This document shows, piece after piece, positions 1-64,000 of a stretch of 64,000 bases of DNA; position 1 is the stretch's first letter; each line of letters starts with the position of its first letter. The stretch is from Acidimicrobiales bacterium. GTDB lineage: Bacteria; Actinomycetota; Acidimicrobiia; Acidimicrobiales; DATDAH01. Location: positions 1 to 64,000 of the forward strand of contig JAEUJM010000002.1 in the NCBI GenBank assembly GCA_016794585.1. The letters are read 5' to 3'. The position numbers and the translations under genes are program-made. The notes beneath the pieces are model-generated. The model was given only the letters and a program-made list of their open reading frames with translations, ran no database searches and was not told the DNA's origin.

Positions 1-1
1 C

Positions 2-247
2 GAGACACTGATGCTGGCCACCGCGCTCGCCGGTCACGTCGACTCGGCCCGAAGGCTGCGCAGCTACCTGCTGACCGCCGACCTCCTCGCCATGGGCCCG
101 CGGGAGAAGGCGTACGCCGACACCGAGGCGGCACTCGCCGCCGCCGGCGTCGACCTCGAGGCCCGCGACCACGGCATCGCCACCCGCCGCGACCTGCTCG
201 ACCTGCTCGACCTGCTCGACGAGATCGAGGCGGCGCTGCCCGACTGA
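2..247 (+). CDS. C-terminal part of an unrecognised protein (5' end outside window)
   Basis: The reading frame is open from the window edge to TGA, so the true start lies upstream; an internal ATG at 11 is in frame but need not be the start. The visible 81 residues are helical and rich in Ala, Leu and Asp. Near the C-terminus a 9-base unit (gacctgctc) is repeated three times in frame, giving a Leu-Leu-Asp triplet repeat. I do not recognise the family. The next gene starts 36 bases later behind its own promoter-like box, so the two are probably not co-transcribed from here. Confidence 0.6.
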   Translation, partial: ETLMLATALAGHVDSARRLRSYLLTADLLAMGPREKAYADTEAALAAAGVDLEARDHGIATRRDLLDLLDLLDEIEAALPD

Positions 248-270
248 ACGCGGGCGTCCCCGCGGAGGCG

Positions 271-276
271 TAGCGT
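271..276 (+). promoter_or_regulatory. -10 box TAGCGT, 7 bases before the start at 284
   Basis: TAGCGT is followed by seven bases and then ATG, with no Shine-Dalgarno between them. This spacing puts the transcription start at or next to the start codon, as in leaderless actinobacterial mRNAs. The same arrangement recurs at many starts in the window. Confidence 0.5.
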
Positions 277-283
277 CGCGGCC

Positions 284-1318
284 ATGAGCGAGCAGATGAA
301 GGCGATCGTGGTCGAGGATGGGGCGGTCCGGGTCGGTGACCTGGACGTGCCCGAGCCCACGGCGGGACAGGCGCTGGTGCGGATCACGACCGCGGGCGTC
401 TGCCACTCCGACCTGCACCTGGCCAAGGGCGACTGGATGGGCGTGTCCACGCCGCAGCTCGGCCACGAGGCCATCGGCGTGGTCGAGGCCCTCGGGCCCG
501 GCGCCGAGGCCGACGTCTCGATCGGCCAGCGGGTGATCCTCGGCCTCGGCGGCGCCGGCGGCGCGTTCTGGTGCGGCGCGTGCGAGTACTGCCTCGGTGG
601 CCGTCCCCGCCACTGCCCCCAGGCCGGCACGGTCATGGGCACGTTCGCCGAGCGCTTCGCCATCTGGTCGAAGGCGCTCGTCCCGCTGCCCGACAGCATC
701 GGCGACGAGGAGGCCCCCCTCGCGTGCGGCGGGCTCACCGCGTACAGCGCCGTGCGCAAGCTCCAGCTCCACGGCATCCCGCCCGGGCGCACGATCGGCG
801 TGATCGGCGCGGCCGGAGGTCTCGGCCACTACGCGATCCAGATCCTCCAGGCCTTCGGCTACAAGGTGCTCGGCGTCGACATCGGCGAGGACCGACTCGA
901 GTTCGTCCGCTCGCTCGGCGCCGACGAGGCGGTCAGCGTCGAGGACGCCGCCGGCGTCGCCATGATGAAGGGCGGCATCGACGCCGTGCTCGTGTTCGCC
1001 GCCCGGGTCGCCGGCTTCCAACTCGGCCTGTCGATGCTGCGCCAGCAGGGCCTTTTCGTGGGCGTGGGCCTGCCGCCGACGAGCGACGGCAACTTCGAGA
1101 TCAGCCCGTTCGAGTTCTTCTGGCGGGACCCCACCCTCATCTTCTCGGCGGTGGGCACCGTGCAGGAGATGCGGGACCTGATCGCCCTGGCCGCGGATGG
1201 CAAGGTGAAGACGCACGTCTCGCGCACCGGCAGCCTGTCCGACGTCCCGCAGATCTTCGAGGAGCTCGAGGCCGGCGCCTACCTCGGCCGGGCCGTGCTC
1301 ACCGACCTCAGCAGCTAG
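284..1318 (+). CDS. Zinc-dependent alcohol dehydrogenase (medium-chain, MDR family)
   Basis: A 344-residue NAD(P)-dependent alcohol dehydrogenase of the medium-chain superfamily, of usual length. The catalytic zinc site is visible as Cys40 (in VCHSDLH) and the GHE motif at 60-62. The structural zinc site is four cysteines at 97, 100, 103 and 111. A glycine-rich nucleotide-binding segment (GAAGGLG) lies near residue 175. The fold assignment is firm; the natural substrate cannot be read from the sequence, but simple primary alcohols or aldehydes are typical for this subgroup. A -10 box lies seven bases upstream, so it is probably its own leaderless transcript. The acyl-CoA ligase downstream starts about 90 bases later and may be co-transcribed. 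Confidence 0.92.
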   Translation: MSEQMKAIVVEDGAVRVGDLDVPEPTAGQALVRITTAGVCHSDLHLAKGDWMGVSTPQLGHEAIGVVEALGPGAEADVSIGQRVILGLGGAGGAFWCGACEYCLGGRPRHCPQAGTVMGTFAERFAIWSKALVPLPDSIGDEEAPLACGGLTAYSAVRKLQLHGIPPGRTIGVIGAAGGLGHYAIQILQAFGYKVLGVDIGEDRLEFVRSLGADEAVSVEDAAGVAMMKGGIDAVLVFAARVAGFQLGLSMLRQQGLFVGVGLPPTSDGNFEISPFEFFWRDPTLIFSAVGTVQEMRDLIALAADGKVKTHVSRTGSLSDVPQIFEELEAGAYLGRAVLTDLSS

Positions 1319-1411
1319 CGATGGCGGGCGGCCGCCGCCTGCCGTGCGCCGCCCACCATTCGCCACCCACGGCCAGAAGGGCCGCCGCCATCGAGGGACC
1401 CAGGGGGGACC

Positions 1412-2971
1412 ATGCCGAAGTTGTTGGACGCGTACGTCACCGAGCGAGGGGCCGATCTGGCCCTCGCCGACGAGCGGGGGGAGTCGAACTGGGCCGAGCT
1501 GGCCGAGCGGGTGGTGCGCCTCATGCACGTGCTCACGGGCGCGGGCCTCGAGCCCGGGGACACCTTCGCCCTCATGGTGGGCAACCGGCGGGAGGCCTTC
1601 GAGGCCTTCTGGGCGGCGGCCCACCTCGGGACCACGTACGTACCGGTCAACTGGCACTGGACCGCCGACGAGCTGGCCTACGTCCTCGAGGACGCGGGGT
1701 GCAAGGCCCTGGTCGTCGACGAGCTGTTCGCCGACGTGGCGGAAGCCGCGCTCGCCGACGAGCGGGCCGCGACCGTGGGACTGGCACTGGTCACGGGCAC
1801 CGAGGACCGGGGCCGTCTCTCCAGCTACGAGGCGGCGCTCGCGGCGGCGCCCACCGACGAGCCGGACACGGCGCTGTTCGGCGGGCCGATGTTCTACACC
1901 TCCGGCACCACCGGCCGACCGAAGGGCGTCCGCGGCATGCTCGCCGGCGGCGCCGACGTCCCGAGTGACCTGCTCCCGCTCGTCGCGGGCATGTTGGGGG
2001 AGTTCGTGCCGACCCCCGGGCGCACGCTCCTGGCCGGGCCCGTGTACCACTCGGCGCAGTGGGCCTTCAGCTTCCTGCCGATGGTGGCGGGGTCGGCGGT
2101 GGTCATGCGCCACAAGTTCGACCCCACCGAGACGGTGCGCCTCTTCGACGAGTGGGCCGTGACGAACGTCCACCTCGTGCCGGTGCAGTTCAAGCGTCTC
2201 CTCGACCTGCCGGAGGATGTCCGGTCCGGGCTCGACGGGTCGAGCCTCGAGGCCGTCTGGCACGGCGCCGCGCCCTGCCCGGCGCCGTGGAAGCAGGCGA
2301 TGATCGAGTGGCTCGGCCCCAAGGTCCACGAGTACTACGGATCGACCGAAGGCGCCTTCATCTCGACCATCCGCGCCGAGGACTGGGTGCGCAAGGGCGG
2401 CAGCGTGGGGCCGCCCCTTTCCATGATGGAGGTCCTGGTCATCGGTCCCGACGACGAGCCCGTGGCCCAGGGCGAGTCGGGGACGCTCTACTTCCGCAGC
2501 GCCCTCGGCAGCGACTTCGTGTACCACAACGATCCGGACAAGACCGCCGCCGCGCACCTCGAGCCCGGGGTGTTCACCACCGGGGACGTCGGCTACCTCG
2601 ACGACGAGGGCTACCTGTGGCTCTCGGACCGCAAGATCGACATGATCATCTCGGGTGGGGTGAACATCTACCCGGCCGAGATCGAGACCGTCCTGGCCGA
2701 GCACCCGGCCGTGGCCGACGTGGCCGTCATCGGGGTTCCCGACGACGAGTACGGCGAGCAGGTGAAAGCCGTGGTCCAGACGGTCGAGGGCGTGAAGGGC
2801 TCGGACGAGCTCGCTGAGGAGCTCGTGGCCCTGTGCCGCGAGAAGCTCGCCGGCTACAAGCGGCCGAAGACCATCGACTGGTCGGACGCCCTGCCACGCT
2901 CTGCCGCCGGCAAGCTGCTCAAGCGCGAGCTGCGGGCGCCCTACTGGGAGGGCAGCGGCCGCAGCATCTGA
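1412..2971 (+). CDS. AMP-forming acyl-CoA synthetase
   Basis: A 519-residue member of the ANL adenylating superfamily, which activates a carboxylic acid with ATP and transfers it to CoA. The P-loop-like [11 protein letters not shown] is near residue 160, the YYGSTEG adenylate-binding motif near 308, and the hinge (TGD, then [11 protein letters not shown]) near 395-415. The catalytic lysine lies in the C-terminal AAGKLLKRE near 498. The ATG follows a purine-rich ribosome-binding site (AGGGGGGA). The length and the Ile/Ser-rich hinge fit fatty- or cyclohexanecarboxylate-type ligases, but the substrate is unknown. The preceding alcohol dehydrogenase could feed it through an aldehyde and acid, which is an inference from adjacency only. 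Confidence 0.92.
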
Positions 2972-3014
2972 GGGTCGGGCGGAACGCATCCCGCTCCCTG
3001 TCAGCGCGCCTGCG

Positions 3015-3020
3015 TAGGTT
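3015..3020 (+). promoter_or_regulatory. -10 box TAGGTT, 6 bases before the start at 3027
   Basis: TAGGTT followed by six bases and ATG, without a separate Shine-Dalgarno. It is another instance of the leaderless pattern seen across this window. Confidence 0.45.
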
Positions 3021-3026
3021 GCCTCC

Positions 3027-3437
3027 ATGGCGTTCGGACAAGCAGCTGGCCCCCCGGCATCGCCCAAACGCGTGGCCGAGCTCGCGGAAGCGCTCGAGGC
3101 ACTGGGCTTCGACACCTTCAAGGAGGCCCGTCACCGCATCGGGCTCAACCAGCGTCAGGCGGCGGGCAAGTTCACCAACGCCGAGATCGACGAGCTCTTG
3201 GCCCGCCTCGAGGAGCACGGCGTCGACGGCGACCCTGCGGGCGCGGGGCCGGGTGCCGGCACTGACGCCCAGGCCCGTGCCACGAGGCGGGTGGCGACCC
3301 CGAAGGCGACGAGCGCCGCGGCCGCGCCCGATCGCCGCCAGCGAGCGCGTGACGAGGAACTGGTCGTCCGCCTCGACGCCGACCTCATGGCCACCGAGCT
3401 GGTCAACCGAGGGTGGTGCTGCATCCCTCCCGAGTGA
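3027..3437 (+). CDS. Hypothetical protein, helical N-terminus and basic linker
   Basis: 136 residues, family not recognised. The N-terminal half (about residues 10-60) is predicted helical and has a short segment (AGKFTNAEIDELLARLE) that could be a small helical hairpin. The middle is an Ala/Gly/Pro/Arg-rich linker. The last 30 residues are acidic-hydrophobic and end in WCCIPPE. There is no signal peptide or membrane segment. The start is supported by the TAGGTT box six bases upstream. It ends 10 bases from the convergent gene at 3448. A role in nucleic-acid binding is possible given the basic linker, but nothing in the sequence proves it. Confidence 0.7.
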   Translation: MAFGQAAGPPASPKRVAELAEALEALGFDTFKEARHRIGLNQRQAAGKFTNAEIDELLARLEEHGVDGDPAGAGPGAGTDAQARATRRVATPKATSAAAAPDRRQRARDEELVVRLDADLMATELVNRGWCCIPPE

Positions 3438-3447
3438 AGGATCGGCG

Positions 3448-4653
3448 TCAGGGGCAGGGCCGGCCGGCGAGGTCCTCGAGCTCGCACCAGGGCACTGACA
3501 CCAAGGCGACGTCGGCGGGTCCGTCGTGGCCGGCGTCGTGGATCCCGAACGGCATCGAGGTGGCGTCCCCGAGTGGCGGGTGGGGGGCGAAGTGGTAGCA
3601 GTTGAAGCCACCCTCCACGACCTCGGGGTCGCAGTCGACGGCCACGTCGCCGGGGTCGGACCACGGACCTTCGGGGGCGTCGGCCACCCGGATGCGCAGG
3701 GTCGGGTCGCCGAACGCGCGTGGCGCGGCGGAGACGAAGGCGTCCAGGTGCTCGCTCCACGAGACCGAGAACTGCTGGGGCGTGAACCCGTCCGGTTGCT
3801 CGACGCCGGGCAGGGGCATCTCCATGGGTGCGGCCGCCTCGAGCGCTCGTCGGAACGAGGCCTCACTGCAGTCCGGGCCGGAGGCCGGGTCGACGGTGCA
3901 CGCCGCCCAGCCCTCGTCGTCGCCGCGCCACACCTCCCACGAGGCGCGTACGCCCACGGGCTGTCCGACCGCGGCCCGGACGACGGAGCACTGCTGCTCG
4001 TTCACCCAGTCGGGGGTCTCGTCGGGATGGCAGCCGTAGGTGTACTGGTGGCCGTCGTCGTACACGGCGCCGGCCCCGAAGGTGACGTTGCGCTCGCCCG
4101 AGGACCAGGCGCCGGGGAACAGGTCCCACCGGTGCACCTGGGCGCTCCAGGTGGCGGTCGAGCCGTGCTCGTAGGTGTAGGTGGCGACCCCGTAGTCGCC
4201 GACGTCGCTGCGGTCGAGCAGCGAGGCCCGGCACCCGTGGATGAAGAAGGCGGTGACGAGTGTGGTGCCGGGGACCCTCCCGGGGGCGGCGGTCACCCCG
4301 TTGATCCACGACGCCGCGCCGCCCTCGTCCGAGCAACGTCCCGTGTCCATGGGCGCCGGCCGGACGAAGTTGGCCTGTTGGAACGTCGGGGAGCGGTCGT
4401 CGGGGTCGGAGACCGCCACCGAATTGGTCAGGCCCCCTGGTAGGGCGTTCGGATCGCACACCACCCAGAGCACCTTCCCGTCGCCCAGGGGGACGGTCCA
4501 GCCGCAGTCGCCGTTCTCGGAGTCGACCCGGCCGTCGGGGCTCGCCTCGAGGCTGCGAGCGCCGTCGGGCGAGCACCCCACGCCGAAGGTGAGTGCCAGG
4601 AGGAGGACGACGAGCGCCGTGATCGAGGCCCGGCGGGCCGCGAACGGCCTCAG
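3448..4653 (-). CDS. Secreted lipoprotein, DUF4185-like beta-propeller; probable CTG start
   Basis: The protein reads as a lipid-anchored extracellular beta-propeller. An ATG/GTG-only search would start at the GTG at 4581 and lose the signal peptide. In frame upstream there is no ATG, GTG or TTG before a stop, but a CTG at 4653 gives an Arg-rich n-region, a hydrophobic core (TALVVLLLALTFG) and Cys27, a complete lipoprotein signal. A GGAGG lies nine bases before this CTG, and the CTG overlaps the upstream TGA as CTGA. The mature part is Trp/Gly/Asp-rich with many cysteines and repeated strand-like segments resembling DUF4185-type or glycosidase-like propellers. Total 401 residues. Function unknown. 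It is translationally coupled to the split-barrel gene upstream. Confidence 0.75.
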   Translation of the reverse strand: MRPFAARRASITALVVLLLALTFGVGCSPDGARSLEASPDGRVDSENGDCGWTVPLGDGKVLWVVCDPNALPGGLTNSVAVSDPDDRSPTFQQANFVRPAPMDTGRCSDEGGAASWINGVTAAPGRVPGTTLVTAFFIHGCRASLLDRSDVGDYGVATYTYEHGSTATWSAQVHRWDLFPGAWSSGERNVTFGAGAVYDDGHQYTYGCHPDETPDWVNEQQCSVVRAAVGQPVGVRASWEVWRGDDEGWAACTVDPASGPDCSEASFRRALEAAAPMEMPLPGVEQPDGFTPQQFSVSWSEHLDAFVSAAPRAFGDPTLRIRVADAPEGPWSDPGDVAVDCDPEVVEGGFNCYHFAPHPPLGDATSMPFGIHDAGHDGPADVALVSVPWCELEDLAGRPCP

Positions 4654-5030
4654 GACGGTGGGCCTCCGTCGACCGCGAGGCAGTTCGGGCCCTCACCGGC
4701 GGCGCCGGCGACGCGGTGGAGGATCGCCGCATGCGGCGTCATGCGCACCTCGTCGGATCCCTCCGCGTCGGCTCCGACGGCGAGGGCATCGACGATCAAG
4801 CTGTACGCGGGATCGGTGGCGGGCGGCCACAGCAGCGCGACGGACGGTCGGTCGGCGACGTTGCCTCGGGTGCGGCGCCCGGCACCGGCGACCAGCACCT
4901 CGCCCTCGAGGCGCACCGTCACCGAGGTCACGTGGGGCGTGCCGTCCTCGTTCACCGTGGTGAGGAAGGGGTTCGGGCCGTATTCAGCGAGGCGTTCGCG
5001 GAGCGCGGTGAGGTCGACGGGCACGCTCAT
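4650..5030 (-). CDS. Pyridoxamine 5'-phosphate oxidase-like split-barrel protein
   Basis: 126 residues with the features of the flavin/F420-binding split-barrel family. An N-terminal helix is followed by FLTTVNEDGTPHVTSV and by a central strand carrying the RTRGNV segment, where a phosphate-binding Arg is usual. The cofactor may be FMN, F420 or haem; actinobacteria use F420 in many such proteins, but this cannot be decided here. Its TGA overlaps the CTG start of the lipoprotein gene downstream, so the two form an operon. No clear promoter box was seen before its ATG. Confidence 0.8.
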   Translation of the reverse strand: MSVPVDLTALRERLAEYGPNPFLTTVNEDGTPHVTSVTVRLEGEVLVAGAGRRTRGNVADRPSVALLWPPATDPAYSLIVDALAVGADAEGSDEVRMTPHAAILHRVAGAAGEGPNCLAVDGGPPS

Positions 5031-5134
5031 GGGCGCACCGCCGCCGGTCCGCCGGCGTCACGGGTGATCTGCATCCCGCCATCCTGCCAGCACACCCGGC
5101 GACACCTTCCGTTCACCGGGGCGTCGCCTTCTGG

Positions 5135-5140
5135 CAGGGT
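5135..5140 (+). promoter_or_regulatory. Possible -10 box CAGGGT before the start at 5148
   Basis: CAGGGT, then seven bases, then ATG. It keeps the A2 and T6 of the TANNNT consensus and the usual spacing but has C at position 1, so it is weaker than the other sites. Confidence 0.3.
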
Positions 5141-5147
5141 GGTTCCC

Positions 5148-6149
5148 ATGCGCCTCCTCCTACCCGCACGGCTCGCCGCCCCCCTCCTCGTGCTCGCGCT
5201 CCTGGCGGCGGCGTGTGGAGGCGATGACGAGCCCGGGTCCGAGTCGGCGGATGCCGACACGACGACGAGCACGACCGTGGTGGGCGCCGGAGGTGAGCTG
5301 GATCTCCTGTCCTACAACGTGGCGGGCCTACCCGAGGTCCTGTCGGGCTCCGAGCCCGCCACCAACATGCCCCTCATCGGGCCCCTGCTGAACGACCACG
5401 ACCTGGTGCTCCTCCAGGAGACGTGGAAGACGCCGGACCCGAACCCGCTGGCCCCGCTGCGGGTGTACCACGAGGAGCTCGAATCCCGGGTCGACTTCGA
5501 GCACCGGTCGACCTCGGCGCCGTTGCCTCTCGGGGGCGACCCGACCCGACCCGAGGCCATCCTCGCGGACGGCCTCAACCAGTTCTCCCGTTTCCCCTTC
5601 GGCGACGTCGAGCGGGTCCGGTGGGAGGGGTGCTTCGGCGGTGCCGACACCAGCCAGGGCGGGGCCGGGGACTGCCTCGCGCAGAAGGGCTTCATGGTCA
5701 CCCGGACCGCCTTGGCCGACGGTGTCGAGGTGGACGTCTACAACCTCCACGCCGAGGCCGGCGGCACACAGGACGACCAGGTGCTCCAGGCCGCCGACTA
5801 CGAGCAGCTCGCGGCCTTCATCGAGGAGCACTCGGCCGGTCACGCCGTGCTGCTCGCCGGCGACACCAACCTCCACACGTGGGCGACGCCGGATCCCGAC
5901 AGCCCGGAAGGGGAGGGCGACCTCGCCATCTGGCAGACGTTCCTCGAGCGCACCGGTCTCACCGACGTGTGCGATGCGGTCGAGTGCGAGGATCCGAGCG
6001 CCATCGACAAGGCCGCCTTCCGCAGCGAGGACGGCGTCACCTTCGAGCCGCTCTCCCACGACAACCCCACCGACAGCTTCGTGCGGGACGACGGCGAGCC
6101 GCTCAGCGATCACCCCCCGCTCGCGGTGACGTTCCGGTGGACCGCCTGA
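5148..6149 (+). CDS. Secreted endonuclease/exonuclease/phosphatase-family lipoprotein
   Basis: 333 residues. The N-terminus is a textbook lipoprotein signal: Arg2, a Leu/Ala-rich core, and LAAAC with the acylated Cys at 22. A short Asp/Thr/Ser-rich linker follows. The rest is a metal-dependent DNase I-like (EEP) domain: LLSYNVAGL at the start, LLQETWK with the metal-binding Glu, LLAGDTNLH with the catalytic Asp and Asn, and a C-terminal SDHPPL carrying the catalytic Asp-His. Family members hydrolyse phosphodiesters, including extracellular DNA, sphingomyelin and phosphoinositides; surface location favours DNA or phospholipid. The frame is open further upstream, but the signal peptide fixes this start. 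Confidence 0.88.
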   Translation: MRLLLPARLAAPLLVLALLAAACGGDDEPGSESADADTTTSTTVVGAGGELDLLSYNVAGLPEVLSGSEPATNMPLIGPLLNDHDLVLLQETWKTPDPNPLAPLRVYHEELESRVDFEHRSTSAPLPLGGDPTRPEAILADGLNQFSRFPFGDVERVRWEGCFGGADTSQGGAGDCLAQKGFMVTRTALADGVEVDVYNLHAEAGGTQDDQVLQAADYEQLAAFIEEHSAGHAVLLAGDTNLHTWATPDPDSPEGEGDLAIWQTFLERTGLTDVCDAVECEDPSAIDKAAFRSEDGVTFEPLSHDNPTDSFVRDDGEPLSDHPPLAVTFRWTA

Positions 6150-6188
6150 CGGGCTCGGACGACCGGGCGCGCGCCCGACCCGAGCCCG
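6150..6188. terminator. Nested hairpin between convergent genes
   Basis: CGGGCTCGG (6150-6158) pairs perfectly with CCGAGCCCG (6180-6188), and the loop contains a second palindrome, CGGGCGCGCGCCCG (6164-6177). It begins one base after the lipoprotein gene and lies before the end of the convergent dehydrogenase, so it could terminate both. There is no T-tract, as is common in actinobacteria. Confidence 0.55.
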
Positions 6189-6206
6189 GGATGCTCCTCT
6201 GGATCG

Positions 6207-7139
6207 TCAGGGCTGGAGCACGACCTTGATGGCGCCGCTGGCGCGGTCGGCGGCCACGCGGAAGGCCTCGGGCGCATCGTCGAGGCCGAAGCGGTGGGTG
6301 ACGAGTGACGGTGCCAGCTCCGGCACCGCCGCGAGGAGGGCGGCGGCGTCGTCCACCTCACGGCGGCCGCTGTGGTGGCCGTAGCCGTAGCAGGCCACGA
6401 CGTCGAGCTCTTTGATGGTGAGGGGGATCCCGGGAGCGGTGAGATCCTCCCAGTACGTGCCGAGGAGGGCGATGGTGCCCCGGCTGCGCGCCAGGTCGCA
6501 CGCGGCGGCGAACGCGGAGGACGTGCCCGCGGCCTCGATGACCACGTCGTAGCGGCCGTCGGCCGGTCGGCCTCCCACCGCCTCGGCGGCGGTGGCTTGG
6601 TGAGGATGGCGGGTCACGGAGCCCACCTCACAACCCGCGTGGGTCGCGGCGGCGACCGCGGCGATGCCCAACGTCCCCCCGCCGACCACCGCGACGCGCA
6701 TCCCGGGCTCGACCCGGGCCCGGGCCATGGCGTGGACGGCGCAGGCCACCGGCTCGACGAGCCCGGCGTCGAGGACGTCGAGTCCGGCCGGCAGGGGCAC
6801 CACGCACTCGGGGCCCACGAGGACCTCGTCGGCCATCCCACCGTCGGCCGAGATCCCGATGGTCGAGGCCGTCGCGCAGAGCTGGGAGTCGCCGGCGAGG
6901 CAGCGCTCGCACGTGCCACACCAGCGAACCGGTTCGATGGCCACCGGCGTGCCGTCGGGCAGCCACCCGGACACCTCGTGGCCGAGGATGACGGGCAGCG
7001 GCCCCCAGCTGAGCAGGTGGAGATCGGACCCGCAGATGCCGCTGGCGGCCACCTTGACCACCACGTCGTCGGGGCCGGGCTCGGGCGCGGGCACCTCGGC
7101 CACCTGCACGCCGTCCTCGGTGACCCGGACCCCCCGCAT
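6207..7139 (-). CDS. Zinc-dependent MDR dehydrogenase (sorbitol/threonine dehydrogenase-like)
   Basis: 310 residues from the chosen ATG. Medium-chain dehydrogenase with the catalytic zinc cysteine in GICGSDLH, the GHE motif in ILGHEVSG, and the structural zinc cysteines in CGTCERCLAGDSQLC. The Rossmann segment is VAVVGGGTLGIAAV. The CGSD and EPVACAVHA motifs place it nearer polyol, threonine or butanediol dehydrogenases than primary-alcohol enzymes; the substrate is unknown. ORF starts further upstream (to 7265) would add an Arg/Gly-rich tail overlapping the divergent engB gene and are unlikely. It is convergent with the nuclease gene and divergent from engB. Confidence 0.88.
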   Translation of the reverse strand: MRGVRVTEDGVQVAEVPAPEPGPDDVVVKVAASGICGSDLHLLSWGPLPVILGHEVSGWLPDGTPVAIEPVRWCGTCERCLAGDSQLCATASTIGISADGGMADEVLVGPECVVPLPAGLDVLDAGLVEPVACAVHAMARARVEPGMRVAVVGGGTLGIAAVAAATHAGCEVGSVTRHPHQATAAEAVGGRPADGRYDVVIEAAGTSSAFAAACDLARSRGTIALLGTYWEDLTAPGIPLTIKELDVVACYGYGHHSGRREVDDAAALLAAVPELAPSLVTHRFGLDDAPEAFRVAADRASGAIKVVLQP

Positions 7140-7219
7140 CAGCGGTGACCCTGACGGCAGCGTCGATCCATGCGCCATCGTCGCACGACGGCGAGGTCCG
7201 CATCCGCCATGATCGTGGC

Positions 7220-7810
7220 GTGTCCGCCGGCCGCCCCCTGCCCCTCGAGTTCGTGACGTCGGCACCGACCGCCGACGACCTCCCTGACAACGAGGCCGAG
7301 TTGGCCGTGGTGGGACGGTCCAACGTCGGCAAGTCCTCGCTCTTGAACGCCCTCGCCAACCGCAAGCGCCTCGCCATGGTGTCCAAGACCCCGGGCCGAA
7401 CCCAGCTCCTCAACTGCTTCGCCCTCGGCGACGGCACCGCGGTCATCGACTGCCCGGGGTACGGCTACGCGTCGGCGCCGGCGGCCACCCGCCAGCGCTG
7501 GCAGCAGATGATGGAGGATTACCTGCTCACCCGCGAGCAGCTGACGATGATCCTCGTGCTCGTGGACGGCGAGATCGGCCCGACCAAGCTCGACCTCCAG
7601 ATGTTGGAGTGGCTGCGGGCCAACGCCCTGCCGCACGTGATCATCGCCACCAAGCACGACAAGGTGAAGGCCGCGAAGCGCCAGAAGCGCAAGAAGGACC
7701 TCGCCGCGGCCTGCCAGCTCGAGCCCGGCGACATCATCTGGGTCAGCGCCGCCAACGGCACCGGGATCGACCGCCTGCGCGGCCTGGTGTGGGAGTGGCT
7801 CCAGCTCTGA
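7220..7810 (+). CDS. engB: Ribosome-biogenesis GTPase EngB (YsxC/YihA)
   Basis: 196 residues, the usual size for this family. EngB is a TRAFAC GTPase needed for 50S ribosome assembly. G1 is GRSNVGKS near residue 33, the G2 threonine lies in SKTPGRTQ, G3 is DCPGYG, G4 is TKHDK and G5 is VSAANGTG. The GTG at 7220 gives the typical FVTSA start; an ATG at 7145 would add 25 unconserved residues overlapping the divergent gene's leader. A CATGAT box six bases before the GTG weakly fits the leaderless pattern. It is the most conserved housekeeping gene in the first 10 kb. Confidence 0.95.
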   Translation: MSAGRPLPLEFVTSAPTADDLPDNEAELAVVGRSNVGKSSLLNALANRKRLAMVSKTPGRTQLLNCFALGDGTAVIDCPGYGYASAPAATRQRWQQMMEDYLLTREQLTMILVLVDGEIGPTKLDLQMLEWLRANALPHVIIATKHDKVKAAKRQKRKKDLAAACQLEPGDIIWVSAANGTGIDRLRGLVWEWLQL

Positions 7811-7863
7811 CGCTCGGCCCGTCCACCGGAAGGAGCGGCCCGGCCGGGTCCGGCTCCGGGCCG

Positions 7864-7869
7864 TACGCT
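7864..7869 (+). promoter_or_regulatory. -10 box TACGCT, 7 bases before the start at 7877
   Basis: TACGCT then seven bases then ATG, with no Shine-Dalgarno. Identical hexamers precede the genes at 42600 and 50835. Confidence 0.5.
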
Positions 7870-7876
7870 CCGGCCC

Positions 7877-8596
7877 ATGACCGCCGCCGGATCCGCAGGT
7901 GCCGCCGCGCCCGAGCCGTTCACGCCGCCGACACCCGCCGAGGCGCTCGCCCGTCTCGGGATGCCTCTCGACGAGGCCATGCGCACCCAGCGGGCCGTGC
8001 GCCGCCTCCATCTCGAGCCGGTGTCGCACGACGTGCTCCTGCCGCTCCTGGAGCTCTCGCTCAAGGCGCCGACGAGCTCGAACACCCAGGACTGGTCGTA
8101 CCTCGTCGTCGAGGACCCCGAGCAGAAGGCCCGTCTCGCCCGGCTCTACCGACGGCTGTACCGGCTGTTCAACCCGGTCGTCGAGCGCCAGGCGCGCGGG
8201 GACGAGGCGGCCCTGCGGGGCATGCGCCCCGGTCAGTGGCAGGCCGAGCACTTCGAGGAGCTGCCGGTGTTCGTCATCCCGTGCTACTCCCGCAATCTCA
8301 AGCACCGGCCGGTCGGCCGCCCGCAGATCTCCGTGGCGTCGTTCTACGGCTCGGTCTACCCCGCGGTGCAGAACCTGCTCCTGGCCTGCCGGGCCGTCGG
8401 CCTGGGCGCCTCCTTGCAGACGCTGCCGATCTGGCACGTCCGCGGCGCCCGCAAGATCCTCGGCTTGCCCCGCCACGTGAACCCGGTGTGCATCATCCCC
8501 ATCGGGTGGGCCAAGGGCCGCTACGGGACCACCACCCGGCGCCCGATCGGCGAGGTCGTGCACCTCGACCGGTACGGCCACCAGCCCTTCCGCTGA
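7877..8596 (+). CDS. Nitroreductase-family FMN oxidoreductase
   Basis: 239 residues of the nitroreductase fold, which uses FMN and NAD(P)H to reduce nitroaromatics, quinones or other acceptors. The N-terminal MRTQRAVRRL is the usual FMN-phosphate-binding segment. The APTSSNTQDW motif around residues 71-80 is the typical second flavin contact. The central VYPAVQNLLLACRAVGLGAS is the dimer-interface helix. The C-terminal PIGWAKGRYG corresponds to the conserved GYP region in modified form. A leaderless-type promoter precedes it, so it is probably monocistronic. The physiological substrate is not deducible. Confidence 0.88.
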   Translation: MTAAGSAGAAAPEPFTPPTPAEALARLGMPLDEAMRTQRAVRRLHLEPVSHDVLLPLLELSLKAPTSSNTQDWSYLVVEDPEQKARLARLYRRLYRLFNPVVERQARGDEAALRGMRPGQWQAEHFEELPVFVIPCYSRNLKHRPVGRPQISVASFYGSVYPAVQNLLLACRAVGLGASLQTLPIWHVRGARKILGLPRHVNPVCIIPIGWAKGRYGTTTRRPIGEVVHLDRYGHQPFR

Positions 8597-8625
8597 GCAC
8601 GACCACCCGGGCTCGGTCGCCCCAC

Positions 8626-8631
8626 TACCTT
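8626..8631 (+). promoter_or_regulatory. -10 box TACCTT, 6 bases before the GTG at 8638
   Basis: TACCTT, six bases, then GTG. This supports the GTG start of the following gene, which has no ATG at its 5' end. Confidence 0.45.
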
Positions 8632-8637
8632 GCGGCC

Positions 8638-9207
8638 GTGGACTTCGGGGACCTGGGTGAGCTGTTCGACGACAACGAGGGTCTCGGTGCCGTGCGCGAC
8701 GCCGCGGAGTGGGTGCTCGATCACCGGGCCGACCTCACCGAGCTGGTGCAGGCCCTGCCACGGGTGCTGGACCAGGTGGGGGACACCCTGCGGGCCGCCG
8801 GGGGTGGGGCCAGCGACGCCGCCGAGCTGTTGGCGGGCAAGGAGGGTGGCAGCGCGCAGACCCTCACCGCCGCCGCGGCAGCGGCCATCACCAGCAGCAC
8901 CCGCGAGCTCGCGGCCATCACCAAGGTGCTGGGAGACATCGGCGACAAGCTGGACGCCGTGCCGCTGATCGACGACGTGGCGTCGACCATCGGGGACGGG
9001 GTGGAACGGGTGGAGGCGATCGTGGCCCAACTCGACGACGTCGCCGACCAGCTCGGCGGCCTCGGCCGCCAGCTCGGGGCGACCGGCAAGGGCCTCGGCG
9101 TGGCGGGGGTCAACCTGGCCAAGGGCGGTGAGGCCCTCAACGGGTTCGCCTCGGGTACGTCGGGGGGCGCCGCCAAGCAGGGTCGGGCCTTGCCCAAGGG
9201 TCGCTAG
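8638..9207 (+). CDS. Hypothetical long-helical protein
   Basis: 189 residues, family not recognised. From about residue 15 to 150 it is a run of amphipathic heptads with Leu, Val and Ala at core positions (for example LDQVGDTLRAAGG and IVAQLDDVADQLGGLGRQL), suggesting an elongated coiled coil or a phasin-like or apolipoprotein-like helical bundle. The last 35 residues are Gly/Ala/Lys-rich and probably disordered. No signal peptide is present. The longer open frame upstream is a shadow of engB and the nitroreductase gene. Its stop codon is embedded in CTAG, shared with the convergent gene's stop. Confidence 0.7.
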   Translation: MDFGDLGELFDDNEGLGAVRDAAEWVLDHRADLTELVQALPRVLDQVGDTLRAAGGGASDAAELLAGKEGGSAQTLTAAAAAAITSSTRELAAITKVLGDIGDKLDAVPLIDDVASTIGDGVERVEAIVAQLDDVADQLGGLGRQLGATGKGLGVAGVNLAKGGEALNGFASGTSGGAAKQGRALPKGR

Positions 9208-10226
9208 CAGGCGCGCAGCGCCTCGACCGCCTCCGTGAACGCATCGTCGTGGGCGGGGTCATCGGGCACCTGGAGGAGCACGCCGTCGACGATGTCCGCG
9301 TATCGCTCGGCCACGGCGGACGCGAGTCGGCCGTACGGGGCGGAGACGACGACGGTGTCGAGCACCTCGTCCTCGACGGCGGCGGCCATGTCGTCCCAGC
9401 GGCCGGCGCGGGCGAGGCTCCGCAGAACGTCGCCGAGATCCGTCCACCCATGCAGCTCGAGGGTCCGGCGGTAGGCCGGGGTGCTGAACAGGAAGCCGAG
9501 CCGACGGCGGCGCTCCTCGCGGGACTGCGCCACGGCGGCGTCGTCGGGACCGGTGGCGACCATGCCGCCGGCCACGACGAGCGGCGCGCCGGGACCTCGA
9601 CCCCCGGCCCGGCGCCCCTCCTCCAGCGCGGGCAGGCAGGCCTCCGTGAGGTAGCGCCGGTCGGAGTTGGTGGGGTGGGTCACGAACCCGTCCGCGAGCT
9701 CGCCACCCAGCCGGCAGGAGCGGTCACCCACCCCACCGAGCCAGATCGGTGGCGCGGGGCCGTCGAGGGGGCCCGGGTTGAACTCGGGTTGCAGGCGGGT
9801 CAGGCGGTAGCGGGGCCCCTCGTGGTGGAGCGGGGCGTCTCCGGCGAAGGCGGCGAAGCAGGCCCGCACCGCGGCGACGTAGTCGGCCATGTGCTCGACC
9901 GGGTCGGTCCACGTGACGCCGAAGCGCTCCGCGACGTTGGCTTTGATCTGCGTCCCGAGCCCGAGGTCGAAGCGGCCGGGGCCGAGACGGGCGAGCGACC
10001 AGGACGTGAGCGCCACCTGCATGGGGCTGCGGGCGAAAGCGACCGCCAGCGAGGTGCGGACGACCAGCCGCTCGGTGTGCTCCAGGGCCAGCGCGCTGAC
10101 CACGAAGGCGTCGTTGACCATCTCGGCCACGTGAAGCGCGTCGAAGCCCAGACGCTCGACCCGTCGGGCGTGGTCGGCGACCGCCGACAACGGGAGGTGC
10201 GGGTCCATGCCGGCGGCGACGTGCAC
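9204..10226 (-). CDS. LLM-class F420-dependent oxidoreductase
   Basis: 340 residues of the luciferase-like monooxygenase TIM barrel. Members in actinobacteria normally use coenzyme F420 for hydride transfer. Visible family features are the N-terminal DHARRVERLGFDALHVAE, the non-prolyl segment SPMQVALTSWSLARLGPGRFDLGLG, and the AFAGDAPLHHEG segment. The closest subfamily by memory is the TIGR03617-type LLM. The start is GTG at 10226; an ATG six codons later is possible. It may form a transcription unit with the 53-residue ORF upstream, 57 bases away. Its stop shares CTAG with the convergent helical-protein gene. Confidence 0.87.
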   Translation of the reverse strand: MHVAAGMDPHLPLSAVADHARRVERLGFDALHVAEMVNDAFVVSALALEHTERLVVRTSLAVAFARSPMQVALTSWSLARLGPGRFDLGLGTQIKANVAERFGVTWTDPVEHMADYVAAVRACFAAFAGDAPLHHEGPRYRLTRLQPEFNPGPLDGPAPPIWLGGVGDRSCRLGGELADGFVTHPTNSDRRYLTEACLPALEEGRRAGGRGPGAPLVVAGGMVATGPDDAAVAQSREERRRRLGFLFSTPAYRRTLELHGWTDLGDVLRSLARAGRWDDMAAAVEDEVLDTVVVSAPYGRLASAVAERYADIVDGVLLQVPDDPAHDDAFTEAVEALRAC

Positions 10227-10283
10227 GTCGAGATCTTGACCGACGAAGCGGCCGCGAGCGGACCGGAGCGGGCGTCGAGCTCG

Positions 10284-10445
10284 TCAGGCCCGCTCGCCGG
10301 GTGCCCGGTCGGGCTCGTCCTCGGCGTCGGCCGTCGCTGCGGTGGTCGCCAACCACGGCGCCATGGGGTCGGGAGGGAGCGGGATCGGGTCGACGGGCCG
10401 CCGACCCGGGCCGTCGTCGCCCTCCGCCGGGGCGGGCTCGGTCAT
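10284..10445 (-). CDS. Small proline-rich protein (53 aa)
   Basis: An ATG-to-TGA ORF of 53 residues, rich in Pro, Asp, Glu and Ala, with one central segment (APWLATTAATA). It is not recognised and short enough to occur by chance. Supporting points are its own ATG, a TAGAAC box exactly six bases upstream (10452-10457) in the leaderless arrangement seen elsewhere, codon use with GC-rich third positions, and its place directly ahead of the LLM oxidoreductase. It could be a small leader or partner protein; no function can be assigned. Confidence 0.42.
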   Translation of the reverse strand: MTEPAPAEGDDGPGRRPVDPIPLPPDPMAPWLATTAATADAEDEPDRAPGERA

Positions 10446-10478
10446 GTGCCGGTTCTACGACGACGGGTGTGCGGGCGC

Positions 10479-10492
10479 ATCCGTAGCGCTAC
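10479..10492. promoter_or_regulatory. 14-bp motif ATCCGTAGCGCTAC, copy 1
   Basis: It contains the perfect palindrome CGTAGCGCTACG (10482-10493). The same 14 bp with one change occurs at 13322-13335, upstream of the LuxR-type regulator. Here it overlaps the regulator's stop codon and lies 21 bases upstream of the putative -10 box for the 53-aa ORF and LLM gene, the position of an operator or activator site. Confidence 0.4.
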
Positions 10493-13305
10493 GCATCCCG
10501 GAGGCGCAGCCGCTCGGCGGCCACGACCGCCAGCTGGACCCGGGACGAGAGGCCGAGCTTCGTGTAGACGTGGCTCAGGTGGCTCTCGACGGTCCGGCGT
10601 GAGCAGTGCAGCGCCGCGGCGATCTCGGCGTTGCTGAGCGACTCGGCCAGCAGGCTCACGACCTCGAGCTCGCGTGCGGTGAGTGACGCCCAACCGAAGG
10701 TGGCCGTCGACCGGACCGCCGCCGGGCCGGCGAGGCCCGGGACGCCGAAGGGGACCGCGCCGGCCCCTTCCAGCACCGGGAAGGCCTTCGCCCGAAGGGC
10801 ATCGGCCACTGGTTGTTGTCCGACCGCCTCGTGCACGTCGGCGGCCTCGGCCTGGAGGAGGGCGAGCTCCACCGGGCGGGCGTTCGCCTTGCGGGCGGCC
10901 AGGCGATCCAGCGCCTCTCGGTAGGCGGTGGGATCCCGGTCGGCCATCCCCCGGCAACGGGCGGTGACCATGGGCGCCGAGGAGTCGGGGGAGCGGGCGC
11001 TGATCTCCTCGAGGGCCCGCAGCACCCGGTCGACGCGGTCCCGCTCGCCGGCCCGCAGCGCCACGCGCACGACGTCCGGGGCGATGTCCCACACGTAGTA
11101 GTCGAGGCCTCGCTCCTCGAGGCCGTCCCAGAGCAGACCGATCGTCCCCAGAGCCGCACCCACCTGGCCCTGCCGTTCCGCCAGCAGCGCCGACACCCAG
11201 GCCACCTGGTCCAGGCCCTGTCCCCCCTCGGCGGCCCCGAGCTCGGCTTCGGCCAGCGCGCGGGCCGCCGCGTCCCGGTCGTCCCGGGCGACGGCCAATC
11301 TCGCCCGTACGCACCACAGCCAGACGTCGGCCACCGAGCCGCCCATGTCGTGGCTCTGCGACAGGCCGGCGTCCACCTCGGCCATCGCCTCGTCCCAGTC
11401 GCCGCGACGGTGGTGGGCGCGGGCACGCAGCAGGTGGCGGAGCGGGACGTCCCAGACGAGCCCGAGGCGCTCACCCAGCTCGGTCGCCCGCTCGATGGCC
11501 GTGCGGGCCTCGGCGTCGTGGTCCGCCCACAGGAGCACCTGCGCATAGAACACGTAGGGCACGTTTCGGTGCGCCTCGAGGCGACCGGAGGCGTCGGCCC
11601 GGGTGACGGCCTCCCGTCCGAGGGCGAGTCCCCCGGGGAGGTCGCCTTCGAGGGCGCGCACCCACGAGGTCACCGCCAGGACGAAGGTCTCCACGGCCAC
11701 GTCGCCGGCCGCCCTCGACGCCGACAGGGCCCGCGCCGCGGTCTCCGCGGCGGCGGTCAGGTCGCCGCCGAGCAGGTGTGCCAAGGCGGCGTCGGCGAGC
11801 GCGCCGGCCCGCTCCGGCGAGTCCGGCTCGGTCCCGTTGTCCAACTGGGCGGCAGCCTCGGACAGGCGCCCTTCGAGGAAGAGCGCCTGGCCCAGGAGGT
11901 AGCCGAGGGTGCCCCGCAACTCGTCGTCGACGCCGGCGTCGCGCAGGCAGGCCTCGGCGAGGGCGTGGCCATCGCGCTGGCGGCCCGAGAAGACGAGTGC
12001 CTCGGCGAGTCGGGCCTGCACCGCCGGCCGGCGGGCATCGTCGGGCGGGAGCAGCTCGATCGCCCGGGTGAGGAACCCGGCGGCCGTGGCCGGCGCGGTC
12101 ACCCGGACCTGGTGGGCGCCCTCGAGCAGCCAGGGGACGGCCTCCGCCCCGGCGCCGGCCGCACCCCGGTCGACCTGCGCGGCGATGTCGAACGCGTCAG
12201 CGTGGCGATCGGCCAGCGCCCGGGCGGCCTCGACGTGCAGGGTGGTGCGCACGGCCCCGGGCAACGACTGGTAGATGCCCTCCCACACGAGGTCGTGCAC
12301 GAAGGAGAGCCGATCGCCCGAGGGGTGCAGGATGCCGGCGGCGAGCGCCTCGTCGACGTCGGCGGCGACCGAGATCCCGCGTCGGCCGACGAGGTCGGCC
12401 ACCACGGCGAGCTCGAAGGTGCGGCCGAGCACCGACGCGGCCCGCAGGAGCTCGACCGTCTCGGGACGCAGGTGGTCGAGTCGGCGCAGCGCGGTGTCAC
12501 CGAGCGGGGAGCCGCCACGCCCTTCGGCCAACTCGATGGTGTCGCCGTCCTCGAAGAGCGCGCCTGCTGAGCTGTGCGCGGCGACGAGCTCGATGGCGAG
12601 GAAGGGGTTGCCGCCGGCGCGCCCCACCTCGGCGGCGAGTCGCGGTCCCGGGCGTCCCCCGGCGAGCGAGGCGACCACGTCGGCCAGGGCAGGGGCGGGG
12701 AGCGGGCCGACCTCCACCACGGTGGCGCCGAGGTCGTCGAGCGCCCGCAGTGCCGTCACCAGTGCCGGCGCCTGCGGGTGCCGGCGCGTTCCCACGGCGA
12801 GCAGCAACGGCACCGTGGCCGCCCGCTCCGCCAGGGCCACCACCACCCGCAACGTGTCCTCGTCGGCCCAGTGGAGGTCGTCGAGGACGAGGGCGACCGG
12901 GCGACGGGCCGTCGCCGCGTCGACGAGGCCGAGCACGGTGTCGAGCACGCGGAACCGGACCTCGCCGGCGAGGGGCAGTCCGGAGTGATCGAGCTCGTCC
13001 TGCCCGGAGAGGATCCGACCGATGCGGGCCGCGTCGGGATCGTCGGCCTCGGGATGCAGGCCGAGCAACTGGGTCAGCGGGCCGAAGGGCCGTGCCTGGG
13101 CCATCTCGTCGCCACGGCCGCTGTGCACGTCGAAGCCCGCCGCGTCGGCGCGTCGGGCCAGGTCGGCCAGGAGTGCGCTCTTGCCGATGCCGGGGTCGCC
13201 CCGCACGACGACGACGCGGCCTCGTCCGGCGCCGGCGTCCTCCACGGCGGCGGTGAGCAGCGCCACCTGCTCGTCCCGGCCGACGAGGGTGCTGGTGTCC
13301 GCCAC
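10489..13305 (-). CDS. Large ATP-binding LuxR-family transcriptional regulator (LAL/STAND type)
   Basis: 938 residues from GTG 13305. The N-terminal ATPase module has Walker A GDPGIGKS at 36-43 and Walker B ALVLDDLHWAD around 135. The middle, roughly residues 390-850, is Ala/Leu-rich and made of TPR-like helical pairs. The C-terminal 65 residues form a GerE/LuxR HTH: LTARELEVVSLLAE, NAEIAAALHCSRRTVESHL. LAL regulators act as ligand- or sugar-responsive activators. A TAGGCT box seven bases before the GTG supports this start over the ATG at 13383. A motif repeated downstream lies next to that box, so autoregulation and control of the LLM gene are plausible but unproven. Confidence 0.9.
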   Translation of the reverse strand: MADTSTLVGRDEQVALLTAAVEDAGAGRGRVVVVRGDPGIGKSALLADLARRADAAGFDVHSGRGDEMAQARPFGPLTQLLGLHPEADDPDAARIGRILSGQDELDHSGLPLAGEVRFRVLDTVLGLVDAATARRPVALVLDDLHWADEDTLRVVVALAERAATVPLLLAVGTRRHPQAPALVTALRALDDLGATVVEVGPLPAPALADVVASLAGGRPGPRLAAEVGRAGGNPFLAIELVAAHSSAGALFEDGDTIELAEGRGGSPLGDTALRRLDHLRPETVELLRAASVLGRTFELAVVADLVGRRGISVAADVDEALAAGILHPSGDRLSFVHDLVWEGIYQSLPGAVRTTLHVEAARALADRHADAFDIAAQVDRGAAGAGAEAVPWLLEGAHQVRVTAPATAAGFLTRAIELLPPDDARRPAVQARLAEALVFSGRQRDGHALAEACLRDAGVDDELRGTLGYLLGQALFLEGRLSEAAAQLDNGTEPDSPERAGALADAALAHLLGGDLTAAAETAARALSASRAAGDVAVETFVLAVTSWVRALEGDLPGGLALGREAVTRADASGRLEAHRNVPYVFYAQVLLWADHDAEARTAIERATELGERLGLVWDVPLRHLLRARAHHRRGDWDEAMAEVDAGLSQSHDMGGSVADVWLWCVRARLAVARDDRDAAARALAEAELGAAEGGQGLDQVAWVSALLAERQGQVGAALGTIGLLWDGLEERGLDYYVWDIAPDVVRVALRAGERDRVDRVLRALEEISARSPDSSAPMVTARCRGMADRDPTAYREALDRLAARKANARPVELALLQAEAADVHEAVGQQPVADALRAKAFPVLEGAGAVPFGVPGLAGPAAVRSTATFGWASLTARELEVVSLLAESLSNAEIAAALHCSRRTVESHLSHVYTKLGLSSRVQLAVVAAERLRLRDA

Positions 13306-13312
13306 CCGGTGG

Positions 13313-13335
13313 AGCCTAGAGATCCGTAGTGCTAC
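13313..13335 (-). promoter_or_regulatory. Promoter of the LuxR-type regulator with motif copy 2
   Basis: On the minus strand TAGGCT (13313-13318) is seven bases before the GTG at 13305. Directly upstream is the second copy of the 14-bp motif (13322-13335, ATCCGTAGTGCTAC on the plus strand), covering the spacer and -35 region. The divergent propeller gene starts 39 bases further on. Confidence 0.45.
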
Positions 13336-13373
13336 TGATGCGGCTCGACTGGCCCTCGTGCGACGGTCCCCCG

Positions 13374-15098
13374 ATGCGTCCACGAACCCGCCGCCAGATC
13401 GCGGCCACCGCCCTGCTCGCCGTCACCGCATCGGTGGTCGGCATCTTCCTCGGAACGACGGCGGTCGGAGCCGAGCCCCAGGTGCCCGCCGACGGCAGGG
13501 TGTCCGTGGACTCGAACGAGGGTCAGGCCGACGACACGGTCAACGCCGCGGCCACCAGCACCTCGCCCGACATCTCGGCCGACGGTCGGTTCGTGGTCTT
13601 CACCTCGCGGGCGGCTGACCTCGTGGCCGGGGACACCAACGAGACCGAGGACGTGTACTTGCGGGATCGACTCCTCGGCACCACCGAGCGCATCAGCGTG
13701 GACAGCGCGGAGGTCGGGGCCAACGGCGCATCGACGTCACCGGCAATCTCCGACGACGGTCGCCTCGTGGTGTTCCACAGCCTCGCGAGCAACCTCGTCG
13801 CCTCCGACACGAACGGGGCGTTCGACATCTTCCTGCGGGATCGTCAGGCGGGCACCACCGTGAAGCTCAGCAGCGGGTTCCAGATCTTCATCAACCCGCA
13901 CGCCAACGGGAGCTCGACGAACGCCGACATCTCCGGCAACGGGACCGTGGTCGCCTTCGAGTCCGACGCCTCCAACATCATCAGCGGTGACGGCAACGGC
14001 GTGCGCGACATCTTCGTGCGCACCCTCGCCACGGGCACCGTCGTGCGCGCCAGCGTCGCCAACGACGAGAGCGAGTCCAACGCCAACTCCTTCGGCGCCG
14101 CCCTCGACCAGGACGGCGACGTCGTCGCCTTCCAGAGCGACGCCTCGGACCTCATCGGGGTCAACGACACCAACGCGGTGCGCGACGTCTACGCCCGTCG
14201 CCTCGCGACGGGAACCACGTTCCGGGTGAGCGTGGACTCGAACAACGACCAGGCCCTCCAGCCGTCGTTCGTGCCCTCGGTGAGCGATGACGGGCTGTCG
14301 TTCGCGTTCGAGACCGATGCCGACCTCGTGCCCGCGGACGACAACGGCCTGCGCGACGTGTACGTGCGCAAGCCGTCGGCCAACCAATTGACCTACGCGA
14401 GCATGGACACCGGTGGTGGTGCCGGCAACGGGCTCAGCAGCGCCGCGGTCATCTCGGGCGACGCCACCCGGGTCGCCTTCGACAGCGAAGCCAGCGATCT
14501 CGTCGCCGCCGACGCCAACGGTGCCGGCCAGGACGTTTTCGTACGGACGCTGACGGGCTCGCCCGGGACGGTGCTGTACAGCGCCCGCCCCGGCACCGTG
14601 GTCGAGGGAGGCTCCGAGCAGCCGGTGATCGCCGACAACGGGATCGTGGCCTTCGACAGCACCGCGACCAACCTGGTGGCCAACGACACGAATGGCCGCT
14701 TCGACGTCTTCGTGGCCGGCGAGGTGTGCGACGGACGCGTCGTCGACGTCGACCTGAACCAGGGGGACGTGCCCACGGCCAACGCCGACGTGATCCTCGG
14801 GACGCCGGGCGCGGACACGGTGGATGGCCTGGCCGGCGCCGACCGCTTCTGCGGCGGCAACGGCGATGACGTCTTCCGCGGTGGTCTCGGGGCCGACCGG
14901 GCCTTCGGCGGCCAGGGCTCGGACAAGCTGAGCGGCGACGACGGCAAAGACGTGCTCGAGGGCAACGGTGGCAACGACATCCTCAAGGGCGGCGCGGGGA
15001 ACGACGCCATGAAGGGCGGCACGGGCCTCGACACCTGCAAGGGCCAGACGGGCACGGACACCGCATCCACCTGTGAGACCCGCGTCGGCATCCCCTGA
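13374..15098 (+). CDS. Secreted seven-repeat beta-propeller with C-terminal RTX calcium-binding repeats
   Basis: 574 residues. An Arg-rich n-region and a hydrophobic core end at AVGA, a Sec signal with probable cleavage near residue 33. Seven PD40/TolB-like repeats follow, each with the pattern F-x-S-x-A-x-x-L-V followed by D-x-N-x-x-x-D and then VF/VY. The repeated acidic loop resembles the calcium loops of integrin-type propellers. After a short cysteine-containing linker come about five RTX nonapeptide-like repeats (GGNGDDVF, GGQGSDKL, GNGGNDIL, GGAGNDAM). It is probably an extracellular, calcium-stabilised adhesive or scaffold protein. The frame upstream of 13374 has an earlier ATG, but the signal peptide fixes this start. 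A strong hairpin follows the stop. Confidence 0.85.
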   Translation: MRPRTRRQIAATALLAVTASVVGIFLGTTAVGAEPQVPADGRVSVDSNEGQADDTVNAAATSTSPDISADGRFVVFTSRAADLVAGDTNETEDVYLRDRLLGTTERISVDSAEVGANGASTSPAISDDGRLVVFHSLASNLVASDTNGAFDIFLRDRQAGTTVKLSSGFQIFINPHANGSSTNADISGNGTVVAFESDASNIISGDGNGVRDIFVRTLATGTVVRASVANDESESNANSFGAALDQDGDVVAFQSDASDLIGVNDTNAVRDVYARRLATGTTFRVSVDSNNDQALQPSFVPSVSDDGLSFAFETDADLVPADDNGLRDVYVRKPSANQLTYASMDTGGGAGNGLSSAAVISGDATRVAFDSEASDLVAADANGAGQDVFVRTLTGSPGTVLYSARPGTVVEGGSEQPVIADNGIVAFDSTATNLVANDTNGRFDVFVAGEVCDGRVVDVDLNQGDVPTANADVILGTPGADTVDGLAGADRFCGGNGDDVFRGGLGADRAFGGQGSDKLSGDDGKDVLEGNGGNDILKGGAGNDAMKGGTGLDTCKGQTGTDTASTCETRVGIP

Positions 15099-15118
15099 TC
15101 GGACCGATCCCGTACGCC

Positions 15119-15164
15119 GGCGAGGCCCGGGCGGGAGGCCCGGGCCCGTGGTCCGGGCCTCGCC
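15119..15164 (+). terminator. Strong GC hairpin after the propeller gene
   Basis: GGCGAGGCCCGG (15119-15130) pairs perfectly with CCGGGCCTCGCC (15153-15164). The 22-base loop contains a smaller GGCCCGGGCC palindrome. It starts 20 bases after the stop codon. No T-run follows. Confidence 0.65.
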
Positions 15165-15181
15165 GCGTCCCCGGACCCGAG

Positions 15182-15187
15182 TAGCGT
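15182..15187 (+). promoter_or_regulatory. -10 box TAGCGT for the CNB gene
   Basis: TAGCGT lies 51 bases before the ATG at 15239, which here has its own purine-rich ribosome-binding site (AAGGGGG). Between them CGTTCGACCC is duplicated head to tail (15201-15210 and 15211-15220), a possible operator or leader repeat. Confidence 0.4.
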
Positions 15188-15238
15188 CTCCTCGACCACC
15201 CGTTCGACCCCGTTCGACCCGTCCGCCAAGGGGGCACC

Positions 15239-15655
15239 ATGCGCCGAGCACCGATCGACGAGCGTCTCACGGCCATCCCGCTGTTCCAGCACCTCACCGA
15301 CAAGCAGCTGTCGACGGTGGCGAGCCTGGCCACGGTCCTCGACATCGGCGCAGGGCGCGAGCTCATCCGTGAGGGCCAGGTGGGACGTGAGTTCTTCCTC
15401 GTCGTCGACGGGGAGGCCGAGGTGACCCGCGCCGGTGAGCACGTGGCCACCCTCGGGCCGGGCACGTTCTTCGGGGAGACGGCGCTGCTGCTCGACCAGC
15501 CCCGCAACGCCACCGTGGTCGCCACGACCGACATGGTGGTCGAGGTCATCGAGCGCCGGGACTTCAAAGGGCTCCTCGACGAGTACCCCGACCTCTACGC
15601 GCCGTTGCTGGCCGCCACCGCGCAGCAGCTCGACGAGGGCTCCGGGGCGACCTGA
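15239..15655 (+). CDS. Free-standing cyclic-nucleotide-binding domain protein
   Basis: 138 residues, essentially one cNMP-binding domain with no DNA-binding or enzymatic domain. The fold markers are FQHLTDKQL, an FFLVVDGEAEV strand pair, and an intact phosphate-binding cassette (FFGETALLLDQPRNAT) with the conserved Glu and Arg that hold the cyclic phosphate. It should therefore bind cAMP or cGMP. Standing alone it may act as a sensor or buffering partner for another protein. It is preceded by a TAGCGT box and a good Shine-Dalgarno, and ends in a short-repeat array before the convergent transglutaminase gene. Compare the CNB-like subunit at 59892, whose cassette is degenerate. Confidence 0.88.
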   Translation: MRRAPIDERLTAIPLFQHLTDKQLSTVASLATVLDIGAGRELIREGQVGREFFLVVDGEAEVTRAGEHVATLGPGTFFGETALLLDQPRNATVVATTDMVVEVIERRDFKGLLDEYPDLYAPLLAATAQQLDEGSGAT

Positions 15656-15662
15656 CCGCCGA

Positions 15663-15718
15663 CGCTCAGGCGCTCAGGCGCTCAGGCGCTCAGGCGGTCA
15701 GGCGGTCAGGCGGTCAGT
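15663..15718. repeat. 8-bp tandem repeat, seven units
   Basis: CGCTCAGG is repeated four times (15663-15694), followed by CGGTCAGG twice and CGGTCAGT once, with no gaps. It fills the space between two convergent genes and runs into the last codons of the transglutaminase gene: its TGA (minus strand, 15706-15708) is inside a repeat unit. Copy-number change would alter the transglutaminase C-terminus. Confidence 0.85.
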
Positions 15719-16611
15719 ACCGGATCGCCATCGGGGACGGGGGTCACGTCCACGGAGACCGTCAGTTCGTGTGACTCGCTCTCGGTGAAGATCACCCCCT
15801 TCAACGGGGGCACGTCGCTGTAGTCGCGGCCCCAGGCCACGGTGACGTACCGGTCGTCCACGAACTGGTCGTTGGTCGGGTCGAGGTCGATCCAGCCGAG
15901 GCCGGTCACGAAGACACCGACCCATGCGTGCGAGACGTCCGCGCCCTGCAACCGCGCCATGCCCGGCGGTGGCTCCGTCTCGAGGTAGCCGCTCACGTAC
16001 CGGGCGGAGAGCCCGAGCGCGCGGAGCCCGGTGATGGTGAGGTGGGCGAAGTCCTGGCACACCCCGGCGCGTCGGGCGAGGAGCTCGTCGACGGTGGTGT
16101 CGACGTCGGTCGATCCCGGCTGGTACTCGAAGTCACTGCGGATGCGGGCGGTCAGGTCGGCCAGGGCCTCGACGAGCGATCGCCCCGGTGGGAACGACCC
16201 GGCCACGTACGCCGCCGCGTCCGGCGAGGGTGCTGCGGCCGGCGACGGAAGGGTGAACTGGCGGGCGTCGAGCGCATCCGGGTCCTCCGCGGTGCGCAGC
16301 CCGTCGCGGACCTCCTCCCACCGGAGTCCACCCGCGGGCCCCAGCAGGACCTGGCGACCCCGGATGTCGACGATGCTGGTGGCCGTGACCACGAGCTCGG
16401 TGTGCGGCTCGAGCACGGCGTAGTGGGCCACCCGGTTACCGAAGAAATCTCGGCGGACGCGGTACTCCTCGGGGAACGGGTCGACCGACAAGGTGGTCGA
16501 GTAGCACTGCTGCCCCGTGAGCTCCCGCGGGTGGAGACGGGCCTCGCCGTAGGTCGAGAAGACCTCCCGCGCGTAGCGGTACTCGGTGCGGTGCACGACC
16601 TTGAAGGTCAT
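15706..16611 (-). CDS. Transglutaminase-like protease/ligase (bacterial N-terminal domain type)
   Basis: 301 residues. The first 80 form the beta-rich bacterial transglutaminase N-terminal domain (starting FKVVHRTEYRY). The papain-like core follows with the catalytic triad visible: Cys in AGVCQDFAH, His in DVSHAWVGVF and Asp in WIDLDPTND. Such proteins hydrolyse or form isopeptide bonds and regularly accompany circularly permuted ATP-grasp and alpha-E proteins. The ATG overlaps the upstream gene's TGA (ATGA at 16608-16611), so expression is coupled to the ATP-grasp/alpha-E fusion. No signal peptide, so it is probably cytoplasmic. Its last codons lie in the 8-bp repeat. Confidence 0.9.
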   Translation of the reverse strand: MTFKVVHRTEYRYAREVFSTYGEARLHPRELTGQQCYSTTLSVDPFPEEYRVRRDFFGNRVAHYAVLEPHTELVVTATSIVDIRGRQVLLGPAGGLRWEEVRDGLRTAEDPDALDARQFTLPSPAAAPSPDAAAYVAGSFPPGRSLVEALADLTARIRSDFEYQPGSTDVDTTVDELLARRAGVCQDFAHLTITGLRALGLSARYVSGYLETEPPPGMARLQGADVSHAWVGVFVTGLGWIDLDPTNDQFVDDRYVTVAWGRDYSDVPPLKGVIFTESESHELTVSVDVTPVPDGDPVLTA

Positions 16612-19160
16612 CGGACGCCGGGATCGTTGGGCATGAACACCGTCCGCTGGGGCATCTGGTGGCTGAAGTGCTCGACGTCGAGTGCCTCCGCGGAGCGGAC
16701 CAGGAGGTCGTCGAGGCGCTCGAGGAAGGCGATGAGCGACGGCCGTCGACCGGCGTCGTCGAGCTCGCTCAGCGCGGCCGTGTCGGCGACGCGCACGAGA
16801 TCGGCGGCGGCCTCGGTCAGCGTCTCGACGGGCGATGCGCCCGCACCCTGGCGGCGGGGGAGCCCCACCGTGGCCTCGTGGAGGGCGGCGGTCTGGTGGG
16901 CGAGGGAGCGGGGGTTGTCCGGATCGAGCACGAGGAGATCGAGCACGGTGTCGACCTGGGCACGGGACCGGTAGCGGCGGCGGTAGGTGATGATGCTCTC
17001 GGCGGCGATGAGCGTGGACTCGAGCACCAGGCTGTCGGTGGCCGTGCCCGTGGCCTCGGTGACCGTGGCCCGCAGGAGGGCGGTCAGCTGCAACGAGCGC
17101 TCGATGCGACGACCGGCCTCCAGGAACCGCCAGCCGGCGTCGCGGACGGTGTTCTCCGCCGCGAGTCCCGAGAGCGCCAGCAGCGCTTGCAGGACGCGCC
17201 CGAGGGCCGTGGGATCGGGGCCGCTCGCCGAGCGGAGGCGGAGGTCGTCGAGGTCCCGGTCGAGGTGGCCCACGACCAGCCACGTGTCACTGCTGAGCAG
17301 GTCACGCACCTCGGCGGTGGCGTCGAGCATGTGGCGCACATCGAACGCCAGCGAGCCCGCCCGCCCCTCGTCGACGAGCACGGACCGCAGCTCGGCGTCG
17401 GGGTGTGCCAGCCGGTCGGCGGCGTCATCGCCCACGAACCCGGGCCACGTGCCGGACACCTGAGTGAGTGCACGGAGGAGGATGCGCACGCTCGTCACCC
17501 CCGCCGGCGTCGCACCGGCCGCGAACTCGTTGCGGCGGTCGGCGATGACGCGCAGGAGGCGGGCCAGCACCTCGGCGCGCTCGGCGTAGCGGCTCATCCA
17601 GAACAGGTGCTCCGCGGCGCGGGGCGAGGTCGGGGGCCGGGGTGCGGGCTCGGCGTCCTCGTCGTCGGATGCCGGCTGGAGCCAGAAGCCGGTGAGGCGC
17701 TCGGGCTCGGCCGCGAGGACGCAGGTGTCCTTGCTGAGGGCGCCGGCCTGGTTGGTGATGAGCTCACCGATGGCATCGGGGGCCACCCGGCTCAGCCCTC
17801 CGGGCATGACGATGTAGTGGTCGCCCCGGGCCACGGCGAACGTGCGCAGGGTGGTGCGGCGCGGGGCGAGGCCGGCGTCGGTCACCGTGGGCGACGTGCT
17901 GATGTCCACCGGACGCTGGCCGACCCACGCGTGAGGCTCGGCCTCGACGCGGCGGGCGAGATCGGCCCGCTCGGTCACGCTCAGGTGCCAGCCGAGCGAG
18001 GGGGTGGGCCCGTGGTCGCGGCCGATGGGCTTGACGACCAGCTCCTCGAGGTGGGCCAACACATGGGATCGGGCGGCGTCGTCGCCGCACCACCAGGTCT
18101 CCGCGGACGGCAGGACGAGGGGCTCGTCGAGCAGGGCCTCCGCCAGTGCGGGCAGGAAGGGGAGCAGGCCGGGGTTCTCGAGCACCCCGCTGCCGAGGGT
18201 GTTGACCACCGAGACGGTTCCCGTCCGGCAGGCCTCGAGGAGGCCGGGCACGCCGAGGTTGGAGTCGGGTCGCAGCTCGACCGGGTCGCAGAACGCCGCG
18301 TCGACCCGACGGACGATGACGTGCACGGGCTCGAGGCGGCCGATGGCGCGCATCCAGACCCGGCCGTCGCGGACGCGCAGGTCGGCACCCTGGACGAGCG
18401 GGACCCCGAGCTGGGCGGCGAGGTAGCCGTGCTCGAAGGCCGTCTCGCTCCACTGGCCCGGGGTGAGGACCACGATGCGGGGGGTGTCGTCGGTAGGGGG
18501 CGCCACCTGGTGCAGGGCGGACCGCAGCGCCCGGAAGAACGGGGCCAGGCGCTGGACCTGGGCGGACCGGTGCAGTCCGGGCAGCACGCGCGAGACCACC
18601 ACGCGGTTCTCCAGCGCGTACCCGACGCCGGAGGGAGCCTGGGTGCGGTCCGAGAGGACCACGTGGCGGCCGTCGGCGCCGCGGGCGAGGTCGGCGGCGG
18701 CGAGGAACAGCTGGTGGGGCCCCGGGAGGCGGATCTGGTCGCACGTGCGCAGGAAGCCCGGGTGGCCGTAGACGACCTCGGGGGGCAGCAGGCCGTCGGA
18801 CAGCAGCCGGCGCTCGCCGTAGAGGTCCTGGAGCACCCGATCGAGCAGCAGCGAACGCTGGATCACGCCGCGCTCGAGCCCGGCCCACTCGTCGGCGCTC
18901 AACATGAGCGGGACCGGGTCGGTCACCCACGGGCGGGGCCCGGGCCGGTCGCCGGCGGTGACGTGGTAGGTGACGCCGTCCTCCGCGAGCAGCCGGGCCG
19001 CCTCTGCGGCCCGGGGGTTCAGATCGCTCTGTGCGTCCAGCGCCGCCGTGACCGTGGCCCAGTGATCGCGGATGGACCCGTCGGGAGCCACCATCTCGTC
19101 GAAGGTGCCCGCGAGGGACGGGTAGGGGACCGACAGGCTCGGCCCTGCGGCGACGCTCAC
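16608..19160 (-). CDS. Fusion of circularly permuted ATP-grasp (DUF404/407) and alpha-E (DUF403) domains
   Basis: About 850 residues from GTG 19160. Residues 1-500 are a circularly permuted ATP-grasp enzyme, recognisable by SDRTQAPSGVGYALENR, IVVLTPGQWSETAFEHGYLA, LRPDSNLGVPGLLEA and ELVVKPIGRDHG. After a Pro/Asp-rich linker, residues 530-850 are an alpha-E helical domain beginning AAEHLFWMSRYAERAEVLARLL. The family is predicted to form amide bonds to a peptide or amino-acid substrate. Next to it on the same strand, the same two modules also exist as separate proteins. No ATG occurs upstream in frame, and the GTG overlaps the TGA of a 9-codon ORF, so the start is likely but not certain. Confidence 0.87.
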   Translation of the reverse strand: MSVAAGPSLSVPYPSLAGTFDEMVAPDGSIRDHWATVTAALDAQSDLNPRAAEAARLLAEDGVTYHVTAGDRPGPRPWVTDPVPLMLSADEWAGLERGVIQRSLLLDRVLQDLYGERRLLSDGLLPPEVVYGHPGFLRTCDQIRLPGPHQLFLAAADLARGADGRHVVLSDRTQAPSGVGYALENRVVVSRVLPGLHRSAQVQRLAPFFRALRSALHQVAPPTDDTPRIVVLTPGQWSETAFEHGYLAAQLGVPLVQGADLRVRDGRVWMRAIGRLEPVHVIVRRVDAAFCDPVELRPDSNLGVPGLLEACRTGTVSVVNTLGSGVLENPGLLPFLPALAEALLDEPLVLPSAETWWCGDDAARSHVLAHLEELVVKPIGRDHGPTPSLGWHLSVTERADLARRVEAEPHAWVGQRPVDISTSPTVTDAGLAPRRTTLRTFAVARGDHYIVMPGGLSRVAPDAIGELITNQAGALSKDTCVLAAEPERLTGFWLQPASDDEDAEPAPRPPTSPRAAEHLFWMSRYAERAEVLARLLRVIADRRNEFAAGATPAGVTSVRILLRALTQVSGTWPGFVGDDAADRLAHPDAELRSVLVDEGRAGSLAFDVRHMLDATAEVRDLLSSDTWLVVGHLDRDLDDLRLRSASGPDPTALGRVLQALLALSGLAAENTVRDAGWRFLEAGRRIERSLQLTALLRATVTEATGTATDSLVLESTLIAAESIITYRRRYRSRAQVDTVLDLLVLDPDNPRSLAHQTAALHEATVGLPRRQGAGASPVETLTEAAADLVRVADTAALSELDDAGRRPSLIAFLERLDDLLVRSAEALDVEHFSHQMPQRTVFMPNDPGVR

Positions 19161-19179
19161 GCCGACGAGTCTGGCGTGC

Positions 19180-20133
19180 TCATCCCGCCCCGGTGAGCGA
19201 TGGTGCCGGCGAGAAGTAGGTGGCGCCGAGGGCGTCGTGGAGGAGGTTGAGCCCCCGCTGGAGGTCGTCGACGACCCGCAGGAGCTCGTCGGCGCCACCG
19301 GAGGTCGGGTCGATGGCGCCGAGGCGCCGCTCGAGGGCCGCGCACTCGGTCATGGGCACCTCCTGGCGGGGCAGCTCGAGCAACCAGCGGGACACCCCGA
19401 TCAGGCAGTGCTCGACCGAGCGCGGGAACTGAGGCTCGAAGAGCAGGAAGCGGACGGCGTCGGCGCCGTGCACCACGCCGCCCGTGGCTCGTCGGTACAT
19501 CTGCTCGGCCCCCAGGGAGCGGAGCGCGGCGAGCCAGGTGACGTCGACGAACGGTCGCAGACCGCCGTCGGGGACGGCCATGAGGATGTCGGCTTCGACC
19601 TCCAGCACCCGGGTCGTCATGTCGGCCCGCTCGACGAAGCGCCCGATCTCGAGGAACGAATAGGTGTCGTCCCGGTTCATGGTGGCGTAGATCGAACCGG
19701 CCACCAGGTGGCACCGGCGGATCACCTCCTCGCACCAGGCCAGGCGGCCCGTCCTCCCGATGCCCTCGCGGCGCGTGTCCCGCACCCAGAGGTGGAGCTC
19801 GTTGAGCGTCTCCCAGGTGCGCCGGGGCACCATCGTGCGCGTCACCCGGAGGTCTTCGCGGGCCTGCTCGACCGAGCGCACCACGGACCCGGGGTTGAGC
19901 GGGTCGGCGAGGAGGAACGAGACCACCTCCTCCTCGCTCGGGTGGTCGTGGACCAGGTGGTAGTCGGCGTCGCTGCCGGTGACCGCCAAGAGCGGCGCCC
20001 AGGTCAGCCCGGCGGACTTCGGGAGATCGAGGAACAGCTCGGTGTGGGTCTTCACCAGGCGGGCGGTCGCCTCGGCGCGCTCCAGGTAGCGGCCGACCCA
20101 GTACGCGTTCTCGGCCACGCGGGACAGCAACAT
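19180..20133 (-). CDS. Alpha-E (DUF403) domain protein
   Basis: 317 residues, all alpha-helical, the normal size for a stand-alone alpha-E protein. It starts with the family hallmark SRVAENAYWVGRYLERAEATARL and continues with RRTWETLNELH and SFLEIGRFVERADMTTR. The domain always accompanies circularly permuted ATP-grasp proteins and is thought to be a partner or second catalytic module. The ATG has a strong AGGAGG eight bases upstream. It follows the ATP-grasp gene by 44 bases and precedes the fused gene by 19, so the four minus-strand genes from 21797 to 15706 read as one operon. Confidence 0.9.
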   Translation of the reverse strand: MLLSRVAENAYWVGRYLERAEATARLVKTHTELFLDLPKSAGLTWAPLLAVTGSDADYHLVHDHPSEEEVVSFLLADPLNPGSVVRSVEQAREDLRVTRTMVPRRTWETLNELHLWVRDTRREGIGRTGRLAWCEEVIRRCHLVAGSIYATMNRDDTYSFLEIGRFVERADMTTRVLEVEADILMAVPDGGLRPFVDVTWLAALRSLGAEQMYRRATGGVVHGADAVRFLLFEPQFPRSVEHCLIGVSRWLLELPRQEVPMTECAALERRLGAIDPTSGGADELLRVVDDLQRGLNLLHDALGATYFSPAPSLTGAG

Positions 20134-20177
20134 GGTGGGGGCCTCCTGGGGTGTCGGGGGTCGGGTCGGGTCGTGGC

Positions 20178-21797
20178 TCACCGGTCGCGCACCTCGATGG
20201 TCAGGCCGGACGCGGCCGGTCGGCCGACGTCGGGATCGATGATCCAGGTGTCCTTGCTTCCGCCCCCCTGTGAGCTGTTCACGATCAGCGAGCCTTCCTG
20301 GCGGGCCACCCGGGTGAGCCCGCCCGTCGTGACGTAGGGGTGCTCCCCCGTGAGGATGAAGGGGCGGAGGTCGACGTGGCGCGGCGCGATCACGCCGTCG
20401 CACAAGGTCGGGGCGGTGGACAGCGCGAGGATGGGCTGCGCGACGTAGTTGCGAGGATCGGCCTCGACCCGGCGGCGGATCTCGTCCTTGTCCGCTTCGC
20501 TGGCGTGCGAGCCGACGAAGATGCCGTAGCCGCCCGACTCGTTGGCCGGCTTCACCACCAGATGGTCGAGGTTGGCGAGCACGTGCTTGCGCTGCCGGTC
20601 GTCCAGGCACACGAACGTCTCGACGTTGGGCACGAGTGCCTCCTCGCCGAGGTAGTAGTGGATCAACGCCGGGACGTAGGCGTACAGCACCTTGTCGTCG
20701 GCCACCCCGGCGCCGGGTGCGTTCGCGATGGCCACGTTGCCGGCCCGCCATGCGGCCATCAGCCCGGGGACGCCGAGCGCCGAGTCGGGCCGGAAGACCT
20801 CGGGATCGAGAAAGAGGTCGTCCACCCGCCGGTACACGACGTCGACCCGCTCGAGCCCGCCCACGGTGCGCAGGTACACGACCTCGTCGTCGACCACCAG
20901 GTCGCGGCCCTCGACGAGGTGGGCGCCCATCTGCTGGGCGAGGAAGGCGTGCTCGAAGTAGGCGGAGTTGTGGACGCCGGGGGTGAGCACCACGATCACC
21001 GGCAGGTCCCCGGGCCGAGGCGAGAGCGATCCGAGCAGCTCGCGCAGGCGCGTCGGGTAGGCGTCCACCGGGTGGATGTCGAGGTCGCGGAAGAGGTCGG
21101 CGAACACCCGCTTGGTGATCTGGCGGTTCTCGAGCATGTAGGACACCCCCGACGGCACCCGCAGGTTGTCCTCCAGGACGTACATCGTCCCGTCGCCGTC
21201 GCGGACCAGGTCGCTGCCGGAGATGTGGGCCCAGGTGCCCTGGGCGGGGCGCACGCCGCGGCACTCGGGTCGCAGGTTGGGCGAGTCGCCGACGACCTCC
21301 GCGGGGACGACACCGTTGCGGATGGCGCGGCCTTCGCCGTAGACGTCGTCGATGAAGAGGTTGAGGGCGATGAGGCGCTGGGTGAGCCCCGCCGCGATGC
21401 GATCCCACTCGTGGGTCGACAGCACCCGGGGGATCACGTCGAAGGGCCACTCCCGGTCGATGTTGGCGCCCTCGGAGTAGACCGTGAAGGAGATGCCCAT
21501 CGCCCGGATGGCGAGCTCGGCGGCGGCCTGGCGCTCGTGGAGATCGGTGCCGAGGGCATGGAGCAGGTCCACCACCCCGTCGCACGCGGGCCGGGGACCG
21601 TCGGTCCCGAGCATCTCGTCCCACCCCCGACCGGGGTCGTACGCGCGCCACGGGTCGTCGCCGTCCCCGGGAGGAGGGGCCGGCCGGGAGGTGGCGGTGG
21701 CGTCGGTGATGGGAGGAGGCTGGCTCCCGAAGGTGACAGCGGTGTTTCGGGTCCGTGAAAAGCCCTCCTTCCCGGTGCCTCCCCGCCGTGCCAGCAT
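20178..21797 (-). CDS. Circularly permuted ATP-grasp protein (type 2, DUF404/407)
   Basis: About 539 residues. Family motifs in order: YDEM-like GWDEMLGTDGPRPA, INFTVYS-like ISFTVYSEGANIDREWPFD, LEDNLRVPSGVSYMLENR, VIVVLTPGVHNSAYFEHAFLAQQMG, RPDSALGVPGLMAAWRAGNV, and VVKPANESGGYGIFVG with the ATP-binding lysine and glycine loop. It is predicted to ligate an amino acid or peptide. The start is uncertain: the first in-frame ATG outside the divergent gene is at 21797, giving 60 low-complexity residues before the conserved core; the next ATG (21614) would cut into the core. First gene of the transglutaminase operon. Confidence 0.88.
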   Translation of the reverse strand: MLARRGGTGKEGFSRTRNTAVTFGSQPPPITDATATSRPAPPPGDGDDPWRAYDPGRGWDEMLGTDGPRPACDGVVDLLHALGTDLHERQAAAELAIRAMGISFTVYSEGANIDREWPFDVIPRVLSTHEWDRIAAGLTQRLIALNLFIDDVYGEGRAIRNGVVPAEVVGDSPNLRPECRGVRPAQGTWAHISGSDLVRDGDGTMYVLEDNLRVPSGVSYMLENRQITKRVFADLFRDLDIHPVDAYPTRLRELLGSLSPRPGDLPVIVVLTPGVHNSAYFEHAFLAQQMGAHLVEGRDLVVDDEVVYLRTVGGLERVDVVYRRVDDLFLDPEVFRPDSALGVPGLMAAWRAGNVAIANAPGAGVADDKVLYAYVPALIHYYLGEEALVPNVETFVCLDDRQRKHVLANLDHLVVKPANESGGYGIFVGSHASEADKDEIRRRVEADPRNYVAQPILALSTAPTLCDGVIAPRHVDLRPFILTGEHPYVTTGGLTRVARQEGSLIVNSSQGGGSKDTWIIDPDVGRPAASGLTIEVRDR

Positions 21798-21803
21798 TCC
21801 TCC

Positions 21804-23017
21804 ATGGCTGCGGCCGCGTCGGAGTTCGAGTTGGTGGTGCGCGGTGGCCACCCCGATTTCCTCGACCTCCCCTGGGCGTCACCCCTGGCGGCCTGGTCGC
21901 ACCCCCGGATCGTGCCGATGGCGCACGGCATCAGCCGTCACGTGGTCCGCTTCGTGCGCTACGACCACCGGGTCTACGCGGTGAAGGAGACCACCCGGGC
22001 CGCGGCGGAGGCCGAGCACCGGGCCCTCGTGCTGCTGCGCAACACTCGCCTCCCCAGCGTCGAGCCCGTCGGTCTGGTGCGGACGCGCGAGCCCGACGGC
22101 GCCGCCCGGATCATCACCCGCTACCTCGACTTCTCTCTGCCCTACTGGTACGTCATCGGTCGCGAGATGCCCACACCCACCGATGTCCTGCTCGACGCCG
22201 CGGTGGTCCTACTCGTCCGGCTGCACCTCGCTGGTGTGTTCTGGGGGGACTGCTCGCCGTCGAACATCCTGTTCCGGCGGGACGCCGGAGCGATGATGGC
22301 CTATCTGGTCGATGCCGAGACCGTCGAGGTGCGACCGTCGCTCGGCGACCAGATGCGCGCCCACGACGTGGAGATCGCCCACGAGAACCTGGTGGGCGGG
22401 GTCCTCGACCTCCAGGCCGCGGGGCGCGTCGACGACGACGTGGACGGGGTGGCGCTGGCCGACGACCTGGTGCAGCGCTACGAGTCCCTGTGGCGGGAGC
22501 TCACCAGCGCCGACCGCTTCGAGGGCACCGAGCGCTGGCGCATCGACGCCCGCGTCCGGCGCATCAACGACCTCGGCTTCGACGTGGACGAGCTCGCCAT
22601 CCGCTCGGAAGACGGAGGCGAGGTCCTCGACATCCGACCCACCGTGGTGGACGAGGGCCACCACTTCCGGGCGCTGCGCCAGCGGACGGGGCTCGAGGTG
22701 CAGGAGAACCAGGCCCGTCGGCTGCTCGCCGACATCGAGAACTTCCGCGCCCGGCTCGAACAGGACGAGGGTCGACCGGTGCCCGACGCCGTGGGCGCGG
22801 CCCGGTGGCTCGCCGACGTGTACGAGCCGGCGGTGACGTCGGTGCCCGAAGAGCTCGCCGACCGTCTGGAGGCCGCCGAGCTGTTCCACGAGATGCTCGA
22901 GCACCGCCACCGGATGGCCGAGGCGGCCGGCCGGGAGATCACCAACACGGAGGCGATGGCCGACTTCCTCACCACCGTGCTGCCCGCCCGTCCCGGCGAG
23001 CAGCAGCTGCTCGACCC

Positions 23018-23021
<4 letters not shown>
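21804..23021 (+). CDS. DUF4032 kinase-like protein
   Basis: 405 residues. The N-terminal half resembles lipopolysaccharide/Rio-type kinase folds: a lysine in VYAVKETT, a catalytic loop WGDCSPSNILF (cf. HGDxxPxN) and a metal-site-like YLVDAET. The C-terminal half (from about residue 220) is the DUF4032 region found mainly in actinobacteria. Whether it phosphorylates anything is unknown. It is divergent from the ATP-grasp operon with only six bases between the two predicted starts, so both probably share a control region. CAGCAT lies six bases before the ATG and loosely fits the leaderless -10 pattern. Its TAG shares CTAG with the convergent ABC ATPase stop. Confidence 0.85.
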
Positions 23022-24187
<1,166 letters not shown>

Positions 24188-24204
24188 GCAGCGGTGCTCC
24201 TTTG

Positions 24205-25038
24205 TCAGCCCTTGACGGCCCCCGCGGTCAACCCGGCCACGATGCGGCGCTGGAAGACGAGCACGAGGATCACGATGGGGATGGTGACGACGACCGAGGC
24301 CGCCATGACCGCGGTGACGGGCGACTGGAACTGCGACTGCCCGGTGAAGAACGAGAGTGCGGCGGGCACGGTGCGCGCCCGGTCCGTGGAGGTGAGCGAG
24401 ATGGCGAACAGGAACTCGTTCCAGCAGAAGAAGAACGTGAGGATGGCGGTGGTGAACACGCCAGGGGCCGCCAGCGGGACGATGACCCGTCGGAAGGCCT
24501 GCCACGCGGTGGCGCCGTCCACCTGCGCCGCCTGCTCCATCTCCCACGGGATCTGGCGGAAGAAGGCGGACATGGTCCAGATGGAGAGCGGCAGGGCGAA
24601 CGTGAGGTACGGGATGATCAGCCCGACCCAGGTGTCGTAGATGCCGAGGCCGCGCCACATGTTGAACAGGGGCCCGACGAGCGCCGCCTGCGGGAACATG
24701 GCGATGGCGAGGGCCATGGACAGCAGCAGCTTCTTGCCGGGGAACTCGAGGCGGGCGATCGCGTACGCCGCGAACATCGCCACGATCACGGACAGCACGG
24801 TGGCGATGATCGCGATGCCGAACGAGTTGCGCAGCGCAGCGGTGAACAGCTCGTTGTCGAACGCGCTCTCGAAGTTGTCCCAGGTCCACTCCTTCGGGAG
24901 GAAGCTGGGCTCGCCGGTCCGGAAGGTGTCGGGGCTCTTGAAGGCGAGCGAGGTCATCCACAGCAGGGGGAACGCCGCCCACGCGAGGATGACGAGCCCC
25001 CACACCGTCCACCAGTTGCTCGTCCGCTGTCCGGCCAT
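24205..25038 (-). CDS. Sugar ABC transporter permease (MalG/SugB type)
   Basis: 277 residues with six predicted membrane helices (first WWTVWGLVILAWAAFPLLW, last near residue 250). The cytoplasmic EAA loop that contacts the ATPase is EMEQAAQVDGATAWQAFRRVIVP. The length and lack of an N-terminal extension fit MalG-type subunits. Its ATG overlaps the TGA of the partner permease by one base (TGATG at 25036-25040), which indicates translational coupling and near-equal expression. Confidence 0.93.
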   Translation of the reverse strand: MAGQRTSNWWTVWGLVILAWAAFPLLWMTSLAFKSPDTFRTGEPSFLPKEWTWDNFESAFDNELFTAALRNSFGIAIIATVLSVIVAMFAAYAIARLEFPGKKLLLSMALAIAMFPQAALVGPLFNMWRGLGIYDTWVGLIIPYLTFALPLSIWTMSAFFRQIPWEMEQAAQVDGATAWQAFRRVIVPLAAPGVFTTAILTFFFCWNEFLFAISLTSTDRARTVPAALSFFTGQSQFQSPVTAVMAASVVVTIPIVILVLVFQRRIVAGLTAGAVKG

Positions 25039-25967
25039 CAGCTGTCCCCCCGCACTTGGCTCAGGTCGGTCCGGAACACCTTGATGAACACGAACGCGAT
25101 CAGCACCACGGTGGCGAACAGCAGCACGGACACCGCCGACCCTGCGCCGAGGTTCACGAGGGTGACGTTCTGGCGGTAGGCGAGGAACGACAGCGTCTCG
25201 GTCTCGTTGGCGCCGCCCGTCATCACGAACGGGTTGTCGAAGATGCGCCAGGCGTCGAGGGTCCGGAACAGGACGGCCACCATGATCGCCGCCTTCATGT
25301 TGGGCAGGACCACCTTTCGGAGCCGCTGCCACGCCGTGGCGCCGTCGACCTTGGCGGCCTCCATGAGCTCCTCGGGCACCTGGACCAGGCCGGCCAGCAG
25401 CAGCAAGGAGATGAACGGGGTCGTCTTCCAGATCTCCGAGAGGGTGATCACGAACAGCGACGACCAGCGCTCGCCGAACCAGTTGAAGTCACCCAGCCCG
25501 AACCACTGGTTGACGAAGCCGGAGTCGAGCTGGAAGGCGTAACGCCAGATGAAGGCGGACACCACGGTGACGATCCCGTAGGGGACGAGGATCGCGGTCC
25601 GGATGAGCGAGCGCCCGCGGAGGATCCGGAACATGACCCAGGCGAACGCGAAACCCAGCACGAGCTCGACGGCCACGCTGATCACGGTGATGGTGGCCGT
25701 CGTGGAAGCGGCGCTCCACCAGACGGGATCGGTCAGGACCGTGACGTAGTTCTGGACACCGACGAACTCACGGCCGTCCGGGTCGGTGAGGCGGTAGCGG
25801 TACAGCGACAGGACCAGCGCGTACCCCAGCGGATAGGCCGTGACGAGGATCATCACGAAGAACGCGGGGGAGGAGAGGCGCAGGCCGAGCCGGCGCTCGT
25901 GGCGCAGGCGATCCGACGCGCGCGGCGTGAGCTTCGCCGGGGTGGTGGTGGCGGCGACGTCGGTCAC
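25038..25967 (-). CDS. Sugar ABC transporter permease (MalF/SugA type)
   Basis: 309 residues. After an N-terminal cytoplasmic stretch with basic residues there are six membrane helices, beginning FFVMILVTAYPLGYALVLSLY. The EAA loop is ELMEAAKVDGATAWQRLRKVVLP. The GTG at 25967 overlaps the binding protein's TGA (GTGA); a longer frame from 26057 would run inside the upstream gene. Together with the MalG-type subunit it should form the membrane channel of the importer. Confidence 0.93.
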   Translation of the reverse strand: MTDVAATTTPAKLTPRASDRLRHERRLGLRLSSPAFFVMILVTAYPLGYALVLSLYRYRLTDPDGREFVGVQNYVTVLTDPVWWSAASTTATITVISVAVELVLGFAFAWVMFRILRGRSLIRTAILVPYGIVTVVSAFIWRYAFQLDSGFVNQWFGLGDFNWFGERWSSLFVITLSEIWKTTPFISLLLLAGLVQVPEELMEAAKVDGATAWQRLRKVVLPNMKAAIMVAVLFRTLDAWRIFDNPFVMTGGANETETLSFLAYRQNVTLVNLGAGSAVSVLLFATVVLIAFVFIKVFRTDLSQVRGDS

Positions 25968-27253
25968 AGGAGTCGATCCCCGCTCAGCACCTCGCCCATG
26001 TACTGATCGGTCTCTTCGGGCGTCTCGGGTGACCGGACCGAGCGGGCCGGGTGCCACGTGCGCTGGACCGACGTCGACACGTCGCCGTAGTACGGCGTGA
26101 TGGGCCGGGGCGCGGCCTCGTCGATGGACTCACGGATGAGGTCGGCCATCGGGAACGTCTCCCGCACCTCGGGATCGTCGTAGGCGGCGGCGCGGGCCGC
26201 GGGGTTGCCGGACTCGACCATGTACTGGGCGTTGTTGTCGGCCGAGGTGATGCACCCGACCGCGTCGATGGCCTCTTCGGGGTGTTGGGTGAAGTTGCCG
26301 ATGCCGAGGTTGATGCCGCCGAGGGGCGGGGCGCTCGGGCGGTCGGGATCGGTGCGCGGGTACCGGGCCCAGGCGATGTCGTCGAACACGCTCTGGTCCA
26401 GCGCTCCGCTGTCGACCTCGCCCTTTGCCGCGGCGTAGACGTAGGGCCAGTTCACCATGAAGCCACCGGCATCGCTCTGGAAGAGCGACCGTGCCTCCTC
26501 CTCGCCGGCGGTGGTGATGTCGCCCGGTGCGGCGGACGAGTGGGCCAGGCGGTCGACCACCTCGGCGGCCCGATCCCCGGCGGGCGACGCCATCGACGGT
26601 GTCGCGTCGGCACCCCGGTCGGCATCCTCGACGATGGTCCCGCCGGAGGAGGCGACCAGGGCGTTGATCCAGACCATGTAGCCCTCGTAGCGACGGGCCT
26701 GCACGCCGATGCGGCGGTCGGTGGCCTCGGCGGCGTCGATCAGGTCGTCCCAGGTGAGGTCGTCGGCAGCCGGATCGACACCGGCTTCCTCGGCGACGGA
26801 CTGCCGGTACCAGAGCAGCTGGGTGTTGGCCCAGAAGGGGGTCGCGACCAGCTCGTCCTCCCAGAAGGCGGTCTCCAACGGGCCCTCGAGCACGTCAGCG
26901 GTGAGCGCCTCGACGGCGGCCGGGTCGGTGATCGCCAGGAGGTACCCGGCGTTGGCGAACTCGGCGACGAACGGGGGATCGAGGCTCATCAGATCCACCG
27001 AGGAATCGCCCGCAGCCAGACGCCGCACGAGCTGCTCGCGCTGTGCGTCCGCTTCGTTCGGGAGGATCTCGGTCTCGATCCGGTACGCGCCGTCCGCGGC
27101 CTCGGTGCACTCCCGGGCGAGGGTGGCCTGCCCGCCGTTGTCCGGGTTCGTGTACCAGACGAGCGTCGGTGCGCCGCTCTCACCGCCGGAGCACGCCGCG
27201 AGCCCGGCCGCGCCGAAGGCGAGGGCGACCAACAGTGCGCTACGACGGGTCAC
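25964..27253 (-). CDS. Sugar-binding lipoprotein of the ABC importer (LpqY-like)
   Basis: 429 residues, family 1 extracellular solute-binding protein. The N-terminus is a lipoprotein signal with LAAC (Cys21). The mature protein begins with PTLVWYTNPDN and has the usual two-lobed pattern, including WYRQSVAEEAGVDPAADDLTWDDLIDAAE. The order of this operon matches lpqY-sugABC, whose mycobacterial form recycles trehalose. Trehalose-forming enzymes at 31.8-38.3 kb make trehalose or maltodextrin the best guess for the substrate, but the sequence does not prove it. The GTG start has GGGGAGGG five bases upstream. Confidence 0.88.
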   Translation of the reverse strand: MTRRSALLVALAFGAAGLAACSGGESGAPTLVWYTNPDNGGQATLARECTEAADGAYRIETEILPNEADAQREQLVRRLAAGDSSVDLMSLDPPFVAEFANAGYLLAITDPAAVEALTADVLEGPLETAFWEDELVATPFWANTQLLWYRQSVAEEAGVDPAADDLTWDDLIDAAEATDRRIGVQARRYEGYMVWINALVASSGGTIVEDADRGADATPSMASPAGDRAAEVVDRLAHSSAAPGDITTAGEEEARSLFQSDAGGFMVNWPYVYAAAKGEVDSGALDQSVFDDIAWARYPRTDPDRPSAPPLGGINLGIGNFTQHPEEAIDAVGCITSADNNAQYMVESGNPAARAAAYDDPEVRETFPMADLIRESIDEAAPRPITPYYGDVSTSVQRTWHPARSVRSPETPEETDQYMGEVLSGDRLL

Positions 27254-27407
27254 GGCACCCTCCCCGGTATGACTCCGTCGTCACTACCCCGTGCGGTGCC
27301 GCTCCAGAACCTGCGACCACACTTCGTCGGACGACCCCGGCGCAGCGGTCTGGTTACGGTGTTCCCCGCTGTACGTCCCAGACCGTGCGTCACCTCAAGG
27401 AGCCCAC

Positions 27408-27932
27408 GTGCCCATCGACACCTTCTTCGCATTCTTCGCCACGTACGACGACGTCGAGGACGCCAAGGCCGACTACGACGCGGTCAAGGCCCTGCACGTC
27501 GAGGTCGACCTGATCGACGCCTACGACGCCGCCGTCATCGAGCACCCGATCGACGGCAAGGTCCGCATCGTGGCCAAGCACGAGACCCCGACGCGGGTGG
27601 GCGGGGTGCTCGGCGGCGGCGTGGGCCTCGCCACCGGCCTCGTGCTCGTCCTCTTCCCGGCCGCCGCCATCGGCACGGGGTTGCTGGCGGGGACGACCGC
27701 CGGCGGCGCACTGCTCGGCGCACTGGCCGGCCATGCCGCCGCGGGCATGAGCCGCAAGGACCTGAAGGAGGTGGGCGAGCACCTCGACGCCGGGACGGCT
27801 GGCCTCGTGGTCGTCGCGGTGTCCGACATGCAGTCCAAGGTCGAGCGGGCGCTGGCCCGGGCCAAGAAGGTCGAGGCCAAGCAGGTGAAGGCCGATGCCG
27901 AGGCGATCGAGCGGGACGCCACCGAGTCGTGA
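27408..27932 (+). CDS. DUF1269 family membrane-associated protein
   Basis: 174 residues. A ferredoxin-like N-terminal part (FFAFFATYDDVEDAKADYDAV) is followed by a long Gly/Ala/Leu hydrophobic hairpin (VGGVLGGGVGLATGL... GALLGALAGHAAAG) and a C-terminal segment (LKEVGEHLDAGTAGLVVV) typical of DUF1269. The last 30 residues are a Lys/Ala/Glu helix. The function of the family is unknown; envelope or stress roles have been suggested. The GTG follows AAGGAG. An inverted repeat GGTCTGG/CCAGACC (27347-27353 and 27378-27384) lies just upstream. The TGA overlaps the amidase GTG (GTGA). Confidence 0.8.
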   Translation: MPIDTFFAFFATYDDVEDAKADYDAVKALHVEVDLIDAYDAAVIEHPIDGKVRIVAKHETPTRVGGVLGGGVGLATGLVLVLFPAAAIGTGLLAGTTAGGALLGALAGHAAAGMSRKDLKEVGEHLDAGTAGLVVVAVSDMQSKVERALARAKKVEAKQVKADAEAIERDATES

Positions 27933-29374
27933 CGTCGGCCGAGACCTCCGCAGCGGTGCGGACGTCCCACGCGTTCGACGACGAGCTGGCCGCCTTCGAC
28001 GGCGTCGCCACCGCCGAGGCGGTCCGCTCGGGCGCGCTGTCCGCAGCCGAGGTGGTCGGCGCTGCGATCGAGCGCGCCCGTCGCGTCGAGCCGGAGCTCC
28101 ACGCGCTCGTGGTCGACGACTTCGAGCGGGCGCGGTCCGCTGCTGCCGAAGGCCGGGGCGGAGCCTTCGCCGGGGTCCCGACGGTGATCAAGGACATGAC
28201 CGACGTGGCCGGGCTCCCCACCCGCAACGGTTCGGCTGCCTTCTCGCGGGTGGGGCCCGCCACCGAGACGGGGGACCTCGCCGCGCAGCTCTTCGACATG
28301 GGCATGATCGGGCTCGGCAAGAGCACCCTGCCGGAGTTCGGCTTCATCCCCTGCACGGAGTTCCCCGACACCGAGCCCACCCGGAACCCGTGGAACCTCG
28401 ACCGGTCGACCGGCGGCTCGTCCGGAGGCTCGGCCGCCCTGGTCGCCGCCGGGGTCGTCCCGATCGCCCATGGCGCCGATGGAGGCGGGTCGATCCGCAT
28501 CCCGGCGGCCTGCTGTGGCCTGGTCGGTCTGAAGGCCACCCGCGGTCGCCTGGCCCGACCACCCGAGTCCCGCCTGATGCCGGTGGACGTCGAGGTCGAA
28601 GGGGTCGTCAGCCGCACGGTGCGCGACACCGCCCTCTTCTTCGCGGAGGCCGAGAAGCGCCACTGGAGCCGACGGCTCCCGCCGCTCGGCCACGTCACCC
28701 GCCCACTGGCTCGGTCGTTGCGCATCGGCACCGTGATCGACTCACCTTCGGGCTACGAGGTCGACGCGCCGACGCGGATGGCGTTCGAACGCACCGTGGA
28801 GCTCCTCGAGGGCCTCGGTCACTCCGTTCGACCCGTCGAGTTCCCGGTGGGACGCCAGTTCGCCGACGACTTCATCCACTACTGGTCCTCGCTGGCGTAC
28901 GCCGTGTCGGTCCAGGGGCACCGGCTCTTCGACCCCGCCTTCGACCGGTCGCAGCTCACGCAGCTCACCCAGGGTCTCGCCGCCCGTTTCCGGGCCAACC
29001 TGCGCCAGACGCCGGGTGCGGTCTACCGCCTACGCCGGTCGACCGCCCGCTACGCCGATGCGTTCGACGGCCTCGACCTCGTCCTGACGCCCACGGTCGC
29101 GACGATCGCACCGGAGATCGGCCACCTCGCGATGGACCTGCCCTTCGACGTGGTCTTCCCCCGGGCCGAGGCGTGGGTCGGCTACACGCCGCTCGCCAAT
29201 GCCACCGGTGCACCGGCCCTCAGCCTGCCGCTCCACCACGACGACGAAACGAACCTGCCCGTCGGCGTGATGTTCAGTGCCGCCCACGGCCAGGACCGCC
29301 TGCTCCTGGAGCTCGCACTCCAGCTCGAGGAGGCCGCGCCATGGCCTACCCTCGGCCATCCCGGAGGCGCCTGA
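27929..29374 (+). CDS. Amidase-signature family hydrolase
   Basis: 481 residues with the amidase-signature catalytic triad visible: Lys in TVIKDMTD, Ser in GGGSIRIPA and the nucleophile Ser in STGGSSGGSAAL. The domain runs the full length, as in GatA and fatty-acid-amide or nicotinamide hydrolases. No gatB or gatC genes are near, so it is unlikely to be the tRNA amidotransferase subunit; a hydrolase for small or fatty amides is more likely. The GTG overlaps the preceding TGA, so it is coupled to the DUF1269 gene. The stop codon sits in the loop of a perfect 8-bp hairpin. Confidence 0.9.
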   Translation: MTSAETSAAVRTSHAFDDELAAFDGVATAEAVRSGALSAAEVVGAAIERARRVEPELHALVVDDFERARSAAAEGRGGAFAGVPTVIKDMTDVAGLPTRNGSAAFSRVGPATETGDLAAQLFDMGMIGLGKSTLPEFGFIPCTEFPDTEPTRNPWNLDRSTGGSSGGSAALVAAGVVPIAHGADGGGSIRIPAACCGLVGLKATRGRLARPPESRLMPVDVEVEGVVSRTVRDTALFFAEAEKRHWSRRLPPLGHVTRPLARSLRIGTVIDSPSGYEVDAPTRMAFERTVELLEGLGHSVRPVEFPVGRQFADDFIHYWSSLAYAVSVQGHRLFDPAFDRSQLTQLTQGLAARFRANLRQTPGAVYRLRRSTARYADAFDGLDLVLTPTVATIAPEIGHLAMDLPFDVVFPRAEAWVGYTPLANATGAPALSLPLHHDDETNLPVGVMFSAAHGQDRLLLELALQLEEAAPWPTLGHPGGA

Positions 29375-29382
29375 GGCGCCTC
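29364..29382. terminator. Hairpin with the amidase stop codon in its loop
   Basis: GAGGCGCC (29364-29371), loop TGA (29372-29374), GGCGCCTC (29375-29382). The loop is exactly the amidase stop codon. The site lies between convergent genes and could act on both strands. No T-tract is present. Confidence 0.5.
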
Positions 29383-29397
29383 GAGTCGCCGGGTGCG

Positions 29398-30609
29398 TCA
29401 GGTCTGCGGCCGCAGCGGCGCGAGCACTGCTTCGGCGACGCGCTGGGTGAGCGCCCGCTGCTCCCAACGCCCCGGCTCGATGCGCGTGCTGCGCTCGAGG
29501 TCCTCGTCGAACTGGCGGTCCAGCTCGGCGGTGACGTCGGGGTCCAACACGACGAGGTTCACCTCCTCGTCGCGGGCCACCGATCGTGCGTTCAGGTTGG
29601 CGGAGCCGATGTTGGCCACGATGCCGTCCACCGTCATGACCTTGGCGTGCAGCATCGACGGCTGGAAGTGCCAGATGTCGATGCCGTGCCCGATGAGCTC
29701 CTCATAGGCGCCCTGCCCGGCGAGCTGGACGAAGCGCTTGTCGATGTGGGGCCCCGGCAGCAGGATCTCGATCTCGACGCCCCGGTCCGCCGCGGCGCAG
29801 AGGCGGCGGCGGATCTCGGCGTCGGGCACGAAGTAGGCGGTTGCGATGCGGACGCGATGGACCGCGAGCTCGACGAGCGCTCGAAAGAGGATGTCGATGT
29901 CGCTCCAGCCCGTCTCCGCCGCCCCCCGGACGCACTGCACCACCGACGAGCCCTGCTGGGGTTGCTCGGGGAAGGTGTCGACGTCACTGAAGAGCTCGGG
30001 TGTCGTCTCGCTCCAGTTGTCGAGGAAGGCGGCGCGGAGGCCGTCGAACGCGGGGCCGCTGACGCGGAAGTGGGTGTCCCGCCACTCGCCGTCGTCCCGG
30101 GCGTCACCCGTCCACTCGTCGGCGATGCCCACCCCGCCGGTGAATCCGACGGCCTCGTCGACGACCAGGACCTTGCGGTGGGTGCGGTGGTTGACCTCGA
30201 GGGGCCGGAACCGGTGGAGTGGCCGGAACCAACGGACGTCGACGTCGGCATCCTCCATGTCGTCGAGGAGGCGGCGGTCCATGGTCCTCGCCCCCAGCGC
30301 GTCGAGCAGGACCCGCACGCGGACGCCCTCGTTCGCTCGGGCACACAGGCGGTTGGCCAGCTCCTCGCCGACCTTCCCCTCCCAGTACACGAAGGTCAGG
30401 AAGTCGATCGTGCGCTCCGCGGCGTCGATGGCCTCGAACATCGCCGGGAAGATCTCGTCACCGTTGCGCAGGATCTCGATGCGGTTGCCCTCCGTGGCGG
30501 GTGTGCCAAGGATCCCCTCGAGGTGCCGGCGGAAGCGCCGGGCCGCGGGGTCTGCGTCGCCCCGGTCGATCGGCGGCGCCGGACGGCGCCCGTCCTCGAC
30601 CGCGCTCAT
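29398..30609 (-). CDS. Phospholipase D-family protein, cardiolipin synthase-like
   Basis: 403 residues with two HKD motifs: HRKVLVVD near residue 165 and HAKVMTVD near 335, each followed by the Gly-rich companion (GFTGGVGI; NIGSANLNARS). This two-motif layout is that of cardiolipin synthases and related phosphatidyltransferases. It lacks the two N-terminal membrane helices of ClsA, so it resembles the soluble ClsB/ClsC group. It could condense phospholipids with an alcohol or hydrolyse them. Start ATG 30609 chosen; a frame open to 30669 adds unconserved residues. Convergent with the amidase gene. Confidence 0.87.
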   Translation of the reverse strand: MSAVEDGRRPAPPIDRGDADPAARRFRRHLEGILGTPATEGNRIEILRNGDEIFPAMFEAIDAAERTIDFLTFVYWEGKVGEELANRLCARANEGVRVRVLLDALGARTMDRRLLDDMEDADVDVRWFRPLHRFRPLEVNHRTHRKVLVVDEAVGFTGGVGIADEWTGDARDDGEWRDTHFRVSGPAFDGLRAAFLDNWSETTPELFSDVDTFPEQPQQGSSVVQCVRGAAETGWSDIDILFRALVELAVHRVRIATAYFVPDAEIRRRLCAAADRGVEIEILLPGPHIDKRFVQLAGQGAYEELIGHGIDIWHFQPSMLHAKVMTVDGIVANIGSANLNARSVARDEEVNLVVLDPDVTAELDRQFDEDLERSTRIEPGRWEQRALTQRVAEAVLAPLRPQT

Positions 30610-30750
30610 CTGGTTCGCGCCCCGTGCATCTCGGCTCCTCCCGATGGGGACCGCCCCTGGCCCCGGCATCGCCTCTTAACCATCCTCCCGTGGAGTCAGA
30701 ACCGCGCGCAGGACCAGCCGTTGCCTTCCCCGGCCCGTCGGAGCCACCAC

Positions 30751-30756
30751 TACGGT
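30751..30756 (+). promoter_or_regulatory. -10 box TACGGT, 6 bases before the start at 30763
   Basis: TACGGT, six bases, ATG, with no Shine-Dalgarno. Leaderless-type promoter for the SIMPL-domain gene. Confidence 0.5.
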
Positions 30757-30762
30757 GCTGCC

Positions 30763-31455
30763 ATGGGCGACGCCACCGGAACTGCCGTCACCGGGCCACT
30801 CGTGACCGTTCGAGGGGAGGCTGTCGCGGAGGTGCCGCCCGAGTTGGCGCAGGTCGCCGTCGCCGTCGTCGCCCGCGACCGTGACCGCGACCGGGTCGTG
30901 CGGGACCTCGACGAGCGCGCTCGCGCCGTCGACGCCGTGCTCGACCGGTTCGCCGACGCCGTCGAGCGGGTCGAGACCGACACGGTCCGGGTGACCCCGC
31001 AGTTCGCCTCCAGCAAGCCTCGGGAGAAGGTGTCCGGCTACGAGGGCAGCGTGCGGCGCACGGTCGTCGTCCACCGCTTCGAGGTCCTGGGCGACCTGCT
31101 GGCGCTGCTGAGCGGCGTCGAGCTCACGACGGTCACCGGCCCGTGGTGGTCGCTCCGCCCGCAGAGCGAGGCGGTGCGGGCCGTGCGGGTGGCGGCGGTC
31201 CACGACGCGGTCCGACGGGCCCGCGAGTACGCGGGTGCTTTGGGAGCGACGCTCCTGACCCTCGAGGAGTTGGCCGACAGCGATCTGCTGTCGGCGCCGG
31301 AGCCCCGGCCCATGGCGGTGGCCGGGGCGGCCGCGCAGGCGTTCCGGGGTGCGCCCGCCCCCGAGACGTTCTCGTTCGACCTCACCCCGGCGCCCCAGGT
31401 GGTCCACGCCGCCGTCGAGGCCCGCTTCCGCGCCACGGCTCCCGACCTCGGCTGA
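30763..31455 (+). CDS. SIMPL (DUF541) domain protein, cytoplasmic form
   Basis: 230 residues of the SIMPL/BP26 family. Typical features are the start VTVRGEAVAEVPPELAQVAVAVVARDRDR, the central VRRTVVVHRF strand and the repeat helix AVRAVRVAAVHDAVRRAREYAGALG. Many family members are periplasmic or outer-membrane proteins; this one has no signal peptide. Function is not established beyond oligomeric channel-like assemblies in some relatives. The start is fixed by the TACGGT box. The next small gene starts 73 bases downstream behind its own box. Confidence 0.82.
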   Translation: MGDATGTAVTGPLVTVRGEAVAEVPPELAQVAVAVVARDRDRDRVVRDLDERARAVDAVLDRFADAVERVETDTVRVTPQFASSKPREKVSGYEGSVRRTVVVHRFEVLGDLLALLSGVELTTVTGPWWSLRPQSEAVRAVRVAAVHDAVRRAREYAGALGATLLTLEELADSDLLSAPEPRPMAVAGAAAQAFRGAPAPETFSFDLTPAPQVVHAAVEARFRATAPDLG

Positions 31456-31528
31456 GGGTCGGGCCCGAGCCCGCGTCACCCTCCTGACACCGGGGCATCT
31501 TCGCCACCGCTCGGGGTAGGGCAGGCCC

Positions 31529-31849
31529 ATGATCACCTCCGACGTCGACGCGGGGCCGGTGCCGGAGGACAACCTCCCGGGGCACCATCCCGACCACGAG
31601 CAGGACAAGCCCGACCTGACGGCGGTGGCCGAGCGACTCGGCACCGTTCCTCCCGGCGCCCGAGCGAGCGAGGGTCGCGAGCACGAGGCTGGGGACGAGG
31701 ACCGATCGCTCCTCGAGGTCGTCGAAGCCGGCGTCGTGGCGGGCGTGGGTCTCGGCGCCGGCCTGGCTCGTGCCGGCGTTGCCGCCGGCACGGTGGTCGC
31801 CGGTGCGGCCGTGCGCCAGGCGGGCCGGCGCATCGGGCTGTCCCGCTGA
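31529..31849 (+). CDS. Small Ala/Gly-rich probable membrane-associated protein
   Basis: 106 residues, not recognised. The first 60 residues are polar and acidic (His/Asp/Glu/Pro-rich), then a Val/Ala/Gly hydrophobic stretch (VVAGVGLGAGLARAGVAAGTVVAGAAV) that could span or lie on the membrane, ending in a basic tail (RRIGLSR), which suggests an inside-facing C-terminus. TAGGGC (31517-31522) lies six bases before the ATG, a slightly deviant form of the leaderless -10 box. The debranching-enzyme gene starts 11 bases after its stop, so they may be co-transcribed. Confidence 0.65.
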   Translation: MITSDVDAGPVPEDNLPGHHPDHEQDKPDLTAVAERLGTVPPGARASEGREHEAGDEDRSLLEVVEAGVVAGVGLGAGLARAGVAAGTVVAGAAVRQAGRRIGLSR

Positions 31850-31860
31850 GCGCGGCGCAC

Positions 31861-33969
31861 GTGGAGGTCTGGCCGGGCGCCCCCTTCCCCCTGGGGGCGA
31901 ACCACGACGGCGCGGGGACGAACTTCTCGGTCTTCTCGGAGATCGCGGATCGGGTGCAGCTGTGCCTGTTCGACGAGGACGGCACCGAGGAGCAGGTCGA
32001 GCTGGTCGAGGTGACGGCGCACTGCTGGCACGGGTACCTGCCGAACGTCGGGCCCGGCCAGCGGTACGGCTACCGCGTGCACGGTCCGTGGTCGCCCGAG
32101 GAGGGCAAGCGGGCGAACCCCGCCAAGTTGCTGGTCGATCCCTACGCCACGGCGCTCGACGGTGAGCTCGAGTGGTGCGACGCCGTCTTCCCGTACCGGC
32201 TCGACGACCCGGACGGGCCGCCCAGCGATCTCGACAGCGCCGCCTGCATGCCGAAGAGCGTGGTCACCAGCCCCTACTTCGACTGGGCCGAGGACCGGCA
32301 CCCCCGCACACCCTGGCACGAGACCGTGGTCTACGAGGCGCACGTGAAGGGGCTGACCCGCACGCACCCCGACGTCCCGCCCGCGTTGCGGGGCACGTAT
32401 GCCGGCGTGGGCCACCCTGCGGTGATCGAGCACCTGCGCTCGCTCGGGGTGACCGCCCTCGAGCTGCAGCCGGTCCACCAGTTCGTGAGCGAGCACCACC
32501 TCGTCGAGCGCGGGCTCAGCAACTACTGGGGCTACAACTCGATCGCCTACCTCGCCCCCCATGCGGCGTACGCCAGCACCGACCAGGTCGGGGGAGCGGT
32601 GCACGAGTTCAAGCAGATGGTGCGCTCCCTCCACGACGCCGGCATCGAGGTGATCCTCGACGTCGTCTACAACCACACCGCCGAGGGCAACCAGATGGGC
32701 CCCATGCTCTCCCTCAAGGGACTGGACAACGCCCACTACTACCGGCTCAGTCCCGAGGACCAGCGGTACTACGTCGACTACACGGGCACGGGAAACACGC
32801 TCAACATGCGGAGCCCCCACGTGCTGCAGCTGATCATGGACAGCCTGCGGTACTGGGTGCTCGAGATGCACGTGGACGGTTTCCGGTTCGACCTGGCGGC
32901 GACGCTGGCACGCGAGCTCCACGACGTCGATCGGCTCGCCGCCTTCTTCGACCTCATCCAGCAGGACCCCGTCATCAACCAGGTGAAGCTGATCGCCGAG
33001 CCGTGGGACGTGGGTGAGGGCGGCTACCAGGTGGGGAACTTCCCGCCGCTGTGGTCGGAGTGGAACGGCAAGTACCGCGACACGGTCCGTGACTTCTGGC
33101 GGGGTGAGGGCGAGACGCTCGCCGAGTTGGCCTCCCGGCTCTCGGGCAGCTCGGACCTGTACGAGGACACCGGCCGGCGCCCCTACGCCTCGGTCAACTT
33201 CGTCACCGCCCACGACGGCTTCACCCTGAACGACCTCGTCTCCTACGACGAGCGCCACAACGAGGCCAACGGGGAGGACAACAACGACGGCGAGTCCCAC
33301 AACCGGTCGTGGAACTGCGGGGTCGAGGGCCCCACCGACGACCAAGAGGTCCTCACGTTGCGGCGGCGGCAGCGCCGGAACCTCCTCGCCACGCTGTTCC
33401 TGTCCCAGGGCGTGCCCATGCTGTTGTCCGGTGACGAGCTCGGCCGGACCCAGGGCGGCAACAACAACGGGTACTGCCAGGACAACGAGGTGTCGTGGCT
33501 CGACTGGGAGGCCGTCGACGAGGACTTGCTCGCGTACACGCAGCGGCTGTCGGCGCTCCGCCACGACCACCCGACCTTCCGCCGCCGGCGGTGGTTCGAG
33601 GGCCGCACCGTCGAGGGGCGCCCCGTCGACATCGACTGGTACCGACCGGACGGTCGCAAGATGGCGCGAGCGGACTGGGACGCCGGGTTCGCTCGGTCCG
33701 TGGGTGTCCTCTTGAACGGCGATGCCATCGCTGCGCCGGGCCCGCGTGGCGAGCAGGTGGTCGACGACGACTTCTTCGTGGCCCTGAACGCGTCCGACGA
33801 GGCCCTCACGGTGCGACTGCCGCGGGCGGCGCGTGCCGGAGAGTGGGTCGCGGCGCTGGACACCTGCGACGAGCGGGGCGACGGGAACGGGCGCTGCGTG
33901 CGGCCCGGGGACGACGTGCGCGTCGACGCCCGCTCCGTCCTGCTCCTGCGTCGGCCGCGGGCCGACTGA
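31861..33969 (+). CDS. treX: Glycogen debranching enzyme (isoamylase-type, TreX/GlgX)
   Basis: 702 residues of GH13 subfamily 11. It hydrolyses alpha-1,6 branches in glycogen or maltodextrin. An N-terminal CBM48-type beta domain (PLGANHDGAGTNFSVFSE) is followed by the (beta/alpha)8 barrel: DVVYNHTAEG (region I), VDGFRFDLAATLARE with the nucleophile Asp (region II), KLIAEPWDVG with the acid/base Glu (region III) and FVTAHDGFTLND (region IV). The GTG start is 11 bases after the small upstream gene. The trehalose synthase gene begins eight bases after its stop, so they form one operon. The product feeds the TreY/TreZ route from glycogen to trehalose. Confidence 0.95.
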   Translation: MEVWPGAPFPLGANHDGAGTNFSVFSEIADRVQLCLFDEDGTEEQVELVEVTAHCWHGYLPNVGPGQRYGYRVHGPWSPEEGKRANPAKLLVDPYATALDGELEWCDAVFPYRLDDPDGPPSDLDSAACMPKSVVTSPYFDWAEDRHPRTPWHETVVYEAHVKGLTRTHPDVPPALRGTYAGVGHPAVIEHLRSLGVTALELQPVHQFVSEHHLVERGLSNYWGYNSIAYLAPHAAYASTDQVGGAVHEFKQMVRSLHDAGIEVILDVVYNHTAEGNQMGPMLSLKGLDNAHYYRLSPEDQRYYVDYTGTGNTLNMRSPHVLQLIMDSLRYWVLEMHVDGFRFDLAATLARELHDVDRLAAFFDLIQQDPVINQVKLIAEPWDVGEGGYQVGNFPPLWSEWNGKYRDTVRDFWRGEGETLAELASRLSGSSDLYEDTGRRPYASVNFVTAHDGFTLNDLVSYDERHNEANGEDNNDGESHNRSWNCGVEGPTDDQEVLTLRRRQRRNLLATLFLSQGVPMLLSGDELGRTQGGNNNGYCQDNEVSWLDWEAVDEDLLAYTQRLSALRHDHPTFRRRRWFEGRTVEGRPVDIDWYRPDGRKMARADWDAGFARSVGVLLNGDAIAAPGPRGEQVVDDDFFVALNASDEALTVRLPRAARAGEWVAALDTCDERGDGNGRCVRPGDDVRVDARSVLLLRRPRAD

Positions 33970-33977
33970 GGCCCTCG

Positions 33978-36422
33978 GTGCCGCGCGACCCCGAACCCGC
34001 CGCGACGTACCGCCTGCAGCTCGGGCCCGATCGGGACCTGGACGGCGCGGCCGCCCTCGTGCCCTACCTCGCGGCCCTGGGCGTCAGCCACCTCTACCTG
34101 TCGCCGCTCTTCGAGGCGGTGCCGGGCAGCACCCACGGCTACGACGTGACCGACCCCACCCGGGTGCGTGCCGAGCTCGGCGGCCGGCCCGCGCTCGACC
34201 GGTTGCGCGCGGTGCTGGACGACCATCGGATGGGCCTCCTCCTCGACATCGTTCCGAACCACCAGGCGGCCCATGCGGACAACCCGATGTGGTGGTCCCT
34301 GCTCCGGGACGGGCCGGAGGGGCCCGCCGGCGCGGTCTTCGACGTCGACTGGCGGGGCGGGCCGGAGCACCCCGCGGGCACGATGCTGCTGCCGGTGCTC
34401 GGCGAGCCGCTCGAGGAGGCGGTGGCGAGCGGGGCGCTGAGGGTCGACACGCACGGCGGCGAGGTGGTGCTCCGCCACCACCGCCAGCGGTTCCCCCTCC
34501 GACCGGGCTCCGCCCCGGTCGGGTCGGACCCGGACGCGATGCTCTGCTCGCTGGAGCAGCAGTGGTACCGGCTCGCGGACTGGCGCACGCACGCCGATGA
34601 GGTGTCCCACCGGCGGTTCTTCGACGTCGACGACCTCGTGGGCGTGCGGGTCGAGGACGCGGACGTGTTCGAGCGGACCCACGCGCTGGTCATCGACCTC
34701 GTTCGGAGCGGGGTCGTCCAGGGGCTGCGGGTCGACCACATCGACGGGCTGGCCGACCCCGCGGGCTACCTCGAGCGCCTGGCCGCCGCCACCGATGGCG
34801 TCTGGGTGGTGGTCGAGAAGATCCTCGAGCACGGGGAACGGCTCCCGCCGGGGTGGCTGGTCGACGGCACGACCGGCTACGAGGTCGGGGCGCTGATCTC
34901 CGACCTCCTCCACGATCCGCAAGGCGCGTCAGGACTCGAAGCTCTCTTCGCCGAGGTCACGGGTTCGGACCGTCGTTGGCCGGACGAGGTGACGCGAGGC
35001 AAGCAGGACGTGCTCGACCGGCTGTTCCGCCCGGAGCACCGCCGCCTCACCCGCCTCGCCACGGCGGCGTTGGGTGTGGTCGATGAAGCCGCCGTCTCCG
35101 ACGCGATCGGCGCGCTCGTCGTCGGCCTGGACAGGTACCGCACGTATCCGCCGCCCAGCGGGCCGATGTCCGCCGCCGAGGCGGGAGTGCTCCTGGCCGC
35201 CGCCGACCGGGCCCGGGCGACGGCGGTCGATCGCGCCACCTGCATCGACGAGCTCGCGGCGCTGCTCGTGGACGGCGGCGGTGACGCTGCGGGGCTCGAG
35301 CTCCGCCGCCGGTACAACCAGGCGACCGGGGCGGTGACGGCCAAGGGGGTCGAGGACACCGCGTTGTACCGCTGGGCGGCCCTGCCCGGCGCCGGCGACG
35401 TCGGCGCTCCGCCCCACCCGTTGGGGCGGTCGCTGAGCGAGTTCCACGCGGGCGCCGAGCGGTCCACGTCCTGGCCCGGCGGGCTGGTGGCCACGTCGAC
35501 CCACGACAGCAAGCGCAGCGAGGACGCCCGCGCCCGCCTCGCCGTGCTCGGTGAGGTGGGGGAGGAGTGGTCGACCGTCGTGCGGCGGTGGTTCGGGCGT
35601 CTGGCCGAGTACCCGCCCGGCGAGGGGGCGCCGCCGGACGCCCTCGCCGCCCTGGTGCTCGTCCAGACGCTGGTCGGCGGATGGCCGCTGGACGAGGAGC
35701 GGGCGCAGGGCCACCTCGCGAAGTCGATGCGCGAGGCGAAGCTGGCCACGTCGTGGACCGACCCGGACGAGCGGTACGAGCGGGCCGTGGAGGCCATGGT
35801 GGCCGCCGCCTTCGGGGATCGAGCCCTGATGGCCGAGGCGGCTTCCTTCGTGGAACGCCTGGAGGTGCCGTCCAGGGTGAACTCGCTCGCCGAGGTGCTC
35901 CTGAAGATGACACTGCCCGGGATCCCCGACCTGTACCAGGGCAACGAGCTCTGGCGTCACGACCTCACCGATCCTGACAACCGCCGACCGGTGGACTTCG
36001 AGCGGCGGCGCGAGCTGCTCGACGGTGTGCGCTCGGCAGGGGCGGGGTCTCTCTGGCCCGACGACGGTTCCGGCCGGGCCAAGCTCTGGCTGTGCTGGCG
36101 GGCGCTCCAGGTCCGTGGCCGCCACCCTGACGCCTTCATCGGACGGTACGCGGCACTCCCCGTGGAGGGGGAGGCGGCGGACCACCTGGTGGCCTTCGTC
36201 CGCGGGGATCAGGTGGTCACCGTCGTCCCTCGCTTCCCGGTCCGCCTGGAGCGCGACGGGGGTTGGCGCGGCACCACCATCCGACTGCCCGCCGGCCGGT
36301 GGGCGGACGGCCTCGACGAGATCGACGGAACGGACCATGACGGCGTCGTGGCGGTGGCGGAGCTGCTCCGCTCCTTCCCGGTGGCGCTGCTCGTGCGCCG
36401 GCCGGGACCTGCGGCCGGCTGA
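33978..36422 (+). CDS. treY: Maltooligosyltrehalose synthase
   Basis: 814 residues, GH13 subfamily 26. It rearranges the reducing-end alpha-1,4 bond of a maltodextrin to an alpha,alpha-1,1 bond. Hallmarks: ATYRLQL at the N-terminus, HLYLSPLFEAVPGSTHGYDVTDP, DIVPNHQA (region I), GLRVDHIDGLADP (region II, nucleophile Asp), VVVEKILEHGERLP (region III, acid/base Glu) and TSTHDSKRSEDAR (region IV). The C-terminal LPGIPDLYQGNELW is also typical. The GTG at 33978 puts ATYRLQL at residue 9. It directly follows treX and is convergent with treZ, which is unusual because the three genes are often collinear. Confidence 0.95.
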   Translation: MPRDPEPAATYRLQLGPDRDLDGAAALVPYLAALGVSHLYLSPLFEAVPGSTHGYDVTDPTRVRAELGGRPALDRLRAVLDDHRMGLLLDIVPNHQAAHADNPMWWSLLRDGPEGPAGAVFDVDWRGGPEHPAGTMLLPVLGEPLEEAVASGALRVDTHGGEVVLRHHRQRFPLRPGSAPVGSDPDAMLCSLEQQWYRLADWRTHADEVSHRRFFDVDDLVGVRVEDADVFERTHALVIDLVRSGVVQGLRVDHIDGLADPAGYLERLAAATDGVWVVVEKILEHGERLPPGWLVDGTTGYEVGALISDLLHDPQGASGLEALFAEVTGSDRRWPDEVTRGKQDVLDRLFRPEHRRLTRLATAALGVVDEAAVSDAIGALVVGLDRYRTYPPPSGPMSAAEAGVLLAAADRARATAVDRATCIDELAALLVDGGGDAAGLELRRRYNQATGAVTAKGVEDTALYRWAALPGAGDVGAPPHPLGRSLSEFHAGAERSTSWPGGLVATSTHDSKRSEDARARLAVLGEVGEEWSTVVRRWFGRLAEYPPGEGAPPDALAALVLVQTLVGGWPLDEERAQGHLAKSMREAKLATSWTDPDERYERAVEAMVAAAFGDRALMAEAASFVERLEVPSRVNSLAEVLLKMTLPGIPDLYQGNELWRHDLTDPDNRRPVDFERRRELLDGVRSAGAGSLWPDDGSGRAKLWLCWRALQVRGRHPDAFIGRYAALPVEGEAADHLVAFVRGDQVVTVVPRFPVRLERDGGWRGTTIRLPAGRWADGLDEIDGTDHDGVVAVAELLRSFPVALLVRRPGPAAG

Positions 36423-36456
36423 TCGGCTGCTGCCCGCCTCCGAGTCCGGTGGGTGC

Positions 36457-38319
36457 TCAGGGATCGTCGCGTCGCAGGAGGACCGCCGCAGGAGCGGGCA
36501 GGTGCCAGGGGTCTCCCGGGTGCGGCACCGGCGTGCCGCCGGGCCCGCCCCAGCGTGCATCAGCGGTGTCGAGCACGCAGAGCCACCGAGCCGATTCGTC
36601 CCCCGCTCCGGGCGGTGTGAGCCGGGCGCCGTCGGGCCGGAAGGCGACCAGCAGGGCGAGGTCGGGGAGGTCCGGACGGCCGTGCCAGGTGACGAGGAGC
36701 GAGCCGGGCGACGTGGCGGCGTCGACCGTCCCGGTGCCGGCCTGGGGGCGCAGCTCTCGACGGGCGCGCAGCAGGTCGCGGTGGAGCTCCCAGCGGGCGG
36801 CGCCGGTCCCCGAAGCGGCCCGTCGGTGGTCGAGCTTCGCGGACAGGAAGGTGGCCTCGGCCTGCGGGTCGGGCGGGGTCCCGCCATCGGCGAAGCCGGC
36901 GAACTCCTGCCGGCGCCCCCGCCGCACCGCCTCCACGAGGCCGGCGTCCGTATGGGAGACGAAGTAGGGGAACGGGGCCACCTCGGCGTGCTCGTCGCCC
37001 ATGAACAGCAGTGGGATGGAGGGCGACAGGATCACCACCGCCGCCGCCACCCGGGCGAGGTCGGCGTCGACCTGTGTGGTGAGGCGGTCGCCGGTCGGCC
37101 GGTTGCCGATCTGGTCGTGGTTGGCCGAGAACACGACCATTCGGCCCGGGTCGACCTCGAGGTGGGGGTGCCCGAGCCGCGTCCCCCGCGAGGGAGCGAG
37201 GCGACCGTGGTGGGTGAAGCCCCCGAACGCGGCGGCGAGGTCCTCCGGTCGGTAGTCGCCGTAGTAGCCGCGGCGCTCGGCCGTGAGCGAGACGTGGAGC
37301 GCGTGGTGGAAGTCGTCGTTCCACTGGCCGTCGAGGCCCCACCCGCCCTCGCCCGCGGGACGGGTGAGCCGTGGGTCGTCCGAGGCCGACTCGGCGATGA
37401 CGAGCACCGGGCGGCCCTCGCTCGTCGGCGTGCGGTGGAGCACCTCGGTGAGCTCCTCGACGTAGGGGTGGGCGCTGCTGTCCACGATCGCGTGGACCGC
37501 GTCCAGCCGGAACGCGTCGATGTGGGCGTGGACGGCGAAGAAGGTGGCGCTCTCCTGGAAGTAGCGGCGCACCCCGTCGCTCCCCGGACCGTCGAAGTTC
37601 AGGGCGTCACCCCACGGGGTCCGGTACCGGTCGGTGAAGTACGGCCCGTACCGCCCGAGCACGTTGCCCTCGGGGCCGAGGTGGTTGTGGACCACGTCGA
37701 GGCACACCGCCAGCCCGTGCCCGTGCGCGGCGTCGACGAGGCGGCGGAGGCCGTCGAGGCCCCCGTACGAGTCCTGTGCAGCGAACGGGAACACGCCGTC
37801 GTACCCCCAGTTCCGTCCGCCGGGGAACTGCGCCACAGGGAGGAGCTCCACCGTCGTGATCCCGAGGTCGACCAGGTGCTCGAAGTGGGCGGTGGCGGCG
37901 TCGAAGGTGCCGTCGCCGGTGAAGGTCCCGACGTGGAGCTCGTAGAACACCGAGTCCGCGAGACTGGGTGCGACGAAGGCGTGGTCGCTCCAGGCGAAGT
38001 CGGGGGTCACCACCGCCGACGACCCGTGGACGCCGTCGGGCTGAGCCATCGAGGCGGGGTCGGGCAGGGGCGGCGCGTCGTCGAGTCGGAACCGGTAGCG
38101 CGTGCCCGGCCCGGCCTCCTCGACGTGGAGCAGCCAGTGGCCCGGCTGGTCGGGGTCGAGCCCGAGGGGAAGCTCGTCGGGGTCGTCGGGGTGGTCAGGA
38201 TCGTCGAGGACGAGCGACACTCGCTCGGCCGAGGGTGCCCAGAGGCGGAACCGCACGCCGCGGTCGGTCGCCCAGGCGCCGAGGAACGGCGCCGGGGTGG
38301 GGCGAGAACTCGTGGGCAT
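36457..38319 (-). CDS. treZ: Maltooligosyltrehalose trehalohydrolase
   Basis: 620 residues, GH13 subfamily 10. It releases free trehalose from maltooligosyltrehalose. N-terminal CBM48 domain (GVRFRLWAPSAERVSLVL), then FYELHVGTFTGDGTFDAA, CLDVVHNHLGPEGN (region I), IDAFRLDAVHAI with the nucleophile Asp (II), PVLVIAESASDDPRL with Glu (III) and VVFSANHDQIGNR (IV), and IPLLFMGDEHAE. TAGGCG lies six bases before the ATG at 38319, which favours this ATG over the GTG one codon earlier. It lies on the opposite strand to treX-treY, 34 bases from the treY stop, so it needs its own promoter. Confidence 0.94.
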   Translation of the reverse strand: MPTSSRPTPAPFLGAWATDRGVRFRLWAPSAERVSLVLDDPDHPDDPDELPLGLDPDQPGHWLLHVEEAGPGTRYRFRLDDAPPLPDPASMAQPDGVHGSSAVVTPDFAWSDHAFVAPSLADSVFYELHVGTFTGDGTFDAATAHFEHLVDLGITTVELLPVAQFPGGRNWGYDGVFPFAAQDSYGGLDGLRRLVDAAHGHGLAVCLDVVHNHLGPEGNVLGRYGPYFTDRYRTPWGDALNFDGPGSDGVRRYFQESATFFAVHAHIDAFRLDAVHAIVDSSAHPYVEELTEVLHRTPTSEGRPVLVIAESASDDPRLTRPAGEGGWGLDGQWNDDFHHALHVSLTAERRGYYGDYRPEDLAAAFGGFTHHGRLAPSRGTRLGHPHLEVDPGRMVVFSANHDQIGNRPTGDRLTTQVDADLARVAAAVVILSPSIPLLFMGDEHAEVAPFPYFVSHTDAGLVEAVRRGRRQEFAGFADGGTPPDPQAEATFLSAKLDHRRAASGTGAARWELHRDLLRARRELRPQAGTGTVDAATSPGSLLVTWHGRPDLPDLALLVAFRPDGARLTPPGAGDESARWLCVLDTADARWGGPGGTPVPHPGDPWHLPAPAAVLLRRDDP

Positions 38320-38369
38320 CACCGCCGCCTACCCACGGCTCGCGCGGGGAGGAACCGGCGGGGGGTGGA

Positions 38370-38642
38370 TCAGGCGGGCTGCCCGTGCAGTTCGGGGCCG
38401 GGGACCTGGCCGGTGCGCACCCATTCACGGGCGAGCGCGGCCTTCACCTGGACGAGGCGACGGACGTCGCGGGCGTCGATGTCGTACCGGTCGCGCCGAT
38501 AGCTGGCGAGCGTGCCGGGCGTCCAGAGCTCGCCACGATGGGCTTCGAGGGCCAGGTACGCATCGCGCAGCTCGTCCTCACGGGGTTGTGTCTCGAGCCA
38601 TTCGAGGAAGGACTGGTCGCTCCAGTCGGGGTGGAAGGTCAT
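38370..38642 (-). CDS. Small hypothetical protein (90 aa)
   Basis: 90 residues, not recognised. It is compact, highly charged and mostly helical, with four tryptophans and the segment LASYRRDRYDIDARDVRRLVQVKAALAR (split here as LASYRRDRYD and DVRRLVQVKAALAR), suggesting a small soluble or nucleic-acid-contacting helical protein. The ATG has GGAG six bases upstream, and a TACTCT box lies about 35 bases further up, so it is a leadered gene with its own promoter. It precedes treZ by about 50 bases on the same strand and may be co-transcribed with it. Confidence 0.7.
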   Translation of the reverse strand: MTFHPDWSDQSFLEWLETQPREDELRDAYLALEAHRGELWTPGTLASYRRDRYDIDARDVRRLVQVKAALAREWVRTGQVPGPELHGQPA

Positions 38643-38789
38643 GTGGTCTCCGTTGACCGTCGTGTCGTCGTTGTCCTGTCGAGAGTACCGAATGCGGGTT
38701 TCGCCGCACCGGGGATTCCGGTGACGAAGCAATGAATTCCAAGCGAGCTGCGTGGGGACGCACGAGGGGACGGGTGGGACCATGAGGAC

Positions 38790-39785
38790 GTGGCCCGTCG
38801 TGCGCTCACCGTGCCCGCGCTGCTCCTGGCCTGGCTGGCGACCGTCCTGCTGGCGCCGGCCGCGGTGCTGGTTGGGGCGATCGTGGATCTCGTCCGCCGC
38901 GACCACGGCACCCCGACGCTGCGCCTCGTGGCCTTCGCGGTCGTCTACCTGACCTACGAGGTCCTCGGCGTGGCCGGCGCCACGTGGCTGTGGTGCATGC
39001 GACCACTGCGGCGCGGGCGCTGGGAGGACGCCAACCGCCGACTCCAGCTGTGGTGGACCGCGGGGCTCGTGCGCGCGGCCCGGCCGGTCCTTGGCCTGCG
39101 CCTCGAGGTCGAGGTCGAGCACCTCGGCGCGCCGCCGGCGGCGCCGGTGGTGGTGGTGAGTCGCCACGTGAGCATCGTCGACTCGCTCCTGCCGGCGCAG
39201 GTCTTCGGGGTGCAGGGCGGGCTGCGGCTCCGCTACGTGCTCACCAGCGGCCTGCGCCTGGACCCGTGCCTCGACATCGTGGGCCACCGTCTGCCCAACC
39301 ACTTCGTGGACCGGGGGAGCGAGGACTCCGCCGGCGAGGTGGCCGCGCTCGAGGCGCTCGCCGAGGGGATGGTGGCCGGCGACGCCGTCGTCATCTTCCC
39401 CGAGGGCGGCCTCTTCTCACCGGCCCGGCGCGATCGTGCCGAGGCGCGCCTCGACGAGCGAGGCTCGCCACGGGTGGAGGTGGCGAGGTCGTTGCGCCGT
39501 CTCCTCCCGCCTCGTCCCGCCGGGACCCTGGCGCTGCTGCGCGCCGCGCCGTCCGCCGACGTCGTCGGTTTCGCCCATCGCGGCTTCGAGCCGCTGTCCT
39601 CCCTCCGGAGGCTGTGGCGGGCGCTCCCGTTGGTGGACCCCGTCGAAGTCCGCGTCGTCCACCACCGGCGGGAGGACCTCCCCCGGGACGAAGCGGGGCT
39701 CGTGGCCTGGCTCGACGAGCAGTGGCTGGCGATGGACCGCTGGCTCGCCGCTGACCTCCCGGCGGATGTCGGCGCACGGGCGTGA
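38790..39785 (+). CDS. Lysophospholipid acyltransferase-like (PlsC family) protein
   Basis: 331 residues. Two N-terminal hydrophobic segments (about residues 5-30 and 45-68) anchor it in the membrane. The acyltransferase H-x4-D motif is SRHVSIVDS near residue 125 and the substrate-binding FPEGG is near 203. PlsC-type enzymes transfer an acyl chain to lysophosphatidic acid or related acceptors. The last 100 residues are less typical and the acceptor is unknown. GTG at 38790 is the first usable start before the membrane segment. The gene is divergent from the 90-residue ORF across 147 bases that are visibly less GC-rich than the rest. Confidence 0.83.
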   Translation: MARRALTVPALLLAWLATVLLAPAAVLVGAIVDLVRRDHGTPTLRLVAFAVVYLTYEVLGVAGATWLWCMRPLRRGRWEDANRRLQLWWTAGLVRAARPVLGLRLEVEVEHLGAPPAAPVVVVSRHVSIVDSLLPAQVFGVQGGLRLRYVLTSGLRLDPCLDIVGHRLPNHFVDRGSEDSAGEVAALEALAEGMVAGDAVVIFPEGGLFSPARRDRAEARLDERGSPRVEVARSLRRLLPPRPAGTLALLRAAPSADVVGFAHRGFEPLSSLRRLWRALPLVDPVEVRVVHHRREDLPRDEAGLVAWLDEQWLAMDRWLAADLPADVGARA

Positions 39786-39800
39786 GGTTGCCGGTTCGTC

Positions 39801-39844
39801 TATGATGTGACACAGCTGCTGCCACTTCTGGCGCCTGCTGCCAC
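39801..39844 (+). promoter_or_regulatory. Putative promoter (TATGAT) and 10-bp direct repeat upstream of 39858
   Basis: TATGAT (39801-39806) is a near-consensus -10 box. Downstream, in the likely 5' leader, CTGCTGCCAC occurs twice (39816-39825 and 39835-39844), nine bases apart. The gene start has a GGAAAGGA ribosome-binding site. The repeat may be a protein-binding site in the leader. Confidence 0.35.
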
Positions 39845-39857
39845 GGAAAGGACGACC

Positions 39858-40682
39858 ATGGCGGTCAACCCGAACCTCACGATCCGCTACGCCGAGGTGG
39901 ACCTCGATTACGAGCGCGTGCTCGCGGAGACGTCGCCTGAGGGCGACGGCCCGGTGTGGATGGTCAACTTCATGAAGTACCGGCCGGTCGCGGAGTACGT
40001 GGACGGACGGGCCACCGATCTCACCGGCGAGCAGGCCGACGACCAGTACGCGCCGTTCGAGGCGTTCGCGGAGGTCGGGGCGGACCTGGTCTTCCTCGCC
40101 GCCGTCGACACCCAGCTCCTCGGGGCCGACCCCGCCTGGGATCGCGTCGCGGTGGTGAAGTACCCCAACCGGCGGGCCTTCGTGGACATGACCCACCTGC
40201 GCTCGTTCGAGGAGAAGCACCCGCACAAGGACGCGGGCATGGAGCGCACGATCGTCGTCGGTGCGCGACCGACGGCCTGGCCGGCCCTGCCCGAGGATGC
40301 TCCGGCGTGGGAGTACGTGCCCCATCCGCCCACGCCGGACGATCCGCCCGTCGTGGTGCTCCACCTCCTGCGCTTCGCCGAGGATGCGTCGGCCCGCTCG
40401 TCGATGGAGGGCTACCAGGACGCGGCGGGCGCCGTGGCCGTGCCCCACGGCGTGCGCATCGCGGGATGGCTCGACGTCGAGGGGACGATCCTCGGGGACG
40501 GGCGGCGCTGGGACCAGGTGCGCTTCAACGCCTTCCCGAGCAAGGCGGCCTTCCTCGCCGTCGCCCTGGACCCGGACCGCCTCACCGCACAGGCCGAGCA
40601 TCGTGAGCCGGCCATCGCCGACACGTACGCGCTCATCCTCCGCCCGCTGCTCGACCGCCTGGAGGAGTCCTTCGCCGGCTGA
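39858..40682 (+). CDS. Two-domain DUF1330-like protein
   Basis: 274 residues. It looks like two tandem ferredoxin-like (dimeric alpha/beta barrel) units, each with the DUF1330 pattern: first half VWMVNFMKYRP, YAPFEAFAEVGADLVFLAAVD, VAVVKYPNRRAFVDM; second half VVVLHLLRF, YQDAAGAVAVPHGVRIAGWLDVEG and VRFNAFPSKAAFLAV. Such proteins are usually small and dimeric; here the dimer appears fused. Function is unknown, possibly binding or degrading small hydrophobic compounds. The ATG at 39858 follows GGAAAGGA; an earlier in-frame ATG at 39807 would span the direct repeat and is less likely. Confidence 0.72.
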   Translation: MAVNPNLTIRYAEVDLDYERVLAETSPEGDGPVWMVNFMKYRPVAEYVDGRATDLTGEQADDQYAPFEAFAEVGADLVFLAAVDTQLLGADPAWDRVAVVKYPNRRAFVDMTHLRSFEEKHPHKDAGMERTIVVGARPTAWPALPEDAPAWEYVPHPPTPDDPPVVVLHLLRFAEDASARSSMEGYQDAAGAVAVPHGVRIAGWLDVEGTILGDGRRWDQVRFNAFPSKAAFLAVALDPDRLTAQAEHREPAIADTYALILRPLLDRLEESFAG

Positions 40683-40712
40683 ACCGATGGAGGCGCGGGC
40701 CGCCCCTGGCGA

Positions 40713-41390
40713 TCAGGCCGGGCCGGAGGACGCGAGCAACCCTCGCCGCTGCGCGGTGACGACGGCCTCGAGGACGCTGTGGCTGTCGAGCTTGCGCAGG
40801 AGGCTCTTCACGTAGCCCCTGGTGGTGTGGACGCTGATCCCCAGGCGGTAGGCGATCTGCTTGGGGGGCACGCCGTCGCCGAGCAGGCTGAGCACGGTGA
40901 GCTCGCGGTTGGTCAGCACGACCGGTGAGTCGCCGGCCCGACCGCCCTCGACCAGGGTGGCCACACCGACGGGGGCGACGGGCATGGCGCTCGCAGATTC
41001 GCAGCGGACGTCGGTCAGGATGGACTCGAGAGGGTGGTCCTTGACGAGGAACCCGGAGGCGCCGGCCTCCGCGGCCCGGGCCATCAACGCGGCGTCGGTT
41101 CGACCGGTGAGGATGAGGACCTTCACCCGCGGGTGGTCGGCCTTGACCCGGCGGGTGGCTTCGATCCCGCAGGCGTCCGGGAGTTGGACGTCCATCAGCA
41201 CGACGTCGGGACTCTCCTCCGCGACCATGGTGAGCGCGTCCCCCGCCGTGAGGGCGACCCCCACGCACTCGAGGTCGTCCTGGACGTCGAGCGCGAGCTG
41301 CAGCAGGTCCGAGAACGTGCGTTGGTCGTCGACGACGAGCACCCGTCTGGCCGGTGCCTCGTCCACCCCGTCGGTCACTGTTCTGGACAT
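40713..41390 (-). CDS. NarL/FixJ-type response regulator
   Basis: 225 residues. Receiver domain with the acidic pair VVDDQ, the phosphorylated Asp in VVLMDVQLPDACG, Thr in LILTGRTD and Lys in FLVKDHP. A Ser/Val linker leads to a LuxR-type HTH (LTNRELTVLSLLGDGVPPKQIAYRL, then TTRGYVKSLLRKL). No histidine kinase is encoded in the window, so it is an orphan here. ATG 41390 gives a normal N-terminus; the frame continues upstream but without similarity. TAACGG lies seven bases before the ATG, partly matching the leaderless pattern. It is convergent with the DUF1330 gene. Confidence 0.9.
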   Translation of the reverse strand: MSRTVTDGVDEAPARRVLVVDDQRTFSDLLQLALDVQDDLECVGVALTAGDALTMVAEESPDVVLMDVQLPDACGIEATRRVKADHPRVKVLILTGRTDAALMARAAEAGASGFLVKDHPLESILTDVRCESASAMPVAPVGVATLVEGGRAGDSPVVLTNRELTVLSLLGDGVPPKQIAYRLGISVHTTRGYVKSLLRKLDSHSVLEAVVTAQRRGLLASSGPA

Positions 41391-41492
41391 CCGGGCCCCG
41401 TTACCCACTCTGGGTGGCAGGCAGAACCGTCGGGGGAAAACGAATTGCCCCACTGGGCGCGAGGCCGCGCGTGGCGGGACCCGGGTGGGCGG

Positions 41493-41990
41493 TCAGGGCC
41501 CGGGAAGGGTCCTGATCAGGTGGTCCGTGATCCGTCCGTCGTCCACGTGCAGCAGTCCGTAGGTGCGGTGGGGGGCGCGGCGGCGTTCGGTGCAGCTCCC
41601 GGGGTTGAACAGCCGCTGTCCGTCCACGCCCTCCTCGTCGAGCGGCTGGTGCGAGTGGCCGAACACCACCACGTCGGCGTCGGGGAAGCGGCGGTGGAGG
41701 CGGGCCGCCCGCCCCTTGGTCGGGCCTGAGTCGTGCACGAGGGCGATGCGAACGCCCTCGACCTCCACCTCGTCCTGCTCCGGGAGCCGTGCCTCGAGGC
41801 CGTCGTCGTTGTTGCCGAGGACGGCCCGCAGCGGCGCACGCGCGGCCAGGTCGTCGAGGAGCGAGGCCGCCACCACGTCGCCGGCGTGGAGGATCAGGTG
41901 GGCCCGGTCGGCGGCGTCCCACACCTCGGCGGGCAGGTCGCGCCGGCGGTCGGCGCGCACGTGCGTGTCCGTCAGGACGAGGATCTCCAC
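41493..41990 (-). CDS. YfcE-family metallophosphoesterase
   Basis: 165 residues, the size of small MJ0936/YfcE phosphodiesterases. All metal-binding motifs are present: DTHVR, HAGDVV, GNNDD and GHSHQP, with NPGSCTERR following as usual. Relatives hydrolyse phosphodiester or cyclic nucleotide bonds with Mn or Ni. The GTG at 41990 starts 14 bases after the carbonic anhydrase stop, indicating co-transcription. The 100 bases between its end and the response-regulator start hold no recognisable gene. Confidence 0.9.
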   Translation of the reverse strand: MEILVLTDTHVRADRRRDLPAEVWDAADRAHLILHAGDVVAASLLDDLAARAPLRAVLGNNDDGLEARLPEQDEVEVEGVRIALVHDSGPTKGRAARLHRRFPDADVVVFGHSHQPLDEEGVDGQRLFNPGSCTERRRAPHRTYGLLHVDDGRITDHLIRTLPGP

Positions 41991-42004
41991 GGCCCGGTGT
42001 CCGG

Positions 42005-42490
42005 TCAGGCCGGGGTCAGGGCCCCGCTGCGCACGTCGAAGACGAAGCCGCCGACCTCGAGGTCCTCGGGGAGCAGGGGGCAGGTGCGGATGCGCTTCAG
42101 GTCCGCCGCCAGCGTCGCCTTCTGGTCCGTGCTCGCCAGGAACTCCCAGCTCGAGGCGTCCGTGTCGCGGAGGCCGCCGATCTTCTCGCGCAACTGGTCG
42201 TCGGTGGAGCCGACCATGGCGCACTCGGTGTGGGCCACGACGCAGACGCGCCGGACGTCGAGAAGGTTGGCGGCGAGCACCAGCGAGCGGAGCGCGTCAT
42301 CGGTGACCCGGGCGCCGGCGTTGCGGATGATCTTGGCGTCACCGGCCGCGAGCCCCAGCATGCGCAACGGGTCGATGCGGGAGTCGATGCACGTGATCAC
42401 GGCGAGCTCCCGGGCGGCCCGCCCGGCCATGCCCGTGTCGCGGAACTCTTCTTGATACCGCCGGTTGGCTTCGAGCAGGTCATCGAACAT
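42005..42490 (-). CDS. Beta-class carbonic anhydrase
   Basis: 161 residues. Zinc ligands and the catalytic dyad are visible in CIDSRIDP (Cys, Asp, Arg) and HTECAM (His, Cys). It interconverts CO2 and bicarbonate. It belongs to the short, mostly actinobacterial beta-CA group. The ATG is fixed by a TATGTT box eight bases upstream (42499-42504), a leaderless arrangement; longer frames are shadow. Co-transcribed with the metallophosphoesterase gene. It may supply bicarbonate to carboxylases; no carboxylase is in the window. Confidence 0.9.
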   Translation of the reverse strand: MFDDLLEANRRYQEEFRDTGMAGRAARELAVITCIDSRIDPLRMLGLAAGDAKIIRNAGARVTDDALRSLVLAANLLDVRRVCVVAHTECAMVGSTDDQLREKIGGLRDTDASSWEFLASTDQKATLAADLKRIRTCPLLPEDLEVGGFVFDVRSGALTPA

Positions 42491-42498
42491 TGACGAAG

Positions 42499-42504
42499 AA
42501 CATA
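42499..42504 (-). promoter_or_regulatory. -10 box TATGTT before the carbonic anhydrase start
   Basis: On the minus strand TATGTT, eight bases, ATG. It is in the 109-base divergent region shared with the cupin gene, whose own box is at 42587. Confidence 0.5.
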
Positions 42505-42586
42505 TCGTGTGTCGGGCGGTAGCACGAACACGGCGGTGGTCCCGGTGCCGCTGCCTCGCACCGCCGTGCGCGGGCTCGGCGCGCCC

Positions 42587-42592
42587 TACGCT
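42587..42592 (+). promoter_or_regulatory. -10 box TACGCT, 7 bases before the start at 42600
   Basis: TACGCT, seven bases, ATG; same hexamer as before the genes at 7877 and 50835. Confidence 0.5.
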
Positions 42593-42599
42593 CCCCGCC

Positions 42600-43016
42600 A
42601 TGAGCCCAGAGACGGAGGCCGCCGCCCTCATCGCCGCACTCGGCCTCGAGCGTCACCCTGAGGGCGGCTGGTTCCGGGAGACCTGGCGTGACCCCGACGT
42701 CGACGGGGAGCGGGGGAGCGGGACGGCCATCTACTTCCTGCTCGGCGAAGGTGAGCGCTCGCACTGGCACCGGGTCGACGCCGTGGAGATCTGGCACCAC
42801 TACCGCGGTGCACCGCTGGAGCTGTCCATCGGAGACGACGTGCCGGTGGTGCTCGGCCCCGACGTGCTCGACGGTCAGGTACCCCAGGCCATCGTGCCCG
42901 CCGGCGCGTGGCAGTCCGCCCGCTCGCTGGGCTCCTTCACGCTCGTGGGCTGCACGGTGTCCCCGGCGTTCCGGTTCGAGGGCTTCGAGCTGGCCCCGGA
43001 GGGCTGGTCGCCCTGA
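42600..43016 (+). CDS. DUF985 cupin-fold protein
   Basis: 138 residues, a single cupin barrel of the DUF985 family. Conserved pieces are LGLERHPEGGWFRETWR, AIYFLLGEGERSHWHRVDAVEIWHHYRGAPLEL (given here as AIYFLLGEGERSHWHRV and IWHHYRGAPLEL) and AWQSARSLGSFTLVGCTVSP. Several His and Glu could bind a metal. The family has no firm function; some members may be isomerases or sugar-binding. Leaderless-type start. The next gene has its own TAGCGT box, so this is probably monocistronic. Confidence 0.87.
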   Translation: MSPETEAAALIAALGLERHPEGGWFRETWRDPDVDGERGSGTAIYFLLGEGERSHWHRVDAVEIWHHYRGAPLELSIGDDVPVVLGPDVLDGQVPQAIVPAGAWQSARSLGSFTLVGCTVSPAFRFEGFELAPEGWSP

Positions 43017-43030
43017 CGCACCGCCTCGCG

Positions 43031-43036
43031 TAGCGT
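43031..43036 (+). promoter_or_regulatory. -10 box TAGCGT for the gene at 43094
   Basis: TAGCGT 57 bases before the ATG. The gene also has a GGAGGGAAGG ribosome-binding site, so this one is leadered, in contrast to its neighbours. Confidence 0.4.
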
Positions 43037-43093
43037 GCGCCTCCGGCGTCGACGCCCGCGACCGAGCGGGTGGGCCCTTCGGAGGGAAGGCAC

Positions 43094-44326
43094 ATGGGAG
43101 CGATCGTGGTGTTGGGCGGGGCGGGCGGTGTGGGCCGGGTGGCCACGGAGGCCCTCGCCCACGTGGCCGAGCTGGACGAGGTCGTCGTGGCCGACGTACG
43201 CCTGGACGCGGTCGAGGCGGTGGTGGCGGAGCTCGACGACGAGCGCTTTCGTCCCCTGACCGTCGACGTCACCGATACGCCGGGGCTGGCCGACGCCATC
43301 GCCGGGGCCGACGTCGTGTTGAACTGCGTCGGCCCCTTCTACCGTTTCGGGCCGCCCACCCTTGCCGCCGCGATCGCCGCAGGGGTCGGGTACGTCGACA
43401 TCTGCGACGACCTGTCGGCCACCCGCGCCATGCTCGAGCTCGACGGCGCCGCCCGCGAAGCGGGGGTGACCGCGCTCATCGGCATGGGCAACTCGCCGGG
43501 CCTGGCCAACATCTTCGTGAAGCTGTGCGCCGAGCAGATGCTCGACGAGGTGACCGGCGTCGACATCATGCACATCCACGGCGGCGAGCCCGACGAGGGC
43601 CCGGCCGTCATCAAGCACCGTGTGCACGCGATGGTCAACGACGTGCCGCTCTTCGTGGACGGCGCCTTCGTGAACGTGCGCCAGCTCGGCGAGGACGGCG
43701 CCGCGTTCGTGCGACACGAGGACTTCCCGGGGCTGGGCACGTTCCCGGTGTTCCCTTACCCGCACCCCGAGACCATCACGTTGCCCACGACCTTCCCGAC
43801 CCTGCGTCGCGCCACGAACCTCGGCGTCGTGTTCCCGCTGCCGTACTTCACGATGACGCAGGACCTCGTCCGCTCGGGCATGGGCGGTGAGGAGCCGGTG
43901 GACGTGCTCGGCCAGGAGCTCGCCCCCATCGACATGATGGTGGCGGTCCTGCGCCACGAGCGGCCCCGATTCCTGGCCGAGGCGGGGGTCACCGGCCCGG
44001 CCGGCGCGCTGCGCGTGGTGGTCGACGGGCGCAAGGACGGTGGTGACCACCGCTACGTGTGCACGCTGGCCTCGACCGACGAAGGCGCGGGGGAGGGCAC
44101 CGGCATCCCTGCGGCGCTCGGCGCGGTGCTGCACCGCCGTGGTGCCCTCGAAGGTGGTCCCGGTGTGCACGCCCCCGAGGCCATCGTGCCCGTCAGCCCG
44201 CTCCTCGACCTCGCCGGCGTGGTGGTGCGCTCGATGGGGGTCGGCGGCGGCGAGGGCATGCCCCTGCTGATCGAGCACACCGCCCCCGACGGAACGGTGG
44301 AGCAGGTCCCGATGACGCTCGGGTGA
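43094..44326 (+). CDS. Saccharopine dehydrogenase-family oxidoreductase
   Basis: 410 residues. The N-terminal Rossmann fold has IVVLGGAGGVGRVATEAL, a dinucleotide-binding GxGxxG variant, then VLNCVGPFYRFGP and YVDICDDLSATRAM, which are typical of saccharopine/homospermidine-type reductases. The C-terminal half carries the substrate domain. Saccharopine reduction itself is unlikely in an actinobacterium; a role in lysine or polyamine side-chains or lipid-linked substrates is possible. An ATG eight codons upstream is less likely because the good ribosome-binding site lies just before 43094. Confidence 0.85.
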   Translation: MGAIVVLGGAGGVGRVATEALAHVAELDEVVVADVRLDAVEAVVAELDDERFRPLTVDVTDTPGLADAIAGADVVLNCVGPFYRFGPPTLAAAIAAGVGYVDICDDLSATRAMLELDGAAREAGVTALIGMGNSPGLANIFVKLCAEQMLDEVTGVDIMHIHGGEPDEGPAVIKHRVHAMVNDVPLFVDGAFVNVRQLGEDGAAFVRHEDFPGLGTFPVFPYPHPETITLPTTFPTLRRATNLGVVFPLPYFTMTQDLVRSGMGGEEPVDVLGQELAPIDMMVAVLRHERPRFLAEAGVTGPAGALRVVVDGRKDGGDHRYVCTLASTDEGAGEGTGIPAALGAVLHRRGALEGGPGVHAPEAIVPVSPLLDLAGVVVRSMGVGGGEGMPLLIEHTAPDGTVEQVPMTLG

Positions 44327-44366
44327 ACACCCAGTTTCGGGCGGTCGGGCTGCGCCCGGCGACCGT

Positions 44367-44372
44367 TAGGGT
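44367..44372 (+). promoter_or_regulatory. -10 box TAGGGT, 6 bases before the GTG at 44379
   Basis: TAGGGT, six bases, GTG. It fixes the start of the large GNAT/acyl-CoA synthetase gene and puts its promoter in the short gap after the previous gene. Confidence 0.5.
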
Positions 44373-44378
44373 GCCGCG

Positions 44379-47075
44379 GTGGCTTCCGCGGACTACCCCG
44401 CCGAGTGGGAGACCGACGTGGTGTTGGCCGACGGTGCCACGTTGCACCTCCGGCCCATCCGCCCCGAGGACCGGGACGCGCTGAACGCGCTCTTCGGTCG
44501 CCTCTCCGAGGAGACCATCCAGTTCCGCTTCTTCACGCCCCTCAAGGAGCTGAGCGATGCCTGGCTGACCCGCCTCACCAACGTCGACTACGTCGACCGC
44601 ATGGCGCTGGTCGGCGTGCTGGGCGACGACCTCGTGGCCGTCGGTCGCTACGACCGTCTGGACGAGCCCACACGCGCCGAGGTGGCCTTCACCGTCGAGG
44701 ACGCCCACCAGGGCCGGGGCATCGGCACCCTGCTGTTGGAGCACCTGGCCCTCGCCGCCGGCGAGCGAGGCATCGACACCTTCACCGCCGAGGTGCTCAC
44801 CGGCAACCGGCGCATGCTCGACGTGTTCCACGAGACCGCCTTCCCGATGAGCCAGCACTTCGAGGGCGGGGCCATCCACGTCGAGTTCCCCATCACGCCG
44901 ACCGAAGCGGCGCTCGTGGCCCAGGACCGCCGGGAGCGCCTCGCCGAGGCCCGCTCGATGGAACGGCTCCTCGCCCCCCGGTCGATCGCGGTGGTCGGCG
45001 CCGGGCGCACGCCGGGGACGATCGGGCACGAGATCTTCCGCAACCTCGTGACCGGCAACTTCACGGGTCCCGTGTACCCGGTGAACCCGACGGCGCCGTC
45101 GGTGGCCGCGGTGCGCGCCTACCCGTCGGTGGTCGACATCCCCGGTGACGTCGACCTCGCGATCATCGCCGTTCCGGCCGAGTCGGTCGTCGACGTGGTG
45201 GCCGACTGCGCCCGCCGCCAGGTGCACGGCCTCGTGATCATCACCGCCGGCTTCGCGGAGTTCGACGGGGGCGGCGAGCGCCAACGCCAGGTGGTCGAGC
45301 TCGCCCGACGCAGCGGCATGCGCCTGATCGGCCCGAACTGCATGGGCGTGGTCAACACCAGCCCGGCCATCCGCATGAACGCCACCTTCGCGCCCTTCGC
45401 TCCGGCGGCAGGCCGTGTCGCGTTCGCGTCCCAGTCGGGGGCGCTCGGCATCGAGCTCCTGCACCGAGCCGGCAGCCTGGGGCTGGGGGTCTCCAGCTTC
45501 GTGTCCCTCGGCAACAAGGCCGACGTGAGCAGCAACGACCTCCTGCCGTACTGGCAGGAGGACCCCGAGACCGACGTGATCCTGCTCTACCTCGAGTCCT
45601 TCGGGAACCCACGCAAGTTCGGTCGCCTGGCGCGTGAGATCGCACGGACGAAGCCCATCGTCGCGGTGAAGGGCGGGCGGACTCCCACCGGGGTCCGGGC
45701 AGCCTCCTCCCACACCGCCGCGCTCTCCAGCCCGGACGCGACCGTCGGGGCCCTGTTCCGCCAGGCCGGCGTGATCCGGGTCGACACCCTCGAGCAGCTC
45801 TTCGACACCGCCCAGGTGCTGTCCCACCAGCCCTTGCCCGCAGGCCGCCGACTGGCCATCGTCAGCAACGGTGGCGGCCCCGCCATCCTGGCGGCCGACG
45901 CCTGCGAGAGCTTCGGGCTCGAGGTGCCCGAGCTGAGCGACGGGCTCCAGGCCGAGCTGCGGGCGCTGAGCTCACCCGAGGCCACGGTGCGCAACCCGAT
46001 CGACCTCGTGGCCTCGGCCAGCGCCCATCACTTCGACGCCGCCCTGCGGGCGCTGTTGGCCTCCGACGAGGTCGACGCCGTCCTCGCCATCTTCGTCCCG
46101 CCGATGGTGACGAACACCGACGACGTGGCCCGGGCCATCGTCGGGGCGGCCGACGGCTCGAAGCCGGTCGTGGCCTGCTTCCTCGGCCAGGAGGGCGTGC
46201 CCGAGTCGCTGCGCGACGACGATCGGGCCATCCCGTCCTTCGCGTTCCCCGAGTCGGCGGTGCGCGCCATCGGACGGGTGGCCGAGCACGCGGCCTGGTT
46301 GCGTCGGGACCCGGGCATCGTGCCGGACCTGCCCGGGACCGACCCGGTCGCCGGGCGAGCGGTGGTCGAGTCCTTCCTCACCGCCCGGCCGGAAGGAGGT
46401 TGGCTGGACGCGGACGACGCTCTCGCCCTCGTGCGAGCGTTCGGCGTGCCCGTGGTGGACTCCCGCCAGGTGCACTCCGCCGACGAGGCCGTCGCCGCCG
46501 CCCGCGCCCTCGGGCTGCCGGTGGCGCTCAAGGCCGCCAGCGGCGCCATCGTGCACAAGACCGACGTCGGCGCGGTGCGCCTCGGCCTCGCGTCCGACGA
46601 CGCCGTGCGTGATGCCTACGAGGCCATGGAGCGCCGGCTCGGCGCCGCCATGGGGGGCGGGATCGTCCAGCCGATGGCGGGCGCCGGCATCGAGGTGATC
46701 GTCGGCATCCTCCACGACCGGTCCTTCGGGCCGACCGTGGCGTTCGGCATGGGGGGCGTGCAGGCTGAGCTCCTGCGGGACACTGCGCTCCAGCTCGTGC
46801 CGGTCACCGACGCCGACGCCCGCGACCTGGTGCGGTCGCTGCGCCTGTCGCCGCTGTTCTTCGGCTACCGGGGTTCCGAGCCCGTGGACGTGGAAGCGCT
46901 CGAGGACCTCCTGCTGCGAGTCAGCCTGATCGCCGACCACCTGCCCGAGGTGGTCGAGCTCGACGCCAACCCGGTGGTCGTGTCCGCCGCCGGCGTCGCC
47001 GCCCTCGACGTGAAGGTGCGGGTCGAGCCGGCGCCGCCCAGCTACGAGGCGCGTCGGGCCCTCAGCCCACCCTGA
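44379..47075 (+). CDS. GNAT acetyltransferase fused to ADP-forming acyl-CoA synthetase
   Basis: 898 residues in three parts. Residues 20-180 are a GNAT domain with the acetyl-CoA motif QGRGIGTLLLEHL. Residues 195-650 are the CoA-binding and CoA-ligase domains of ADP-forming acetyl-CoA synthetase (VVGAGRTPGTIG, LIGPNCMG, FASQSGALG, and SHTAALSSPD, where the catalytic phosphohistidine is expected). Residues 680-890 are an ATP-grasp domain with VALKAASGAIVHKTDVGAVRLG. Related fusions act as protein lysine acetyltransferases (Pat family), some controlled by an added cAMP domain; that domain is absent here. The enzyme may acetylate acyl-CoA synthetases or other proteins, with the synthetase-like part as sensor or remnant. 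Confidence 0.9.
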   Translation: MASADYPAEWETDVVLADGATLHLRPIRPEDRDALNALFGRLSEETIQFRFFTPLKELSDAWLTRLTNVDYVDRMALVGVLGDDLVAVGRYDRLDEPTRAEVAFTVEDAHQGRGIGTLLLEHLALAAGERGIDTFTAEVLTGNRRMLDVFHETAFPMSQHFEGGAIHVEFPITPTEAALVAQDRRERLAEARSMERLLAPRSIAVVGAGRTPGTIGHEIFRNLVTGNFTGPVYPVNPTAPSVAAVRAYPSVVDIPGDVDLAIIAVPAESVVDVVADCARRQVHGLVIITAGFAEFDGGGERQRQVVELARRSGMRLIGPNCMGVVNTSPAIRMNATFAPFAPAAGRVAFASQSGALGIELLHRAGSLGLGVSSFVSLGNKADVSSNDLLPYWQEDPETDVILLYLESFGNPRKFGRLAREIARTKPIVAVKGGRTPTGVRAASSHTAALSSPDATVGALFRQAGVIRVDTLEQLFDTAQVLSHQPLPAGRRLAIVSNGGGPAILAADACESFGLEVPELSDGLQAELRALSSPEATVRNPIDLVASASAHHFDAALRALLASDEVDAVLAIFVPPMVTNTDDVARAIVGAADGSKPVVACFLGQEGVPESLRDDDRAIPSFAFPESAVRAIGRVAEHAAWLRRDPGIVPDLPGTDPVAGRAVVESFLTARPEGGWLDADDALALVRAFGVPVVDSRQVHSADEAVAAARALGLPVALKAASGAIVHKTDVGAVRLGLASDDAVRDAYEAMERRLGAAMGGGIVQPMAGAGIEVIVGILHDRSFGPTVAFGMGGVQAELLRDTALQLVPVTDADARDLVRSLRLSPLFFGYRGSEPVDVEALEDLLLRVSLIADHLPEVVELDANPVVVSAAGVAALDVKVRVEPAPPSYEARRALSPP

Positions 47076-47096
47076 GCACGGTTTGAGGGGAGCGCG

Positions 47097-48023
47097 TCAA
47101 TCGGCGGGGAGATCGGGGTCGCCGTGCTCCCAGGCCCGCCAGTAGGCCTTCAGGCGGCGGGTGAAGGCCTTGGGGGACTCGGCGTAGACCTGCCCGCCGA
47201 GTCCGAACGCGTGGTGCTGGAGATCGGTGCGGGCACGGGAGGCCCGGTCGAGCGCCGGTCGCGCAGCGTCCTCGCCGCCGAAGGCCTCGGGGTCGACGCC
47301 GACGAGGTCCGACAGGACGGCGAGGTCGTGGTCGTCGCCGAGGTCCTCGGACAGCACGTGCAGCAGCTTCGCCTGCGGCCCGAGCACCGCCGGGGCCGCG
47401 GCCGCGACCAGGCGGGTGGCGTACCAGAGGTCCTTCTCGCGCTTGCGCCACTCGTGGAGGTCCTCGTCGTGCTCGGCCTTCGCCGCCTGGGTCATCGCGT
47501 CCCGGCCCCGCTCGTAGGTGGTGCGGGCACCCAGGAGGAGCACGTCGAGGTCGTCCTCGACGTCGCAGTCCACGACGATCTCGCGCACCGCCTCCAGCCC
47601 GGCCCGAGCGGCCTCGACCTTGTCGCCGCCGGTGGCGACGGCACGACTGGCCTCGTCGGCCCGCCGGGCCAGCTCGTCGCGCACCACGTCGAGGTCGTGG
47701 CGCTCGAGCTCGCCCGCGGGTGCGACGAGCAGCCGGTCGAAGGTTGCCAGCAGGGCGTGGGCGTCGCGGAACGAGGAGAGCTCGGCGGCCGCGTCCCGGG
47801 TCCCCTGGTTGACGGCGCGGAAGTCCGCCTTGGCCAATCCCGGGCGGACGAGGCGGGCCAGCCCCCGGACCTTCTTGCAGTGCTTGCGGGCACCGTGGAC
47901 GGTCGCCTCCACCCCCAGAACGGTCGGGTCGGCCAGGCCGTCGAGGGCCTCGGTCAGCTCCTCGACGGCAATACGGCGGAACCCGTTGGCAACGCCCTCG
48001 CCGGCCTTCCACTGGTAGCTCAC
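47097..48023 (-). CDS. CHAD-domain protein
   Basis: 308 residues, a full-length CHAD (conserved histidine alpha-helical) domain, which binds polyphosphate. The positively charged helices with conserved His and Lys are TVHGARKHCKKVRGLARLVRP near residue 45 and LHEWRKREKDLWYATRLV near 205. Many CHAD proteins localise to polyphosphate granules. No polyphosphate kinase gene is in the window. The ATG has no strong ribosome-binding site or -10 box visible. It is convergent with the GNAT/synthetase gene. Confidence 0.9.
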   Translation of the reverse strand: MSYQWKAGEGVANGFRRIAVEELTEALDGLADPTVLGVEATVHGARKHCKKVRGLARLVRPGLAKADFRAVNQGTRDAAAELSSFRDAHALLATFDRLLVAPAGELERHDLDVVRDELARRADEASRAVATGGDKVEAARAGLEAVREIVVDCDVEDDLDVLLLGARTTYERGRDAMTQAAKAEHDEDLHEWRKREKDLWYATRLVAAAAPAVLGPQAKLLHVLSEDLGDDHDLAVLSDLVGVDPEAFGGEDAARPALDRASRARTDLQHHAFGLGGQVYAESPKAFTRRLKAYWRAWEHGDPDLPAD

Positions 48024-48073
48024 GGCTGGTCGCCCTCGCGCTCTGGTCGGATGTGTTGCAGGATCGGTGGGCC

Positions 48074-49312
48074 TCAGCCGCGTCCGACCACGAAGCTGGC
48101 GACGGTGGTGAGGCTGCCCCCCAAGTTAAGGGTCGCGACCCGCCGTGCGCCGTCGACCTGGCACTCGCCGGCCGTCCCCGTGACCTGGCGGGTGGCGTCC
48201 CACAGCATGCGCACCCCGGTGGCCCCGACGGGGTGGCCGGCCGCGAGCAGCCCGCCGGACGGGTTGACGGGCAGGGCACCGCATCGCTCGATGCGCCCGT
48301 CCTCGACGGCCTTCCAGCTCTCGCCGGGAGCGGTGAGGCCGAGGTGGTCGAGGGCGGCGTACTCACTGATGGTGAAGCAGTCGTGGGTCTCGACGGCGTC
48401 GAGCTCGTCAACCGAGGCGATCCCGGCCCGGGAGAAGGCGTCGAGGGCGGCGGCGCGGAGCTGGGGGAACACGTACGGCTCGTCGCGGCTGGCCTCGAAC
48501 TTGTCGGTCATCGTCATGCGGGCGGTGCGGTGGCCCCAGCCCTCGATGCGGGCCACGGCGGCGAGGTCGAGCCCCCGCTCGGCGGCCCACGCCTCGGCGA
48601 AGCGGGGGGTGGCGAGGACGACCGCGGCGGCGCCGTCGGTGACCTGCGAGCAGTCCGAGCGGCGGAGGCGGCCCGCCACGACGGGGTTGGTCTCGTCGTC
48701 GGCGGCGAAGGTGGCGTCGCCCACGGACCACGTGCGGGTCTGGGCGAGCGGGTTGCCCTTGGCGTTGGCGAACGCCTTGCGGGCGATGGCGGCGAGGTGG
48801 ATGTCGTCGAGGCCGTAGCGGCGGTCGTACTCGTCGGCCACGTCACCGAAGAGCTTGGGCCACGGGTACTCGAGGCCGACCACCTCGTCGTGCGCCCGGC
48901 CGGCCGCGCTGAGGGCGGCCTGCGCGGCGAAGCCGCCGTCGGCCCGCATCAGCTCGACGCCCACCACGAGGGCGACGTCGGCGCGCCCCGCAGCCAGGTC
49001 GGCGGTGGCGGCCAGCACGGCCATGCTCCCGGAGGCGCACGCCGCCTCGTGGCGGCTGACGGCGATGCCCTCGAGCTCGGGGACGGCGTCGACGAGCAGG
49101 CCGCCCAGGTGGCCCTGGCCCGAGTAGATCTCCGCGGCGAAGTTGCCGACGTGGGCGACGCCGACGTCGGCGGCGTCCAGCCGGGCCGAGGCCAGGGCGC
49201 CCCGGGCCGCCTCGCCCATCAGCGCGGTGAGGTCGAGACCCTCACGGCTGGCGTTGCGGGCGAAGTCGCTCTGGTGGCCGCCGAGGACGAAGGGCGTCGG
49301 CTCGTCGCTCAC
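48074..49312 (-). CDS. Thiolase-family acetyl-CoA acyltransferase (SCP-x-like)
   Basis: 412 residues, thiolase superfamily. The acylated cysteine is in HEAACASGSMAV near residue 90, the catalytic His in VNPSGGLLAAGHPVGATG near 345, and the other His in ETHDCFTISEYAAL near 300. The sequence is closer to the SCP-x/lipid-transfer thiolases than to classical beta-ketothiolases. It can cleave or join beta-ketoacyl-CoAs. The GTG overlaps the TGA of the carotenoid oxygenase gene (GTGA), so the two are translated together. A 3-oxoacyl-CoA derived from an oxidised isoprenoid is a plausible substrate, inferred from context. Confidence 0.88.
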   Translation of the reverse strand: MSDEPTPFVLGGHQSDFARNASREGLDLTALMGEAARGALASARLDAADVGVAHVGNFAAEIYSGQGHLGGLLVDAVPELEGIAVSRHEAACASGSMAVLAATADLAAGRADVALVVGVELMRADGGFAAQAALSAAGRAHDEVVGLEYPWPKLFGDVADEYDRRYGLDDIHLAAIARKAFANAKGNPLAQTRTWSVGDATFAADDETNPVVAGRLRRSDCSQVTDGAAAVVLATPRFAEAWAAERGLDLAAVARIEGWGHRTARMTMTDKFEASRDEPYVFPQLRAAALDAFSRAGIASVDELDAVETHDCFTISEYAALDHLGLTAPGESWKAVEDGRIERCGALPVNPSGGLLAAGHPVGATGVRMLWDATRQVTGTAGECQVDGARRVATLNLGGSLTTVASFVVGRG

Positions 49313-50751
49313 GACGAAGCGAGCTCCTCGGCCGGGACCCACCACGAGTGGTACCCCGCCGGCACCCGCGCGGGGACGGCGAGGCGACAGACCGGTCCGT
49401 CCTCGAGGCGCTCGGCGTCGAGGACGTGCACCTCGGTGGCGCCGGTCGCCTCCTCCACCACGAAGCTGACGAGGTAGCCCTCGGCCTCGTCGGTCGAGCC
49501 GGTGCGGGGGCAGAACGGCGTCTCGCACCCGTACCAGCCCTCGGGCCAGGCATGGGAGGTGGTGGCGCCCGTCAGCCGGTCGTGGCGGATCACACCGTCG
49601 AAGGCCAGCTCGGAGCGCTCGGCGAAGCGCATCAGGTAGGAGTAGCGGAAGGGCTGACCGATGCGGCGGACGTCGATGCGCGGGAACTCGGCCATCTGGT
49701 CGTCGAGGCGGCGCTTGGTGATGGTCCCGTCGGCGAGGTGGAAGCTCCACTCGGTCAGGAACGGCTCGAGGCGGAGCATCGCGATCTGCGGCGCGTCCGG
49801 CAGGTCCGGCGCGTTGCCCGGGTCCGACGCCAGCGGGTCGGCGATCTCGCAGCCGACGAGCTTGACCACGCCGTCCTCCTGCCAGGCGCCGCACACGTGG
49901 TACATGAAGCAGGGGTCGGTCTCGAACCAGCGGACGTCGGCCACGGGGGCGCTCGTGTCGCCGCCGCGGGCGACGAGGCCGAAGCGGGCGGGCCGGTCGC
50001 GGTGGAAGGCCAGGCGGCTCCGGCCGTCCTGCTGCTCCCACATGAAGGGGAAGTCGAACACGACGATCCAGTCGTCGCTGAAGGCGATGTCGTGCTGGAG
50101 GCGGGGGCCGCCGACCTCGACGGTCTGGCTGCGCACCACCTTGCCGTCGGGGGACACCACGCCGAGGGTGAGGAAGGGCGGGACCGGGTCGTAGTCGATG
50201 AACAGCAGCTCGCCGGTGACGGGGTCGACCTTGGGGTGGGCGGCGATGTGGGTCTGGAGGGTGCCCCCGAAGTCCTCGCGGCCGAGGGTCTCGAGGTCGG
50301 GGAGCGACAGGCGGTAGGCGTCGCCGCCGAGCCACCACAGCGCCAGGAGCTCGCCGTTGAAGAACACCAGGTCGGTGTTGGCGGTGTCCTTGAACACGTC
50401 GGGGAACTTGGAGAAGTCCGGGGGCTCGAGGATCCCGGTCCACAGCGCCTCGCCCGCTTCCTCCTCGGCGGCCAGCGCCCGGGTGCGCACGTAGCGGTTG
50501 GCGTAGTGGGCGCCGGCGTCGTCGAAGTGCACGATGTGCACCATCCCGTCGCCGTCGAACCAGTGGTACCGGCCCTCGGGCTCGAAGCGGGGGTTGGAGC
50601 CGTTGCGGGCGAACACGCCCCGGAGATCCGCCGGCAGCTCGCCGGCGAGCACCTCGAGGTCGGCTCGCACCTCGTCCTGGACGGGTGCGTACATCCCGTC
50701 GAGGTACGGCGAGCGCTGCTCGACCCGCCGGTTCGCGTCGGTCATCGTCAT
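49309..50751 (-). CDS. Carotenoid-oxygenase (RPE65/CCD) family dioxygenase
   Basis: 480 residues of the seven-bladed-propeller non-haem-iron family that cleaves carbon-carbon double bonds in carotenoids, apocarotenoids or stilbenes. The four iron-binding histidines can be placed in AAHPKVDP, LQHDIAFSDDW, MYHVCGAW and GYHSWWVPA. Other family segments are GVFARNGSNPRFEP, GDGMVHIVHF and EGWYGCETPFCPR. It is slightly short, with no transit sequence, so cytoplasmic. The ATG is preceded by an AGGGGA ribosome-binding site. It heads a two-gene unit with the thiolase. Isoprenoid versus lignostilbene substrate cannot be settled. Confidence 0.93.
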   Translation of the reverse strand: MTMTDANRRVEQRSPYLDGMYAPVQDEVRADLEVLAGELPADLRGVFARNGSNPRFEPEGRYHWFDGDGMVHIVHFDDAGAHYANRYVRTRALAAEEEAGEALWTGILEPPDFSKFPDVFKDTANTDLVFFNGELLALWWLGGDAYRLSLPDLETLGREDFGGTLQTHIAAHPKVDPVTGELLFIDYDPVPPFLTLGVVSPDGKVVRSQTVEVGGPRLQHDIAFSDDWIVVFDFPFMWEQQDGRSRLAFHRDRPARFGLVARGGDTSAPVADVRWFETDPCFMYHVCGAWQEDGVVKLVGCEIADPLASDPGNAPDLPDAPQIAMLRLEPFLTEWSFHLADGTITKRRLDDQMAEFPRIDVRRIGQPFRYSYLMRFAERSELAFDGVIRHDRLTGATTSHAWPEGWYGCETPFCPRTGSTDEAEGYLVSFVVEEATGATEVHVLDAERLEDGPVCRLAVPARVPAGYHSWWVPAEELASS

Positions 50752-50822
50752 GTGGCTGTCCCCTTGTCCGGGCGCCCGTCCCCGCAGGCGCGCTCCCATT
50801 CTGCCCCACGGCGGCCCGTGCC

Positions 50823-50828
50823 TACGCT
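50823..50828 (+). promoter_or_regulatory. -10 box TACGCT, 6 bases before the start at 50835
   Basis: TACGCT, six bases, ATG. The divergent oxygenase gene starts about 70 bases away on the other strand, so regulation could be shared. Confidence 0.5.
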
Positions 50829-50834
50829 TGCGCC

Positions 50835-52532
50835 ATGTCGTTGCTCCTGCACCCCGGCCGGTTGGACCGGCCCTACCCCGACGAGCGCAGCCGCGAGGTG
50901 ATGGCCAAGACCGTCGCCTGGTTCGAGGCCCGCGGCAAGGAACGGCTCAAGGCCGACGACCACGCCGCGGTCTGGTACCAGGACTTCCTCGACTTCGTGG
51001 CCGAGGAGGGGATCTTCGCCACGATGTGCACGCCGGCGGGGCTGGGTGCCGAGGACAGTCGCTGGGACACCTGGCGCATCTGCGAGTTCGCCGAGATCCT
51101 CGGCTTCTACGGCCTGCAGTACTGGTACACGTGGCAGGTCACGGTCCTCGGCCTCGGCCCGCTGTGGATGTCGGACAACGAGGCGCTGCGCGAGCGGGCC
51201 GCCGCGCTGCTCGCCGGGGGCGGGATCTTCGGGTTCGGCCTCTCCGAGAAGGCCCACGGCGCCGACCTCTACTCCACCGACATGGTGCTCGAGCCCCAGG
51301 ACGACGGCACGTACCTCGCCAACGGGTCGAAGTACTACATCGGCAACGGCAACAAGGCGGCGCTGGTCTCGGTCTTCGGCAAGCTCCCCGACGGCAACCC
51401 GGTGGCCTTCGCCGTCAGCTCGCAGCACCCGAGCTACGAGCTGGTGAAGAACGTGGTGTGGAGCCAGAACTACGTGTCGGAGTTCCGCCTGCACGACTAC
51501 CCGATCACCGAGGCGGACCTCATCGCCGTCGGCGCCGACGCCTGGAACGCCGGGCTCAACACCGTGAACATCGGCAAGTACAACCTGGGGTGGGCGTCGA
51601 TCGGCATCTGCACCCACGCCCTCTACGAGGCGGTCACCCATGCCCACAACCGTGTCCTCTACGGGCACCCGGTCACCGACTTCGCCCACGTGCGCCAGCT
51701 GTTCACCGACGCCTACTGCCGGCTCGTGGCCATGAAGCTCGTCGCCCTGCGGGCCAGCGACTACTTCCGGTCCGCGTCGCTCGAGGACCGCCGCTACCTG
51801 CTGTTCAACCCGGTGGTGAAGATGAAGGTCACCACCCAGGGCGAGGACGTCATCAACCACCTGTGGGACGTCATCGCCGCCAAGGGCTTCGAGAAGGACA
51901 CGTACTTCGAGGCGGCCGCCCGGGACATCCGGGCCCTGCCCAAGCTCGAGGGCACGGTGCACGTGAACATCTCGCTGATCGTGAAGTTCATGCACAACTA
52001 CTTCTTCGAGCCCGCCGACGTGCCCGACGTGCCCCAGCGGGCCGACGCCGCCAACGACGACTTCCTGTTCGACCAGGGCCCGACCGGGGGCCTCTCGAAG
52101 GTGCGGTTCGGCCCGTGGCGCAAGCCCTTCGAGGCGAGCGACCTCCCCAACGTGGCCGTGTTCCGCGAGCAGGCCGACGTGCTGGTGCGCTTCCTGGCCG
52201 AGACGCCCCTCGACGAGGCCCAGGCCCGCGACATCGACGTCCTGCTGGCGGTGGGGGAGATCTTCACCCTCGTGGTGTACGCCCAGCTCGTCCTCGAGAA
52301 CGCCGCCATCTACGACGTCGCCGACGACCTCGTCGACCAGACCTTCGACGTGTTCGTGCGCGACGTGTCCCGCTTCGCCGTGCAGCTCCACGGCAAGCCC
52401 AGCACCACCCAGGCCCAGCAGGACCTCTGCCTCGCCATGATCCGCAAGCCCGTGGTCGACCCCGACCGCACCGCCCGGGTCTGGGAGGGCGACGTGCTCG
52501 CCGTCTCCGGCGCCTACGAGATGGCGCCCTGA
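50835..52532 (+). CDS. Acyl-CoA dehydrogenase-family flavoprotein (large form)
   Basis: 565 residues. FAD-dependent dehydrogenase with the usual three domains: N-terminal helices, the central beta domain (GFGLSEKAHGADL; LANGSKYYIGNGNKAALVSVFGK) and C-terminal helices with NHLWDVIAAKGF. It is about 150 residues longer than classical enzymes, resembling the large ACAD group. The catalytic glutamate position is not clear to me, so the exact reaction is open. It is divergent from the oxygenase-thiolase pair and convergent with the hydroxylase gene, suggesting a shared lipid or isoprenoid pathway. Leaderless-type start. Confidence 0.86.
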   Translation: MSLLLHPGRLDRPYPDERSREVMAKTVAWFEARGKERLKADDHAAVWYQDFLDFVAEEGIFATMCTPAGLGAEDSRWDTWRICEFAEILGFYGLQYWYTWQVTVLGLGPLWMSDNEALRERAAALLAGGGIFGFGLSEKAHGADLYSTDMVLEPQDDGTYLANGSKYYIGNGNKAALVSVFGKLPDGNPVAFAVSSQHPSYELVKNVVWSQNYVSEFRLHDYPITEADLIAVGADAWNAGLNTVNIGKYNLGWASIGICTHALYEAVTHAHNRVLYGHPVTDFAHVRQLFTDAYCRLVAMKLVALRASDYFRSASLEDRRYLLFNPVVKMKVTTQGEDVINHLWDVIAAKGFEKDTYFEAAARDIRALPKLEGTVHVNISLIVKFMHNYFFEPADVPDVPQRADAANDDFLFDQGPTGGLSKVRFGPWRKPFEASDLPNVAVFREQADVLVRFLAETPLDEAQARDIDVLLAVGEIFTLVVYAQLVLENAAIYDVADDLVDQTFDVFVRDVSRFAVQLHGKPSTTQAQQDLCLAMIRKPVVDPDRTARVWEGDVLAVSGAYEMAP

Positions 52533-52548
52533 GCGGAGAGCTCTCGGT

Positions 52549-53184
52549 TCAGTCCTCGGGGGCGATGGAGGCGAAGGCGCGGGCCTTGTCGAGCGCCGCG
52601 GTGCGCTCGTCGCTGGAGGCGGCGCCGACCAGCACGTAGTCGTCGGCGTACTCGGGGCGGAGCTCGCCGTCGTCGTCGAGGAGCCAGGCCATGGCGAGGC
52701 GGCGGGGGACACGCACCCGCTCGGGGCGCTCGAGGGTGCCGAAGACCCGGTCCCACCAGGGGACGCTCACGCCGTGGTTGCTCATGGGGTGGCCGAAGTG
52801 GTGGTGGAAGTGGTGGATGCGCAGCCAGTGCGAGTACGTGCCCACCGGGCCGCGCAGATGGGCCTGGGCGTGGCAGTACTCGTAGACGCCGTAGCCGACG
52901 GCCCAGCCCGCGGCGACGCCGAGGCCGATGGCCAGCGAGCCGGTGAGGTACCAGAACAGCGGGGTCCAGATGAGCCCGCCGACGAGGCCGACGCCGATCC
53001 AGCTGAGCACGTTGGTGTAGGCGAGGTGCCAGTCGGCGCGCACGTGGTGGAGCAGGTGCTCGCGGCTCATGATCCCTTTGCCATGCAGCTCGTGCATGGC
53101 GAAGCGGTGCAGCACGTACTCGCCGAGGGTCCACAGCAGCCAGCCGAAGGCGAAGGCGAGGAGGGTGAGGAGCAGCGTCGTCAT
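52549..53184 (-). CDS. Fatty-acid hydroxylase / sterol desaturase-family membrane protein
   Basis: 211 residues. Membrane di-iron enzyme family: histidine boxes EYVLHRFAMHELHGKG, REHLLHHVRADWH and RIHHFHHHFGHP, with hydrophobic segments at about residues 3-25 and 60-100. Members hydroxylate or desaturate fatty acids, sterols or carotenoid rings. Next to a carotenoid oxygenase, a beta-carotene hydroxylase-like activity is one possibility, but fatty acids are equally likely. It starts 10 bases after the TetR gene stop and has AGAGG upstream, so the pair form an operon and the TetR protein probably controls it. Confidence 0.87.
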   Translation of the reverse strand: MTTLLLTLLAFAFGWLLWTLGEYVLHRFAMHELHGKGIMSREHLLHHVRADWHLAYTNVLSWIGVGLVGGLIWTPLFWYLTGSLAIGLGVAAGWAVGYGVYEYCHAQAHLRGPVGTYSHWLRIHHFHHHFGHPMSNHGVSVPWWDRVFGTLERPERVRVPRRLAMAWLLDDDGELRPEYADDYVLVGAASSDERTAALDKARAFASIAPED

Positions 53185-53194
53185 GGCAGGCCTC

Positions 53195-53968
53195 TCAGAG
53201 GTGGTCGGCGACCCAGTGGTCGCTGGCGAGTCGGGCGGTGGTTAGGGCAGTGGCGTCGGCGCCCCAGCCGGCGAGGAGCGCCCGGGTGAGCTCGTGGCCG
53301 AGGGTCGCGCCGGTGGTGGGGACGCCGATGCCGAGGTCGTCGATCTGGAGGCCGCCGTTGAGGGCGGTGATCCACACGAAGGTGCGCAGGAGGTCGCCGT
53401 CGAGGACCCCGTCGACGGGGTCGGCGCCGGCATCGTGGGGGTCGAGGGCGCCGGCGGCCACGGCGTCGGCCAACAGCCGGCGGGGACGGTCGAGGACGCT
53501 CATGGCCGCGGGCACCACGGTGGCGGCGTCGTTGGCTTCTTGGACCTTGGGCGTGGCCAACAGCTGCTGCTGGAGGCGGAACTCCCGGGCGTGGGACTCG
53601 GGAGCGGCGAGGAACAGGTCGCTGAACACCCAGAGCCGGGCCAGGGCGGCCACGGTCGGGGGGAGGGGGTCGGGCCGGGCGCCGGCGTCGAGCTCCCACG
53701 CCTGGAGGGTCGACTCGGCCACGCCGCCGAGGGTGTGCAGGGCCCGTTGCTGCATCGCGGCGATGAGGGCGCTGCGCGACGGGAAGTAGGTGTAGAGCGA
53801 CGCCGGGGCGTAGTCGGCGGCATCGGCGAGGGCGGCCATGGTGACGCCCTCGACCCCGAGGCGCTCGCTCAGCTCGAGTGCGAGGTCGAGCAGGTCGTTG
53901 CGCTTGGCGGCCCGCTTGCGGGTGCGGCGGTCCGGCTCGACCGATATGTCGACGTTTTCCGAAGGCAC
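53195..53968 (-). CDS. TetR-family transcriptional repressor
   Basis: 257 residues. N-terminal HTH starting RTRKRAAKRNDLLDLALELSER, with the recognition region VTMAALADAADYAPASLYTYFPSR. The larger C-terminal part is the ligand pocket, with PESHAREFRLQQQLL a notable segment. The GTG at 53968 lies seven bases after TACGTT (minus strand), a leaderless promoter, and no other usable start exists before the HTH. A perfect 13-3-13 palindrome spans that -10 box and the GTG, so autorepression is very likely and would also control the downstream hydroxylase. The inducer may be a fatty acyl-CoA or isoprenoid metabolite given the neighbours. Confidence 0.91.
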   Translation of the reverse strand: MPSENVDISVEPDRRTRKRAAKRNDLLDLALELSERLGVEGVTMAALADAADYAPASLYTYFPSRSALIAAMQQRALHTLGGVAESTLQAWELDAGARPDPLPPTVAALARLWVFSDLFLAAPESHAREFRLQQQLLATPKVQEANDAATVVPAAMSVLDRPRRLLADAVAAGALDPHDAGADPVDGVLDGDLLRTFVWITALNGGLQIDDLGIGVPTTGATLGHELTRALLAGWGADATALTTARLASDHWVADHL

Positions 53969-53980
53969 TTCGGAAAACGT
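53952..53980. promoter_or_regulatory. Perfect 13-3-13 palindrome: TetR operator over -10 box and start codon
   Basis: ACGTTTTCCGAAG (53952-53964), spacer GCA, CTTCGGAAAACGT (53968-53980). The arms are exact reverse complements. The minus-strand -10 box TACGTT (53976-53981) and GTG start (53968-53966) lie inside or at its edges. Binding would block RNA polymerase directly. Confidence 0.85.
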
Positions 53981-54017
53981 AGACCATTCGTGCGAAGCCG
54001 TCAATGGCCTGCCCTGC

Positions 54018-55388
54018 TCAGCCCGGCACCTCGAAGGTGATGGTGGCCGAGTCGGTGCCGGGGGTGAGGACCCCGGTGTCGCCGGCCACGAACTCACCGT
54101 TCACCGACACCTGGAGGTCGTAGTTGGCGCCGTCCTCGTCGCAGGCGTTGAAGTTCCGGACGAACAGCTGGTAGGTGCCCGGCTGCGCCTGCCCGGGTCC
54201 CCAGAACGCCTCCTCGCCGTGGGCGCCCGCGTCCTCGCAGTCGGGGACGTCGTCGCCGCCGACGAGGGTGCCTCCGGTCGAGGTGGTGGGGGTCGAGAAG
54301 GAGAGCTCCTCGCCGCTCGGTTCGATGACGTGGAGGTCGAGGTCGTCGTTGCCACCCCACGTGAGGATGATGTCGACGTCGTTGTCACTGCTGAAGTCAT
54401 CGGGGGGGAGGGTGTCCGGCGGGAGCGTGTTCGGCGGGTTCGTCGTGTCCGTGTCGGTATCGGTGTCGGTGCCGTCACCGGGCTGGTCGTCGTCGCCGTC
54501 GGTCCCCGGCGGGCGGGTGAACGGGTCGCCCGTGTCGAGGTCGGTGATCACGAAGATGTCGATGGTCACGTCGATCTGGATGACGGTCAGGCTGGCCGGG
54601 TTGAAGCCGGTCCACTGCGGGCCCCGGAAGCGGGGGCTGCCCGAGACCGCGGTCGGCGGGGTGAGGGGGTTGCCGCACGCGCAGCGCGCCCGGGGGATGC
54701 CCTGGCGGTCCACCAGCACGGCGGTGCCGGCCTGGAGGACGGTCTGGATGGTGGTTGCCCGCCCGTCCCGGAAGCCGTGGTTGGTCACCCGGGTGTCGGT
54801 GCGGAGCTGCATCGAGGTGAGGTCGAGGATGTAGTCCTCGAGGTCGGCGAAGGCGATGCCCTGCACGCCGGCCCACGCCTGCCCCTTGTCGGGATTGGCG
54901 GTCAGGAACTCGATCATCTGGCGTCGGTCGCACTGGGCCTGGTTCTGGGTGCCGCCGTAGAGGCCGGGCTCCGAGCCGGAGGCGCTGCGCACCTCGACCG
55001 GCCCGCCTGATGACGTGCCGGACGTGCCCTCGGCCGCCACGCTGAGGTTGTCGGGGTTCGAGACGCTGTCGGTGAAGGGGTCGTCACCGACGTCGGAGGC
55101 GGGAGCCAGGAAGATCTCGCCGGCCTCGGCGTCGTCGGACGTGAGGACCAGGACCCCGACCGTCGCCGCCACGAGCAGCACGACCACGCCGACGGCGATG
55201 GCGACGATGATGCCGGTGTTCGAACGCTTGGGTGGTGGCCCCGGCGGGTAACCGCCGTAGCCGTACCCGTAGCCGCCGGGTGGGGGTGTCGCGGGCGGAG
55301 GCCCCGCCGGCGGCGGGTAGGACGGTGGCCCCGCAGGGGGCGGCCCAGGCGGGGGACCACCGGATACCGGAGGTACGGAAGTGGTCAT
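54018..55388 (-). CDS. Proline-rich membrane-anchored protein with DUF6777-like and beta-sandwich domains
   Basis: 456 residues. The first 55 residues are a Pro/Gly/Tyr-rich cytoplasmic tail. One membrane helix follows (IIVAIAVGVVVLLVAATVGVLVL, shown as two halves IIVAIAVGVVVL and LVAATVGVLVL). Outside, residues 130-250 match the DUF6777 pattern (QCDRRQMIEFLTANPDKG, CACGNPLTPP). After a Thr/Asp repeat linker (TDTDTDTDT), the C-terminal 120 residues form a beta-sandwich (VDIILTWGGNDDLDLHVIEPSG) resembling DUF2135-like domains. Surface role unknown. It has a single membrane span, so a scaffold or sensor is possible. It is the last gene of a minus-strand series with the ABC system upstream. Confidence 0.78.
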   Translation of the reverse strand: MTTSVPPVSGGPPPGPPPAGPPSYPPPAGPPPATPPPGGYGYGYGGYPPGPPPKRSNTGIIVAIAVGVVVLLVAATVGVLVLTSDDAEAGEIFLAPASDVGDDPFTDSVSNPDNLSVAAEGTSGTSSGGPVEVRSASGSEPGLYGGTQNQAQCDRRQMIEFLTANPDKGQAWAGVQGIAFADLEDYILDLTSMQLRTDTRVTNHGFRDGRATTIQTVLQAGTAVLVDRQGIPRARCACGNPLTPPTAVSGSPRFRGPQWTGFNPASLTVIQIDVTIDIFVITDLDTGDPFTRPPGTDGDDDQPGDGTDTDTDTDTTNPPNTLPPDTLPPDDFSSDNDVDIILTWGGNDDLDLHVIEPSGEELSFSTPTTSTGGTLVGGDDVPDCEDAGAHGEEAFWGPGQAQPGTYQLFVRNFNACDEDGANYDLQVSVNGEFVAGDTGVLTPGTDSATITFEVPG

Positions 55389-55431
55389 GTCTGCAGTGAA
55401 CGCCCTGGTGCGCGTGCGCCCAAGGGCCGAA

Positions 55432-55461
55432 CGTCACCTCGCCCCGGTGACGCCGGTCACC
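55432..55461. promoter_or_regulatory. Three GGTGAC/GTCACC half-sites upstream of 55388
   Basis: CGTCACC (55432-55438) and GGTGACG (55446-55452) form an inverted repeat with a 7-base gap; GTCACC recurs at 55456-55461. They lie between the ABC permease stop and the membrane-protein start, and could be a terminator hairpin or an operator. Not decided. Confidence 0.35.
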
Positions 55462-55477
55462 CGGCCACGGTGCCCGT

Positions 55478-57952
55478 TCACTCGACCACGCGCAGCGTCG
55501 AGGGGATGTCCATGCGCCGAAGGCGGCGCACGGTGAGCAGCGGCGCCACCGCCACGGCGAGCACGCCGAGGACGAGCGCGGTGGCCACGGTGGTGGTCGA
55601 GAGGTAGGTCACCACGCCGATGTCGGGCAGGGTCTCGGGGACGATCGATGCCATCAGCCAGGCGAGCAGGAGCCGGCCGGCCACCACCCCGGTGACGGTG
55701 CCCAGCACGCCGATGACCACGCTCTCCGTCACCGCCACCCGCACCACGCGGTGCACCGGTAGGCCGAAGGCGAACAGCGTGGCGTTCTCCCGAGCCCGTT
55801 CGTCCATGTTGATCGAGGTGGCGTTGAAGGCGATGAGCAGGGCCATGAGCAGCACCGCACCCTCGATGACGCGGAAGATGCCGAGCACCTCGTCGATCTG
55901 GTCGCGCACCCCCTGGGCCAGGTCGGTGACGGGCTGCACCGAGGCCACCCCTTCCTGGCCGAAGAGGGACCGTTGGACGTCCTCGACGGTCACCCCGTCG
56001 GCGGGGGCGACCCGCAGCGTGTTCACCACGCCCTCCAGGTCGAACAGCGAGGCCCACTCGTCGTCGAGGTACACCACGAAGCGGTAGGGGTTCGGCTGCA
56101 GCGCGATCACGGGGAGGTCGGTCGTCACCCAGCGGTAGCCCACGCCCTCGCGATAGGGATGGCGAAGAGCGACCTGGTCGCCGACGCCGATGCCGAGGTC
56201 GCCCGCCGCCTTCTCGGTGAGCACGAGGCCGGGCTCGTCGCTGTCGAGGTCGCCGGCGGTGGCGGTGGGGACCCACAGGTCGCTCTGGAGGTCCGTGAGG
56301 TACAGCGCGACGTCGATCTCGTCATCCCCGGGCGCCAGCGTGCCGCCGAGGGTGAGCCCTGGCTCGGCCGCACGAAGCATCGGGTCCTCGGTGATAGCCG
56401 TCACCTCGGGCGAGTCGGCCAGGGCGAACCCTTCCAGGTCCACGGTCAGGCGGTCCGGGGTGTCGCCCACGATCTCGGCGTCGCCGGCGTCGATGGTGGC
56501 GACGAACGAGTCGATCATGCCGATCACCCCGACGAGCGTGGTGATCGCCGCCGCGATGCCGAGCGCGGTCAGGACGGTGCGGCGAGGCTCGCGGAGCACG
56601 TTGCGGAACGGCATCTGGGCCACACTCGAACCGGGGAGCGGGAGACGGCTGACCAGGGGAGCGAGGCCGCCGCCCGCGGCCCGGTGGGTGGTGCTGACGG
56701 CCTCGACCGGGGTCACCCGCACCGCTCGCCACACGGGGATGGCCGTGGCGACCAGGGGGAGGAGCAGCCCGAGGGCGGCGCCCCGCAGAAAGATCCCGGG
56801 ATGGAAGGCGAAGCGCCATTCGGGCAGGGGGAAGAAGCCCGAGAGCAGGTCGGCCATCAACTGGTCGATGAGCAGGCCGACACCGATGCCGAAGGCGACG
56901 CCCAGCAGCGCCACCTGCGCGCCCACGAGCAGGGGACGGACCGCGATCGTCGACGGCGGCACGCCCAGCGCCATGCCGATGCCGATCTCGCGACGCTGGG
57001 CCTCCACGATGCGCACCGTGAGGTTGAACGCCGCGAACGTCGCGCCGGCCAGGATCAGGAAGGCGAAGATGTCGTAGAAGCGCTGGTCGCCCTCGACGTC
57101 GTCGTAGAGCAGGCGAAGGACGAGGTCGTCCTCCTGGCGGGTGATGGTGGTGCCGAGCTCGCCCAGGTCGGCGGCGAGGGCGTCCTCGAGCTCGCGTTGG
57201 ATGCGGTCCCGGTCGGCGCCGGGGCGGACCGTGATGGCCAGGCCGTTGGCCTGGTCGGCGTGGTCCGTCAGCCGCTGCACCGTGGCCAGCGGCGCGTAGA
57301 GCACCGCGAAGTCGGCGAACACGCTGCCCCGGTTGTCCACGGGGAAGAAGTTCTCGGGGGATAGCCCGGTGCCCACGTAGCGAAGCTCGCGTCCGCCGCT
57401 CAGGCGCAGCGTGCCGGTCGGGGGGAGGTCGTGGTTGGCGGCGAGGTGCTCGTCGACCACCACGACGTCGCGCCCGGCGTCGTCGGGACGGAGCCCGCGG
57501 CCGCCCACCGTGGCGATGCCGCTGACGTCCGGGCCGCCATCGGTGACGTCCACGCCGACGAGGCGACCGGGGACGAGGACGAGCTCGTCGGGGGTGGACG
57601 CGTCGACCTGGATGGGCTCCTGGAGGCGGGGCTCGACCTCCTCGAGGTCCGCGGCGCTCGGGATGGAGCGGGCCAGGTCGACCAGTTCGTCGGCGCCGGC
57701 GTAGCTGCCGGTGGTCAGCTCGAGGCGCAGGTCGTACATGTTCAGCGCCGCGTAGCTGGCGTCGTAGGACGCCAGCCGCCAGGCCGAGACGCTGGTGAGG
57801 CCCGAGTAGGTGCCCGAGCCGATGGCGATGATGAGGGCGATGGCCGCCACCTGGAGCCACCGGGCGCGGAGGTCGCGCCACGACCAGCGGAGCCAGAGCA
57901 GGGCCCGGGCGCCTCGCCCGGTCGCGGCCGCCGAGGGTGCGGTGGAGGTCAC
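55478..57952 (-). CDS. FtsX/MacB-type ABC transporter permease
   Basis: 824 residues, two-repeat FtsX organisation. A membrane helix near residues 35-55 is followed by a large extracytoplasmic domain (about residues 60-290). Then come three membrane helices (FAFLILAGATFAAFNLTV, LLVGAQVALLGVAFGIGVGLL, LLLPLVATAIPVW), and the second half repeats this pattern, ending with helices after residue 690. Such proteins act with a LolD-like ATPase to move or extract lipoproteins, lipids or peptides at the membrane surface. The GTG overlaps the ATPase TGA (GTGA at 57949-57952), so the two are made together. Confidence 0.88.
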   Translation of the reverse strand: MTSTAPSAAATGRGARALLWLRWSWRDLRARWLQVAAIALIIAIGSGTYSGLTSVSAWRLASYDASYAALNMYDLRLELTTGSYAGADELVDLARSIPSAADLEEVEPRLQEPIQVDASTPDELVLVPGRLVGVDVTDGGPDVSGIATVGGRGLRPDDAGRDVVVVDEHLAANHDLPPTGTLRLSGGRELRYVGTGLSPENFFPVDNRGSVFADFAVLYAPLATVQRLTDHADQANGLAITVRPGADRDRIQRELEDALAADLGELGTTITRQEDDLVLRLLYDDVEGDQRFYDIFAFLILAGATFAAFNLTVRIVEAQRREIGIGMALGVPPSTIAVRPLLVGAQVALLGVAFGIGVGLLIDQLMADLLSGFFPLPEWRFAFHPGIFLRGAALGLLLPLVATAIPVWRAVRVTPVEAVSTTHRAAGGGLAPLVSRLPLPGSSVAQMPFRNVLREPRRTVLTALGIAAAITTLVGVIGMIDSFVATIDAGDAEIVGDTPDRLTVDLEGFALADSPEVTAITEDPMLRAAEPGLTLGGTLAPGDDEIDVALYLTDLQSDLWVPTATAGDLDSDEPGLVLTEKAAGDLGIGVGDQVALRHPYREGVGYRWVTTDLPVIALQPNPYRFVVYLDDEWASLFDLEGVVNTLRVAPADGVTVEDVQRSLFGQEGVASVQPVTDLAQGVRDQIDEVLGIFRVIEGAVLLMALLIAFNATSINMDERARENATLFAFGLPVHRVVRVAVTESVVIGVLGTVTGVVAGRLLLAWLMASIVPETLPDIGVVTYLSTTTVATALVLGVLAVAVAPLLTVRRLRRMDIPSTLRVVE

Positions 57953-58659
57953 CAGTGAAGGCTGGCGATCTCGGCCGTGCCCCCTGGTGGTGGGCCGTCA
58001 CCCACGATCGTGCCGCTCGAGAGCTCGACCACCCGGTCGGCCACCCGGCTGATCTCGCGGTTGTGGGTGACGATCACCACGGTGACGCCGGCGTGTGACT
58101 GCTCGTGCAGCAGTTCGAGGATGGCGATGCCGGTGTGGAAGTCGAGCTCGCCGGTGGGCTCGTCGGCGAGCAGGACGGGGTTGCCGGTGGCGAGGGCACG
58201 GGCGATGGCCACCCGCTGCTGCTCACCGCCGGAGAGCTGATGGGAGAAGTGGTCCACCCGGCTGCCGAGGCCCACCCGGTCGAGCACCTCGACCGCGCTC
58301 GGCCCCGCCCGGTCGTCCCGGGCCACGTCGATGGCGAACTGGACGTTCTCCCGGGCGGTGAGGGCCGGGAACAGGTTGAACGATTGGAACACGAAGCTGA
58401 CGGTCTCCCGCCGGAACCGGAACAGGTCCTTGCGGCTGGCGCCGTCGAGGGTGTGCCCCGCGACGCACACCGAACCCTCGCTCGGGGTGTCGAGCGCCCC
58501 GATCAGGTTCAACAACGTGGTCTTGCCGCACCCCGACGGGCCGAGCACCACGAGGAACTCGCCCTCCTCGACGGTCAGGTCGACGTCGTGCAGTGCGGTC
58601 ACCCGGCTGTCGCCCACGTCGTAGTGGCGGGCGACGCCGGCGAGCTCGATCACGGGCAT
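57949..58659 (-). CDS. LolD/MacB-type ABC transporter ATPase
   Basis: 236 residues, the normal size. Walker A GPSGCGKTT, Q-loop VFQSFNLFP, signature LSGGEQQR, Walker B VLLADEPTGELD and switch VTHNR. The DEPTGELD and FRRETVSFVFQ segments are typical of the LolD/MacB/FtsE class. The ATG has GAGGAG five bases upstream. With the permease downstream it forms one export or extraction complex. It is divergent from the hydrogenase operon, with 102 bases between the two starts, so the hydrogenase palindrome lies in the shared control region. Confidence 0.93.
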   Translation of the reverse strand: MPVIELAGVARHYDVGDSRVTALHDVDLTVEEGEFLVVLGPSGCGKTTLLNLIGALDTPSEGSVCVAGHTLDGASRKDLFRFRRETVSFVFQSFNLFPALTARENVQFAIDVARDDRAGPSAVEVLDRVGLGSRVDHFSHQLSGGEQQRVAIARALATGNPVLLADEPTGELDFHTGIAILELLHEQSHAGVTVVIVTHNREISRVADRVVELSSGTIVGDGPPPGGTAEIASLHW

Positions 58660-58749
58660 GGGGCTCCTCGGGGTCCCGGCCATCGTCGTCGAACCGTCCC
58701 GTCGTCGCCAGGGACCTTCGGCTCTCCCCAAGCGCCCGAGGATCGGGGA

Positions 58750-58764
58750 CACTGGCCACCAGTG
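58750..58764. promoter_or_regulatory. Palindrome CACTGG-CCA-CCAGTG over the hydrogenase operon start
   Basis: CACTGG (58750-58755), CCA, CCAGTG (58759-58764). It covers the predicted GTG start at 58762 and a GACACT sequence (58748-58753) at the place of the leaderless -10 box. The arrangement is similar to the TetR operator, so it may be an operator for a redox or oxygen regulator. Confidence 0.45.
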
Positions 58765-59895
58765 GACGACGCGCTGGTGACCGAAGAGGCCTTCGATGCG
58801 TTGCTCGGCGCGCTCGCCGCCGAGGGGCGCACCGTGATCGGGCCGCAGGTCCGAGACGGGGCCATCGTGCTCGACGAGCTGTCCGGGGTGGCCGACCTGC
58901 CCATCGGCTGGGCCGACGACCAGGGCCCGGGGCGCTACCGGTTGCGCCGCCGAGACGACGACGCCCACTTCGGCTTCACCACGCCGTCCACCTCGTGGCG
59001 GCCCTTCCTGCACCCGGCGCACGAGACGGTGTTCCGGGCCCGCCTCGACGGCGGTGGGTTCGAGGTCGAACCCCCGCCGGCGCCGCCGCCGCTCGCCTTC
59101 GTCGGTGTGCGGGCGTGCGACCTCCGGGGCATCGAGGTGCAGGACCGCGTGCTGCGCGATGGCGCCTTCCCCGACGCCGGCTACGCGGCCCGGCGCGCCG
59201 ACGTGTTCGTCATCGCCGCCGACTGCAGCGAGTCCGGTCCCACCTGCTTCTGCGCATCCATGGGCTCGGGGCCCGCCGCCGAGGCGGGATTCGACCTCGC
59301 CGTCGCCGAGCGCCTCGACGGCGACCGGCCGCGGTTCTTCGTGCGCGTCGGCACCGAGCGAGGAGCGGCGCTGCTCGCCCGGGTGGAGCACCAGCCGGCG
59401 GACGACGCCGACCGCGCCGACGCAGCGGCCGCGGCCGAGCGGGCCGCCGCCGGACAGGTCCGCTCCGTCCCCGCCACAAGCGTCGCCGGTCTGCTGGCCC
59501 GCAACCTCGAGCACCCGCGGTGGGACGAGGTCGCCGAGCGCTGCCTCGCCTGCACCAACTGCACCATGGTCTGCCCCACGTGCTTCTGCACGAACGTCGA
59601 GGACAGCGTCGACCTCGGCGCAACGGTCGCCGAGCGCACCCAGCGGTGGGATTCCTGCTTCACCCTCGACTTCACCTATCTCGCCGGCGCCCCGGTGCGC
59701 GGCAGCGTCCGCTCCCGGTACCGCCAGTGGCTCACCCACAAGCTCTCGACGTGGGTCGACCAGTTCGACGAGCTGGGCTGCGTCGGTTGCGGTCGCTGCG
59801 TCACGTGGTGCCCCGTGGGCATCGACCTCACGGAGGAGGTCGCCGCCATCGCCGCCGCCGACGGCGCGCTGCGCCCCGAAGGGAGCACGCCGTGA
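58762..59895 (+). CDS. hydB: Group 3b hydrogenase beta subunit (4Fe-4S protein, HydB-like)
   Basis: 377 residues. The N-terminal 260 residues are the HydB/coenzyme-F420-hydrogenase-like domain with the cysteine segments ADCSESGPTCFCASMG. The C-terminal part has two 4Fe-4S motifs, CLACTNCTMVCPTCFC and CVGCGRCVTWCP. Together these pass electrons between the hydrogenase core and the flavin subunit. Group 3b enzymes are bidirectional NADP-linked hydrogenases. The start is GTG 58762; GTG 58777 is an alternative. It opens a six-gene operon in which each junction overlaps. No membrane segment, so the complex is cytoplasmic. Confidence 0.91.
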   Translation: MDDALVTEEAFDALLGALAAEGRTVIGPQVRDGAIVLDELSGVADLPIGWADDQGPGRYRLRRRDDDAHFGFTTPSTSWRPFLHPAHETVFRARLDGGGFEVEPPPAPPPLAFVGVRACDLRGIEVQDRVLRDGAFPDAGYAARRADVFVIAADCSESGPTCFCASMGSGPAAEAGFDLAVAERLDGDRPRFFVRVGTERGAALLARVEHQPADDADRADAAAAAERAAAGQVRSVPATSVAGLLARNLEHPRWDEVAERCLACTNCTMVCPTCFCTNVEDSVDLGATVAERTQRWDSCFTLDFTYLAGAPVRGSVRSRYRQWLTHKLSTWVDQFDELGCVGCGRCVTWCPVGIDLTEEVAAIAAADGALRPEGSTP

Positions 59896-60350
59896 AGCCC
59901 ATCGCCGACCTGCTCGCCGAGCACCCGTTCTTCGAGGGCGTGGGCGCGGAAGAGCTCACGGCCCTCGCCGGCATCGGCACCGACGTCCGCTTCGCCCCGG
60001 GTGAGGTGATCTTCCGCGAAGGAGACGCGGCGGACCGGTTCTTCGTCCTGCGCTCCGGCCGCGTCGGCCTGGAGATCCACGCCGTCGGACGCCCGCCCCA
60101 CCTCCTCACCACGCTCTCGTCGGGCGACGTGCTCGGCGCCTCGTGGCTCTTCCCGCCCCACCAGTGGCAGTTCGAGGCCATCGCCCTCGACGAGACCTCG
60201 GCCGTCGCCCTCGACGCCGCCGAACTGCGCCGGCACCTCGATGCCGACCCGGCCCTCGGCTACCTGCTCGTCCAGCGCTTCGCCGGGCTGCTGGTCAAGC
60301 GCCTGCAAGCGGCCCGCTTCCGCCTCCTGGACGTGTACGGCGATGTCTGA
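59892..60350 (+). CDS. CNB-like subunit in the hydrogenase operon, degenerate phosphate cassette
   Basis: 152 residues, one cyclic-nucleotide-binding fold without a DNA-binding domain. The strand pair FFVLRSGRVGLEIH and the RFAPGEVIFREGDAADRF loop fit the family. The phosphate cassette is replaced by LGASWLFPPHQWQFEA, which lacks the Glu and Arg of true cAMP binders, so it probably binds a different ligand or protein. The sequence is rich in Trp, Phe and Pro there. It is coupled to the beta subunit by GTGA and overlaps the flavin subunit gene by eight bases, so it is made with the hydrogenase. Likely a redox or regulatory subunit. Confidence 0.85.
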   Translation: MKPIADLLAEHPFFEGVGAEELTALAGIGTDVRFAPGEVIFREGDAADRFFVLRSGRVGLEIHAVGRPPHLLTTLSSGDVLGASWLFPPHQWQFEAIALDETSAVALDAAELRRHLDADPALGYLLVQRFAGLLVKRLQAARFRLLDVYGDV

Positions 60351-61203
60351 GCCCCGCCCCACCTCGACGGCGTCGGCCATGCCCGTGGCCGACCCCATGG
60401 TCCCCACGCCCTACGAGGTCGTGGGCCGACGCCAGGAAGGGGTGGACACCGTCACCCTGACCCTCGCCCCGACGGGGTCGGCCCTGCCGACGGCCCGGCC
60501 CGGCCAGTTCTTCATGCTCTGGGCGCCGGGGGTCGGCGAGGTGCCGATCTCCCTCGGCGGGACGGGGAGCGACGGCACCATCGAGGAGACCATCCGGGTG
60601 GTCGGGGCCGTGAGCCGGGCGCTCGTGGGCACCGCCGTCGGCGGCACCATCGGGGTGCGGGGGCCGTTCGGGACGGCCTGGGACCTCGAGGCCGCCAGCG
60701 GCCGGCACGTGCTGTTCGTGGCCGGTGGCGTCGGCCTCGTCCCGCTGCGGCCCTCCATCGCGGAGGCGGTCGCCCGGGCCGATGAATTCCTCGGCATCGG
60801 CGTCGTCGTCGGGGCGCGCACGCCGGCCGACCTGCTCTTCGGCGATCTGCTCGCCGACTGGGGTCGCTCCGGCGTCCAGGTGGTGACCACCGTCGACCGG
60901 GGCGACCGGGCGTGGCACGGCCACATCGGCGTGGTGACCGAGGTGCTCGACCTGGTCGATCTCGACCCTGCCGCGACCACCGCCCTCGTGTGCGGGCCGG
61001 AGGTGATGATGCGCTTCACGGCGCAGGCGCTCGAAGGTCTCGGCGTCGAGCTCTCGGACGTCCAGCTCTCGCTCGAACGCAACATGAAGTGCGCGGTGGG
61101 CCACTGCGGCCACTGCCAGCTCGGAGGTGGTTTCGTGTGCCTCGACGGTCCCGTCGTCAGCGCCGACCGGGCGGCGCCCCTGCTCCGGGTGCGAGAGCGA
61201 TGA
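60343..61203 (+). CDS. hydG: Group 3b hydrogenase gamma subunit (FAD/NAD(P)-binding, HydG-like)
   Basis: 286 residues. A ferredoxin-NADP-reductase fold: the FAD domain contains [20 protein letters not shown] and the nucleotide-binding domain begins [17 protein letters not shown]. The C-terminal [17 protein letters not shown] (four cysteines) binds an iron-sulfur cluster typical of dihydroorotate dehydrogenase electron-transfer/hydrogenase gamma subunits. It exchanges electrons between NAD(P)H and the iron-sulfur subunit. The ATG lies eight bases inside the CNB gene and the TGA overlaps the delta-subunit ATG (ATGA), which fixes both starts. The first 20 residues are a low-complexity leader. 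Confidence 0.92.
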
Positions 61204-62003
61204 CCGCCCCCGGGGCCAAGCCCCGCCTGGCGGTGTGGAAGTTCTCGTCCTGCGACGGGTGCCAGCTCACCCTGCTCGACCGCGAGGACGAGCTGCTGGC
61301 CGTCGCCGACGCCGTCGACATCGGCTACTTCCTCGAGGCCACGAGCGCACAGGTCGAGGGTCCCTACGACGTGTCCCTGGTCGAGGGTTCGATCACCACG
61401 CCCCACGACGTCGAGCGCATCCAGGAGGTGCGGGCGGCGTCCAAGGTGCTCATCACCATCGGGGCCTGCGCCACCGCCGGCGGCATCCAGGGCCTGCGCA
61501 ACTTCGCCGACGTCGACGAGTTCGTCTCCGTCGTCTACGCCAGCCCGTCGTTCATCGACACCCTCGCCACCTCGACGGCCATCGCCGACCACGTGCCGGT
61601 CGACCTCGAGCTGCGGGGATGCCCCATCGACGGCCGCCAGCTGCTCGAGGTGGTCGGCGCGCTCCTGGCCGGTCGCAAGCCGGTGGTGAGCGGACAGAGC
61701 GTGTGCGTCGAGTGCAAGGCGGCCGGCAACGTCTGCGTCCTGGTGGCCCACGGCACCCCCTGCCTGGGCCCCGTCACCCACGCCGGATGCGGCGCGCTGT
61801 GCCCGAGCTACCACCGCGGCTGCTACGGCTGCTTCGGCCCGTCCGAGTCGTCGATGCCGGAGTCGCTCGCCCCCGCACTCGCCGCCGTGGGCATGGACGA
61901 ATCGGACCAGGGCCGCTTCCTGCGGACCTTCAACGCGTGGGCCGAGCCGTTCCGCTCGGCCAGCACCGTGCGCCTGCCCGACCCCCACCGGAGGCAACCG
62001 TGA
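61200..62003 (+). CDS. hydD: Group 3b [NiFe]-hydrogenase small (delta) subunit
   Basis: 267 residues. The proximal 4Fe-4S cluster ligands are recognisable in [11 protein letters not shown] near residue 18, GACATAGG near 95 and RGCPIDG near 140. The C-terminal third carries further clusters ([30 protein letters not shown]). There is no Tat signal, so it is a soluble hydrogenase. It accepts electrons from the large subunit. ATGA overlap at the 5' end and GTGA at the 3' end make it strictly coupled to its neighbours. Confidence 0.93.
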
Positions 62004-63298
62004 GCGACGACACGACCCGCACCATCAAGGTCGAGGCGCTCGCCCGGGTCGAGGGTGAGGGGGCCATGCACGTCGAGATCCGCGACGGGGCCCTCGTCGG
62101 CGTCGAGCTCCAGATCTACGAGCCGCCCCGCTTCTTCGAGGCGTTCCTGCGCGGCCGGCGCCACACCGAGCCGCCCGACATCACCGCCCGCATCTGCGGG
62201 ATCTGCCCGGTCGCCTACCAGATGAGTGCGTGCGAGGCCATCGAGGACGCCTGCGGCGTGGTGGTGGACGGGCCACTCCGTGCCCTGCGCCGGCTCCTCT
62301 ACTGCGGCGAGTGGATCGAGAGCCACACGCTGCACGTGTACATGCTCCACGCGCCCGACTTCCTCGGGTACCACGGCGCCATCGAGATGGCCGCCGACCA
62401 CCGCGAGCGGGTCGAGCAGGGCCTCGCGCTGAAGAAGGTGGGCAACCAGATCGTCGAGGTGCTCGGCGGGCGCGCCATCCATCCCCTCAACGTGCGGGTG
62501 GGCGGCTTCTACCGGGTGCCCACGCGGCGGGAGCTGCAGCCGGTGCTCGACGGCCTGCTGCGGGTGCGCGAGATCGCCGAGGGGACCGTCCGGTGGGTCG
62601 GCGCGTTCGACATGCCCGACCTCACCTACGACCACGAGCTGGTCGCCCTCTCACGGCCCGACGAGTACGCCGTCGTGGGGGGGAACGTGGTCTCGAGCTC
62701 GGGCCTCGACATCCCCGTGTCGGCGTTCCTCGACGAGTTCGCCGAGGAGCACGTCGCCCGCTCGAACGCGCTGCACGCCTACCGGTCCGATGGCACCCGC
62801 TACCTCGTCGGGCCCATGGCCCGCTTCGCCCTCGGCTACGACCGGCTCTCCGAGAGCGCCCGGGCGGCCGCGGTCGAGGTCGGCGTCGGCCCCGACGACC
62901 GCAACCCCTTCCGCAGCATCGTGGTGCGGGCGGTCGAGGTCCTGCACGCCGTTGACGAGGCCATCGGCCTGATCGAGGCCTACGAGCCGCCGGACCAGCC
63001 GGCGGTGCCGGTCGAGCCCCGCGCCGGGGTCGGCCACGGCGTCTCCGAGGCGCCTCGCGGGCTGCTGTACCACCGCTACACGCTCGACGACGAAGGCTTC
63101 ATCACCGACGCGGTCATCGTCCCGCCGACTTCTCAGAACCAGCCGAGCATCGAAGCCGACCTGTTCCGCCTGGTCGAGCAGAACCTCGACCTCGACGACG
63201 ACGCGCTGCGCCACGTGTGCGAGCAGTCGATCCGCAACCACGACCCCTGCATCTCCTGCGCCACCCACTTCCTCGACCTGACCGTGGACCGGGGGTGA
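62000..63298 (+). CDS. hydA: Group 3b [NiFe]-hydrogenase large (alpha) subunit
   Basis: 432 residues. The nickel-iron centre is held by cysteines in [11 protein letters not shown] near residue 58 (L1) and in DPCISCATH near 418 (L2). The C-terminus extends nine residues past the final His (FLDLTVDRG), the piece removed by a maturation protease. Segments [10 protein letters not shown] and [17 protein letters not shown] also match the family. It catalyses reversible H2 oxidation with NADP(H) via the other subunits; some relatives also reduce polysulfide. No Hyp maturation genes are in the window, so they must lie elsewhere. The GTG overlaps the previous TGA. Confidence 0.95.
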
Positions 63299-63825
63299 CC
63301 GGGCCGGCTCGCGTGGCGGTGCTCGCCGTCGGCAACCGGTTCGCAGGCGATGACGGCGTGGCCTTCGCGGTGCTGGAGGCGGCACGGGCCGACCTGCCCG
63401 AAGAGGTCGTCGTGCACGAGTTGGACGGCGAGGCCGCTCGCATCCTCGACGCCTGGGAAGGGTGTCGGGCCGCCGTGGTCGTGGATGCCGCCCGCTCGGG
63501 GTCGCCGACGGGCACGGTGCACCGGGTCGTGGTCGACGCGCCGGACCCGTCGCTGGCCTGGAACGGTCCCGGCCCCCGGGTAGTGGGGCTCAACCTGCCG
63601 GCGCACGCCAGCAGCCACGGCGCCGGTGTGGCCGAGGCGCTGGCGTTGGGCGCCGTGCTCGGCCGTCGACCTCAGGAGGTGGTCCTCGTCGGCATCGAGG
63701 GCGCTCGGTTCGGGCCGGGCGACGGCCTGTCCCACGAGGTGGTCCATGCCGTCCCCGCCGCGACGCGCCTGCTCGTGGCCGAGGCGCAGCGCCTGGCCGC
63801 TCACCGCGACGATCGTGTGATCTGA
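63295..63825 (+). CDS. Hydrogenase maturation protease
   Basis: 176 residues of the HycI/HyaD/HybD endopeptidase family, which cuts the C-terminal tail of the large subunit after nickel insertion. Family features are [12 protein letters not shown] at the N-terminus, VVVDAARSG with the nickel-contact Asp, and the later His in [11 protein letters not shown]. The GTG overlaps the hydA TGA (GTGA). Its presence directly after hydA is the normal arrangement, and its target is the nine-residue tail there. The protein is slightly longer than average at the C-terminus. Confidence 0.9.
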
Positions 63826-63827
63826 CG

Positions 63828-63871
63828 GGCACCGAGCGCACCTGTCCTGCGGTCGGTCGCCCTCGGGTGCC
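63828..63871. terminator. Hairpin after the hydrogenase operon
   Basis: GGCACCGAG (63828-63836) pairs with CTCGGGTGCC (63862-63871) with one bulged G. It lies between the maturation-protease stop and the convergent partial gene, so it can serve both. Confidence 0.5.
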
Positions 63872-63873
63872 GG

Positions 63874-64000
63874 TCAGCTGGGCACGGAGTCGCGATCTGC
63901 CGGGACGGGCGGTCGGACAGGCTGGTCCCAGACCGGCTGTCCCGGCTGCGAACGGCGCTTGACCAGCAGCTCGAGCTCGTCGAGCGCCGGCGTGGACCGG
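63874..64000 (-). CDS. C-terminal part of an unrecognised protein (5' end outside window)
   Basis: On the minus strand the frame is open from the window edge to TGA at 63874-63876, giving about 41 residues: a short helical segment (LDELELLVKRR), then a Pro/Gln/Val-rich tail ending in DRDSVPS. I do not recognise it. Codon use fits the surrounding genes and the hairpin just beyond the stop would end it, so it is likely the end of a real gene convergent with the hydrogenase operon. Confidence 0.45.
   Translation of the reverse strand, partial: RSTPALDELELLVKRRSQPGQPVWDQPVRPPVPADRDSVPS

Follow-up and report, generated by a model that had tools for sequence, protein, structure and literature searches.

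Transposon Tn1721 has a divergent tetA promoter and two operators. The tetR gene of this transposon is leaderless and under its own control (Klock and Hillen 1986, as cited in PMC3017554). In Rhodobacter sphaeroides, the autoregulated acuR-acuI-dddL operon opens with the gene for a TetR-family repressor, with the enzyme genes downstream, and is transcribed into a leaderless mRNA mapped by 5' RACE; the AcuR operator is an inverted repeat, TAATAGAC-n6-GTCTATTA, that overlaps the promoter upstream of the ATG, and the acuR-type arrangement occurs in other bacteria too (PMC3017554). The TetR-family regulator SAV576 of Streptomyces avermitilis has a palindromic site overlapping its own start codon; the SAV576 transcript begins 405 nt upstream and hence is not leaderless, and the main target is a divergent P450 gene (PMC3742746).

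Within a window of 64,000 nucleotides (the whole stretch of DNA analysed, from an Acidimicrobiales bacterium), we describe a TetR-family gene followed by a gene of the fatty acid hydroxylase superfamily, with a palindrome that is very probably the operator of the adjacent TetR, such that the two genes would form a local, self-repressing, leaderless operon with the operator lying over the -10 element, the transcription start, and the first codons. As in the acuR operon, the repressor gene comes first and is predicted to be leaderless, the operator overlaps the promoter, and an enzyme gene lies downstream, here all deduced from sequence alone; unlike the AcuR operator, which is located upstream of the ATG, the dyad has its centre on the start codon and extends into the coding region, and the enzyme is a different one. 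Like Tn1721, the locus would have a leaderless gene for a TetR repressor that regulates itself, but it has one operator and a co-directional gene in place of two operators and divergent tetA. With SAV576 it shares a palindromic site over the start codon of the TetR gene itself, the difference being the predicted leaderless transcript. A literature search found no paper describing this TetR-hydroxylase operon. This particular switch is new but its principle is not, and biologically it is a tidy illustration of what is already established.

The sequence-only reading had described a perfect 29-bp palindrome, with complementary arms around a 3-base centre, spanning 53952-53981. The palindrome is present, as ACGTTTTCCGAAG-GCA-CTTCGGAAAACGT (13+3+13) at 53952-53980; position 53981 is the extra T of the minus-strand TACGTT. 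This predicted operator, ACGTTTTCCGAAG-N3-CTTCGGAAAACGT, to which no strand is assigned, is supported by the sequence itself, the footprint in orthologs, and database matches, and 100 shuffles of the window yielded 0 matches to the palindrome. The GTG start, which the same reading placed at the centre, is indeed mid-palindrome but is shifted by one base from the central triplet, TGC on the minus strand. Perfect palindromy, although real here, is not the conserved property at the centre: with the G of GTG numbered zero, position -1 varies, being A here versus C or T in 19 of the 22 distinct homologous loci, and the perfect centre is a local detail. The claim of a single operator held up, in that a search of the whole 5.49-Mb genome with the 23-bp core, allowing up to 3 mismatches, returned one site.

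The TetR-family gene (53195-53968, minus strand, 257 aa, predicted leaderless) is supported by the Pfam match, the fold, and the starts of its orthologs, and begins with GTG at 53968-53966. On the same strand, a -35 element, TTGACG (54004-53999), is separated by a 17-nt spacer from a -10 element of the TANNNT type, TACGTT (53981-53976), which overlaps the outer edge of the palindrome, as had been claimed. TTG is found at -36 +/-1 in 20 of the 22 distinct loci, compared with a background of 2.2%, and most of them, including most orthologs, have TACGNT in positions -13 to -8; two of the 22 lack a recognisable -35 element. A strict scan for E. coli-type sigma-70 promoters reported no promoter here. 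There is no Shine-Dalgarno sequence and no purine-rich stretch before the GTG, and in four orthologs an in-frame stop lies shortly upstream and GTG is the only available start codon. With its promoter spaced onto the start codon and no Shine-Dalgarno sequence, the locus conforms in these features to the leaderless acuR-like design. A transcription start about 7 bases past the -10 element would fall on the GTG or no more than one or two bases away, so that the TetR mRNA would be leaderless at its 5' end. Comparative evidence thus strongly supports the proposed overlap of the palindrome with a predicted promoter and leaderless start. Upstream, a gene for a DUF6777 protein (window 54018-55388, minus strand) runs in the same direction, its end 49 bp away from the TetR start; no terminator-like site was reported between this gene and tetR, so that read-through into tetR is possible.

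Orthologs of this TetR, from ten genomes sampled in the same order, are 46-62% identical to it. Across 11 orthologs, conservation is concentrated in columns -13 to +16, where it averages 1.71 bits, compared with 0.39 upstream, and this 30-bp island lies at the same place in all 11, which represent eight genera, while the flanks diverge. In eight of the 11 genomes, the 23-bp core differs at position -1 only. At the pair -9/+13, eight genomes have T:A, whereas the three diverged members show symmetric changes, to A:T in one and to G:C in two; this is the hallmark of a protein site with two-fold symmetry. The most diverged ortholog, in genome G191, retains only TTTCC-N11-GGAAA of the palindrome. 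Overall, more than 20 related bacteria carry the predicted switch with hardly any change. As the right arm codes for MPSEN in most orthologs, such conservation could in principle reflect the N-terminus of the protein, or else the end of a repeat or mobile element. However, the non-coding left arm is as fixed as the coding right arm, and all eight orthologs that have the VPSEN peptide use CCT for proline 2, although CCT accounts for only 4 of the 162 Pro codons (2.5%) in the remainder of those genes; the protein therefore does not explain the conservation. Moreover, a dyad is kept in orthologs without the MPSEN peptide, and the palindrome is single copy and hence no element end. The conservation of the left arm largely refutes this explanation, which we consider extremely improbable, and the constraint acts on the DNA, not on the protein.

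The palindrome could also act as an RNA hairpin, whereby transcripts started upstream would fold and hide the GTG, and control would be translational rather than transcriptional. As RNA, the palindrome is predicted to fold at -25.7 kcal/mol (z -4.75) and to place the GUG at the stem and loop, and the one covarying pair is compatible with an RNA stem as well. Nevertheless, the conserved -35 and -10 elements put the transcript start at the GTG, so that only one arm of the palindrome would be transcribed. Furthermore, the base sequence itself is nearly invariant, beyond what mere pairing would require, 19 of the 22 loci do not preserve the inner pair -1/+5, and there is no Shine-Dalgarno sequence to hide; we regard the hairpin explanation as very unlikely. 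A dual role, in which the palindrome is the DNA operator of the leaderless promoter and, in addition, folds over the GTG in any RNA that reads through from the co-directional upstream gene and blocks translation of the repressor, is unlikely too, if less strikingly so. If true, it would make the output of the repressor depend solely on its own promoter, and start-codon operators would be recurrent in this TetR clade, again with a different sequence in the paralogs.

We scanned one genome per species, 84,980 species in all, for exact matches to TTTTCCGANGTGCCTTCGGAAAA and obtained 15 places, each of them at the GTG of a TetR ortholog (50-61% identical). A hydroxylase homolog follows TetR at these loci, being cut by the end of the stretch in L192, and the named hosts, among them Aquihabitans sp. 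G128 and IMCC26207, are actinobacteria of the Acidimicrobiales type. The metagenome assemblies of L185 and L190, which contain an Acidimicrobiia-type TetR-hydroxylase operon, are titled Bifidobacterium breve; these titles are probably wrong. A search of related genomes with N7 spacing found a single good site (0-2 mismatches) in each of the ten ortholog genomes and only the diverged site in the eleventh, G191. The additional sites in related genomes all had 3 mismatches and were scattered, and in two genomes a reversed control pattern was about as frequent; accordingly, we took these sites as chance matches. The neighbouring oxygenase, thiolase, and dehydrogenase genes, which the sequence-only reading had suggested as further targets, lack support in this role: the whole-genome core search found no site before any of them and no second site in the genome, and these genes do not travel with the TetR-hydroxylase pair. 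On this evidence, TetR is a predicted local regulator of one operon.

Proximity alone is no proof of cognate binding and, with 58 TetR_N matches above the cut-off in this genome, the palindrome might be the operator of a regulator other than the adjacent TetR. This is highly improbable, however, given that genomes have a single good site, in every case at this TetR gene, and that where the adjacent TetR has another recognition helix the type of site is different too. More distant TetR paralogs have the recognition helix CAVGT, compared with YAPAS in this TetR, and carry another dyad, TGAAC-N3-GTTCA, that often lies on the GTG or ATG start; that the type of site follows the recognition helix supports cognate binding by the adjacent TetR. 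A hydroxylase homolog also follows some of the CAVGT paralogs. The paralog dyad, TGAACGTGGTTCA, is often duplicated at a distance of about 17 bp, the second copy being placed on the GTG or ATG start codon; paralogs with this dyad are L075 (contig 32 of this genome, approximately 12669-13355), L071, L074, L026, L033, L034, and L035.

The adjacent TetR protein has an N-terminal TetR-type helix-turn-helix domain (Pfam TetR_N, 1e-10, 41.6 bits against a cut-off of 24) and a TetR fold: its model (pLDDT 89) consists of helices only, the leading PDB matches are TetR-type proteins, and the fold matches include PfmR, FadR, FasR, and KstR2. The best sequence match among solved structures is KstR, in the DNA-binding region only. 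The protein thus shares with lipid-sensing repressors of the KstR, KstR2, FadR, and PfmR type the fold and, for KstR, similarity of the DNA-binding region, but has no sequence match to them beyond the DNA-binding domain and differs in operator and gene context. Identity with KstR, the cholesterol regulator, was rejected, the NCBIfam model NF033703 scoring 32.1 bits, far below its cut-off of 280, in the DNA-binding domain only. NCBIfam, PDB sequence, and fold searches identified no ligand, although lipid and acyl-CoA regulators are common among the fold matches.

The second gene (52549-53184, minus strand, 211 aa), assigned by Pfam and by the conserved pair, begins 10 bp past the TetR stop, with GAGG ahead. 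Its product belongs to PF04116 (49.6 bits against a cut-off of 31), and 12 of its 17 His residues are invariant, in conserved clusters, in ten aligned sequences. The match to Scs7 structures (4e-5) indicates weak similarity to Scs7-type fatty acid hydroxylases (PF04116) and does not imply the substrate; together, the Scs7 matches and the folds of lipid-sensing TetR proteins are only hints to the role of the hydroxylase and the inducer. TetR and the hydroxylase are adjacent on the same strand in all 11 orthologs, as in the acuR-like design, no other neighbour gene is conserved beside the pair, and in many orthologs the TetR stop and the hydroxylase start overlap (ATGA/GTGA type). This adjacency and the overlaps support an operon, and tetR and the hydroxylase gene would be co-transcribed. 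Control of both TetR itself and the hydroxylase by the palindrome, as originally proposed, accordingly receives strong comparative support as a prediction. Genome G139 contains two TetR-hydroxylase pairs (L060 and L067), one with an ortholog and operator, the other with a diverged TetR and no visible palindrome, which suggests regulator exchange or duplication of a hydroxylase module.

Under the operator model, transcription from the TTGACG-17-TACGTT promoter would be countered by a TetR dimer, or a pair of dimers, occupying the 29-bp site. Bound TetR would cover the -10 element together with the transcription start and the initial codons and would thereby block RNA polymerase, resulting in negative autoregulation. 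The hydroxylase-like gene would be part of the tetR transcript, translated via its own Shine-Dalgarno sequence or by coupling, so that the repressor and the lipid-hydroxylase gene are most likely switched on and off together. A lipid-type ligand, perhaps an acyl-CoA or a compound that the hydroxylase consumes or makes, would presumably free TetR from the DNA; the identity of the inducer and of the lipid substrate is a guess. In a leaderless gene, one operator can span everything from the promoter through the transcription start to the first codons, and with such an operator DNA binding constrains the N-terminus of the protein. For the Acidimicrobiia-type actinobacteria, in which few regulators have been studied, the locus offers a clean, predicted pair of repressor and operator that has one target and a 30-bp site with almost no variation. 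It also points to a lipid hydroxylase, itself unstudied, as a function under separate regulation.

Among the 58 TetR genes of this genome, we found 18 palindromes, three of which, including the one described here, centre on a candidate start, compared with 0.7 expected. We do not find these small numbers convincing as evidence that start-codon palindromes are general among the TetR genes of this genome. The other two start-centred palindromes, at L146 and L134 (contigs 16 and 26), are GC-rich and centre on a candidate GTG, that of L146 being CGACGCCGGG-GTG-CCCGGCGTCG. At L168 (contig 31, near 40214), another TetR gene is preceded by two near-identical palindromes of the GTTGTAGCG...CGCTACAAC type, which are spaced 32 bp apart and are probably a double operator.
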